Source: a virus. Taken from it: DNA of 37,150 nt. This document shows positions 1-37,150 of this stretch, one piece after another (within the stretch, counting starts at the first letter, position 1; every line of letters starts with the position of its first letter). The notes beneath the pieces are model-generated. The model did not search any database. It was not told where the DNA came from and saw only the letters and a list, made by a program, of their open reading frames with translations. Location: positions 1 through 37,150 of IMG/VR virus record IMGVR_UViG_3300035659_000058, one strand, 5' to 3'. A program made the translations under genes and the position numbers.

Positions 1-241
1 TCGATCACCGTATCGGCAACTGTATGAAAGAAAAGGAGGCCAACGGTATCCCTTGGCGATCCTGCAAAAAGGCCACCTACGTCAAACGCGTTTGTCGTGT
101 CCTCATCAGCCGCCGTCGTATCACTCAGCACGGAAATTGCTGTCGAGTCCAGCCCACCAGTCGTCCAAGTAAGCAGCATCGCCTTCCACTTTTGGTCTGC
201 ACTTGAGCTCGCCTTACCCCCAACCTGGTAGGTCAAAACCT
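1..241. repeat. Left copy of a diverged terminal repeat
   Basis: Positions 1-77 are identical to 36916-36992. After one mismatch at 78 the match continues to about 116. A diverged block of about 65-75 nt with a net 6-nt length difference follows, and from about 191 to 241 the copies are again identical to the right end of the window. Identical flanks around a diverged core suggest either two strain variants at the ends of a circular assembly or two tandem paralogues kept alike by gene conversion. Confidence 0.85.
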
Positions 242-302
242 TCGCCTGGACTACGGTTGCCACGAATGCCAGGCAGACCGCAATCATAAGAATCTTTCTC
301 AC
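1..302 (-). CDS. Exported phage protein, N-terminal part (runs off the left edge)
   Basis: A GTG start at 300-302 follows a good ribosome site (GGAGG at 310-314). The first 20 residues are a typical Sec signal peptide: basic MRK, a hydrophobic core, then VVQA before the mature chain. The rest is rich in Thr, Asp and Val and matches, nearly word for word, the protein at 36633-37150, except for a short variable stretch (about residues 40-62) with a two-residue length difference. It lies 24 nt after the stop of the exported protein at 327-1100. The C-terminus is beyond position 1; if the molecule is circular it is supplied by 36633-36915, giving a protein of about 194 residues. Function is unknown; a surface-exposed or tail-associated role is inferred from position and composition only. 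Confidence 0.75.
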   Translation of the reverse strand, partial: MRKILMIAVCLAFVATVVQAKVLTYQVGGKASSSADQKWKAMLLTWTTGGLDSTAISVLSDTTAADEDTTNAFDVGGLFAGSPRDTVGLLFFHTVADTVI

Positions 303-326
303 GAGATCACCTCCGTTTCTCAAATC

Positions 327-1100
327 CTATTCTTCTTTGAGTCTCCAAATGAAGTATCCGTCGCAATAGGACAACTGGCCCGTGGCCGAATTGTACCACA
401 CTCTGCCAGGTTCAACGCACTCAGGACCGTCAACGGTCGTAACGTAGAGTACTGGCCGTTTGCTCACCGTATCCTCTTGGGCACCGTTAAACCTCACTCG
501 GTCAGTCCCCACCTTGTAGACTTCGCTCGAATCGCAGATATCCGCCTCCCGGCTCCCTACCATCCTCAAGTCGAACGTGTTGGCCGGGCCAAAAAGGATC
601 GCGGTAGCGGGGACGTCGATCCTCAAAGAATCTCCAGCCTTTGGTAGATCGGCCCACGCAACCGTTGTCAGGTAATTCGTGCATTGGTTCGAGTCCGACA
701 CTGCCAGAGCGCCCGAACACGACGTCCCGATGCAGCACGTATCACGGTAGAAAAGAACGTCTCCCGTGTGGAACGTATCCGCAACCTCATCGACCGTAAG
801 TCTCACCTGAGCCCACTTGACGATCTCCCCCGCCCCAATGACGCCAAACGGGAAACTAACGTATCCCCTCTGGGCGGCGAGGCGATTCGATGGATACGCT
901 GCACGAATCCTAGCCACACCCGGATCGTTGGAGTTAAAGACTGTCTTCCCCGTGAGCGCACACGTCTTGTCCCAGTTCGGATCGTAACTGTGGATATACC
1001 CAGTCCGCGTGGCAGTTGCCGCGATTGCGTAGTAGTGCTCAGCCCCGTAACCCAGACTGGGAATCAACAACAGGCCGAGGATCAATGCTACCTTTCTCAT
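327..1100 (-). CDS. Exported tail/adhesin-like protein, 257 aa
   Basis: The ATG at 1098-1100 overlaps the upstream stop (ATGA), so this start is preferred to longer in-frame ones. Residues 1-20 (MRKVALILGLLLIPSLGYGA) form a clear Sec signal peptide. The body, about 80-230, alternates beta-like stretches (RGYVSFPFGV, AQVRLTVDEVADTF) in the manner of DNRLRE-type or jelly-roll adhesive domains and has several Cys. The C-terminus (about 228-257) contains GRVWYNSATGQLSYCDG, which resembles the end of the neighbouring protein at 1097-1885 and is a style seen at the ends of phage tail fibres. It sits last but one before the lysis genes in the inferred circular order. Host recognition or surface display is inference; the domain family is not certain. 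Confidence 0.8.
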   Translation of the reverse strand: MRKVALILGLLLIPSLGYGAEHYYAIAATATRTGYIHSYDPNWDKTCALTGKTVFNSNDPGVARIRAAYPSNRLAAQRGYVSFPFGVIGAGEIVKWAQVRLTVDEVADTFHTGDVLFYRDTCCIGTSCSGALAVSDSNQCTNYLTTVAWADLPKAGDSLRIDVPATAILFGPANTFDLRMVGSREADICDSSEVYKVGTDRVRFNGAQEDTVSKRPVLYVTTVDGPECVEPGRVWYNSATGQLSYCDGYFIWRLKEE

Positions 1101-1885
1101 TCCTGTTCGAGTCTCCTCACGGCGCCGTCGTAGTACGAGAGTCTCTGCGCGCTGGTGTTGTACCACATCATCCCGACGATAAGGTCTCCAGGATCGCCTG
1201 CGAAAACCGGCACAACGAACTTGTAGTTGACTCTTACGGTATCGGGCCACACCCTCTTACCCGTCAGTGTTCCCGCCACGTCGCCTGAACCATTAAGATC
1301 GAGCCACGTAGCGACAGTAGCCGAATCGCTTGCAATCCCACGTGCGCCTACGTCTTCCGATACGAGTAGGTCTTTTAAGATCGTCATACCGCCCTTGACC
1401 ACAACCGAGTCGTCCGACCGTAGGTACTTGAATGCCCAGATCGTATCGGCCTTGAACGATACCCCCAACCCGTACGTGAGGTACACCGTGTCGATTTCGG
1501 CGTGGATGACGTAGAGCGTATCAATCCTCGCAACGCCGATGTGCGCAGAGTCCGGGTCGATGTACGGTCCTACCCCCGCTCCGTAGACCGTGCCTATGGC
1601 CGTCGAGTCGAGAATCAAGACCCCATTTGCGTACACGTCGTAGCACGCCACGGTGTCTATACCACTCCAGTAGTAGACTCCGTTCTTTGCTGCGTCCTCA
1701 TGCGCTGCGAGTCCGCCCGTTAGACACGCCCCGCAACTATCCCCGCACGGGTACGCTCTCACGTTTGCCCCTACCCACGTCGTTCTATTAGGACGTTGTA
1801 GGTAGATGCGCTCCTTCACCGCCCACGCGGGGATTGCCACAAACGTCAGTAACGCCAGTAAGGTCAGTAACGCACGCACTCTCAT
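1097..1885 (-). CDS. Exported tail-fibre-like protein, 262 aa
   Basis: The ATG at 1883-1885 overlaps the stop of the 1318-residue protein by 4 nt. Residues 1-22 are a Sec signal peptide (basic start, core LLTLLALLTFVAIPA, then WA). The middle is Thr/Asp/Val-rich with repeated ID-T-(L/V)-Y patterns around residues 115-145, suggesting a beta-structured shaft. The last 30 residues contain MMWYNTSAQRLSYYDG, matching the C-terminal motif of the next gene. A secreted signal on a gene placed among tail genes is unusual, because virion proteins normally assemble in the cytoplasm. It could be a surface-displayed protein rather than a virion part. Assignment as fibre-like is by motif and position only. 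Confidence 0.8.
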   Translation of the reverse strand: MRVRALLTLLALLTFVAIPAWAVKERIYLQRPNRTTWVGANVRAYPCGDSCGACLTGGLAAHEDAAKNGVYYWSGIDTVACYDVYANGVLILDSTAIGTVYGAGVGPYIDPDSAHIGVARIDTLYVIHAEIDTVYLTYGLGVSFKADTIWAFKYLRSDDSVVVKGGMTILKDLLVSEDVGARGIASDSATVATWLDLNGSGDVAGTLTGKRVWPDTVRVNYKFVVPVFAGDPGDLIVGMMWYNTSAQRLSYYDGAVRRLEQE

Positions 1886-4800
1886 CTTCCCCTCGTCTTT
1901 CCGGTCTCGGCTTCGAGTTCCTCTATGTCTCTGTTGATTTTCCTCAAGTCTATCCTAACGTACCTTTCCACACGTCGGTCCACTTCCCTTCCAGCGCGTC
2001 TCTCTCTTCCGAACACCTGTTGTCTTTCCTGAAGGCGTTTGCGCTGTACGTAGAGCCTCGACAGTTGCCCCTTCTCCTTCGTCCTTACCGACAATACCGC
2101 CAGAACCTTCTGGCTTGGCGTTGTAGGCGCACTCACGACCTTCACGGCCTTTGAGATCGCTACTCCCGCGGGCGCCCAGCTTGTCTTGAGCTCGCGCAGA
2201 AACTCGTAGCGAGCGACAGGACTCGTGGGAAGGTTCTTTGCCGTCCAGAGGGTCTTTAACCACATCGGGTTCCTAAAGTCAAACTGCCCTAAACCCAGAA
2301 AGTCTCGTACGTCAAGTCCAGCCTTCTCAGCCCCTACTATGATGCCTGCGTTGAGCATTGCGTATCTGCCAAGGACTCCCCAATGGCGTAGTGCTTCCTT
2401 CCTGTCGCCCACCTGCCCGGCCTTGATCGCCTCAGAAGCGTGCCTCAAAGCCCATTCGGACTGCTTCACGGGCCACGACCCAAGTTGTAGTAATACACGG
2501 CCAACTGGATTCCTGAAGGCGGCTGGCATACCGATCTTGCCGTAGAGGAACTGCGTATCCGCAACGCCCTTTAATCCTGCCTTGATCGCCATCTCCGGCG
2601 TCATACCCTTGGCGAGTCCCCACTCGTAACCGATGCTGAACGCCTCGGCGCGGTTCCAGCGTTCCATCAGTGTGAATCCCTTCATCCCCATCGACTGAAG
2701 TTTTGTCAAGACGCCTGCGCGGAAAGACTGCAAAAGTTCTCTGGCCTCATAATCCTCGATTACCCCATGCTCCTTAGCAAGTTTTAGTCTCTCGCCCGTA
2801 AGCGCCTTCCTAAGCCCTCGCGCATACGCTCGTGGCTCGTCCCCAAACTCTGCAAAGGTATTGATGCGTTGGAAGAAGTTTTTGACCACCGGACCCGGGT
2901 TCATGGACAAGACGGCGTTGTATCTTAGCGCCACCAGGTTTCGCCCGCCACGGGTTAGGGGTTTATACGGTGCCTGACGTTTCAACCCGACGTTATCGTA
3001 AATCCACTGTAGGCCATTACGCACCGCCCAGTCGGTAGTTCCCTCGCGCCCTTTAAGCGATCCCATCCACTGCTCTAAAGCCACCTTGTGTGTCGGCGGG
3101 GCTTCGGCGATTGCAGCACGCATATCGCGGAGTACAGGTTCCCAATGCACCTTGAAGGCTACGCGCGCAGTCTCAAGGCGCAGCGCCTCGAACGGATCAC
3201 GCTCGAATCCGGGTGCCCCCTTTCGCGGCATTTCGCCAGCAGTTCTTATCGTCGTCCCTACGGGCAAACCCTGTGGCATCTGCTCGAACCTTGTCTCCCA
3301 GGGCTTTAATTCGCCCTTCTTTGGCCCCAGAAGTTTGTCTATAAATCCAGTGCGTTTCCAGTAGTGGAGTATATGACCGTACCTATATTTCATACTCGGG
3401 TTGACGGCTTTCATCATCCCGAAAAGCTCATCCCCGAGTTCACGCGCAAATTTAACAAACGGCTCAGTCCCCTCCCCAATCCTCTTTAACAACTGCGGTG
3501 TCAACGGCTGATCGGTTCTCAGGGTGCGCTCTATCGCATCGAATATCGCTCCCCTGCGTTCGTCAGTCATCGCCCCCTTCAAGGGTTTCATCGCTTCGCG
3601 TGCGCGGGTATCAACCGATTCCATAAACTGCCGCGTCATGCGTTGTGCTTCGTACGCCTTCTCCCCTAACTGCGGCCAGATGCGGTACGGACTACCCATA
3701 AGCATCTCCACGGGATTCAAACGCTCCATACCAGGGATCCGTTTGAGTTTCTCGATATATCCCGCGATCTCCTCCGACCCCATCTCCTTCATGCTGGCCT
3801 TACCCAGCGCCTTTGCGAGAAGGTTCGGTCTATGCCCTGCGGGAATGCCCTGGAGCAAGTCGGAAGCGATGAGTTTACGATCCTCGAAACTTACTTCCTT
3901 GCCTATAGTTCTCGCACCCGTTCTTTTCTCGATTATCTTCTGTGCCGCGCCCGTCTTAGCGCGTGTGCGCAGCATCCTGATCAGCTTATTGACTTGTGCC
4001 TGGCTGACCTCACCTTTGGTAAGTCCTTCAAGTTCTTGAGCGGTAACTGCACGCTTGATCCCTCGTGCCTGACTTGGGGTCAACCACTTCTCGGCCTCTA
4101 GGGCTTTCGCTTCTCTTTTGAGTGCGTTCAATGCCGTTCGCGCTTCGACCTCACTCAACCCGCCTTCTTTCATGGCAATCCTGATCGCTCGTTCCGAACG
4201 ACCTCCGCCACCCACCGCACCTTTCTCGCTCCGTAGCCACGTGACGACGCGTTCGATGTCAGTCGGCGCCTTTTTGGGTCCACCAGGTAGCGGTTGCGGC
4301 CCGGCTTCCTTCTGCGCCTTCTTGAGTCTCTCGACTACCTTCTCGATCTTCGGCGCCGTCAATCCCTTCTCTCTCGCAATTCTTCCCGCCGTCCACGGGG
4401 ACAAAGTGAGTTCGCCCCTTTCCTCCCGTAGAGTTTTGAGTACATCTTTTACGCCTGACGGTGCGCCTCGTTCCACGGCCTGTTCGGTTGCCCGGATGAA
4501 CCTGCGTAGGAATTCGACTTGCTTGACGGTGGGTTGTGTTGCTCCGCGACTTTCCCCTTGAATTTCCGCCTCTATTCTTCTAACTTCCGCTTCGGTCTTG
4601 CCTAACCTTGCGGCAACGCGTTCGGCACGTGACGGCAGACCTGCACGGATTGCCCCGCGTTCAGACCCAAGGATCGCCTCGCGTGTTCCTACCGGCGCCT
4701 CGATCACTCGCGGTGCCTCAACAGGAACGGGAATAGACGGTCCCGCCGTTACTGGTTCGGGGCCTGGTACTTCTGTCGGAATGACCCGCGCTCCTAACCC

Positions 4801-5838
4801 GCGTCTAAATGTCTCTTCGCCGTAACCCGGAATCGTTCGTAGTTGTCGCGTGGGGACTCCTGGTTTAGCCTTCTTCTCGGCCTTCTCAACCTTCCCAAGT
4901 AGTCTCCGGACCTCTTTGTATAGTTCTGGTTTTTGCTCTTGCCCCACGGTCTCGACGAGTTCGCGTGCCTTCGCCTCCCTCACGGCCTTGAGTGTCTCGG
5001 CCAGGCTTTTTGCACCAGCGACCCCCATCTGTCGTTTGGGTAATGTCTCCACTGGCGCCCCTGGAGGCAGTCCCAACGCCCCTGGTTGTACGCCCGTGGG
5101 CGTCGGCCTAAACCCACCGGCTCTTAACCTCTCCGCAGCCCCAGTCGCGGCTTCCATCTTTGCCGCCCTTGTCTGTGCAGCCTTTGCCCTGATGCGCGTC
5201 GCCTCGGCGATATCTCCATGCCTCATGGCCCCGAGGCCACCGGCGGCAATAAACGCCAGGTTGACCGGCGATGTCAACTTCCCAATCATGGGCAACCGTG
5301 GTTCCTCTATGGGTCGGCCCACGAGAAGTCCAGCGAGTTCCGTGACGCTCTCGGGCCTCATCTTCCCACGTATGGTCTGCTGCGTGATCGCCTCTGCGAG
5401 TTTCGTCATGCCCTTCTTGCCTGCGTAGTCAGCCAATGCAAACCCTGCGGCTATGAGGGTGTTCACGTCCTCAACCCCTACCCTTTCGCGTTCTGCAAAT
5501 CGCGCCATCGACCCTATCACAGGTACTCGCCCCGCTCTTTCCATCTGCCTTTGATAGACTGCCATCGCCTTCGACATTCCACGCGTTACGGCAGGTTCGA
5601 TGCCTTCAATCCCCGCCTTAAGTTCCGCTGTCCCGCCCGCGCGCGCCCAACTGGGCGGTGGGAGCCCTGGCGTTACAGCCCTCGTCGTCTCGATGGCGGT
5701 GCCAATCCCCGCGTACCACGGCCTGCGTGGCTTTCTAGTCTCGGGATATCGGGCCAGAATCGCGTCAACCCCTGATTCCGACATCGACGTCGGTTCCGGT
5801 TCCGGCCCGTACTTTTTAAGAACGTCGTCTATACTCAC
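1882..5838 (-). CDS. Very large internal virion / DNA-ejection-type protein, 1318 aa
   Basis: A GTG start at 5836-5838 overlaps the preceding stop (GTGA). The N-terminal 25 residues carry two similar short motifs (DVLKKYGPEPE and DAILARYPET), typical of giant podovirus ejection proteins and polyvalent proteins. Residues about 190-640 are Ala/Lys/Glu-rich and strongly helical. About 690-1250 is a more conserved globular part, with a segment near 1110-1145 (TQFLYGKIGMPAAFRNPVGR) of the kind found in large polyvalent-protein-associated domains. The last 70 residues are a basic coiled coil. No lytic transglycosylase or protease motif was recognised. In the order nozzle, fibre, two medium helical proteins, giant protein, it matches the inner-core/ejection block of podoviruses. 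The exact family is uncertain. Confidence 0.8.
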   Translation of the reverse strand: MSIDDVLKKYGPEPEPTSMSESGVDAILARYPETRKPRRPWYAGIGTAIETTRAVTPGLPPPSWARAGGTAELKAGIEGIEPAVTRGMSKAMAVYQRQMERAGRVPVIGSMARFAERERVGVEDVNTLIAAGFALADYAGKKGMTKLAEAITQQTIRGKMRPESVTELAGLLVGRPIEEPRLPMIGKLTSPVNLAFIAAGGLGAMRHGDIAEATRIRAKAAQTRAAKMEAATGAAERLRAGGFRPTPTGVQPGALGLPPGAPVETLPKRQMGVAGAKSLAETLKAVREAKARELVETVGQEQKPELYKEVRRLLGKVEKAEKKAKPGVPTRQLRTIPGYGEETFRRGLGARVIPTEVPGPEPVTAGPSIPVPVEAPRVIEAPVGTREAILGSERGAIRAGLPSRAERVAARLGKTEAEVRRIEAEIQGESRGATQPTVKQVEFLRRFIRATEQAVERGAPSGVKDVLKTLREERGELTLSPWTAGRIAREKGLTAPKIEKVVERLKKAQKEAGPQPLPGGPKKAPTDIERVVTWLRSEKGAVGGGGRSERAIRIAMKEGGLSEVEARTALNALKREAKALEAEKWLTPSQARGIKRAVTAQELEGLTKGEVSQAQVNKLIRMLRTRAKTGAAQKIIEKRTGARTIGKEVSFEDRKLIASDLLQGIPAGHRPNLLAKALGKASMKEMGSEEIAGYIEKLKRIPGMERLNPVEMLMGSPYRIWPQLGEKAYEAQRMTRQFMESVDTRAREAMKPLKGAMTDERRGAIFDAIERTLRTDQPLTPQLLKRIGEGTEPFVKFARELGDELFGMMKAVNPSMKYRYGHILHYWKRTGFIDKLLGPKKGELKPWETRFEQMPQGLPVGTTIRTAGEMPRKGAPGFERDPFEALRLETARVAFKVHWEPVLRDMRAAIAEAPPTHKVALEQWMGSLKGREGTTDWAVRNGLQWIYDNVGLKRQAPYKPLTRGGRNLVALRYNAVLSMNPGPVVKNFFQRINTFAEFGDEPRAYARGLRKALTGERLKLAKEHGVIEDYEARELLQSFRAGVLTKLQSMGMKGFTLMERWNRAEAFSIGYEWGLAKGMTPEMAIKAGLKGVADTQFLYGKIGMPAAFRNPVGRVLLQLGSWPVKQSEWALRHASEAIKAGQVGDRKEALRHWGVLGRYAMLNAGIIVGAEKAGLDVRDFLGLGQFDFRNPMWLKTLWTAKNLPTSPVARYEFLRELKTSWAPAGVAISKAVKVVSAPTTPSQKVLAVLSVRTKEKGQLSRLYVQRKRLQERQQVFGRERRAGREVDRRVERYVRIDLRKINRDIEELEAETGKTRGR

Positions 5839-6716
5839 TTGAATCGTTTCTCTATGCTTTTCCTAATACGTGCCGTATCGGCGTTCCGTCCCTCCATCTC
5901 CACCTTTTTCCTCCGATACTCTTCAAGTGCACTCCGTTTGTCCGGATACTTTGCAAACTCCGCGATCAACTCATCGGTGATGTTGCCCGTGGGTTTCGTC
6001 TCCGGCGTCTGCCCTATCTCTTTTCTCAGTCTACTGACTTCCGCCATATTGTAGAGGAGATCAGCCCCCAACTGTTTGTACTCTTCGCTCGCGTCCACCT
6101 CGTCTGGCTCAACGGGTGTCGTCAACGCCTCAAGCGGGTAGTCCTTTCTCAACTGTTGCCGTCTTGTGTTGATGGCACGGTTATCGTCACCCAGGGTATT
6201 GATCTGCGCCTGTGGGTTTGGGGGTTTCGCTCCTCCTGCCGCCGTCGTCCCAGGTCGTCTCCCGTAGTACGCCGCCTGCGCTCCGTAGAGCCTCTCATGC
6301 GCCTCGCGTTCCCGTATCTGGGCTTGAGTCTCTTCCCCCGCTAGCCTCCCCTTCTCGCGTGCCGCCTCTTGGCCGTACCGGTATTCCTCTACCGCTGGAC
6401 TTGGAACCGGCACGCCCCACGGCGCCCCTTGAGGCACCTGCGGCTTATAGTACCACTCCTGGAATTGTCTCTCGGGCTGCCCAGCCTCGTAGGTTCCCTG
6501 TGCGCGCCTTTCCGCACCTTCGCGCATTTCCATCTCACGCCGTGCGCGTTCGTTCTCCAGGTTTCTCTGCGTCTCTTGCGCAGTTTCAAGGCGTTCACGC
6601 ATGGCGCGTTCGTACGCTTCCTGTTCGCGTTCCTTGCGCGCCTGGAGGTAACTTTGGAAACCTGCGCCTACACCACCGGCGAGTATCGCTAGAACATCAT
6701 CTACGTTTGTAGCCAC
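5835..6716 (-). CDS. Helical internal virion protein, 293 aa
   Basis: Starts at GTG 6714-6716 behind a GGCGGTGAT ribosome site. The first 30 residues have a short glycine-containing hydrophobic segment (AILAGGVGAGFQSYL). Residues about 25-90 are a long charged coiled coil rich in Arg and Glu. The middle is Pro/Gly/Tyr-rich (about 90-180) and the C-terminal third is helical and basic. It sits between a 195-residue glycine-rich protein and the giant 1318-residue protein, the usual place for podovirus ejection/core proteins. No catalytic motif is visible. Function is inferred from order and composition. Confidence 0.75.
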   Translation of the reverse strand: MATNVDDVLAILAGGVGAGFQSYLQARKEREQEAYERAMRERLETAQETQRNLENERARREMEMREGAERRAQGTYEAGQPERQFQEWYYKPQVPQGAPWGVPVPSPAVEEYRYGQEAAREKGRLAGEETQAQIREREAHERLYGAQAAYYGRRPGTTAAGGAKPPNPQAQINTLGDDNRAINTRRQQLRKDYPLEALTTPVEPDEVDASEEYKQLGADLLYNMAEVSRLRKEIGQTPETKPTGNITDELIAEFAKYPDKRSALEEYRRKKVEMEGRNADTARIRKSIEKRFK

Positions 6717-6735
6717 TTCGTATCACCGCCTAACA

Positions 6736-7323
6736 TTAACCGTAGTACTCTGGGTTGTACCAATCTTCTTCCGCTTGCCCAGTCGGTGCGGCCTGGATGC
6801 CCGCTGCAATGGCCGGCCCCGCTCCCGGAATGAACATAGCGCCAGCACTTCCGATCGCCTTCGCCGCCGAACCCCACATCTGGTTTCTAGCCGCCTTCTC
6901 CTGCGCTCTCTTCGCTTCCTTCTGCCGTGCGTATTCCCTTATGGCGTTCTGCCAGTTGGTCCACGACTCATACCCTCTCTGGCTTTCGACGTCCTCCAAA
7001 CCCATGCGTCTCTGCATCGCCGCACGCATCCGCTCTTCTTCGAGACCACCCATCTGCTGCCCGAGTTGCCCGTAGGCTTCGCCCCCGAGTCTCTCCTGTG
7101 CGCGACCGTACATACCAGGGCCATACATGCCCCTGGAGGCAAAGTTCTCGCCCAGGTAGCGCCTCTGGGATCCCAGGTTCCGCTCCATCGCTCTACGCAT
7201 GCGCGTAGCTGCCGCCGAGTAGTACGGGTCAACGGATTTCTCCCACTCGGCCATCTGCCCAGTAACGTCCTTTGGCTGGTAGATGGCTCCAGCAGCACCT
7301 TGCAACCACCACGGTAAAGCCAT
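6736..7323 (-). CDS. Putative internal core/ejection protein, 195 aa
   Basis: ATG at 7321-7323 with GGAGGCGATC upstream. Residues 1-15 are aromatic and Ala-rich. Residues 30-145 are a Gln/Arg/Met-rich helical body with many GMYG and MGG turns. About 150-178 is a glycine/alanine hydrophobic stretch (AKAIGSAGAMFIPGAGPAIA) that looks membrane-inserting. This layout, a helical body with one Gly-rich hydrophobic segment, is common in podovirus proteins that are ejected with the DNA and form a channel. It is followed 19 nt later by the 293-residue protein. The assignment is by architecture and neighbourhood. Confidence 0.75.
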   Translation of the reverse strand: MALPWWLQGAAGAIYQPKDVTGQMAEWEKSVDPYYSAAATRMRRAMERNLGSQRRYLGENFASRGMYGPGMYGRAQERLGGEAYGQLGQQMGGLEEERMRAAMQRRMGLEDVESQRGYESWTNWQNAIREYARQKEAKRAQEKAARNQMWGSAAKAIGSAGAMFIPGAGPAIAAGIQAAPTGQAEEDWYNPEYYG

Positions 7324-7335
7324 AAGATCGCCTCC

Positions 7336-7563
7336 TTACGAACTTGTTATCGTCTCCGTAGTCCCATCAGGTTTTGTAAACTTAAACTTCCCGCTTGCGC
7401 TATCGTAGTAAAGGGTAACGCCCTTAGTCTCCTTCGGTGCGTCGCCTGGTGTAAACTTCTTATGCGTTGCTTCCAAAGTCGCGTACACGTCGTCCAGCAC
7501 CCTGTTTAGGAGTGCCACGTCCTCCGGTCTGTCAAGTCTCGTCAGTCCCATGCCCTTACTCAT
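7336..7563 (-). CDS. Small tail-region protein of unknown function, 75 aa
   Basis: ATG at 7561-7563 overlaps the preceding stop by 4 nt. The N-terminal half is helical (RPEDVALLNRVLDDVYATLEAT). The C-terminal 25 residues look like a small beta hairpin (VTLYYDSASGKFKFTKPDGT), similar in style to the YYDS/YNSA ends of phage fibre proteins. It follows the fibre-like protein at 7560-8225 and precedes the ejection proteins, so a structural or assembly role is likely. No family was recognised. Confidence 0.7.
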   Translation of the reverse strand: MSKGMGLTRLDRPEDVALLNRVLDDVYATLEATHKKFTPGDAPKETKGVTLYYDSASGKFKFTKPDGTTETITSS

Positions 7564-8225
7564 GGTGCCGTCCCTATCGCCATCCAGTAGACGCCGAAGG
7601 ACCCGATTGCTCCCGCCCCGTTCATGGCTACGGCATAAATCTGAGTCGCGGATACGGCCTCGATATGAATGGTCAATCGGAGAGTCCCCCCCGAAACATA
7701 AACCACCCCAATTTCCGCGTAGGTTGGTGCCGCACTAAACGCCGGGTCGCCGCCGACGGCGTCTGTGGCGAAGATGATGAAGATATCCCCGAATGCGTTG
7801 GTTGCGAGGCTATACCCGCTCTTGTACCCCCATGCGATCTTTTGCCCCACCATTCCCATTCGAGCAAGTTTCACACTCGCATAGTCCATGTGCGAGTCCT
7901 GTACGGCCTCCGGCCCTATCTTGGTCGCCGTGACCGAGTTCGCCCCAAGCTTATCGTCCGTCACCGCTGCGTACTCGATCTTCGCCGTCGTTATCGCGTC
8001 ATCTGCCACCTTATCACTTGTCACGGCGTCGTCAGTCAACTTCGGTCCCGTAACAGTGTTGTCAGCGAGTTTCGATCCCTGTAGCCCCATACCTGTAGCG
8101 CAGTTTACGTCGGTAATCCCGCCGTTATAGTCGGCGTAGATCGTCTCGAAGGCCGCCTTGACCGCTGCCGCCAGGGCCTTACTATGCGCGACAATCGAAC
8201 TTAGGTCCGGTACTATAGTGCTCAT
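7560..8225 (-). CDS. Tail-fibre-like protein with heptad-like repeats, 221 aa
   Basis: The start is the ATG at 8223-8225, which overlaps the nozzle-gene stop (ATGA); longer in-frame extensions run inside that gene and are not needed. Residues about 50-110 hold a series of imperfect repeats of the type ADNTVTGPKLTDDAVTSDK, ADDAITTAK, TDDKLGANSVTATK. These are typical of trimeric phage fibre shafts in which each repeat adds a beta-turn. The C-terminal 90 residues form a Gly/Ala/Ile-rich beta domain with no recognised fold. Placement directly after the nozzle protein supports a tail appendage that contacts the host. Confidence 0.85.
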   Translation of the reverse strand: MSTIVPDLSSIVAHSKALAAAVKAAFETIYADYNGGITDVNCATGMGLQGSKLADNTVTGPKLTDDAVTSDKVADDAITTAKIEYAAVTDDKLGANSVTATKIGPEAVQDSHMDYASVKLARMGMVGQKIAWGYKSGYSLATNAFGDIFIIFATDAVGGDPAFSAAPTYAEIGVVYVSGGTLRLTIHIEAVSATQIYAVAMNGAGAIGSFGVYWMAIGTAP

Positions 8226-10126
8226 AATCCTCTCCAACGCTCCTTGACTTTGAACCCAATACGTAGAGACGACACCTTCCACGGTGCCGCCTGTCCGGTA
8301 TGACCTATCTTGAGTTTGAGTTTCCTTCCAACCGTTCCGGGTGGGAACCTGAACGTCGTGACTCCGGCCATGGCGCCACCCCAGTATCCATCGTCCCAAT
8401 CGAAGTCGTCCCAATCGTCCCCCACGTCGTCACCCAGAATCTTCGCGGTTCCACTCGCCAGAATACCGTCCAACTCCCACGAGACGATAAGTGGGTCCAA
8501 CGCCTCTGCGTCGATCCACGCACGCCTGAATTCCTTGTACCTATCTTCCACGCCCATATCAAGGTCTTGCGTAGCGACTTCGGAAACTATCTCGTCGTCG
8601 ATCCCGTCGTACGCGCCGAAATCAGCTAGGTAGACATGGCCATTCGATGCGTGGCCAAACCACATGTAATGCCTATCGCCTTCAGCCGTCCACACGCAAA
8701 AACACGAAGCGGCTAGAGCATCGCCCCTAGACCATCTTCCTGTGTCCAAATCCAAGCAGACGTAGGAATCGTTTACCGGAGTCGCCCCGGATGGGTACGA
8801 GAGAAAATATCTGTGCCCGTACACAACGCCTGCCGCTACGCCCACCACGGACTCTTCCAGGCCCTTGAACACGTCCTCAATGGCCTTACTCAACCTCTGC
8901 GCCGAAACGCCGTCAAAGGAGTACACGCCGTCAGCCCCGAGGAAGATCACCCCGCCACGATACGTCGCCAAAGACCGCGGAGCCACACATCCGACTCCAT
9001 CCTGGACTTGCCTCAGCGAGTACGTATCCACACCTTCCCCTGTCAGAGTCCAGATCGAGCTCCGTTTGACCACGAGAAGGGCCCCGGGCACTGCGTGGAG
9101 TCCCGTAATGGCATCTCCGTATTTGCTCGTAACGTCCTTAGAGTATCCGTCCACAAAAACGTCAGGGCGTGCGATACCGTCGAGTCCGATGTCCGAAAAC
9201 CACAGTCGTTCGGGATAGGCCCCTGAACCGGCAACCCATAGTCTTTCGTTCCACACCGTAAGGATCGACCCTGCAGGCGGCAATCCCTTATCGCCTTCCA
9301 ACTCTAACCCCAAGTCGTCATCGTCTATATGATCTGCTACGGTCGTGCGCTCAGGCACACCCCCCGTAACCTTGATCTCGTCGCCACACGAAACCTGAGA
9401 AATTACGTCAGTCCATAAGTCAAGAACCCTGTAGAAAATGAACGCTTCCGGGTCATCGTCGTTTGTAAACTTATCCGTCCTGTAAAGTCTTATCGCTGTA
9501 ACGTCACCGCGCACACTTGCGGGCACCGTAAGAGTCTTGGCATCGTCGCCCGTTGCCGTGTACGTAACCGACTCAGGTCCCCCTTCGCTCTCCCCGTAAA
9601 TCCCGTACACGTACGTCATTTTCCATTTGTGTTTTCCCGCCGTTAAAGACGTGACCTCGAATACGCTCCCACCAACGCCTGGCGCATCCGTAGGCGCGGG
9701 CAAACCTGCCGGGTACACTGCCGTCCCATCGTGCCTGAACGGCCCTACAGTCGGGCCGCTGAAGTAAAGCGTGTCCCCATACTGGGCAAACCCCATTTGC
9801 GCGTCTACCTCGACCGTCGCCCCTGGAATCGCTTCCCACGTCCCCATCGCTTCATTCGTGCACTTAAACAGGGCGTCGTAGCACGCACCCAGGAATTGCC
9901 TCCACCCGCTGGCTTTTCTAAACCGCCATAGTCCCGTAACGGTGCTCGTATAGCCGCCAAGCGGGTCCGCCCCGATTCTGGTAAACCCTCGCCTCTGCAC
10001 AATGCGCCCCGTTTCGTCGACTTCGCAGTTCTTGAGTTCGCTTAAACTATTCTGCGGCACTTCCGTACCGCCGCCGGTATGGAGTCCGGTGAACCTATCG
10101 AGTGTAAGTATCTGCAAATCCCTCAT
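8222..10126 (-). CDS. Tail nozzle / DNA-stabilisation-like beta-propeller protein, 634 aa
   Basis: ATG at 10124-10126, overlapping the adaptor stop. The N-terminus (about 10-50: FTGLHTG, then LKNCEVDETGRIVQRRG) is the classic opening of podovirus propeller proteins, in which a list of nodes is set by the first loop. Successive blade-like blocks follow, with WRF, GDTLYFSG, WNERLWVAG, LLVVKRSSIWTLTG, GGVIFLGADGVYSFDG and YFLSYPSG. The C-terminal 130 residues are Asp/Trp-rich (GDDWDDFDWDDGYWGG) and end in a beta sandwich. The family comparison is to P22 gp10-type stabilisation and T7 gp12-type nozzle proteins, which close the tail tube. It lies directly after a gp4-like adaptor, as expected for a podovirus tail. 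Confidence 0.8.
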   Translation of the reverse strand: MRDLQILTLDRFTGLHTGGGTEVPQNSLSELKNCEVDETGRIVQRRGFTRIGADPLGGYTSTVTGLWRFRKASGWRQFLGACYDALFKCTNEAMGTWEAIPGATVEVDAQMGFAQYGDTLYFSGPTVGPFRHDGTAVYPAGLPAPTDAPGVGGSVFEVTSLTAGKHKWKMTYVYGIYGESEGGPESVTYTATGDDAKTLTVPASVRGDVTAIRLYRTDKFTNDDDPEAFIFYRVLDLWTDVISQVSCGDEIKVTGGVPERTTVADHIDDDDLGLELEGDKGLPPAGSILTVWNERLWVAGSGAYPERLWFSDIGLDGIARPDVFVDGYSKDVTSKYGDAITGLHAVPGALLVVKRSSIWTLTGEGVDTYSLRQVQDGVGCVAPRSLATYRGGVIFLGADGVYSFDGVSAQRLSKAIEDVFKGLEESVVGVAAGVVYGHRYFLSYPSGATPVNDSYVCLDLDTGRWSRGDALAASCFCVWTAEGDRHYMWFGHASNGHVYLADFGAYDGIDDEIVSEVATQDLDMGVEDRYKEFRRAWIDAEALDPLIVSWELDGILASGTAKILGDDVGDDWDDFDWDDGYWGGAMAGVTTFRFPPGTVGRKLKLKIGHTGQAAPWKVSSLRIGFKVKERWRGL

Positions 10127-10734
10127 TCAACGTCCCTTATCTGTGCCGTACCGTCGGAGGTTTTCCGCTTCTCGCTCTTAAATCGCCTCACGTACGCCTC
10201 GAACTGTGCCTGATACGTCGCTGCCTCTGCAAGCTCACCGTCCCTCATCTTTGCCCTTGCCGTGGCGTAAGCCGTCAGAGCATCGTGATATTCAGGCGGT
10301 ATCTCGGGCGTTGCGCCAAGAGCCAACGTCTCGGGTCGTCGGACGTAATGGAGGTTCAATCCTGCCGCAACATCCTCGTTGGGGGCGGGCCATACCCTTA
10401 TCATGTCATTCCACACAATGTACCTGCTCACGTTCGTGTCGTACGACAGGCGATTCCGAACCCATTCGTCGTATTCAGCCAGTGACCCCTCTTCGACTTT
10501 TCCCGTAGGTGCCCCAACCCTGATAATGGTCAAACAGTTCCACGGTAGGTCATACTCGCTGACGCCGCTCACTATGTCAGTCGTCCCAATCTCCTCCAGA
10601 CACTTAGTCCTACGCGCAAACTCCAACTGCGCGGCATCAATCCACGCTACGATATCCGTGTCCCCAAAGTCTTTTGTAGCCGCAGAATCGAACACGCGCC
10701 CACGTACCTGCGCGAGTATCTGGTCAACTGTCAT
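10123..10734 (-). CDS. Head-tail adaptor (podovirus gp4-like), 203 aa
   Basis: ATG at 10732-10734. Helical N-terminus (DQILAQVRGRVFD, DTDIVAWIDAAQLEFARRT) followed by a short beta part (SEYDLPWNCLTIIRV) and helical C-terminus (YHDALTAYATARAKMRDGE, then ATYQAQFEAYVRRFK). This order, with the W-I-D-A-A-Q-xEF-A-R-R motif and the P-x-E-Y-H-D-A-L-x-x-Y-A segment, is characteristic of podovirus adaptor/tail-completion proteins that bind the portal. It immediately precedes the nozzle gene in the operon. Its own upstream neighbour overlaps it by 11 nt. Confidence 0.8.
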   Translation of the reverse strand: MTVDQILAQVRGRVFDSAATKDFGDTDIVAWIDAAQLEFARRTKCLEEIGTTDIVSGVSEYDLPWNCLTIIRVGAPTGKVEEGSLAEYDEWVRNRLSYDTNVSRYIVWNDMIRVWPAPNEDVAAGLNLHYVRRPETLALGATPEIPPEYHDALTAYATARAKMRDGELAEAATYQAQFEAYVRRFKSEKRKTSDGTAQIRDVE

Positions 10735-11035
10735 GGGCTGAAACTCCTTTAACTTCTAGCGTCCATCTCGTGTACGGGAGGCCACTGGGGTTAGTAATCC
10801 CGCCTATGCCTGCGGGTACACCACCTGTGAACTCGCTCGTCCACTTTGTGCCGACTCTTGCGCACGGTACCCAGACGGTCCCTGTCGGTGGCACTTCCGC
10901 CGGCACAGGCGTCGTCTCCGTACTCCACGTTGTCTTCCCCTTTTGCAAGAACCCGCGTCCGGCGATACCGACACCCGTTGGTACAGGCGTTCTACCGAGT
11001 GTTCCTCTTAGCGTCGTGCCCCGTGGCGGACTCAT
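10724..11035 (-). CDS. Small protein of unknown function in the tail block, 103 aa
   Basis: ATG at 11033-11035 overlaps the previous stop (ATGA) and its end overlaps the adaptor start by 11 nt, which supports a real coupled gene. The sequence is Gly/Pro/Thr-rich with alternating beta-like segments (GTVWVPCARVGTKWTSEFTGG, about residues 50-70) and no helices of note. It could be a small beta-sandwich structural protein. No family was recognised. Confidence 0.6.
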   Translation of the reverse strand: MSPPRGTTLRGTLGRTPVPTGVGIAGRGFLQKGKTTWSTETTPVPAEVPPTGTVWVPCARVGTKWTSEFTGGVPAGIGGITNPSGLPYTRWTLEVKGVSAHDS

Positions 11036-12531
11036 TCGCGTACTACCTTATATGTCAAAAGGTTGTTCCCCTCATACTCAGCCGTTATTCTGTATGTGGC
11101 GATGACGTCGTACTCCGTCCCGACGTTCTCGGCACTTGAGTAGAGCCTTATCCTTGCGCTCGTCATTAGACCGCCTGTAAATTCCAGGTCGTCCATATAG
11201 TAGTTCTCGTTCGTGAGTCCCACCATGCGTCTCACAAGTTCATACACCATCGTATCGAGTTCCGCGTATGCAAACACCGTGTCTACGACCGTCGAGCAGA
11301 CGACCGTATCGCAGTCCACCATGTTGACTGCGATGGCGTAGACCGTATCCGTCAACTGGGGGACACCACTTACCGTCGTTCCCAAAAAGAGCAGATACGC
11401 TTCGAATGTCGAGTCTCCGATTGCGTGGGCCACAAGACTGTCCACCACAAGACTAGCGTTGGCAACGGTAAACGCACTCGCTGTCAAAGTTCTTGTCGCG
11501 TAGTTTGTCCACACGCTTTCCGCCTGTGCATTTCTGTTGTTGTCGGCCCGCGCAGAAAGCCAAATCGAGTCTCGCATTGCCTGGTAGGCTGCCGCCCTAC
11601 TTGGATGTGAGTTGTAGACCGTATCCCGTATCGTCTGGATATCACTTGTCGAGATCGTCATGGTACCGCTCACGGTCTTCTCGGCGAGCGGTTGAGCGAA
11701 CACCGAATCGCCGATTTCGCCGTACGTCGCCCTGGTGGTTGGGTAAGCATGGACGACGGTATCCCTTATCGCTGCACGTTCGCTCATCGTTAACGTCGCC
11801 GTCGGTATGCTCGTCACGGCCTTCGTCGCCACGTTCCACGCGTGTATCCCTACCGTATCGGCCCGGCCATCCTTCCATACCGTGTCTCTTATCGCCATCC
11901 TTTCGTCTACCGTAAGCGTACTGGCGGGTGTGCCGGTTACAACTCTGGTCGCGTAACCCACCCAGAGACTTTCTGCAAGATCGCTGTACCCCGCGCTTCT
12001 CGTCGGGTAGTCGTGGTAAATCGTATCTCTAATCGCCTGTCGTTCCGTAGTCGTAAGCGTCTTTGCAGCCGCAACAGACCCGTCAAGATTCCGGATATTC
12101 CCGTCTGCAAGATGGAGTGAGTCCACGGTCCACGAGTCGCTCGTCACTATCGTGAGACCTTGAATGGTGGTCTTGTATAGAACTTCCCCAAATCCGTAGG
12201 TCGTCTCTCCGCTACTCGCGTTCACCTTGCCGGAAACTCTTCCGGGTCTCGTAAGCCAGTAGCGAACGGTGGTTCCGCTCATCCCGGTGCTATCATAGAG
12301 TGTCCCATTCATATAGAAGTAGGCTTGAACCGTCGTGGGATTTTGTGGCGACGGCTGGCTGTCGTTAACTGCGTAGTGCCAATGGAGCGTATCCGTAGGA
12401 GCGCATGGCCCTAGATACGCCGTTGCCTTCCGTGGTTCACATCCCATGCGACCGAGTAAAAAGACGACCGTAGCCACGAGAAAGACAAACGCAATCGAAT
12501 AGACGATTGTTTGGTGTTTTTCACTCATCAT
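11032..12531 (-). CDS. Membrane-anchored repeat protein in the tail block, 499 aa
   Basis: ATG at 12529-12531 overlaps the upstream stop; a second ATG follows directly. Residues 9-27 are one hydrophobic segment and a Cys follows at 31, so the N-terminus is either a signal anchor or a poor lipoprotein signal. Residues about 160-352 contain four imperfect repeats of 42-60 residues beginning near 160, 205, 247 and 293, with the core (S/D)ER-AIRDTV and a YATRTLT-type end. The YATR-LT motif occurs in phage tail-fibre-like proteins. The C-terminal 150 residues are rich in DTV and beta-prone. Its position between exported protein 12528-13280 and the adaptor block suggests a surface or tail role. Confidence 0.8.
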   Translation of the reverse strand: MMSEKHQTIVYSIAFVFLVATVVFLLGRMGCEPRKATAYLGPCAPTDTLHWHYAVNDSQPSPQNPTTVQAYFYMNGTLYDSTGMSGTTVRYWLTRPGRVSGKVNASSGETTYGFGEVLYKTTIQGLTIVTSDSWTVDSLHLADGNIRNLDGSVAAAKTLTTTERQAIRDTIYHDYPTRSAGYSDLAESLWVGYATRVVTGTPASTLTVDERMAIRDTVWKDGRADTVGIHAWNVATKAVTSIPTATLTMSERAAIRDTVVHAYPTTRATYGEIGDSVFAQPLAEKTVSGTMTISTSDIQTIRDTVYNSHPSRAAAYQAMRDSIWLSARADNNRNAQAESVWTNYATRTLTASAFTVANASLVVDSLVAHAIGDSTFEAYLLFLGTTVSGVPQLTDTVYAIAVNMVDCDTVVCSTVVDTVFAYAELDTMVYELVRRMVGLTNENYYMDDLEFTGGLMTSARIRLYSSAENVGTEYDVIATYRITAEYEGNNLLTYKVVRE

Positions 12532-13280
12532 TTCGTGTCTCCGTATATCAACTGTTTTCGTAGCGGCCAGACGTCAGGGTTATCCGTAACGATGTCTCCC
12601 CACGTGCGCTTCCGCTCGCCTCCCACCACGTGGCCGTAGACGATGAGTGTGGGATCATTCGCCGTGTTCGCGTACTCCGTCATTCGGAATGTGAGGTAAT
12701 TGAATCCGCCGGCGCTGCAAACGAACTTCCACTGATCGGATGTTTCCGCGTGGATTAGAAAATCCGTGTACCCGGATGTGTTTATAAGCGTCGGGTTAAA
12801 GTAGAGATAGTTCCATCCAACCGAAAACTGTGCGTTGGAGAACAGAGTATCGCTTAAACCCCAACAAAGTGAATCCGTGACTACGAGAGGGTTCGACAGG
12901 CAGGAGGAGCGGACATCGACGTCTAGCCCCAGCGCCCAATCGTCCCCGACGCTCCCGGTCATGTAAATCCTGATCAGGCAACTATCAACAACAACGCCCG
13001 AAAGCGTGGACGTGTTGTAACTCAACGTGAGAATACTCCTCAAATAGTTCTCCGCGACCGCATCGTAGGACACTAGAACCGACCCTAGCGTGCCAGTCGT
13101 AACGACGGTGGATGTCTTCGTTCCCGTCGGGCAGTCAGTCTGCCACTTTGTGGTTATAACCCCGTCCTTGGTCCCCACGGAGTAAAACGGACCGTAGGTC
13201 GTCGCATTACCCAGCGATGCCGTCAGGCACAGGATCAGAAGGCAAACCGCAAGGGTCAGCCTTTTTCCTAGCTTCTGCAA
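12528..13280 (-). CDS. Exported beta-sandwich-like protein, 250 aa
   Basis: The only initiator available before the hydrophobic core is a TTG at 13278-13280, so the whole signal peptide (residues 1-26, core LTLAVCLLILCLTA, then SLGNA) is written inside the last 74 nt of the glycosyltransferase gene in another frame. No strong ribosome site is visible, so expression is probably by coupling. The mature part has alternating beta strands (YLRSILTLSYNTSTL, VVVDSCLIRIYMTGS, FLIHAETSDQWKFV, NYLTFRMTEY) of the kind seen in DNRLRE or carbohydrate-binding jelly rolls. Function unknown; adhesion or surface display is inferred. Confidence 0.7.
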   Translation of the reverse strand: MQKLGKRLTLAVCLLILCLTASLGNATTYGPFYSVGTKDGVITTKWQTDCPTGTKTSTVVTTGTLGSVLVSYDAVAENYLRSILTLSYNTSTLSGVVVDSCLIRIYMTGSVGDDWALGLDVDVRSSCLSNPLVVTDSLCWGLSDTLFSNAQFSVGWNYLYFNPTLINTSGYTDFLIHAETSDQWKFVCSAGGFNYLTFRMTEYANTANDPTLIVYGHVVGGERKRTWGDIVTDNPDVWPLRKQLIYGDTK

Positions 13281-14616
13281 ATAGTTGTCCGTGACTGTAT
13301 TCCTCCTTCATTTCCGTCCATACCCTAATATCCTCAAGATCGAGTTTAGATAGGTAGAGTTCCAGCAGGTCTTTTGTGAACCCCGCCTTGTGATATTGAC
13401 CCGGCGTCTCCTCAGACCCGTATATCGTCCAGAGCCAGAACCCGTACTTCAACGGATCGCTCTCTGGTTTATCCAGCCAGTTTCTCAAACACCATTCCAG
13501 GTCGGGCATGGCAAGACTGAGCAACCCGCCCGACTTCAGTGCCCATACCCAGTTGCGCAAGACTCTCATCGTGTCCACGTGTGGCAGGTGCTCAAGAAGA
13601 TGTGACGCGCGTATCTCGTCAGCCCTACCGTACTTCTCTACGAGAGTCCTCAGATCAGTCGCATCGCATTGCTCGTCCGCCTGTGGGTCAAAGAGGTCAA
13701 CGGCTATGTACCCATCGAGTTTTCCTCCACCTGCACCCAGATCGAACTTGACCACCTCGCGTTTGAGTTCTATCTCTCCCTCCGGCGGTTTCCAGTACGG
13801 ATGATCTGCCGGCGGATGGAACCACACACGCCTATCCGGCGTGATCTTGACCACATCCCCAAACTTCGCCTCGAACCCATAGACGCATCCCGTAGCCGTA
13901 TCCAGATGAGCGCACTGGACTCCGGCGTGCGCATACACCTTAAACCCCGCCCTCTTGGCCTTCAAACAGAAGTAGATGTCCTCGGTCATGTCCCCGTGTA
14001 TGGCATCGGGATTGAGGATGCCTTCCATCTGTTTTTCCGCCCAATCGAACGCGATATCCCCCCCGAGTTCCGGCGCACCCCTTACGGTCCTGAACCACGG
14101 CTCGGGTATCTTATCGAATACCGCCGTCTTGACGAGACAGCATCCCATACCGATTGCATCGCACTCGATAACGTCACCAAATCGCCAGTTCTTGTATCCG
14201 CCCATCTGCGGGTACTTGAACACAAGCGGCTCCGACGGCCATTGCTTAGCGTAATAGATGCCACCTGCGATATCCGCCCTCAGAGAGAACAACGTGGAAA
14301 GCGAGTCGGGGGTAGCGAGTGTGTCGTTATCGCGGAAGAATATGTACTCCGCCCCTATCTGTCGCGCGTACTTTACCGCTGCGTTTCTTGCATCCCCGAT
14401 CTCCTGGTTCTCGATCGTGAGGGTGCAGATCGAGAAGTTTATCGGTATCTGCTGTCCCGAAAGCGAGATGCCAAACTGCGACGGCCACCAAGCGATGTTG
14501 CTCGCATCCGTCCTCGACGGTATCACAATCAGGCATCCCGCCTTCTTCTCACGTTTGTCCGTTCGTGTCCAGTCCGGCTGAACCACCGTCTCGACCTTGA
14601 GGTTATGCGCCTCCAC
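13207..14616 (-). CDS. Glycosyltransferase-methyltransferase fusion, 469 aa
   Basis: GTG at 14614-14616 behind GGGAGGTCGA. Residues about 27-245 look like a GT-A type (family 2-like) glycosyltransferase. It has a beta strand LIVIPSRTD, NQEIGDARNAAVKYAR at 70-85, FFRDNDT at 93-99 as the metal/nucleotide-binding D-x-D (D96, D98), and TEDIYFCLKAKRAGFKVY at 211-228 as the usual ED helix region. Residues about 288-460 look like a class I SAM methyltransferase: VVKFDLGAGGGKLDGYIAVD at 288-307 is motif I with the acidic end of strand 2, HLLEHLPH at 339-346 follows, and then WALKSGGLLSLAMPD. One polypeptide could add and then methylate a sugar. It lies inside the virion operon, between decoration-type and tail genes, so phage particles or co-expressed exported proteins are possible substrates. 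Confidence 0.85.
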   Translation of the reverse strand: MEAHNLKVETVVQPDWTRTDKREKKAGCLIVIPSRTDASNIAWWPSQFGISLSGQQIPINFSICTLTIENQEIGDARNAAVKYARQIGAEYIFFRDNDTLATPDSLSTLFSLRADIAGGIYYAKQWPSEPLVFKYPQMGGYKNWRFGDVIECDAIGMGCCLVKTAVFDKIPEPWFRTVRGAPELGGDIAFDWAEKQMEGILNPDAIHGDMTEDIYFCLKAKRAGFKVYAHAGVQCAHLDTATGCVYGFEAKFGDVVKITPDRRVWFHPPADHPYWKPPEGEIELKREVVKFDLGAGGGKLDGYIAVDLFDPQADEQCDATDLRTLVEKYGRADEIRASHLLEHLPHVDTMRVLRNWVWALKSGGLLSLAMPDLEWCLRNWLDKPESDPLKYGFWLWTIYGSEETPGQYHKAGFTKDLLELYLSKLDLEDIRVWTEMKEEYSHGQLFAEARKKADPCGLPSDPVPDGIAG

Positions 14617-14630
14617 TCGACCTCCCTTTT

Positions 14631-14912
14631 TTAGAATCCGATGGCTAGAACCCTGTAAATCTTGCCGCTTGTTACCGCGGTAAGATAGATACTACCCATC
14701 GCCGTTCCTTCGGTTCCGTTGTTGCTGTTAAGCGCCACGAGAACGTTTTCCGGATCGGTCGTCGTATCGTCAAGGGTTTCCAACCACGCCCCTTTAACCG
14801 TTACGAGCCCCGTCGGCACAAGTGCCGTGCTCGCGTCAGTCAAGACCGATATGATGAGGGAGCGGCATCTGCGTAGCGGCTCTCTTTCAACGACTGTGCA
14901 AGTAGCTGCCAT
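14631..14912 (-). CDS. Small probable virion protein, 93 aa
   Basis: ATG at 14910-14912 with AGGGAGGAT upstream. The first 25 residues contain two Cys and many Arg. The rest alternates beta strands and turns (LIISVLTDAS, GLVTVKGAWLETL, VLVALNSNNGTEG, SIYLTAVTSGKIYRVLAIGF), fitting a small beta-barrel or decoration protein. It comes two genes after the major capsid gene. No named family is recognised; capsid-associated function is inferred from place and fold pattern. Confidence 0.65.
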   Translation of the reverse strand: MAATCTVVEREPLRRCRSLIISVLTDASTALVPTGLVTVKGAWLETLDDTTTDPENVLVALNSNNGTEGTAMGSIYLTAVTSGKIYRVLAIGF

Positions 14913-14939
14913 TGTCCTAAATCCTCCCTATTTGCGAGC

Positions 14940-14966
14940 GGGAAGGCGGCCTCAAGACCGCCTCCC
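14940..14966. other. Intergenic hairpin in the head-gene operon
   Basis: A perfect 6-bp stem (14944-14949 with 14958-14963) is extended by three G-C pairs across one bulged A, with an 8-nt loop. On the transcribed minus strand no U-run follows, so it is not a standard intrinsic terminator. It sits between the two probable decoration genes and may act as a processing or mRNA-stability element that lets capsid genes be expressed above the tail genes. Confidence 0.5.
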
Positions 14967-14980
14967 ACCCGATTGTTACA

Positions 14981-15469
14981 CTACATGATAGCGTGTATCC
15001 AGGCTGCTCCAGCGACAGTCGTATTCGTCGCTGCGGAGGCCCCGGTGCACAGACGGACGATGTAGGAGGAATAGACCGGATCGCCACCGACCTCGGCTTT
15101 CCATGCCACATAGTCCTGAGCGTCAACCCCGGTCATGATCTGTCCTGCCGATGCCGCCGTATCGGAGTTCGAGCCCGTACGTCTCAGTACGACCGCCGCA
15201 TTGTAACCCCGGATTTGAACCCATCCCCACGCTGCCGTTGCAACCGCTTCGCTGTGTACGCCAGCCATAGCGTTGAGGTTTGCCGTCGCCGCCTGCTGCA
15301 CTTCAAGACCGGGATACGTTGCCGCAGCCCAGTTGATAAAGCAGGCGATGCCGGCAGCCCTTGACGTCGAGTGACTGTTGTAGAGGCAGCGATAGAATTT
15401 CATACCGTAGGTGGCATCGTGAACCCCTAGCCACCAACCGTTAAGAGTCTTTGCAAAAGTCGGGAACAT
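14981..15469 (-). CDS. Putative capsid decoration protein, 162 aa
   Basis: ATG at 15467-15469, 15 nt after the major capsid stop in the direction of transcription. Alternating small-residue beta segments and AWGWVQIRGYNAAVVLR at about 91-107 resemble the W-x-Q-x-x-G motif often seen in phage head-decoration or head-fibre proteins. The C-terminus is Ala/Thr-rich. Direct downstream position of the capsid gene is the usual place for a decoration protein. The exact family is not recognised. Confidence 0.65.
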   Translation of the reverse strand: MFPTFAKTLNGWWLGVHDATYGMKFYRCLYNSHSTSRAAGIACFINWAAATYPGLEVQQAATANLNAMAGVHSEAVATAAWGWVQIRGYNAAVVLRRTGSNSDTAASAGQIMTGVDAQDYVAWKAEVGGDPVYSSYIVRLCTGASAATNTTVAGAAWIHAIM

Positions 15470-15484
15470 CTATCACTCACCCCC

Positions 15485-16486
15485 TTATCCAGCCAGCGCC
15501 GTGAAGACACCCTGTCCTCTACGGTCGTTGCACGTTAGATTGCCTAGGAACCATTTCTTACTCTGCACTACGTCCTGTGTCTGAGGCTTTGTCCAAGGCT
15601 CGTTGGAAAAGTCCCTGTCAGGATGTATGTAGAGTTCGAAGCCATTCAAGTTAAGCACGTAGCAGTAGAGAGTCGTGCAGTAGTCGTCGAACACCACGGG
15701 CTTTCCGTCCAGCATTATCTGCTGGAACCCGGCCTTGGCAAGATCGGCGTCAACTGCAAGCTGCTGCTGCGGCTGTAGGTGTGACCACAAAACCGACCAG
15801 AGCGACTTTGTGGTGGCGACCATCGTCGGCCCCTGATTCTGGAAGGTGAGGTTAACCATCATCTTACTGATGAGGGCCGGGCTGATGGCGACCGACGTAG
15901 AGTCGATACCGCTTCCGTCCCCAGCCGATTGCCAGGTTGGGACGTTAAGTATGCTCCACCCGATAGACGGCGGGTAAATGCCCACTCCGCACGCACCGCC
16001 TCCAACCGTGGAGCCGGACGACGGCTTTAGGCCATCAAGCGCCTTGTAGCGGGTTACAGAGAGATCGTCAACGTACGATCCACCCGTTCCGTCGCCGTAC
16101 AGAGCTTCCGCAAGCCTCTTGAGCATGGTCTTCATGCAGACTTCCTCTTCGACCACCTGCATTCTGATCTGACCTTGCTCCGACTGTAGAAGTCTGTCTC
16201 TTTCGACGAGTCCTAGTGCCTCGTAATACTGCTTCCAGTCAAAAGGCACAGCGTTCCATTTCTTCCCACGTGCGGTGTTGAGCGTCTCGTCACCCAGGTA
16301 GAATCCGCCAGATAGGTTCTGCGCGTACACCACGGGCACGGTCAACGGGTTTCCACCTCTGCGGTTTACCCGTGACATGGCGTTCATCTTAACCCATACC
16401 GCACTAGACTTGAAGAACTGGTCGCTTACCTTCGGACGGATCCACTTATTGGAAATGGCATCCATTTCCGTGTAGGTAAAAGCCAA
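15485..16486 (-). CDS. Major capsid protein, 333 aa
   Basis: HK97-fold style coat protein. The N-terminal segment TYTEMDAISNKWIRPKVSDQ leads to a beta hairpin region GGNPLTVPVVYAQN and then GLVERDRLLQ. A spine-helix region follows (QVVEEEVCMKTMLKRLAEALYGDGTG, about 110-135), and the C-terminal part has long beta segments (PVVFDDYCTTLYCYVLN, FELYIHPDRDFS). It follows the scaffold gene directly, as expected. The start is TTG at 16484-16486 with AAGGAT 10-16 nt upstream; an internal ATG at residue 8 is the alternative. Its size and neighbours (terminase, portal, scaffold, capsid) make the call firm, while its subfamily is not assigned. Confidence 0.85.
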   Translation of the reverse strand: MAFTYTEMDAISNKWIRPKVSDQFFKSSAVWVKMNAMSRVNRRGGNPLTVPVVYAQNLSGGFYLGDETLNTARGKKWNAVPFDWKQYYEALGLVERDRLLQSEQGQIRMQVVEEEVCMKTMLKRLAEALYGDGTGGSYVDDLSVTRYKALDGLKPSSGSTVGGGACGVGIYPPSIGWSILNVPTWQSAGDGSGIDSTSVAISPALISKMMVNLTFQNQGPTMVATTKSLWSVLWSHLQPQQQLAVDADLAKAGFQQIMLDGKPVVFDDYCTTLYCYVLNLNGFELYIHPDRDFSNEPWTKPQTQDVVQSKKWFLGNLTCNDRRGQGVFTALAG

Positions 16487-16503
16487 CTGTCTTCACATCC
16501 TTT

Positions 16504-17247
16504 TTATTTCTTTGGGACCAACGTACCGCGCTTTGCATCCTGCAATATCACATCGGCAAGCTGGTCAACACTCATCCCATCGGTGGAGACAGGGCCTGGT
16601 GGCTGTGGTGGCGATGCGCCGGGTTCGCTAAGGTCACGGCCTTCCTTGATCGCCTTAGCCGTTTCCTCACGTACTCGTTTATCGCGTGCTTCCAGGAGTT
16701 TTACCTTGTTCAAGTCCTCGAAGGCGGCCTTGATGTTCCAGATACCGCGTTCCGCTCCGTGTGCGATCACCGCCTGGTCGTCAAACTCCCCGTGTTCCTT
16801 GTGGAGGTCTACGAAGTCGCGTTCCATTTCCGCTTGGCCCCTTTGGACTTCCATCTCCTGACGCACGGTTTTGACTACGGTCTCTTCCATCGCTCTCGGA
16901 TCGAACTCGCCTTCTAGTCTTCCGCCTGAAGTCTTGAACTTCTCCTGTATTGCTGCCGCGAGATTCTCGGCCAAGTCCGGATTTTCATCCAGCAAGGTTC
17001 CGAGTTCTGCGAGTTCTCTTACTCTTTCCATGCCACCTAAAGCCGCAACCTCTTCCCTTGTGAGTTTTGCGTCACGGAATTGCTCTTCAGCCTTTGCAGA
17101 CTTAGAGACCAAATCCACGACTTTACTCATGGGAATCTCCCTCATCTCCCCGTCAATTACTGCCTTGATGGTTTCCTCGCTCGGGGGCGGCGTTGCGGGC
17201 TCCCCTGGGTTGCCGCTTGGCTGTTGCCCTTTGTTTGGTTCGGTCAT
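16504..17247 (-). CDS. Capsid scaffolding protein, 247 aa
   Basis: ATG at 17245-17247 with GAAGGAGATC upstream. The protein is very acidic/basic mixed, nearly all helix, with a Pro-rich N-terminus (about 1-25), a coiled-coil centre (MEETVVKTVRQEMEVQRGQ and following, about 120-145), a Pro-rich linker near 205-220 and a short basic end (AKRGTLVPKK). This matches podovirus scaffolds, which use a basic C-terminus to bind the coat protein. It lies just before the major capsid gene. Sequence families of scaffolds are poorly conserved, so the call rests on architecture and order. Confidence 0.8.
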   Translation of the reverse strand: MTEPNKGQQPSGNPGEPATPPPSEETIKAVIDGEMREIPMSKVVDLVSKSAKAEEQFRDAKLTREEVAALGGMERVRELAELGTLLDENPDLAENLAAAIQEKFKTSGGRLEGEFDPRAMEETVVKTVRQEMEVQRGQAEMERDFVDLHKEHGEFDDQAVIAHGAERGIWNIKAAFEDLNKVKLLEARDKRVREETAKAIKEGRDLSEPGASPPQPPGPVSTDGMSVDQLADVILQDAKRGTLVPKK

Positions 17248-17291
17248 CTTCCGATCTCCTTCTTTTGGAGGGCGCCTTTCGACGTTGCCCC

Positions 17292-17483
17292 CTATTTAAG
17301 TTTTCTCTGCATAGCCTCTTTGTAGCCGCGTGTTCTAGAGTTAGCGGCTGCGTAGGCTCTGCCTTCATCACCCGTGGACGCCCTTACGGATGTCCACACG
17401 TGTCTCCACATACGCCTTGCCTTCGCAGAGGAAAGGCGCTTCTTCACCCTTTCGGGTAGACTCTCATTCGTCGGATACGGCAC
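17292..17483 (-). CDS. ChaB-like small basic protein, 63 aa
   Basis: GTG at 17481-17483 shares its G with the upstream TAG (TAGTG). The opening MPYPTNESLPERVKKRLSSA closely resembles the ChaB family start (MPY-TN-LP--V---L), and the following helices with A-R-R-M-W-R-H-V-W and G-R-A-Y-A-A-A-N fit its second half. ChaB-like proteins occur in many phage head operons with unknown role. The last residues (GYKEAMQRKL) echo the W-A-M-x-E-A-M-x-R motif of the two upstream small proteins. Confidence 0.7.
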   Translation of the reverse strand: MPYPTNESLPERVKKRLSSAKARRMWRHVWTSVRASTGDEGRAYAAANSRTRGYKEAMQRKLK

Positions 17484-17704
17484 TACGCTCTAGCCTTCTT
17501 CCAGAAAACCGATCCAGCGATTGCCTTCCGTCTTTCGAGACTGAGGGGTTTTCCGCCCTTACCTCTTGCGCTTTCTACAATCTGCTGGAACACTCCGGTC
17601 TTGTACGTGCGGTGTAACTTCCCAACCATTGTACGTCCGCGCTTCCCTTTGGGTTTAAGGTGTCTTAGCATCGCTTCTTTCATCGCCCAGGGTTTCACTG
17701 GCAT
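17483..17704 (-). CDS. Small basic protein in the head operon, 73 aa
   Basis: ATG at 17702-17704, one base after the upstream TAG. Strongly basic. The N-terminal helix KPWAMKEAMLRHL is almost the same as KAWAMREAMIRKL in the next upstream protein. The C-terminal half (FQQIVESARGKGGKPLSLERRKAIAG) resembles small phage head proteins of unknown role. It is coupled on both sides in the portal-to-scaffold interval, so it is probably a head assembly or DNA-associated protein. Confidence 0.7.
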   Translation of the reverse strand: MPVKPWAMKEAMLRHLKPKGKRGRTMVGKLHRTYKTGVFQQIVESARGKGGKPLSLERRKAIAGSVFWKKARA

Positions 17705-17705
17705 T

Positions 17706-18044
17706 CTACCACTTCCTTTTCTTCTTTCTTAAGCGCGAGAGTTCCTGCCTATCCCTTCTCGCCTGTTCGGCGAGAACCCCGGTTCCAGTCGTCAAGGCCC
17801 CGAGAGAGGGTTCGGCCTTACCGATATTGAATCGTCTCATACGTGAACCCACGACGCCGCCGTACGGCGAGACGATCTCCTCACCTACGTTTGTCGGGAC
17901 TGGTTTTGGCCGTTGCCCGTACGGGGTTTGCGACGTAAACCACCCAGCCTTTTTCCTTTTTTCCCGCATTCCCCTTGCCGTGGCGTTGAGTTTCCGTATC
18001 ATCGCTTCGCGCATTGCCCACGCCTTTGTTTGTTCGACGCGCAC
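17706..18044 (-). CDS. Small very basic protein after the portal gene, 112 aa
   Basis: The GTG at 18042-18044 directly follows the portal stop TAA. Its ribosome site, GGAGGAGGG, is formed by the last glycine codons of the portal gene. The N-terminus has KAWAMREAMIRKL, shared with the neighbour at 17483-17704. The centre (about 38-90) is Pro/Gly-rich and the last 25 residues are nearly all Arg, Lys, Gln and Glu (ending RLRKKKRKW), suggesting nucleic-acid or capsid-interior contact. No family recognised. Confidence 0.65.
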   Translation of the reverse strand: MRVEQTKAWAMREAMIRKLNATARGMREKRKKAGWFTSQTPYGQRPKPVPTNVGEEIVSPYGGVVGSRMRRFNIGKAEPSLGALTTGTGVLAEQARRDRQELSRLRKKKRKW

Positions 18045-19769
18045 TTACATCCCTCCTCCCGGTCCGCCCGGTCCGCCCATACCCGGCGGCGGCATCGCCT
18101 GACTCGCCATTTCAAGTTGTCTCTGTAGTCCAGCCATCATCACAGCCTTTTTCAGTGCCCATAGGGGACCCATACGCTTTTTCAACTCTTCCTTATTCGG
18201 CGGGTCTTTGATCTCAAGTAGTTGCTCTTCATCGTAGACCCCGAGTTTGACTAAGTTCTCCGCTTCCATCACTGCTGCCGCCTTATCCACGGGCAGACTC
18301 GATCCCGCTTCGACCTTGACGTCATACTCGAAATCCTTGAACATCTCGTTCGTTACGCTCATGGGTTCTTCCGCGTCGCTTACCTGTATTAACCTTTCCG
18401 TACTCCAGAACGTCTCAACGCCGCTCAGGAGTAGTTTCCCGAGTTGTTTTAACGATGCTTCCATGTTTCTCACCTTAAGGCCTATTCTGCGCTTCGTCTC
18501 GACTTGCAGGGCCTCTATCGCAATCCCCGCCTCGATACCGGCGGGCGCACGGCCTTGCGTAACGTCGTGTATGCCGCTAACGATCTCGAACAAACGCTGA
18601 TAGATTTCTATAAGACGCATGGTGTAAAGTGGTATGCTTGGCGGCACCTGCCAGTGTATGAGGGAATCCAGGGGTCGTCCGTCGGGGTTGTCTATGGGCA
18701 GTATCTCGCCGGGTTTGTTTGTGAGTTTGTCTTTAACGTCCTCGTAGATCGACGCATCGCAAAGCATTCTGGGGTTACTGCACAGGGCTGAGTGATCTGC
18801 AAGCCTTGCGATCTGCATGTTCAAGGCTTTTTGTATCGTTATCGTTTCCTGTATCTCTCCCATACCCCAAAAACAGGATGGCAGAACGTGATCGACAAAC
18901 CTCACGACGGGACACCAGGAAAAGGGGTTCGGTACATCACGCAACGTAACGTGATTTGCAACGTGTATGAGCCTACCGCCAGGGCTACGCGGCCCCTTAG
19001 CGTTGTCTAAGGCTCCCCCAGGCCTAACCCAGCATCGTAGGAGCCTTACCAAGTCCCCGCCGCCGTCACCCATGTTTGTTCTACCGTAGGGTACGGAACT
19101 TGTGGGCGGAGTCGTACCCACTGCGTATGACGGAAGGCCCTGCGCCGTTGCCTCTTGAAGTTGTGAAGAACCCATACGCGAGTATAGGTCGTCAAGTGAC
19201 ACGTCGGATTTGACTTCTGCCGCAGCGGCGCCGTAGGTTTCTCTCAATATCGAAAGTGGGACCATGGACTCGACTATGTTGTATCTCGCATCTTCCATGG
19301 AGGTCGCAGCAGGATCGGGATGATTCATTTTCGGGTGTATAGGGGCGATATTGAGTTCCCCAAGGCCGCCGTTGAGGTATTTATCGAAGTAGATCATCCA
19401 AAAGACTGTACCCAACGCCAGTCCGCTTGTGAGGCCTTCGGGGAGTTTCAAGTCCATGTTCGTCACGTCCCAGAGATAACGCAAGGTCGCGTTCCCGACC
19501 TTCGCCTTCATCCTATCCCCTGCGTCTCCGCCACGTCCCATGACCATGAAATTCGGTCTGTTATCGGTAAGTATGGGCTTTATGGTCTCGATGTTGGAAA
19601 AGGATAGGTTGGGTACGATGTCAGACCTGTAAGACGCTCTATCCCCAGGCCACTGACGACCCATGTAGTACGACCAGTAAAGATCGTAGTCGGCACGGAA
19701 GTTCGTGTCAGCCTTATTTCTCGCTACTTCGTAGAGTTCGTGTACGTTGTCCGCAATCTCATCCGCCAT
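18045..19769 (-). CDS. Portal protein, 574 aa
   Basis: ATG at 19767-19769; the start overlaps the zinc-ribbon gene by 11 nt. N-terminal Y-D-L-Y-W-S-Y-Y-M-G-R-Q-W (about 24-36) and SDIVPNLSFSNIETIKPILT (about 49-68) are typical of portal proteins of podoviruses and related phages, as are GTVFWMIYFDKYLNGG and the central helix-rich stem. It forms the dodecameric DNA gate at one capsid vertex. The C-terminus (about 515-574) is a helical barrel-like stretch followed by a Gly/Pro tail. It lies between large terminase and scaffold, as expected. Confidence 0.85.
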   Translation of the reverse strand: MADEIADNVHELYEVARNKADTNFRADYDLYWSYYMGRQWPGDRASYRSDIVPNLSFSNIETIKPILTDNRPNFMVMGRGGDAGDRMKAKVGNATLRYLWDVTNMDLKLPEGLTSGLALGTVFWMIYFDKYLNGGLGELNIAPIHPKMNHPDPAATSMEDARYNIVESMVPLSILRETYGAAAAEVKSDVSLDDLYSRMGSSQLQEATAQGLPSYAVGTTPPTSSVPYGRTNMGDGGGDLVRLLRCWVRPGGALDNAKGPRSPGGRLIHVANHVTLRDVPNPFSWCPVVRFVDHVLPSCFWGMGEIQETITIQKALNMQIARLADHSALCSNPRMLCDASIYEDVKDKLTNKPGEILPIDNPDGRPLDSLIHWQVPPSIPLYTMRLIEIYQRLFEIVSGIHDVTQGRAPAGIEAGIAIEALQVETKRRIGLKVRNMEASLKQLGKLLLSGVETFWSTERLIQVSDAEEPMSVTNEMFKDFEYDVKVEAGSSLPVDKAAAVMEAENLVKLGVYDEEQLLEIKDPPNKEELKKRMGPLWALKKAVMMAGLQRQLEMASQAMPPPGMGGPGGPGGGM

Positions 19770-20121
19770 CCGGCCTCCTCAATTCCCCCTTCTTCTTTGC
19801 TGCGATTATCTGTTCGCAGAAATCGTGTCCGCACGCGTCTACGAGTGACGCCCTCCGGTTGTCCTTTGGGGTTAGGTCTCCAGGTTCCCACGCGCCCGTG
19901 CGTTTCATCTCTTCAAGTCTTTCCCGGCGCGATCCTATGTATTTCCCAAACGGGTAGTACCACTCGGGTTTGAACTCAGGCGTTATCTGCGTTTGACGAA
20001 CGAACGGGATCTTACCCGCGGGTCGTTTGCACGTTGGGCAGTCGGCCCTTCCCCTTTCGTCGATTGTCCGGTAGGCGTCAAACTCGCCGCAATCCTTGCA
20101 CTCGTAGGTATAAACTGGCAG
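19759..20121 (-). CDS. FmdB-like zinc-ribbon protein with apparent CTG start, 120 aa
   Basis: The open frame after an in-frame TGA has no ATG, GTG or TTG before its conserved N-terminus. The sequence reads (CTG)-PVYTYECKDCGEF, exactly where FmdB-type regulators begin with MPVYTYEC, and GGAGGG lies 7 nt upstream, so CTG at 20119-20121 is the probable initiator. Two Cys pairs (C8/C11 and C-P-T-C near 29-32) should bind one zinc. After the ribbon the protein continues with an unrelated basic, Trp/Tyr-containing helical part. It overlaps the portal start by 11 nt and its upstream neighbour by 44 nt. Its role in the packaging/portal block is unknown. Confidence 0.7.
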   Translation of the reverse strand: MPVYTYECKDCGEFDAYRTIDERGRADCPTCKRPAGKIPFVRQTQITPEFKPEWYYPFGKYIGSRRERLEEMKRTGAWEPGDLTPKDNRRASLVDACGHDFCEQIIAAKKKGELRRPDGG

Positions 20122-20371
20122 CTCTGCACCCTCCGTTCAGAAGTCCCATGTCCACAGAGTCCCGCCGATAGATAAGATCGGACAGGGTTTCCGCAATCGC
20201 GTCATGGCTCTTGTCTTGCATCAAACCGAATACCTCCAACATGATCCTACACGCTTCTGGATGGATAGGTCTGCCCTCGTTGGGACCACTCTGGTACGAA
20301 CGCCGATCCCGCAGACGCACGAACTCCTCACGGGCGGGCCAGGGCAAACTCTTTTCGTCTATCACGGTCAC
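20078..20371 (-). CDS. Small protein of unknown function, 97 aa
   Basis: The start is the GTG at 20369-20371, which overlaps the stop of the tiny membrane gene (GTGA); a longer frame upstream is only overlap. The chain contains LPWPAREEFVRLRDRRSYQ and a helical part IHPEACRIMLEVFGLMQDKSHDAIAETLSDLIYRRD. The end overlaps the CTG-started zinc ribbon by 44 nt. No family is recognised; location between terminase and portal suggests a packaging accessory role. Confidence 0.65.
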   Translation of the reverse strand: MTVIDEKSLPWPAREEFVRLRDRRSYQSGPNEGRPIHPEACRIMLEVFGLMQDKSHDAIAETLSDLIYRRDSVDMGLLNGGCRAASLYLRVQGLRRV

Positions 20372-20463
20372 CAACCAAACCTTTTTGCAAGGAACTGGAG
20401 TACGAGTGTTATGAGCACCCCTAGAACCACAACCGTCAATATCTCGAACCAGGTCTTTTTCAT
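20368..20463 (-). CDS. Tiny single-span membrane protein, 31 aa
   Basis: ATG at 20461-20463 overlaps the preceding stop (ATGA) and its TGA overlaps the next GTG, so both junctions are coupled. The chain is MKKTWFEI followed by a hydrophobic span LTVVVLGVLITLVLQFLA and a basic tail KRFGW, which predicts an inner-membrane protein. Too short for family recognition. It could be a lysis regulator or a superinfection factor, but nothing shows this directly. Confidence 0.6.
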   Translation of the reverse strand: MKKTWFEILTVVVLGVLITLVLQFLAKRFGW

Positions 20464-20714
20464 TTCTTACCAAAGAGGTCTGGACTACGACGTTCGAAGT
20501 CCGCTTGTTTATCGCCCCAGTTGGCTCTCGCTTCGTTACACCTGGGGCAGAGCATCTCGTTTTCCTTGGGCCATGCCTCGTCTGGAATCGCGGGATCGCC
20601 CATGAGAACCATCGGCTGTTTACATACCCGACACGTGTACCACCTGCTTTTAAGCCCCATTTGCATCGGGTGGGCAAGTGTCTCTTTTTCGCCGCCGTTA
20701 CTGTCAGAGGTCAT
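20460..20714 (-). CDS. Small zinc-binding protein, 84 aa
   Basis: ATG at 20712-20714, overlapping the large-terminase stop by 11 nt. Two Cys pairs (CRVCKQP at about 28-34 and CPRCNEAR at about 56-63) form a zinc ribbon. The rest is polar and helical. It is coupled to the next gene by ATGA. Such ribbons next to terminases are sometimes HNH-related, but no HNH catalytic residues are seen here. Confidence 0.7.
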   Translation of the reverse strand: MTSDSNGGEKETLAHPMQMGLKSRWYTCRVCKQPMVLMGDPAIPDEAWPKENEMLCPRCNEARANWGDKQADFERRSPDLFGKK

Positions 20715-22290
20715 ACCACGTACCCTCGTTTCTACGGAAGTTGCCCGGCAAAACCAACTCTCCGGGCTTTGATTTCCTCATAGCGAGAGTTGCCGCGTCC
20801 CTTTCGAACTGTCGCGCTTCCTCTTCGCTCACAACCTTGCTCTCGCGTGATAGGCCCCTCGACATCTCGACTGCGAAAGCCAGGGCGTCTATGATGTCGT
20901 CATCGCCCAACGGAAAACGCAGCAACTGTTCTTCCAGGTCCGTCATCCCAACCCTGTGTTTTATCTGTCGTGCTTCGTATCTGGGTGCAAGGAGCCTTAT
21001 CCTGGCGCGTTTGGCGTCTGCGGAGGTGCCAGGTTTAAGTTCCTTCCTCACGACGTACGTATCTCTACGCTTTTCCTCTTCGCGTAGCCAGTACTCAAGC
21101 ACCTTGAAGCCGCCTACGAGCTCGATACCGATTCTCTTTAACCCCATGGGGCCGTATTGTGCCTGAACCCTGAAAATCTCTTCTATGAGACGTGTCGGGG
21201 TTATCCTCATCCCCTTTGCTTCCAAGAGTTGGCATGGCCCGATACCTGCACGAGCAAGTACGACAAGGCCGACCTTATCCGAATCTCGTTTCTCGCCTAC
21301 GGCGGGGTCGAAAGCAGCCACAATACCCGTTTTTGCGGGGAGATCGTCGAACTCGCCACTCCACGTCTCAAACCACTCGCCCTTAAACACCGCCGTTTCC
21401 GCGTCCATCACGAGGTTCCGGTACCAGTTTGCGAATCTATCGGCTCCTTGAGCGGCGCGTTCGGCTTCCAAGTACTCCGGAGTATAGAAACTATCGTACT
21501 CCGCCGTCTCGACCGAGTGTACGTCCTCAACGTCCCATCCGGTCGGGTGATCGAGCACGTACCCGTACAGATCGCCAAATGCGTAGCGCGTTCCGTCTAA
21601 GATCATAACGCTTGCCTTGTCTAGGAAGGCTGATAACTGGCGATGGTCGTCTAAAACCTTCAAATTCTGCTCTAAGGTCTCGGTGTTATGTTCACTCACG
21701 GGGTCGTCTGACACTATCAAATCAAAATGCCCGCCCGTTTCCGTCGTTCCGATGGCACCTGCGGTAAACGTAGCCTCCCTCATGCCTACGGCGGTGCGTG
21801 TGGCGATGATTAACTGCTTGTTTTCCCACTTGAGGCTCTTCGCGTCGCCTCGGAGGTTCCCATAAAGACCACGGAAGAGCGCGTTGTTCTCTATATGGTC
21901 GCGCAAAACCCGAAGCATGGGCTCTGCCTGCTTCTCCATCGTCTCGGAATGAAGTAGACACCTGATGTTTGGGTTATGCAACGCCAACCACAGAGGCAGG
22001 GAATGTGCGCAGACGGTCGTTTTCGACCATTTCCGGGGTTCTAAGATAAGCTTTTTTAGCGGTGCGGGCGGCGGCGTGGCTCCGGAACCAGGCCTCAAAT
22101 GCGCCGTCAAAACCTCCAATTTATGACAAAGACGTCCGTGAGGTACTTCCTGTAGCCACTTATACCCCAGAACGTGCTTTGCAAAGAAAAAGAGGCTTTT
22201 TAACCCCGCTTCCCTAGCTACCTGTAGACCCGAATCCTCCAGACTCAGTTTTCCGAGTGCGGATTTCGTTCTGCTCAATCTCGTACTCAC
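20704..22290 (-). CDS. terL: Terminase large subunit, 528 aa
   Basis: GTG at 22288-22290. The ATPase half shows LEPRKWSKTT (83-92) in the place of the Walker A loop, but without the usual Gly before Lys. Walker B is FDLIVSDDP (189-197, D195/D196), and a coupling motif LDGTRY lies at 231-236. The nuclease half has FDPAVG (D328), IGIELVGG (E390) and GDDDIIDALAF (about 462-471), the expected acidic triad of the RNase H-like headful or unit-length packaging nuclease. It is the motor that pumps and cuts DNA at the portal, and sits upstream of the portal in the operon. The P-loop is atypical, yet the overall motif order is convincing. Confidence 0.9.
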   Translation of the reverse strand: MSTRLSRTKSALGKLSLEDSGLQVAREAGLKSLFFFAKHVLGYKWLQEVPHGRLCHKLEVLTAHLRPGSGATPPPAPLKKLILEPRKWSKTTVCAHSLPLWLALHNPNIRCLLHSETMEKQAEPMLRVLRDHIENNALFRGLYGNLRGDAKSLKWENKQLIIATRTAVGMREATFTAGAIGTTETGGHFDLIVSDDPVSEHNTETLEQNLKVLDDHRQLSAFLDKASVMILDGTRYAFGDLYGYVLDHPTGWDVEDVHSVETAEYDSFYTPEYLEAERAAQGADRFANWYRNLVMDAETAVFKGEWFETWSGEFDDLPAKTGIVAAFDPAVGEKRDSDKVGLVVLARAGIGPCQLLEAKGMRITPTRLIEEIFRVQAQYGPMGLKRIGIELVGGFKVLEYWLREEEKRRDTYVVRKELKPGTSADAKRARIRLLAPRYEARQIKHRVGMTDLEEQLLRFPLGDDDIIDALAFAVEMSRGLSRESKVVSEEEARQFERDAATLAMRKSKPGELVLPGNFRRNEGTWYDL

Positions 22291-22432
22291 GCCTTTCGTC
22301 CATCACATGAACCCCGAGAACACGCGGCCTTGCGCGTATTTCCTTTAACGACGCCTCTATGCTCTTATGGGTCTTAGGACGCCCTAGAACAGTATCAAAT
22401 ACGAACGATCCCAACTCTATCCGTAACCTCAC
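22214..22432 (-). CDS. Small protein overlapping the terminase start, 72 aa
   Basis: ATG at 22430-22432 overlaps the preceding stop by 4 nt. Its last 77 nt are shared with the start of the large terminase in another frame, which is unusually long for this genome. The sequence is basic with a helix KTHKSIEASLKEIRARP and a Gly/Ser end. No family recognised. Coupling upstream supports it, while the long overlap lowers certainty. Confidence 0.55.
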   Translation of the reverse strand: MRLRIELGSFVFDTVLGRPKTHKSIEASLKEIRARPRVLGVHVMDERREYEIEQNEIRTRKTESGGFGSTGS

Positions 22433-22680
22433 ACCTTGCCCTTTCTTGCCGCCTTTGTCTCCGGCGTGGAGGGCATGGCCTTCCCCGTCACTACGGCCAC
22501 TGGCAACTGGACGAACGCAACCTCTCCCGTAAACTCCTCACGCATGGGCGCTATAGAGTAATCAGCCGCATGCGCCAACGCCCTCGGCCCCTTTAACTCA
22601 AATTGCCTCAACATGGCTATAAAGCACTTCTCCACCTCATCCCACCTCAAACTGCCCTTGTCAAAATACCAGCCAATCAT
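22429..22680 (-). CDS. Small protein of unknown function, 83 aa
   Basis: The start is set at ATG 22678-22680, which overlaps the preceding stop (ATGA) and has AAGAGGAAGG just upstream. A longer in-frame start at 22710 would lie inside the previous gene. N-terminus MIGWYFDKGSLRWDEVEKC, then a helical middle containing ALAHAADYSI, and a basic end (PETKAARKGKV). No family recognised. Confidence 0.6.
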   Translation of the reverse strand: MIGWYFDKGSLRWDEVEKCFIAMLRQFELKGPRALAHAADYSIAPMREEFTGEVAFVQLPVAVVTGKAMPSTPETKAARKGKV

Positions 22681-22865
22681 ACCTTCCTCTTTCCAACGAA
22701 ACGCCTCCAAATGGGGGACTCCTGCCTCAGACTCTTCTTCACCGCCTCGCTTATCCGATGACGCACCTTAGACGGAAGACAACACGGACTAACCTCCCTC
22801 TCGTACGGATCATGCCCCGCATCTATCGCCAACTGCTCCCTTACGAAATCCTGATCCTTCCTCAT
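22677..22865 (-). CDS. Small basic protein, 62 aa
   Basis: ATG at 22863-22865 with GGAGCAAGAG upstream. The chain contains one Cys pair (SPCCLPSK) and a basic helix KVRHRISEAVKKSLRQ. The Cys-Cys-Leu-Pro followed by an amphipathic helix resembles small phage zinc or HTH proteins, but no family is certain. It is coupled to the next gene by ATGA. Confidence 0.55.
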   Translation of the reverse strand: MRKDQDFVREQLAIDAGHDPYEREVSPCCLPSKVRHRISEAVKKSLRQESPIWRRFVGKRKV

Positions 22866-22894
22866 CTCTTGCTCCAGTCACCAGGCTAGACTAA

Positions 22895-23098
22895 TCACAA
22901 ACCACAAACAGCCAATACCACAGGCGCCACTACCAACCCCACACCCCTCACAACCGCCCCAATGTCGTCAATCCTACTATCCGTCGCCGCCCCAATGTCG
23001 TCAATCCGCGTATCCACAGTCACCCTGGCCGGCGCAAACGATACGAAAAGAAACAACGACAACGCAAACACCAAGACAAGAACTACCAGAGTCTTCAT
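22895..23098 (-). CDS. Small exported/membrane protein with an 11-residue repeat, 67 aa
   Basis: The ATG at 23096-23098 shares its A with the previous stop (TGATG). Residues 1-25 are a hydrophobic signal or anchor (LVVLVLVFALSLFLFVSFAPA). Two tandem 11-residue units follow (TRIDDIGAATD and SRIDDIGAVVR), encoded by a 20-nt sequence repeated exactly at 22955-22974 and 22988-23007. A second hydrophobic segment ends the protein (VGLVVAPVVLAVCGL). Both ends membrane-embedded with a short periplasmic repeat is the likely topology. Function unknown. Confidence 0.65.
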   Translation of the reverse strand: MKTLVVLVLVFALSLFLFVSFAPARVTVDTRIDDIGAATDSRIDDIGAVVRGVGLVVAPVVLAVCGL

Positions 23099-23301
23099 CA
23101 CTCCTCCTTCTCGCGAATCACCTCAGTAGCACGAATCACGAAGACACGATCAGTGCCCAAGAGAAACCTACGGTCTGTCGCACACTGCAAAACATCAACA
23201 TCACTCGATAGCTTCTCACGCCCAGGGAAAACACGCTTCACAACCACGTGACCAGCCTCGTTAACGATGAAAACTATCTGCACCTCGTCAGTCTTCACCA
23301 T
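23098..23301 (-). CDS. Small protein of unknown function, 67 aa
   Basis: ATG at 23299-23301 within TGATG after the upstream gene; a GTG one codon earlier is possible. Beta-rich N-terminus (DEVQIVFIVNEAGHVVVKRVF) and a charged C-terminus (VFVIRATEVIREKEE) whose GAG codons supply the ribosome site for the next gene. No family recognised. Confidence 0.6.
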   Translation of the reverse strand: MVKTDEVQIVFIVNEAGHVVVKRVFPGREKLSSDVDVLQCATDRRFLLGTDRVFVIRATEVIREKEE

Positions 23302-23552
23302 CACTCCCCCAGGGTTCCACGTGAAACAACCGTAGCAGAATCCCCAACATCACTACCCGGATCCCAAAAACTCTTGAGATCGGTCTCCCCGGACGTGAAC
23401 CAACTGTAACGCTGTGTGCACCTACCCGGCCTCTCCCCGTGCTCGATGCCCCAATGCTCCTCCCATAACTCCCACGTTCGCCTTACATCGTCCACGTGAT
23501 CGCCACCAACGCCAAACAACCGACCACACTCATTGCAACAAAGATATGTCAT
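23301..23552 (-). CDS. Small Cys-containing protein, 83 aa
   Basis: ATG at 23550-23552 with a strong GGAGG seven bases upstream. Starts MTYLCCNECGRLFG, a probable half zinc ribbon; further Cys at about 45. A W-rich acidic helix RRTWELWEEHWGIEHGERPG follows. Many early phage proteins begin in this way (C-x-x-C near the N-terminus and a WexH segment), but no named family is assigned. First gene after a 135-nt gap. Confidence 0.6.
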   Translation of the reverse strand: MTYLCCNECGRLFGVGGDHVDDVRRTWELWEEHWGIEHGERPGRCTQRYSWFTSGETDLKSFWDPGSDVGDSATVVSRGTLGE

Positions 23553-23687
23553 GCGAGAACCTCCAACACAGATGTGGAAAGGAACCGGGGGAAATATATG
23601 GGAATTTTTAGGGATGCAAGCAAGGGGAGAGCTTTCATTATTTACCCTCTTTAACCTTCGTAGAAGCGGAGTCCCAAAGGGGGACGG
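23553..23687. other. Intergenic gap between small-terminase gene and small-gene cluster
   Basis: No gene is seen here. On the minus strand a GTCCC/GGGAC hairpin (near 23667-23683) lies right after the stop of the upstream gene, without a U-run. An AT-rich stretch (CATATATTTCC, near 23592-23606) with a weak TTGCTT upstream could be a promoter for the cluster to its left, but the match is poor. Confidence 0.3.
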
Positions 23688-24680
23688 TTAAGACTCATCG
23701 GGCATCGTCGCCTTATCACATGGAGGTGTGGTAGGCTGGCTCTCCCCCTCTGGTGTCTCCGCTGTCCTAGCCTCAAGGCTGGCTTTCTTGGCAGCTTGCT
23801 TGGCAGCTAAAGCTGCGCGCGCAGCCTTCATGTCGTTGCCCCTACCCCTAGTTGGTGCCCGGTCCTCTGCTTTCGGTTCGAGCGCAGGACCAGGCACTGC
23901 CGCTGGCGATTCAAAGCGTCCTCGTTCGTCTCGCTGCGGGCTGGCTAAGGGCCCCGGCCTTCGGTCTCCGTGCTGCTCCACAACGGGAGAATCTAGAGCA
24001 CGGGTGTCAACAGGCTGAGGCACGACCTGAGCGTCAATCACTGTAACTGCTTCCGGTAGTTGTAGTTGAGCGTGGTTTACGTAATCGTTGTTATGCGACG
24101 TCTGTGATAGTCCGCTCGCAAGTTGCTTTGCTATCAACATCTTATCGGAATCTGGTAGGCTCTGAAGAAGAGTAGAGAGAGCTGCGGTCAAGAGATCGGC
24201 GGACAGCGCTGGGGCTTGCTGGCCTTGGTTCTGGGTCATGGTCACGTTGACGCCGCCAGTGCTGATCCACCCCAGGAGCTTGTAGGTCTGCTCTGCTGCT
24301 TGCCTTCGCACGTCTGGGTCTGGGTCGCGCAACCGCCTTCCAAGGTCTGCAACGGCTTCGGGTGCGTATTCGAGGACAACTTCGCGGCTACGATTGGCCA
24401 CGCGCTCGTCCCAGTCTAGGATCCGCTTACGAATCTCGAACACGGTTGAGCGTCCAACCCCAAGCAGCGCACCCTTTTCCTTCGCTATAAGATTGAAAGT
24501 ATGCCTCGCGTCCAGTTCCAGCAGCCCGACTTCGCAACGCCTCAATCCTTCAAACGTCCGGGGTCGTCCTAGCTGGTATGCGTCTAGCCGTTTTTCTCTT
24601 GCCCTAGCTTGTGCCGCCGTTATCCTTGCCTGTATCGTTTCTAGGGCTTCATGTCCATTGCCGCCGTTGCCTTTGCTCAT
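23688..24680 (-). CDS. Putative terminase small subunit, 330 aa
   Basis: The start is set at ATG 24678-24680 (MSKGNGGNG), with AAGGGAACG upstream; an in-frame ATG at 24782 is possible but lacks a site. An N-terminal helix (ALETIQARITAAQARAREK) leads into a helix-turn-helix-like part around LLGVGRSTVFEIRKRILDWD. Then comes APEAVADLGRRLRDPDPDVR with RQAAEQTYKLLGW, a pattern typical of small terminase subunits that hold a HEAT-like or RAA-x-x-x-L turn. The last 150 residues are a low-complexity Pro/Ala/Arg tail. It lies upstream of the large terminase. The assignment is by motif and order; DNA-binding regulator is the alternative. Confidence 0.6.
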   Translation of the reverse strand: MSKGNGGNGHEALETIQARITAAQARAREKRLDAYQLGRPRTFEGLRRCEVGLLELDARHTFNLIAKEKGALLGVGRSTVFEIRKRILDWDERVANRSREVVLEYAPEAVADLGRRLRDPDPDVRRQAAEQTYKLLGWISTGGVNVTMTQNQGQQAPALSADLLTAALSTLLQSLPDSDKMLIAKQLASGLSQTSHNNDYVNHAQLQLPEAVTVIDAQVVPQPVDTRALDSPVVEQHGDRRPGPLASPQRDERGRFESPAAVPGPALEPKAEDRAPTRGRGNDMKAARAALAAKQAAKKASLEARTAETPEGESQPTTPPCDKATMPDES

Positions 24681-24814
24681 CGTTATCGTTCCCTTTGTTT
24701 CTGGGGGTTGTGGTCCGCTGACCCCGCCCGACCGCCCCCGATGTTCTGGGGACAGTTTTTCAGACCTGTCATAAAAAGTCAAGAGAAATCTTTGTTTTGT
24801 TGAAAATAGTTTAT

Positions 24815-24910
24815 GTTGGGGGGTTGCGTTTTGGGGTTGCGGGTATTGCGTTTTGCGTTGGGTTCGGGTTTTGGGTTGTTGTTGTGTAAGGGTTTAGGGT
24901 TGGCATGGGG
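24815..24910. other. G/T-rich asymmetric region at the divergence point
   Basis: About 95 nt of the plus strand hold only about 6 C and 5 A, with runs of G3-G6 and a repeated TTGCGTTTTG (about 24824 and 24846). Near the right end is AAGGGTTTAGGGTTGG. It lies between the leftward packaging genes and the two rightward genes. Repeats, skew and divergence fit an origin or a G-quadruplex-forming control region. No consensus promoter is visible in it. Confidence 0.5.
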
Positions 24911-24954
24911 TATGCACTGTGTAGGAGGTAGGTTGACACACAAGGAGGTTTGCC

Positions 24955-25089
24955 ATGAAACTGCTCACGCTAGTCATCGAACTCATTCGCCGTGCTTGGG
25001 AGCCTGATCCGGCAACAATAGCGCTCGCGCACAAACTTGATCTGTGGCAGGACAGGGCTGTTGACAGGTCGGGAAGGAGGAAGCCGTGA
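24955..25089 (+). CDS. Small rightward protein, 44 aa
   Basis: ATG at 24955-24957 with an excellent AAGGAGG six bases upstream. The amphipathic helix MKLLTLVIELIRRAWEPDP is followed by a charged part ending RSGRRKP. Its stop overlaps the next GTG (GTGA), so the two form an operon. These are the only convincing genes on this strand, which suggests a separate control, for example immediate early expression. Function unknown. Confidence 0.65.
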   Translation: MKLLTLVIELIRRAWEPDPATIALAHKLDLWQDRAVDRSGRRKP

Positions 25090-25331
25090 AGCCGTGCATA
25101 CACAAGAACGAAGAGGGCAACTACGGGTACATCAGCTCTCACGCCTGGCCTTGCCTCAACACGTACATCTGCGTTGGTTACGCCACGGAAAGACCCGAGC
25201 AGGCACGACGCCGGGAGGCTTGCAAGCGCTGCGGTATCACTCGCGGGGAGCTTGAGGTTGCGATTGATGGGTGTTCGGTAGGGTCAATACCCGATTGCCT
25301 GGGTGGGGGCGCGCACTCGTTCCCCGATTAG
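25086..25331 (+). CDS. Small Cys-rich rightward protein, 81 aa
   Basis: GTG at 25086-25088 overlaps the previous stop. Cysteines and histidines fall in a spaced pattern (CIHK at 4-7, C-L near 23, C at 29, CKRCGI at 46-51, and two near the end) that suggests a zinc fold. The segment EACKRCGITRGELEV resembles small zinc ribbons. It ends just before a strong terminator hairpin at 25344. Function unknown. Confidence 0.65.
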   Translation: MKPCIHKNEEGNYGYISSHAWPCLNTYICVGYATERPEQARRREACKRCGITRGELEVAIDGCSVGSIPDCLGGGAHSFPD

Positions 25332-25334
25332 CTG

Positions 25335-25616
25335 CTATTGATGGGCCCCGCTGGATTCATCCGGTGGGGCCTCTTTCCGTACCAGCGGAGGTCCCAAGTG
25401 TCCCTCCCGCATCCATACGGCCCAGTTGTCCCGATTAACCCTCCTGGCCTCATCCGCGCAGTCCGGACACACACCGCGCCCCTCGTACGGCGACAGCATG
25501 AGGTCATTGTCCTCTTTCCACTCGTGTCCACCGAACGGTTTTCCACAAAGCGCGCAAGGAAGCCAGAAATAGTTGCCAACGAACGCCCGTAGACGATTCA
25601 ACAACCTAAACCTCAT
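25335..25616 (-). CDS. Zinc-ribbon protein, 93 aa
   Basis: The start is the ATG at 25614-25616, which overlaps the previous gene by 11 nt and has GGAAGGAGA upstream. Longer upstream extension in this frame would use the linker of the replication gene (see the heptamer repeat). Residues about 21-30 (CALCGKPFGG) and 51-54 (CPDC) form a zinc ribbon with a His-Glu-Trp segment between them. The C-terminus lies inside the terminator hairpin shared with the rightward gene. Function unknown. Confidence 0.7.
   Translation of the reverse strand: MRFRLLNRLRAFVGNYFWLPCALCGKPFGGHEWKEDNDLMLSPYEGRGVCPDCADEARRVNRDNWAVWMREGHLGPPLVRKEAPPDESSGAHQ
25344..25378 (+). terminator. Bidirectional hairpin between convergent genes
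   Basis: A 12-bp stem with two G-U wobbles (25344-25355 with 25360-25371) and a TTCA loop is followed on the plus strand by TCTTTCC. It closes the two-gene rightward operon and overlaps the end of the leftward zinc-ribbon gene at 25335. The U-tract is weak on either strand, so efficiency is uncertain. Confidence 0.65.
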
Positions 25617-26268
25617 CGGTCTCTCCTTCCGTCGATAAGCCTCGTATCTCAGCAATACTCGCTTGTGCAGTTTGATCCGACCCCTTTTCTTGGGGTGAGG
25701 TTGGTGGTTCGACCTTCTCCCTTTCGGGTCGTAGAGACCCATCTTCTCCGAACCCGACGCGAGGCGCTTTTCCCGCCGATGCGTCAATGGGGAGGGGAGG
25801 GTCTTTCTTTTCTCGAATCTCTCTTCTCTTTCTCCCTTCTCCCTTCTCCCTTCTCCCCTCTCCCTTCTCCTGGTCACTTTCGGTAGTAACCTTTGTTAGT
25901 AACTTTTGGGAGTAACCTTTTCTGTATCTGCTTTGCCGCCTATATTCTGATTGATACCGACCCCATTTGCAGATGCTTATGACATTCGCCTCTGAGACAT
26001 GGATTTTAGGCTCCTTTTGGCCCACGACTGGTTTTATCATCTTAAGTTTCGCCGCCGAAAAGACACCACAAGGAACGTCGAGTATTTCGCAGAGCTGTTC
26101 GTCAGTATATCCCACACGGTTCGAAATCCCGATCTCGCCCGGGACTACGTTATCTCCGGCAAGGAGAAGCAATCCGATCCAGACCCACCTTTCCTCATGG
26201 GTTAGTTCGTCAATCATGCTTCCATGCAGACACTGATCCACATAGAGTTTAATCCAATTTCGACGCAT
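25606..26268 (-). CDS. Replisome-organizer-like protein, 220 aa
   Basis: ATG at 26266-26268. Residues about 1-110 (RRNWIKLYVDQCLHGSM, then LTHEERWVWIGLLLLAGDN, VPGEIGI and YTDEQLCEILDVP) resemble the N-terminal winged-helix domain of phage replisome organizers/DnaD-like initiators that start with W-I-K-L. The C-terminal half is a charged linker rich in Glu, Lys and Pro. The seven-base tandem repeat at 25830-25871 lies in this linker. It is followed by a zinc-ribbon gene that overlaps the stop by 11 nt. Role in replication initiation is inferred from the N-terminal domain and the surrounding early genes. Confidence 0.65.
   Translation of the reverse strand: MRRNWIKLYVDQCLHGSMIDELTHEERWVWIGLLLLAGDNVVPGEIGISNRVGYTDEQLCEILDVPCGVFSAAKLKMIKPVVGQKEPKIHVSEANVISICKWGRYQSEYRRQSRYRKGYSQKLLTKVTTESDQEKGEGRREKGEGRKRREIREKKDPPLPIDASAGKAPRVGFGEDGSLRPEREKVEPPTSPQEKGSDQTAQASIAEIRGLSTEGETDEV
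25830..25871. repeat. TTCTCCC seven-base tandem repeat inside a gene
   Basis: Four perfect TTCTCCC units, one with a single change (CTCTCCC) and one partial unit lie in the linker of the replisome-organizer-like gene. Seven is not a multiple of three, so loss or gain of a unit changes the reading frame. Loss of one unit joins the N-terminal part to the downstream zinc-ribbon frame, which is open from 25877 to 25335. Confidence 0.85.
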
Positions 26269-26378
26269 ATCCCATCCCCCATCGCCTCCATCTCTCGCCA
26301 GAAAACAAAAAGCCGCCGCGTCTCAGGATGAGCTGAAAGGAACGCAACAGCTTCTTGCTTCTGGCTTATAATTGTGTG
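26214..26378 (-). pseudogene. Possible small gene or remnant without a standard start
   Basis: An open frame reads ISQKQEAVAFLSAHPETRRL and then FVFWREMEAMGDG, a natural-looking amphipathic and aromatic sequence. There is no ATG, GTG or TTG before it; ATT or a much later ATG would be needed. Its 3' end overlaps the replisome-organizer gene by 55 nt. It fills most of the 165-nt gap upstream of that gene. It may be a decayed gene, or one started at ATT. Confidence 0.3.
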
Positions 26379-26433
26379 TCATCATCCTGACTTTCCCCTT
26401 TTGTCGTCACCCTACGTCAACCCTCGCGCCGCG

Positions 26434-26757
26434 TCAAGAAGATTTTGCCGCCCTAGACCTCACGTGGGAGTTCTGACATCCGAGCAACTTCTCTCCCACC
26501 GTGTCCCGATCGTCGCCCTCACCGCACACATACATGGGTTCGCACACCATGAAAGCAACGACAACGCCCGCGACCCATTTACCAGACTCTTTTTCATACT
26601 CAATCTTGTCACCGATCCGATACCGCACAATCTCGTCCAGGTGTGTTTTGGCTCTAACAACTAAGGGCAAATCGCCAGCCTCAACGAGAGCCCGGCGAAT
26701 CAAATCCAGATCCACAAGGCGTCTGTAGGTTTCTTTTGTCTCTCTGAATGCCATCAC
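26434..26757 (-). CDS. Protein of unknown function, 107 aa
   Basis: Starts at GTG 26755-26757 or the ATG one codon later, right after the resolvase stop, with GGAGGAATAA upstream. N-terminal helix TYRRLVDLDLIRRALVEAG; the middle has a small beta barrel pattern (VRYRIGDKIEYEKESGKWVA), which resembles SH3-like folds. The end is polar with Cys and His. No family recognised; it follows the resolvase in the early operon. Confidence 0.6.
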   Translation of the reverse strand: MMAFRETKETYRRLVDLDLIRRALVEAGDLPLVVRAKTHLDEIVRYRIGDKIEYEKESGKWVAGVVVAFMVCEPMYVCGEGDDRDTVGEKLLGCQNSHVRSRAAKSS

Positions 26758-27261
26758 TTATTCCTCCTGCTCACCCAATAGTGGCTCCCGAGCCGCCTGG
26801 TGAAGCCCTAACCGCTGCCTTCGCCCGTACTCAGCGATCAGGAGCGCATCTGAGATCGCATGTGTGCATTTGATGCTCGGGAACAGCTCCTGTGCTTTCG
26901 CCTTCGTCACGTTCTTGTCCCCATGCGATAGGCAACCGAGGGCCCGCTGCCACTTCGCCGGCGAAACTTCCTCGTGTGGGACCTTCAGCGTCGCCAACGC
27001 TCCTAGCAGGACTCCGTAATTTTTCATGAACTTCCCCGAGCTCACGACTCCCTGCTTTGGCATTGTGTGAACAAGTTCGATATAAGCGAAACAATCTTGC
27101 CTTGTGAACTCGTCGCCGTCACCAGCCCACGCCCGCAGTTCATCGCAAATATCTGTCCTGGTCTTGTCCGTGAATGTATAGATTGTCGTCGGCCCATAAC
27201 CTGTGATGCAGGCCATTCCCCCGTTCATACCTGGATCAATCCCGATTATTATCTCGCTCAT
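26758..27261 (-). CDS. RuvC-like Holliday-junction resolvase, 167 aa
   Basis: ATG at 27259-27261. The strand IIIGIDPGMNGGMA (4-17, D9) is the RuvC opening. CFAYIELVHTMPKQG (57-71, E62) is the second acidic site. HAISDALLIAEYGRR (134-148, D138) is the third, in the usual H-x-x-D arrangement. The catalytic D/E/D triad is therefore present. The enzyme would cut branched recombination or replication intermediates before packaging. Length and motifs match phage RuvC-type resolvases. It is coupled to the small upstream gene at 27258-27410 by ATGA. Confidence 0.9.
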   Translation of the reverse strand: MSEIIIGIDPGMNGGMACITGYGPTTIYTFTDKTRTDICDELRAWAGDGDEFTRQDCFAYIELVHTMPKQGVVSSGKFMKNYGVLLGALATLKVPHEEVSPAKWQRALGCLSHGDKNVTKAKAQELFPSIKCTHAISDALLIAEYGRRQRLGLHQAAREPLLGEQEE

Positions 27262-27410
27262 CTATCCTCCTTGAAATCCTTGCATACCTTCTCATGTCTC
27301 GGCGCAAGTAAGACACAAGGTTGCATCGACCGGAGACAATACCGCAGGTTGCGGCCATTGGTTACATAAGACTGGCACGCCCTAGCTTTCTGCGGTTTAG
27401 GGCCCTTCAT
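27258..27410 (-). CDS. Small Cys-containing protein, 50 aa
   Basis: ATG at 27408-27410 overlaps the preceding stop by 4 nt, and its own TGA overlaps the resolvase start by 4 nt, so both junctions support it. The chain has four Cys (at about 12, 24, 31 and 43) and a segment PCVLLAPRHEKVCKDF. It may bind zinc. A short relative, YCVLLAPKRQKTCK, occurs without a start codon at 28226-28279. Confidence 0.65.
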   Translation of the reverse strand: MKGPKPQKARACQSYVTNGRNLRYCLRSMQPCVLLAPRHEKVCKDFKEDR

Positions 27411-27739
27411 ATCACCTTCACCCACTTGCTCGCCGGCTCCACGCCGTTGACCTTATCGAGCAGCGCGCGGATAGCGGTGACGGCGAGAGAGGCGGCTTCG
27501 GGGGTTTTCCAAACGTCACACCGAAGCGCTTTCTTGTCGCGCTTCCGATTTCTCCCAGGCAGATATAAAACACCCATTCCAACTGATAGCTGTGGGAACT
27601 CCTCACTACGCAGGCTCCATCCCCCTAATCTAGTGATTAGGCCGCTCCCCCTCAGCTTCTCATCCATCTTCAATACGCGGCCCTTGAGTTCGGCTCCGCG
27701 CTGGTATAATTCCATTACGACTTTGGGCTTTGGTTTCAT
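27407..27739 (-). CDS. Protein of unknown function, 110 aa
   Basis: ATG at 27737-27739 overlaps the previous stop by 4 nt. N-terminal helix VVMELYQRGAELKGRVLKMD, then a Gly/Leu-rich beta part (SVGMGVLYLPGRN) and a C-terminal helix PEAASLAVTAIRALLDKV. It might be a small DNA-associated protein; no motif shows it. It lies between zinc-containing small genes and the resolvase. Confidence 0.6.
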   Translation of the reverse strand: MKPKPKVVMELYQRGAELKGRVLKMDEKLRGSGLITRLGGWSLRSEEFPQLSVGMGVLYLPGRNRKRDKKALRCDVWKTPEAASLAVTAIRALLDKVNGVEPASKWVKVI

Positions 27740-27960
27740 GTTCCTTTCCTCATTGTCATCGTTTTACCACAACATCGCGGCCAACCCTTGCGCAGATATT
27801 GGGCACATGACTTCTCGTTTGCGAACAATGTGTCCTCACAGGTGTTGCATCGTAGCATCGCGCCCGTCGGAAAAGCATCGGCAGCGATAGAATCATGGAT
27901 GCCTACCAGTTGCTTTGCTTTTGCGATTACATCACCCCCCTCAAGGACGCGAGGCTTCAC
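27736..27960 (-). CDS. Small zinc-binding protein, 74 aa
   Basis: GTG at 27958-27960 overlaps the previous stop (GTGA). The Cys pairs CNTCED (about 38-43) and CAQY with RCCGK (about 52-65) suggest a zinc ribbon. N-terminal half is Ile/Ala/Val-rich (VIAKAKQLVGIHDSIAADA). No family assigned. Confidence 0.6.
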   Translation of the reverse strand: MKPRVLEGGDVIAKAKQLVGIHDSIAADAFPTGAMLRCNTCEDTLFANEKSCAQYLRKGWPRCCGKTMTMRKGT

Positions 27961-28211
27961 GGCAGTTTCCTCATTTTCGGTATCCGTTGATAAGGGAAAA
28001 GATATTTTGCCCTATCCTCACAGGTAGTCCGCGTCGCTCGATAATGACGGACTATAGCCGTATGTCCCTTGACTTCTGTTATTGCTAATCTGTGCACCAG
28101 ACCGCAATCGCAGCATCCGATCTCTATCCCCTTAGAACCAATCTCTATGGCTGTTGCCTCTCCGTCAATGAGACAACCCTTCCTTCGTGGACGTTTACGA
28201 CTCTCCTTCAT
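27957..28211 (-). CDS. Small Cys/His protein, 84 aa
   Basis: ATG at 28209-28211 with GGGGGAGAA upstream. It has a basic N-terminus, then GSKGIEIGCCDCGLVHRLAI, where CCDCGLVH resembles the core of small phage zinc proteins. A further Cys follows near 64 (TTCEDRAKYLFP). Coupled to the next gene by GTGA. Function unknown. Confidence 0.6.
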   Translation of the reverse strand: MKESRKRPRRKGCLIDGEATAIEIGSKGIEIGCCDCGLVHRLAITEVKGHTAIVRHYRATRTTCEDRAKYLFPYQRIPKMRKLP

Positions 28212-28271
28212 TTCTCCCCCTCATACTACTTGCAGGTTTTCTGCCGCTTGGGTGCGAGCAGGACGCAATAT

Positions 28272-28487
28272 CTACCGTTTCAAGGGTAGCAAACTCAGTT
28301 TATCCATTGCCTCGAACCATTTTTTCATATCGTCTCCGTTACGCAACCGATCAATCACAAGTTGGTCAAGCCCTCGGCCTTTCGATGATAGCATTTCCTC
28401 ATAATGAACTACCAGCGAACCAAGAGCGGCTAATAGTTCGACAGAAGGTTTCAGCGGATCAAATATCACATTCTTTTTCGTTTTCAT
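28272..28487 (-). CDS. Conserved-looking phage protein of unknown function, 71 aa
   Basis: ATG at 28485-28487 with GGAGGTAATG upstream. Contains ELLAALGSLVVHYEEMLS and a later segment ending WFEAMDKLSLLPLKR. The pattern (L-G-S-x-x-V-H-x-E-E-x-L-S, then W-x-x-x-M-x-x-x-x-L-L-P-x-K-R) recalls a small protein common in tailed phages whose role is not known. It stands 30-60 nt away from its neighbours. Confidence 0.6.
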   Translation of the reverse strand: MKTKKNVIFDPLKPSVELLAALGSLVVHYEEMLSSKGRGLDQLVIDRLRNGDDMKKWFEAMDKLSLLPLKR

Positions 28488-28516
28488 GGCATTACCTCCT
28501 TCGCCACTTGCACAGC

Positions 28517-28672
28517 TTACGGCGTTTCATCGGCTACCTCAATTCTCACGCGGTATCGTTCATCAAACAACCGCGCTACCAATAGCCGCGTCTTTGGCAA
28601 TTCTCGCCGCAGAAATACTTCAATAGAATCTCTGGAATCCCACGCATAGACGGATTCAGGTTTTCTCGCCAT
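28517..28672 (-). CDS. Small protein of unknown function, 51 aa
   Basis: The start is the ATG at 28670-28672 (MARKPES), with GGAGAGGCAAGG upstream; a start 33 nt earlier in frame lies inside the previous gene. It overlaps that gene by 17 nt. Short beta/helical pattern (IEVFLRRELPKTRLLVARL, then YRVRIEVADETP). No family recognised. The start region is nearly identical to that of the gene at 28656-28874. Confidence 0.55.
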   Translation of the reverse strand: MARKPESVYAWDSRDSIEVFLRRELPKTRLLVARLFDERYRVRIEVADETP

Positions 28673-28874
28673 CGGCCTTGCCTCTCCTTGCCTGACGGAC
28701 GGCACGATAATAGACGTCCAATGTCATATCCAGCAGACAGCGGCTCTGGTTCGCCCAGCAATGTTTTCTCCTGCCTGTAATGCACTTTTTGCAATCGACT
28801 TCGGCTTTGGCGTACATTTCCCTTAGTGCCCCCCCTAGCGCCGCATCAGTGACATCAAGCTTCTTTCTCGCCAT
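28656..28874 (-). CDS. Small Cys protein, paralogue of 29799-29984, 72 aa
   Basis: The start is the ATG at 28872-28874, placed by the neighbouring stop at 28855 and the shared MARK start. Its N-terminal VTDAALGGALREMYAKAEVD matches VSNAELGAALRRLVAD of 29799-29984, and both continue with a DCxxC pair (DCKKC here). There is a further Cys at about 39 and 46. These two genes look like paralogues. Function unknown, probably zinc-binding. Confidence 0.6.
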   Translation of the reverse strand: MARKKLDVTDAALGGALREMYAKAEVDCKKCITGRRKHCWANQSRCLLDMTLDVYYRAVRQARRGKADGEKT

Positions 28875-29175
28875 CGGCTTTCCCCATCTGTGCCTCCGCC
28901 TCAATTCTGTCAGCGAAAGCACGCATCGCATCATAGACTGCCACGTCTGAACAGTGAATCTTCTCTGCCCATTCTCGTATCTGCTTCGCAATCTCAGCGG
29001 GAGAGAGGGCGGGGGTGGGGCGAGTAGGTTTTGTAGATTCTATCTTTTCAGTCTCGACGAAACCCACCGTAGGTTTACCCCACTCGGGCTTCCAGCAAGT
29101 CACATAAACACCGACATAGGTAAGCACATCACCATCAGTTGGATTCTCAACCAGTTTCCATTCTATCGACATCAT
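28855..29175 (-). CDS. Protein of unknown function, 106 aa
   Basis: ATG at 29173-29175 overlaps the previous stop, with a second ATG right after. N-terminal beta part (IEWKLVENPTDGDVLTYVGV), a Pro-rich linker (TKPTRPTPALSP), then a helix AEIAKQIREWAEKIHCSDVA with Cys. The C-terminus MGKADGEKEA overlaps the next start. The tail -GKADGEK- is shared with the gene at 28656. No family recognised. Confidence 0.6.
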   Translation of the reverse strand: MMSIEWKLVENPTDGDVLTYVGVYVTCWKPEWGKPTVGFVETEKIESTKPTRPTPALSPAEIAKQIREWAEKIHCSDVAVYDAMRAFADRIEAEAQMGKADGEKEA

Positions 29176-29366
29176 CTCCTCCTCGCTTTCGGCAATCCCT
29201 TCTCATATCGGTGCACAGAAGGGCGTAGTTGCCGCCACGGAATAACAAACTCAAAACCATTACTACAGTAAATCTTTATGCCTTGTTTCTCCTCATAATA
29301 CCAACGACCAATACCTAGATTATGGGGCCGCCTATCTAATCCATCCTTGTCCAACAACGGCTTCAT
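29172..29366 (-). CDS. Small protein of unknown function, 64 aa
   Basis: ATG at 29364-29366 overlaps the previous stop by 4 nt and its TGA overlaps the next ATG. Contains WYYEEKQGIKIYCSNGFEFV and IPWRQLRPSVHR, a compact beta pattern. Ends KGLPKARRR, similar to the end of the upstream protein (GLPKAKGGKR). No family recognised. Confidence 0.55.
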   Translation of the reverse strand: MKPLLDKDGLDRRPHNLGIGRWYYEEKQGIKIYCSNGFEFVIPWRQLRPSVHRYEKGLPKARRR

Positions 29367-29599
29367 CTCTTTCCCCCTTTCGCCTTTGGCAATCCCTCTA
29401 GCGCCGCCACTAACTTGCGCCTTGCGGCTGAGGCTTGATGGTCTTCTTCATTATTCTTCGCTTCCCTATAGCTATCCATCTTTCCATATCTGGCAATTTG
29501 GGGAACAACGAACACTGTGAATAGGCCGTTCTCGTCGTCCGTTCCGAAGACTTGACAGCGTATCCAACTCAGCGTTTCGAGATACTGCGTCATGGTCAT
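29363..29599 (-). CDS. Small protein of unknown function, 78 aa
   Basis: ATG at 29597-29599 overlaps the previous stop by 4 nt. N-terminal helix TQYLETLSWIRCQVFG, middle beta (ENGLFTVFVVPQIARY), C-terminal helix AARRKLVAALEGLPKAKG. Its end shares GLPKA with the next protein. No family recognised. Confidence 0.55.
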   Translation of the reverse strand: MTMTQYLETLSWIRCQVFGTDDENGLFTVFVVPQIARYGKMDSYREAKNNEEDHQASAARRKLVAALEGLPKAKGGKR

Positions 29600-29802
29600 C
29601 GCTTCCCCTTCTCAATCGCCTTCAAGCGGCGATACTCGGCGTAGGATATCATGGCAATATATTGTGCTTCACAATCGGCACTTACCGTACCTACCGTTTC
29701 GAGCAAATCTGACTTATGGTTGAACATTCGATGACCCCAGAGAAGATGCTTTCCACATCTCCAGGCCCATACAAAAACGAAATCAACCTTCTCTTCTTTC
29801 AC
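29596..29802 (-). CDS. Small protein of unknown function, 68 aa
   Basis: GTG at 29800-29802 overlaps the previous stop (GTGA). Sequence has WAWRCGKHLLWGHRMFNHKS with Cys and several His, perhaps metal-binding, and a helix QYIAMISYAEYRRLKAIEKG. It ends with KGKR directly before the next ATG. No family recognised. Confidence 0.55.
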   Translation of the reverse strand: MKEEKVDFVFVWAWRCGKHLLWGHRMFNHKSDLLETVGTVSADCEAQYIAMISYAEYRRLKAIEKGKR

Positions 29803-29984
29803 GTTCCCTCCTTTGCGCGACGGGCTTCTGCCTCGGCCTCCTTCATTCCATGCCGAGCATGGGCACTCTCACAATCATGACAATCCCAGTGTGCTGCAAA
29901 TCGGCAACGGTTGCAGTCCGCCACCAGCCGTCTCAACGCAGCTCCGAGTTCCGCGTTGCTCACTCTAGGTTTCGGTGGGGGCAT
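29799..29984 (-). CDS. Small Cys protein, paralogue of 28656-28874, 61 aa
   Basis: ATG at 29982-29984 behind AGGAGGATGCG. N-terminus VSNAELGAALRRLVADCNRC parallels the gene at 28656. A second pair (CHDCESAH) makes a probable zinc site. The C-terminal helix is Ala/Glu/Arg-rich. Function unknown. Both paralogues sit in the same dense small-gene cluster. Confidence 0.6.
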   Translation of the reverse strand: MPPPKPRVSNAELGAALRRLVADCNRCRFAAHWDCHDCESAHARHGMKEAEAEARRAKEGT

Positions 29985-30048
29985 CGCATCCTCCTATCTC
30001 ATGCTCACAAGTTTCACGCACGTTCCCTCCACGCATACGATCCACACA

Positions 30049-30240
30049 CTACTTTTTCAATCCGCGTTTCCGTTTCCACTCTTCACTTGTCATCGTGCTT
30101 TCTTCTTCTGTGCCAGGAAATATGGTTATCGAAACGCCATCCATTGAAAAGATTTTGTCTAGATTTTTGCGAAGCCGCGCTTGTGCTTCTGGACTCAATG
30201 CAGGCAAACTACTTTTATGACGTTGCATTTTCCTTGCCAT
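30049..30240 (-). CDS. Small basic protein, 63 aa
   Basis: ATG at 30238-30240 with GGAGGTAAC upstream, inside the last 46 nt of the sorting-domain-like gene. The helix SPEAQARLRKNLDKIFSMDG is followed by a beta segment (VSITIFPGTEEE) and a basic end (EEWKRKRGLKK). No family recognised. Confidence 0.6.
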   Translation of the reverse strand: MARKMQRHKSSLPALSPEAQARLRKNLDKIFSMDGVSITIFPGTEEESTMTSEEWKRKRGLKK

Positions 30241-30368
30241 GTTACCTCCACAAAGTAGATTCCAGCCTCGAGCGCTTGGTAGCGCACAACGGTTTTAGAG
30301 TTGGACGTCATGCGTACGTCGCTCACCCACACCAAGCGCCCAGTGACCGAGAACAGACCTATCTTCAC
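30195..30368 (-). CDS. Stand-alone T9SS sorting-domain-like protein, 57 aa
   Basis: GTG at 30366-30368 overlaps the preceding stop (GTGA), which marks it as a separate gene. The sequence reads MKIGLFSVTGRLVW..., with YQALEAGIYFVEV near 33-45 and KVVCLH at the end. This follows the last strands of the type IX secretion type A C-terminal domain (V-x-I-x-x-x-x-x-x-G-R-x-V ... L-x-x-G-I-Y-F-V-x-V ... K-V-V). The early part with the PNP motif is missing, and no cargo domain is attached. FlgD Ig-like domains share part of the pattern, so the family call is tentative. An export signal or a decoy for the host sorting machinery is inference. Confidence 0.6.
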   Translation of the reverse strand: MKIGLFSVTGRLVWVSDVRMTSNSKTVVRYQALEAGIYFVEVTWQGKCNVIKVVCLH

Positions 30369-30529
30369 TTGATCTTTGCTCCGATGTAAATCAGTTCCGA
30401 AAGAATCGAGCAAATCCCCGCCGCGATGAGCCACATCACAAACTCGTCTGTTCCCCACTTGGTCAGCGCTACTCCCATACATCCGAGACTCCCCACCGTT
30501 GCGAGAATCCCCTGTATCTTTTCCAGCAT
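30365..30529 (-). CDS. Small membrane protein, 54 aa
   Basis: ATG at 30527-30529 with GGAGGTTAGAG upstream; its TGA overlaps the next GTG. Two hydrophobic segments are visible (ILATVGSLGCMGVALT and FVMWLIAAGICSILSELIYI), separated by KWGTDE, then AKIK. Holin-like, or a small export/anchor protein. It sits between the exported FnIII gene and the sorting-domain-like gene, which makes a joint surface function worth considering. Confidence 0.65.
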   Translation of the reverse strand: MLEKIQGILATVGSLGCMGVALTKWGTDEFVMWLIAAGICSILSELIYIGAKIK

Positions 30530-30576
30530 CTCTAACCTCCACGTAAAACCAACCCTCGCAAGGATTCGGCCAGACT

Positions 30577-30963
30577 CTAACGCAAATCGTAGATGCGAAA
30601 GGGCGGCGTTACGTCTGCCACCACCTTCGTCGCTACGTTTGACCAGCCGGACCAGTTAGGTACCTCATCGGCGACCTTCACCATGAAATAATACATCGCT
30701 GGCGCTAGATCGCCCGTCCATATCACCTGAGTCGTTCCAGCGGGTAGGGGGACGGCTTCGCCCGCGCATTGCGTTGCCGTGGCAAACCAGTTGGCCGTAT
30801 CGCCTAATGCTGGCGCGGTCGTCTTGTAGCGCAAATCGTACTGCGATGCAGTCCCACTTGTGCTATCATCCCCACTTGCCGTGCAGGTCAGTGTAATCGG
30901 CGCGGCCTCACTCGCCGCCGCTAGGAGAATCAGAGCCAGAAAGGTTAGGAGAAGTTTCAACAT
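30577..30963 (-). CDS. Exported fibronectin type III protein, 128 aa
   Basis: The ATG at 30961-30963 starts a clear signal peptide (MLKLLLTFLALILLAAASEA); the whole signal sequence lies inside the previous gene in another frame. The mature part is one FnIII domain: ASQYDLRYKTTAP, then NWFATATQC, AGTTQVIWTGDLAPAMYYFM and VKVADEVPNWSGWSNVATKV. This matches FnIII units common in secreted proteins of Bacteroidota and related phyla. It ends VTPPFRIYDLR, which reads like the start of a further domain that is absent. It may be a fragment of a host secreted protein or a phage-made surface/adhesion protein. Confidence 0.8.
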   Translation of the reverse strand: MLKLLLTFLALILLAAASEAAPITLTCTASGDDSTSGTASQYDLRYKTTAPALGDTANWFATATQCAGEAVPLPAGTTQVIWTGDLAPAMYYFMVKVADEVPNWSGWSNVATKVVADVTPPFRIYDLR

Positions 30964-31222
30964 TGTGCACCGCCTCTTTCTTGAGTTCGGTATACGAAGC
31001 ATCACGTTCTAGGAATGAGAGACCAGTCTTAAAACCACCTCGTTGTTGAGCACGAGCAAGAGCATGCAAAAGAACGCGGACATAGGTGGTCGTTTGCATG
31101 TGGTAATATGCAGCTTCATGATCTAATGCATAGATAAGTTCTGGCTCCACGGCGAAGAAGCTCTGTCCTCCCAAGTTTACCAATTCTCGCCTTGTTCGCC
31201 GTCTTAGATATTTTCTTGGCAT
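30908..31222 (-). CDS. Protein of unknown function, 104 aa
   Basis: The start is ATG 31220-31222, with AAGGAGACAACG upstream; longer in-frame starts run into other frames. Basic N-terminus (MPRKYLRRRTRRELVN), then an amphipathic helix with MQTTTYVRVLLHALARAQQR. Its final 56 nt also carry the signal peptide of the FnIII gene. The tail (NVETSPNLSGSDSPSGGE) is low complexity. No family recognised. Confidence 0.55.
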   Translation of the reverse strand: MPRKYLRRRTRRELVNLGGQSFFAVEPELIYALDHEAAYYHMQTTTYVRVLLHALARAQQRGGFKTGLSFLERDASYTELKKEAVHNVETSPNLSGSDSPSGGE

Positions 31223-31298
31223 CGTTGTCTCCTTACGGCCCGCCCGCCGTTTTTGCCTCTGGGATAGAAGCGCCACTAGAAACAAACGGGCGAGCCAA

Positions 31299-31715
31299 CT
31301 ATCCCTGGGAATTTTCCAGATTCTGTTCTGCCCATATCTCATCACACTCTTCCTTAAACTTGAACGACGAGGCCATTGGCACTGATATTCCTCTTTGCCT
31401 GAGCGCGCTGAGAATGCACGCCGGGCAGTCAGATGTTGCATCCCGTAGAGATTTCATCGAAGCGTTCACTGCCTTCACAAGCGGGTTAGTATCCGTCCAC
31501 GGGGCCTCATCCTCCCCCTTGAAATCCTTCGGGGCTGGCAATAGCATGACCAGATCACTGATCGGTTGTTGTTCCACCTCTAGAATTAAACACATCCGGC
31601 AAATACGATTGGGATTCATGGTGCAATGCTTCTCATGTTTTTCCATCGCGGGCTTAGAGCAGCCGGATTTCTTACAGAAATCACAATAATATCTATTGAC
31701 TTGTTTGATCTTCAT
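31299..31715 (-). CDS. Zinc-finger protein, 138 aa
   Basis: ATG at 31713-31715 overlaps the previous stop by 4 nt. The N-terminal YYCDFCKKSGCSKPAMEKHE followed by HCTMNPNRICRMC is a C2H2-like/Cys-rich zinc finger often found in phage early proteins. Further Cys (DCPACIL near 95-101). C-terminus is acidic and helical. It may bind DNA or RNA; the target is unknown. Confidence 0.7.
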   Translation of the reverse strand: MKIKQVNRYYCDFCKKSGCSKPAMEKHEKHCTMNPNRICRMCLILEVEQQPISDLVMLLPAPKDFKGEDEAPWTDTNPLVKAVNASMKSLRDATSDCPACILSALRQRGISVPMASSFKFKEECDEIWAEQNLENSQG

Positions 31716-31882
31716 CCCATGCCTTCGCGCATTGCTTCGCGTTCATCGGCAAACGCATCAAGTAGATTGTCCACGTCTTGCTCCGGTGCGCACTCATCGC
31801 AATATGGGTTGCCGCAAATCCACTCTGCGTCCGCGGGGTCTAACGGGCCGTCGCAAACTGCGCAAAACACAAGGTTACCCAT
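31712..31882 (-). CDS. Small zinc-ribbon protein, 56 aa
   Basis: ATG at 31880-31882 overlaps the repeat-protein stop by 8 nt, with GGAGCCC upstream. Starts MGNLVFCAVCDGPLDPADAE, then CGNPYCDECAPEQ; four or more Cys form a zinc ribbon. Short acidic helix at the end. No named family. Confidence 0.65.
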   Translation of the reverse strand: MGNLVFCAVCDGPLDPADAEWICGNPYCDECAPEQDVDNLLDAFADEREAMREGMG

Positions 31883-32621
31883 GCTCGGGCTCCATTTCTT
31901 CCGCGATTTTCGCCACGATTTCGTTGAACCGCGCTTTCTGCGCAGCCCAAGCCGCAGCCCAAGCCGCAGCCCAAGCCGCATCCCTAGCCACAGCCCTAGC
32001 CGCATCCGAAGCCGCAGCCCAAGCCACAGCCCTAGCCACAGCCCAAGCCGCATCCCTAGCCGCATCCCTAGCCGCATCCCTAGCCACAGCCCTAGCCACA
32101 GCCCAAGCCGCATCCGAAGCCGCAGCCCAAGCCGCATCCCTAGCCACAGCCCAAGCCGCATCCCAAGCCGCATCCCAATACGCACCCAGGTCCTCCCTTG
32201 TAGCCTGCCCTTGCGCGAATCTTTCCGCTGCGATGACGGCGTTTCGACTGCGCTCATCCGTGAGCAAATTCCACACCTTTCGGCTGTCATGGAGCGGCGT
32301 TTCTCGCACGCACCAACAGGCGAAAAGCCGCAATTCTTTCGTTGCATCGTATTGCCAGAGATGTTTGCGTTCACGGCACACGATTTTGTCCGTCTGCTCC
32401 TCGATCTCTCCCCGACATTCCACGTGTGAGAGGAGCGATCCTTGCGCATATTGGAGAGCGTCGAACGGGTCGCGGGATGCGTGCATGCCGTTCTTGCACA
32501 TGATGAGCGGACCTTCAGCGCGCATCCATTCGCCGACTATAACTTTCGGACGCTCGCCGAAATTGAGGCGCCCGTCATCAGCGCTAAAATGCCATGCAAG
32601 GATTTCGATGTCATCATTCAT
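31875..32621 (-). CDS. DUF7666-like protein with long Ala-rich repeat, 248 aa
   Basis: The start is the ATG at 32619-32621, which overlaps the previous gene by 8 nt and has AAGGAGAG upstream. Residues about 6-120 show ILAWHFSADDGRLNFGERPK, then CKNGMHASRDPFDALQYAQG, VECRGEI, DKIVCRERKHLWQYDATKEL and RLFACWCV. This pattern is typical of the DUF7666 family found in phages. Residues about 150-232 are an almost pure Ala/Trp/Arg/Asp repeat (DAAWDAAWAVARDAAWAAAS and so on), which predicts one very long helix. The remaining C-terminus returns to normal sequence. Function is unknown. Confidence 0.7.
   Translation of the reverse strand: MNDDIEILAWHFSADDGRLNFGERPKVIVGEWMRAEGPLIMCKNGMHASRDPFDALQYAQGSLLSHVECRGEIEEQTDKIVCRERKHLWQYDATKELRLFACWCVRETPLHDSRKVWNLLTDERSRNAVIAAERFAQGQATREDLGAYWDAAWDAAWAVARDAAWAAASDAAWAVARAVARDAARDAARDAAWAVARAVAWAAASDAARAVARDAAWAAAWAAAWAAQKARFNEIVAKIAEEMEPEHG
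31934..32187. repeat. Six/twelve-base minisatellite coding for an Ala-rich helix
   Basis: About 250 nt are built from units such as AGCCGCATCCCT, AGCCACAGCCCA and AGCCGCAGCCCA, a 6-base period grouped in twelves. All six frames lack stops over most of this stretch, which creates false long frames on the plus strand. Repeat number changes keep the reading frame, so the helix length can vary. Confidence 0.85.
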
Positions 32622-32853
32622 CCTTGATCTCTCCTTCCTCCGGTGGCTTACACCACCCTCTCCAGCCGCCGTGATGCTCCGCCACACAGTGATCGTTTTT
32701 GCAATACCAGTACCAGCGTTGTGTGCCGTCGGTCACTTGCTCCCTATCCATTTGTTCCTTGCAATGCGGGCAATCGGCTTCGCTTGCATAGTATGCCACG
32801 TTCCAATCCCAGCCGTGCTCACGCAAGAGTTTGTTGGCAAGCTCGGGTGTCAT
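32614..32853 (-). CDS. Small zinc-finger protein, 79 aa
   Basis: ATG at 32851-32853 overlaps the previous stop by 4 nt. Two Cys pairs (CPHCKEQ near 28-34 and YCKNDHCVAEHH near 50-61), with Trp-rich flanks, suggest a zinc finger. A short C-terminal acidic tail overlaps the next gene by 8 nt. Function unknown. Confidence 0.65.
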   Translation of the reverse strand: MTPELANKLLREHGWDWNVAYYASEADCPHCKEQMDREQVTDGTQRWYWYCKNDHCVAEHHGGWRGWCKPPEEGEIKDE

Positions 32854-33665
32854 AGGAGCTTCCCCTCTTTCTGCTTACCCTCGCAAACCACACAGGTCAG
32901 TTGCCCACTAGCGTCTTTGATGAGCGCAGCCCCGCACGTTTTGCATAGGGGGAACTTATCGTCCGTAGGCGCTTCACTTGTTGCGGCGGGTTCCTCTTGC
33001 TTCTCATCCTTCAAAAGGGTGAGCCAATCGTCCTCCCACATAATGAACAAGTTAAATTGTGGGTTCTTCGCGTCCTTGCATTTCTCACAGCGATAAAACC
33101 ACTTACCAGCATTGGGGGACACATTCCCCTCTTTGTTTGGCCTATCCGATACCTGCTTCTTGACACCAGGCCGCCTACATTCATGGCAGAGTGGAACCTC
33201 TGAGGGCGAGGGTTCTGCCTTTCCATCAGTCTTTCCGGCACGTTCTTCGCTTCCCTCTTTGTCGGGGTCATCACCCGTTTCGATGCAGAAGGTTTGACGT
33301 AGGGCATATTTGTAGGCTCCCGTCATCGCTTTATTTGCTGATTTATCGCCAGCATCAGACCCTTCCCCGACTGCTTGTGTGTCTACCCATGTCCCAGACG
33401 GCGCATGGGCAAACCGAACGATTGCGATCAATCGGATATTCACCATCGGCGTCCCACCTTTGGTCGTGTACACCTCACGTTGGACATCTCGCATTTCGAG
33501 TACATGGCAATAGATTCCATGCTCGACCATCGCCGGACGAAGGGCTGCAATCAATGCGGCTTCGCCCGCAAAGGTGTAATCTAGCCGCGCATTCCGTTCC
33601 TTCTTGACGTACCCAACCTCGCCCATGACGGCGGCGATTGCCTCATGTATGTTCTTGTGTTCCAT
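32850..33665 (-). CDS. ERF-type single-strand annealing protein with zinc fingers, 271 aa
   Basis: ATG at 33663-33665. Residues 1-130 follow the ERF family: IHEAIAAVMGEVGYVKKERN, YTFAGEAALIAALRP, EHGIYCHVLE, then AHAPSGTWVDTQAVGEGSDA, GDKSANKAMTGAYKYALRQT. ERF proteins anneal complementary single strands and drive phage recombination. Two zinc segments are added at the C-terminus: 160-210 (CHEC, NAGKWFYRCEKCKDAKNPQF, FIMW) in a GRF-finger-like order, and 241-261 (CKTC and CVVC). The GRF-like part could help bind single-stranded DNA. The fusion is seen directly; its precise family membership would need a search. Confidence 0.8.
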   Translation of the reverse strand: MEHKNIHEAIAAVMGEVGYVKKERNARLDYTFAGEAALIAALRPAMVEHGIYCHVLEMRDVQREVYTTKGGTPMVNIRLIAIVRFAHAPSGTWVDTQAVGEGSDAGDKSANKAMTGAYKYALRQTFCIETGDDPDKEGSEERAGKTDGKAEPSPSEVPLCHECRRPGVKKQVSDRPNKEGNVSPNAGKWFYRCEKCKDAKNPQFNLFIMWEDDWLTLLKDEKQEEPAATSEAPTDDKFPLCKTCGAALIKDASGQLTCVVCEGKQKEGKLL

Positions 33666-33745
33666 CCTTCGCCTCCATGTTTGCCCGTGGCCGCTCTGAC
33701 GCCTTCTTGCAAAGCGACCACGAGCGGTTGCGGCTATCCTCGCCG

Positions 33746-33955
33746 CTAACTCTCGCCAGCCTCTTTTCCCATCTGTCCCAAAACGCTCGTACGTCCGTTC
33801 GGACTCATCGCGTCCCAACAGTCGAGGAGTAGGTCCGCCAGGCAGTTCTCGGAGTCGAACTCCAGAGCCGTCGTCTGCCTCTGTCCGTCGCCACGAATCT
33901 CAACTTTGATCGGCCTCTCGTCTGGCCAGGTTTTCACGAATCTTGGGTTTTTCAT
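33746..33955 (-). CDS. Small acidic protein, 69 aa
   Basis: ATG at 33953-33955 with GGTGGTAGCG upstream; an in-frame ATG four codons earlier is an alternative. Contains PIKVEIRGDGQRQTTALEFD and ENCLADLLLDCWDAMSPNGR. Acidic overall, helical C-terminus. No family recognised. It precedes the ERF gene with an 80-nt gap. Confidence 0.55.
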   Translation of the reverse strand: MKNPRFVKTWPDERPIKVEIRGDGQRQTTALEFDSENCLADLLLDCWDAMSPNGRTSVLGQMGKEAGES

Positions 33956-33957
33956 CG

Positions 33958-34065
33958 CTACCACCATCCTCTGGCGACACCAAAAAGGTACGTAAGTATC
34001 CCTATGTAGCCTCCCACCGCGAGTCCTACGAAATAGGCCAATGCGATTCTTCCATCTTCTACCAA
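33958..34065 (-). CDS. Tiny single-span membrane protein, about 35 aa
   Basis: TTG at 34063-34065 is the nearest start after the previous stop; an in-frame ATG at 34108-34110 would add 15 residues and overlap that gene by 50 nt. The chain is a short polar start then ALAYFVGLAVGGYIGILTYL and a basic tail VARGWW. A single membrane span is predicted. No family recognised. Confidence 0.45.
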   Translation of the reverse strand: MVEDGRIALAYFVGLAVGGYIGILTYLFGVARGWW

Positions 34066-34259
34066 AGAGTGTGTCCCCCTGTAAGAAGGGCGTGCGCGAT
34101 CCAGCCACATACGGCTCCAAAGACCGCGCACGTGATCCCCAAAATTGCGGGAGACACCCCAGGTTTGCGCAACCTTACCGTCGTTATGGGTTCATCACTA
34201 AACTTCATAGGCCCCGTAGGCCACTCAACAATCTCTAGCCTCGGTTTCTTTTCTTTCAT
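34059..34259 (-). CDS. Small membrane protein, 66 aa
   Basis: The start is ATG 34257-34259 with GAAGGAGAAACG upstream. A longer frame from 34415 is open but its extra part has a poor composition. N-terminus is basic/polar (MKEKKPRLEIVEWPTGPMKF). The C-terminal half contains one clear membrane span (AILGITCAVFGAVCGWIAHALL). Tail outside. Function unknown. Confidence 0.6.
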   Translation of the reverse strand: MKEKKPRLEIVEWPTGPMKFSDEPITTVRLRKPGVSPAILGITCAVFGAVCGWIAHALLTGGHTLW

Positions 34260-34405
34260 CGTTTCTCCTTCAGAATTATGGCCGCCCGCAGATAAGTGAT
34301 TCGACGCCACGGTTTCGTTGGTCCTGCGGTGTCCTTGTCCCCGTGGCGTATCTGACAGGCAAATGCGTGGGTGAGAAGCACCCAGGTAGGATGCGGGCGG
34401 CCCAA
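34256..34405 (-). CDS. Possible small gene after an in-frame stop, 49 aa
   Basis: The frame follows the TGA of 34415-34624 directly and its own TGA overlaps the next ATG (ATGA). The content (LGRPHPTWVLLTHAFACQIR and HGDKDTAGPTKPWRRITYLR, AAIILKEKR) looks coding. The only start available is TTG at 34403-34405, without a clear ribosome site. It could be a separate gene, or the lost C-terminus of 34415-34624 after a nonsense change. Confidence 0.4.
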   Translation of the reverse strand: MGRPHPTWVLLTHAFACQIRHGDKDTAGPTKPWRRITYLRAAIILKEKR

Positions 34406-34414
34406 TGGTTTGCA

Positions 34415-34624
34415 TCAGGTTTTCTCCGGCTCAAAACAGACAAAGCGTTCGGTGAACTCGGCGTCCGTCAGCACCAGAGGCGGTTTGCGGACCGCACCGG
34501 GTTCCTCAATGATGTGTACCCCGGTACCGTCGAGTGTCTTGCCTCTGCCCCAGTATTTTCTCTTCACCGTTCTAATCTTGCCCGTTGGCCCATACAGACG
34601 AATCCTAATCCATGTCTCAACCAC
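34415..34624 (-). CDS. Small basic protein, 69 aa
   Basis: GTG at 34622-34624 with GGAGGCATT upstream, overlapping the previous gene by 8 nt. Beta-rich, basic N-terminus (VETWIRIRLYGPTGKIRTVK) and a short acidic helix near the end (TDAEFTERFVCFEPEKT). The frame stays open past its TGA (see 34256-34405). No family recognised. Confidence 0.6.
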   Translation of the reverse strand: MVETWIRIRLYGPTGKIRTVKRKYWGRGKTLDGTGVHIIEEPGAVRKPPLVLTDAEFTERFVCFEPEKT

Positions 34625-34742
34625 AATGCCTCCTAAAGCGCCGGATGACGCTGGTCAGTATCGCCTCGAAGATCCTCGCCCCTATGTCGATGCCGACGAT
34701 CAGGGCAACAAACTGCCAAAAACTAAGATATAGGAAGATCAT
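34617..34742 (-). CDS. Tiny membrane protein, 41 aa, first gene of the early operon
   Basis: ATG at 34740-34742 with a very strong GGAGGGGG. One hydrophobic span (MIFLYLSFWQFVALIVGIDI) is followed by a basic amphipathic tail (SVIRRFRRHCG). It is the first gene after the promoter at 34888-34916. Function unknown. Confidence 0.6.
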   Translation of the reverse strand: MIFLYLSFWQFVALIVGIDIGARIFEAILTSVIRRFRRHCG

Positions 34743-34774
34743 GTTGCCCCCTCCAAACAAAAGGGCAAAGGGAA

Positions 34775-34817
34775 GGCCGGATGGGGACCACAGCGTGAAC
34801 CGTGGAGATATCCGGCC
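34775..34817 (-). promoter_or_regulatory. Leader hairpin between early promoter and first gene
   Basis: An 8-bp outer stem GGCCGGAT/ATCCGGCC (34775-34782 with 34810-34817) encloses a second stem, CCAC/GTGG. On the transcribed strand a pyrimidine-rich run (TTCCCTTTGCCC and following) comes next. It may be an attenuator or leader terminator about 65 nt after the start point, or an RNA element for antitermination. Confidence 0.55.
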
Positions 34818-34860
34818 CTACTAGCCTTTGCCTTGGTCTTCGATTTTGATGTTACTCTGT

Positions 34861-34869
34861 TCACGTCAT
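34861..34869 (-). other. Two-codon minigene in the early leader
   Basis: AAGGGGG is followed by ATG ACG TGA, a possible leader cistron with a ribosome site just upstream of the hairpin. It may regulate the leader by ribosome occupancy. It may also be chance. Confidence 0.3.
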
Positions 34870-34887
34870 GGCCCCCTTTACACTCAC

Positions 34888-34916
34888 AGTATAGTGGAGG
34901 CCACGACGGTTGTCAA
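34888..34916 (-). promoter_or_regulatory. Consensus sigma70-type promoter for the early region
   Basis: TTGACA (34911-34916) and TATACT (34888-34893) on the minus strand are separated by exactly 17 bases. It begins 4 nt beyond the stop of the lysis-block gene at 34921. It should drive leftward transcription of the small early genes. It is the only near-perfect match noticed. Confidence 0.8.
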
Positions 34917-34920
34917 GGGG

Positions 34921-35103
34921 TTATTTTGGGATTACCTTTCCATTGGCCGGGAGGTAGTCGGTGATCGTCTTCAGGGTGTAGTAGGTTCCCATCGCCCCGA
35001 GAACGATCCGCTCCCACAGGACCTTATCCACGACCCCGAAACAAAGTCCGACCGTCGCTGCGGCGATGACCATGATCGCCACCAAGGAACGTTTCAACTC
35101 CAT
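34921..35103 (-). CDS. Putative holin or small membrane protein, 60 aa
   Basis: ATG at 35101-35103 with GGGGGTGAG upstream. Two hydrophobic segments (LVAIMVIAAATVGLCFGVV and IVLGAMGTYYTLKTITDYL) with VDKVLWER between them suggest a small class II-type holin. It is the last gene of the lysis block, after the amidase and exported barrel-like protein. Holin function is inferred from size, topology and neighbours. Confidence 0.55.
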   Translation of the reverse strand: MELKRSLVAIMVIAAATVGLCFGVVDKVLWERIVLGAMGTYYTLKTITDYLPANGKVIPK

Positions 35104-35246
35104 CAGGTTCTCACCCCCTCATCGATTGTCACGCTCCAGTAAAGGCCAGCCGCCCAGCGTAGGCGATCCGACCTTCGTTTGAGGCATACCTCGGAAACCC
35201 CGGAGTGTCTCCTAAGCCTCCCCTGTGCGTCTACGGCGATTCTACT
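35104..35246. other. Spacer in the lysis block
   Basis: No sizeable gene is seen. The minus strand holds a GAGGC/GCCTC stem enclosing CTCCGG/CCGAG, and a possible 22-codon frame beginning MPQTKVGSPT without a proper ribosome site. A tRNA was considered and rejected. Confidence 0.35.
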
Positions 35247-35801
35247 CTAGTTCGCTGGGAAAAGTCCTCTCGGCGTTTGTCCGCCAGCTCCTGCACGTGT
35301 AGGCAGTGCCGTCGATGCGCCTAGTTTGACGTACAGTTGAGCCACGATCCCGTAGAACATCTGCTTTGTCGCTGGTATGTACGATACGTAAGGCCCAACC
35401 GTCAACAGGGTTGCGTCCTCGATGGGTTTCGAGAGTCCCGCTGAAAGTTTCGGGCCCCCGTGAATCATGTCGTCTAGGACAATCGCGTCGGCTCCAGCCA
35501 TGATAAACGGCCTCGGCAAAAGCGCATTCCTTCCGAACATATACCCCACACCAAATGCTCCGTGGGATGGTGATGGTTCCAGGGGATCCCCCGTCGCCAA
35601 CGGGAACTGAGTTCCCATGTTGAACAACCAGTTTTCCGTGTATATGAGCGTTCCCAGGTCGATGCCGGTGCTGGTACTCGTCACCGTTCCGTTCGTAGCC
35701 ACCCCACTTAGACTTGCCCCAACCGTAAGTGCCTTCTGGCTTGCGCAGCATGGCATCGCCACCAAAAGCAGAATCACGGCCACAAGAATCGTTCTAGTCA
35801 T
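35247..35801 (-). CDS. Exported barrel-like protein in the lysis cassette, 184 aa
   Basis: The ATG at 35799-35801 overlaps the amidase stop (ATGA) and follows GGAGGAGATC. Residues 1-20 form a signal peptide (MTRTILVAVILLLVAMPCCA); a Cys pair near its end leaves a weak lipoprotein option. The mature part has alternating beta segments with Gly/aromatic residues (TGIDLGTLIYTENWLFNMGT, GAFGVGYMFGRN, PKLSAGLSKPIEDATLLTVG, MFYGIVAQLYVKLGAS), as in small outer-membrane barrels. In a lysis cassette it could help disrupt the outer membrane in place of spanins. That function is inference. Confidence 0.65.
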   Translation of the reverse strand: MTRTILVAVILLLVAMPCCASQKALTVGASLSGVATNGTVTSTSTGIDLGTLIYTENWLFNMGTQFPLATGDPLEPSPSHGAFGVGYMFGRNALLPRPFIMAGADAIVLDDMIHGGPKLSAGLSKPIEDATLLTVGPYVSYIPATKQMFYGIVAQLYVKLGASTALPTRAGAGGQTPRGLFPAN

Positions 35802-36316
35802 CCGATCTCCTCCTCTATCATCCCGTAGAAGCGATCCCACGGGAAGAGTTTACCGGGGCACGTCCTTCCGTCGTTGGCATAGTACGCGTGCCCCTTAACC
35901 GCGTCTATGCTCAAGTCGTACCGATACATTACCGGCACGATTATCCTTCGGACAGCCACGAGCAACTGCAAGTCTGGGGGCGGCGCCAGATCAAAGTTCC
36001 CGATGAAGCAAAGTCCAAAACTTTTATCGTTCATGTCTCCCTGCGGACAGTGACCGCCCACCCACGTTTCGGGACGACCCACGATGATCTCATAATAGCG
36101 ATCCACGAGTTCAGAGTAGGCGTGGTACCCGTCCAGGTCCATCGGGTGAGCCAACCAACGCGACCAGGGGACGAGCCCCATGTGGTCCAGCGTGATGTCG
36201 TCCTTGGTCAACGTCACGCCATCAGTCGTGAGGCTATGGTGTAGCACCACCGCCTTGATCTTATTCTCCCCGATGTGGTGGCTCTTGCCTCTATCGGGAA
36301 TTACTACAACCGGCAT
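35798..36316 (-). CDS. N-acetylmuramoyl-L-alanine amidase endolysin, 172 aa
   Basis: ATG at 36314-36316 with AAGAGGTACC upstream. Amidase_2/PGRP-like domain: VVLHHSLT (H26/H27), GYHAY, then GHCPQGDMNDKSFGLCFIGN, and KGHAYYANDGRTCPG with H143 and C153 as the remaining zinc ligands. It cleaves the amide bond between MurNAc and L-Ala in peptidoglycan to release the phage. There is no signal peptide, so a holin or similar pore is expected. It is coupled to the exported barrel-like gene by ATGA. Confidence 0.9.
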   Translation of the reverse strand: MPVVVIPDRGKSHHIGENKIKAVVLHHSLTTDGVTLTKDDITLDHMGLVPWSRWLAHPMDLDGYHAYSELVDRYYEIIVGRPETWVGGHCPQGDMNDKSFGLCFIGNFDLAPPPDLQLLVAVRRIIVPVMYRYDLSIDAVKGHAYYANDGRTCPGKLFPWDRFYGMIEEEIG

Positions 36317-36331
36317 ACGGTACCTCTTAGG

Positions 36332-36622
36332 TTAGTGTCCGTCCCTTCCGTTCATTACCCGCACTTCGAGCGTAAGGTCGGCTATCTGCTTTGTCAGGTC
36401 TGTCTTCAGGCCCTCGACCTTCGCCGTCAGACTCCCAAGTGTCCCTTTAAGCTCCACGCGTTCGGTCTCTTTCCGTTCCTGGATTTCAGCGCACTTCTCT
36501 TTCATGGCCTTGTCGTCCTTCTCGCACGCGCGCACTCGCTCTCTAAGGGCGGAAATGAAAACGGCGAACGTCCCTACGGAACCCAGGAGACACGTGAGTG
36601 CGGGTATTCCCCATTTCTCCAT
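36332..36622 (-). CDS. Membrane-anchored coiled-coil lysis protein (holin or spanin-like), 96 aa
   Basis: ATG at 36620-36622. A hydrophobic N-terminal segment (about 5-26: GIPALTCLLGSVGTFAVFIS) is followed by a long charged coiled coil (KAMKEKCAEIQERKETERVE, ending LTLEVRVMNGRDGH). N-terminal anchor plus periplasmic coil resembles i-spanins. Some holin-like proteins look the same. It lies directly before the amidase gene in the operon. Confidence 0.65.
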   Translation of the reverse strand: MEKWGIPALTCLLGSVGTFAVFISALRERVRACEKDDKAMKEKCAEIQERKETERVELKGTLGSLTAKVEGLKTDLTKQIADLTLEVRVMNGRDGH

Positions 36623-36632
36623 CGAGTTTTGT

Positions 36633-37150
36633 TCACCTCCCCCCCAACCATGCGATCACCGTCAACGCCTTGAGTTTCTTGTCCTGGAGTGTCACCCCGA
36701 TCCCAGCTATCTGAACGGGGCAACTCACCCTCACCCTCTGGAATGGTGCAAATATCTGCATACCTCCAGCCACACTGGGATTGCCTAGAACGTACTTGGC
36801 CACCGTGCTATCTGTTCCAGCCGCGTTGTAGGTAGCCGCAGAAAAGTACGTACAGTACGTCCCCGCAATCCAGGTCGACCCATCAATCGAGTAGTCCACG
36901 GCAAAACGAAGACTGTCGATCACCGTATCGGCAACTGTATGAAAGAAAAGGAGGCCAACGGTATCCCTTGGCGATCCTGCAAAAAGGCCACCCACGTCAA
37001 ACGCGTTTGTCGTGTCCTCGTCCGTGGTGGTCGAGTCGCTCAAGATTGACACAACCGTCGAGTCTCCGCTTGTCCACGTAAGGAGCATCGCCTTCCATTT
37101 CTGGTCTGCACTTGAGCTCGCCTTACCCCCAACCTGGTAGGTCAAAACCT
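36633..37150 (-). CDS. Exported phage protein, C-terminal part (runs off the right edge)
   Basis: The gene is open to 37150 and ends at 36633. Its N-terminal part matches the left-end gene. The segment after the join holds VADTVIDSLRFAVDYSIDGS, then FAPFQRVRVSCPVQIAGIGV at about 138-157 and a short hydrophobic end. It probably is the same gene as 1-302, split by linearisation; a tandem copy is the alternative. It lies just before the lysis genes. A role on the virion or cell surface is only inferred. Confidence 0.75.
   Translation of the reverse strand, partial: VLTYQVGGKASSSADQKWKAMLLTWTSGDSTVVSILSDSTTTDEDTTNAFDVGGLFAGSPRDTVGLLFFHTVADTVIDSLRFAVDYSIDGSTWIAGTYCTYFSAATYNAAGTDSTVAKYVLGNPSVAGGMQIFAPFQRVRVSCPVQIAGIGVTLQDKKLKALTVIAWLGGR
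36916..37150. repeat. Right copy of a diverged terminal repeat
   Basis: This block matches 1-241 with identical ends of 77 and about 50 nt and a diverged core that is 6 nt shorter. The last base, 37150, aligns to position 241. If joined, the sequence continues into the signal peptide at 242-302. Confidence 0.85.

Follow-up and report, generated by a model that had tools for sequence, protein, structure and literature searches.

A putative phage cargo of the type IX secretion system encoded in two reading frames, with a predicted membrane-protein gene nested in its sorting domain

How does a phage come to carry a 57-residue ORF that resembles the end of a type IX secretion system (T9SS) cargo, and is this ORF a gene in its own right? 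The question arises from the window, i.e., the whole 37,150-base IMG/VR phage record IMGVR_UViG_3300035659_000058, in which three successive ORFs lie on the minus strand, surrounded by small genes near genes of the DNA-metabolism type and away from the structural genes. The original prediction described these ORFs as an exported FnIII protein, a membrane protein, and a free-standing gene for a type A C-terminal sorting domain (CTD), for which a decoy role was proposed. All three were found where they had been placed, as was the GTGA overlap between the last two, and their likeness to a dismembered secreted protein was borne out, the first half of the CTD lying upstream of the membrane gene in the same frame as the second. 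The locus comprises the following features.

30577..30963, minus strand: secreted ORF, 128 aa, with its TAG stop at 30577-30579
30195..30608, minus strand: whole open CTD frame, +1 relative to the secreted ORF
30597..30603, minus strand: CCC_TTT_C heptamer, the proposed +1 slip site, holding the sole codons of the overlap that re-pair after a +1 slip
30528..30581, minus strand: predicted sorting domain, first part, VRVWPNPCEGWFYVEVRD, with the YPNP-type motif
30535..30540, minus strand: GGAGGT, putative ribosome site of the membrane gene, which doubles as VEV codons of the CTD frame
30366..30527, minus strand: insert in the CTD frame, 54 codons, a predicted loop between the two domain parts
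30365..30529, minus strand: predicted nested membrane-protein gene, 54 aa, with two hydrophobic stretches
30195-30368, minus strand: 57-residue ORF of the original prediction, with a GTG start and a GTGA overlap with the membrane ORF
30195..30365, minus strand: predicted sorting domain, second part, KIGLFSVTGRLVW...GIYFVEV...IKVVCLH, i.e., the 57-residue ORF minus its GTG codon
30049..30240, minus strand: following gene, 63 aa, its beginning overlapping the final 15 codons of the CTD frame; a neighbour, outside the cargo

Membership in the CTD families was judged by the curated model cut-offs (27 bits for PF18962 and 23 bits for TIGR04183). Taken alone, the 57-residue ORF passes TIGR04183 (24.2 bits) but stays below the PF18962 cut-off (23.8 bits), and its profile matches cover positions 23-72 only. 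The whole CTD frame passes both models (30.3 bits for PF18962 and 25.5 bits for TIGR04183), and when all six frames of the entire record were searched with PF18962, this locus was the single match (E=5.3e-7). The type A pattern recognised earlier is thus supported by profile search, in part for the ORF and in full for the frame. When the frame is read upstream without assuming the GTG start, it remains open through the membrane ORF to 30608 and reaches RRPFASTICVRVWPNPCEGWFYVEVRD, a YPNP-type first domain part, ahead of the first upstream stop; this part, in the +1 frame, sets in at the end of the signal-peptide ORF. In the window, as in a sister phage, the N-terminal YPNP-type motif and the C-terminal strands share one frame and stand at its C-terminus (VRVWPNP/IKVVCLH-stop and IRVYPNP/VKLVSLK-stop, respectively). 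A phmmer search against solved structures gave one weak match (E=0.6), the 75-residue chain 8glk_D, with which the two CTD halves align separately; 8GLK belongs to the depositions of a T9SS translocon study (PMC10994853). Because the two parts are contiguous in this chain, the domain of the window appears to be complete but to have a 54-codon insert between its parts. Structure prediction gave a divided answer: AlphaFold modelled the CTD frame with the seven strands expected and an unstructured loop for the insert, but the confidence of this model is low (pLDDT 45), and a Foldseek search with this low-confidence model returned no match. On profile and motif evidence, the window is predicted to carry a complete T9SS type A CTD that is not free-standing.

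Whether the 57-residue ORF has a start of its own can be judged from the sister phage (IMGVR_UViG_3300032046_000087; 38,056 bases, another metagenome), which shares 80-95% DNA identity with much of the window. Its locus (L007, with the CTD frame at L007:1252-1656) has the order secreted ORF, TAG, IRVYPNPVTGKTFYVEVRD in the +1 frame, an insert with an off-frame membrane ORF of 36 codons, and then KIALFDIRGRLAW...GAGIWFVCLDGNCVKLVSLK. The first CTD part (IRVYPNP...FYVEVRD) here again follows the stop of the secreted ORF in the +1 frame, and frames, order, and insertion point are the same in both phages. The GTG that starts the 57-residue ORF of the window is GGG in the sister phage, and thus what the two phages have in common is the frame but not the free-standing gene. 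With the N-terminal portion that the ORF lacks found upstream, a separate gene with a separate start was not confirmed. The decoy role is not supported either: the ORF appears to be the second half of a conserved frame, and a 57-residue piece lacking the signal peptide and the first strands would not be expected to leave the cytoplasm.

It might still be argued that the CTD frame is translated unfused, be it in full from a non-canonical start, by re-initiation after the TAG, or as the 57-residue piece from the coupled GTG, serving as a decoy or binding partner. The GTGA overlap in the window fits this explanation, as does an in-frame GTG far upstream in the CTD frame of the sister phage (position 1252), from which independent initiation is possible in that phage; moreover, selection on the frame alone does not tell how the frame is translated. 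However, in addition to the replacement of GTG by GGG, no start codon before WPNP/YPNP is common to both phages (ahead of WPNP, the CTD frame of the window contains neither a signal peptide nor a canonical start), and a product without a signal peptide is not expected at the T9SS, the cargo of which requires Sec export first (PMC12618676). Unfused translation is therefore considered quite improbable.

The locus is known from two phage species, and conservation here refers to one sequence pair. Within this pair, the second CTD part is 46% identical (E=1.5e-4), as against 80% in the neighbour gene, and the CTD of the sister phage, scored alone, lies under both cut-offs (15.1 bits for TIGR04183 and 12.7 bits for PF18962). 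In a protein-guided alignment, differences at codon positions 1/2/3 amount to 4/4/10 for the first domain part and to 20/18/34 for the second; an unguided DNA alignment of both parts together gives 26/23/40 (one-sided Fisher p=0.0015). Approximately 130 codons are stop-free in the CTD frame of both phages, the diverged insert included, and the motif residues are kept. These signs are moderate and mutually consistent, and they suggest, from one phage pair, that the CTD frame is under purifying selection. The same data bear on the possibility that the locus is a decaying remnant, i.e., that an ancestral signal-peptide-FnIII-CTD gene was broken in the common ancestor by a frameshift and the insertion of a membrane gene, and that its halves are not expressed as a signal. 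Decay would account simply for the frame break and the insertion, and it is in keeping with both the weak scores of the sister CTD and the low identity of the domain relative to the neighbour gene. It fits poorly, however, with the third-position bias in both CTD halves, with a frame that stays open through a diverged insert, and with the retention of the motif residues and of a slip-prone heptamer, and we regard it as unlikely. A sequencing or assembly indel at the junction would also produce a frame break, and indels do occur in metagenome assemblies; yet the same +1 relation recurs in a diverged contig of a different metagenome, and the second CTD half and most of the insert are 100% identical in a separate contig, which leaves such an artefact with a negligible likelihood.

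To what, then, would the sorting domain be attached? The signal-peptide-like start sits on the upstream ORF only, in a frame other than that of the CTD, and fusion requires a +1 shift. The N-terminus of the secreted ORF (MLKLLLTFLALILLAAASEAAP) resembles a signal peptide as judged by eye, and this region is strongly conserved between the two phages, whereas the body (approximately 45% DNA identity) is nearly unalignable and has no codon-position bias. To judge from these sequences, a fast-diverging body behind a conserved signal peptide is what would be expected of an exposed part that changes fast. The FnIII assignment is weak: a Pfam search of the ORF gave no match, a two-sequence profile matched domain 1k85 of chitinase A1 weakly (E=0.019), and the fold model was of low confidence and uninformative, with no fold matches.

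In both phages, the CTD frame is +1 to the secreted ORF and overlaps its end. The only codons in this overlap that allow re-pairing upon a +1 slip are CCC and TTT, both in CCC_TTT_C. The heptamer is identical in the two phages and forms the longest identical run in the aligned FnIII-like body; in-frame CCC_TTT occurs twice in 7,784 codons. CCC_UUU_C sits a few codons ahead of the TAG of the secreted ORF, and the trans-frame junction sequence lies around TPPFASTICVRVWPNP. The slip site has no A-site stop codon, the TAG being several codons further on; slippage at the TAG itself was rejected, as the preceding CGT/CAT cannot re-pair. Many known +1 frameshift sites contain a stimulatory element. 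Beside the slip site, RNA structure did not go beyond that of shuffles, and no upstream Shine-Dalgarno-like element was found, for which reason our confidence in frameshifting is lowered. Nevertheless, +1 frameshifting appears to be the best-supported way in which the CTD may be joined to the secreted ORF. Programmed +1 frameshifting on CCC_U has been described for the cps and tsh genes of Listeria phage PSA, and tailed phages append Ig-like domains via frameshifting (PMC5009743). The window is alike in that a CCC_U +1 shift would add a C-terminal extension and in that a predicted Ig-like beta domain lies out of frame; the known products, however, are virion proteins, whereas the extension proposed here would be a signal for export, added by a predicted shift. 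Furthermore, CCC_UUU_CGC of the window would re-pair UUU to UUC before a CGN codon, as in the UCC_UUU_CGU class of +1 sites (UUU_CGN) described in eukaryotic systems (PMC3498833), whereas the next codon in the sister phage is CCG.

The insert between the domain parts reads hydrophilic in the CTD frame and is open in that frame in both phages, the chance of which, given the nested protein, is 0.14 for the window and 0.30 for the sister phage. The nested membrane ORF differs between them in sequence and in length (54 codons, 165 bases, in the window vs. 36 codons, 111 bases, in the sister phage); since the length difference is a multiple of three, both frames survive. Its maximal 19-residue hydropathy is 2.02 in the window and 2.64 in the sister phage, compared with a maximum of 0.91 among off-frame ORFs of similar length in the other genes of the phage (n=46), only one of which has a ribosome-site-like motif. 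The ribosome site and start of the nested gene (TACGTGGAGGTKAGAGATG) are near-identical in the two phages. We therefore take the predicted membrane gene inside the CTD loop to be real. A comparable layout is found in the Rz/Rz1 spanin genes of phage lambda, in which the gene for a small membrane-associated protein is nested out of frame in an envelope-directed gene; there is no sequence relation, however, and the nested gene of the window lies in a sorting-domain loop. The GGAGGT ribosome site of the next gene (30049-30240) again encodes the VEV of a CTD strand. The insert falls exactly between parts that are adjacent in known CTDs, and one could thus imagine that ribosomes bypass it or that it is spliced out of the RNA, yielding an uninterrupted sorting domain. 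With the frame open through the insert, such skipping is unnecessary; moreover, no intron-like features were noticed, and the two inserts are unlike in length and sequence, all of which makes it very improbable.

IMG/VR was scanned with the terminase and the capsid protein as well as with the CTD and the membrane ORF; the matches were the phage's own near-identical contigs and the one sister phage, to which the capsid-protein scan added one remote relative; an extra contig from an IMG/VR scan with the ribosome-site motif (L043) was discarded as a chance match inside an exonuclease-like gene. A tblastn search of phage records with the 57-residue ORF gave matches at chance level only, bacterial genome contigs searched with the neighbour gene and the CTD frame yielded no relatives, and a plasmid search with the region yielded no match. 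None of 28 other phages with the neighbouring gene 31299-31715 has the CTD, and the secreted ORF is absent from all seven of these that were tested. The shared gene (minus strand) is cysteine-rich (CDFCKKSGCSK...CTMNPNRICRMC), occurs in 28 other IMG/VR phage contigs, and has a counterpart in Iodobacter phage PhiPLPE (35% identity); it appears to represent a widespread, uncharacterised phage family. The product of the gene at 31875-32687 (minus strand) has a long tail of WDAAWAVARDAA-type repeats; the repeat also keeps long ORFs open in other frames (31712-32449 on the minus strand; 31626-32429 and 31696-33096 on the plus strand). Elsewhere in the window, signal-peptide-like N-termini were noted by eye in the genes at 327-1250 (at an internal Met), 1097-1885, 12528-13280, and 35247-35840 (minus strand); several such genes are unusual for a tailed phage, and two have a tail-fibre-like 'WYN...L.Y.DG' motif at their end. 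Phages of methane-cycling archaea are among the closest named relatives of the terminase (20704-22290, minus strand), namely ANMV-1 virus (27%) and Caudoviricetes sp. vir526 (25%), and its lineage seems to be deep, without close cultured relatives.

On balance, it seems probable that the locus encodes one phage T9SS cargo in two frames joined by a +1 frameshift, together with a membrane gene nested in the CTD loop. The secreted ORF, comprising a signal peptide and a variable domain, would be translated first, and most ribosomes would stop at the TAG to give a periplasmic protein. Some ribosomes would slip +1 on CCC_UUU_C and continue in the CTD frame, so that the shifted copies gain a type A sorting domain that includes a long loop; these tagged copies could then cross the outer membrane via the host T9SS to the surface or the outside. 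The small membrane protein would be made within the loop, in the other frame, from its own GGAGGT-ATG. Compared with known T9SS type A CTDs (TIGR04183/PF18962, Por_Secre_tail), the domain of the window has both parts in order, a YPNP-type motif, a GxYxxxV-type strand, and a position at the extreme C-terminus, but it is out of frame with the signal peptide and has a 54-codon loop insert that holds another gene.

We infer T9SS export, a surface role, and an FCB-group host, as well as the function of the protein; the host group, suggested by the CTD, is plausible. Given that the locus lies away from the structural genes, a virion part is a poorer fit than a surface role during infection, e.g., the masking of receptors to prevent superinfection. 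The most likely role would be that of a surface-displayed or released infection-time protein, with a periplasmic form supplied by non-shifting ribosomes. Cryophage likewise encodes T9SS cargo, its cargo genes are the variable ones, with cargo parts highly variable between phage variants, and superinfection exclusion has been proposed (PMC7468147). As described there, however, the cargo genes (endoglucanase, GH39, PA14) are ordinary genes with a sorting domain, and neither a frame change nor a nested gene is reported. T9SS sorting domains are also present in ORFs of crAss-like phages, but these are large gut phages in which the domain shares one ORF with BACON domains (PMC6949934). Phage T9SS cargo and frameshift-added Ig-like domains are thus known separately, whereas no report of their combination was found.

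It is close to an even chance that the +1 frameshift acts as a location switch, the protein being periplasmic without the signal and surface-bound or released with the T9SS signal, while the loop doubles as a membrane-protein gene. If this is true, recoding would pick the cellular address of a protein rather than a virion variant, and a sorting domain would tolerate a whole second gene in one loop, which would provide a natural test of how far a T9SS CTD can change and still work. Gene callers dismember such proteins, as illustrated by the 57-residue ORF, which resembles an orphan gene and appears to be half of an out-of-frame domain. Finally, the use of the host T9SS by phages during infection would gain support.
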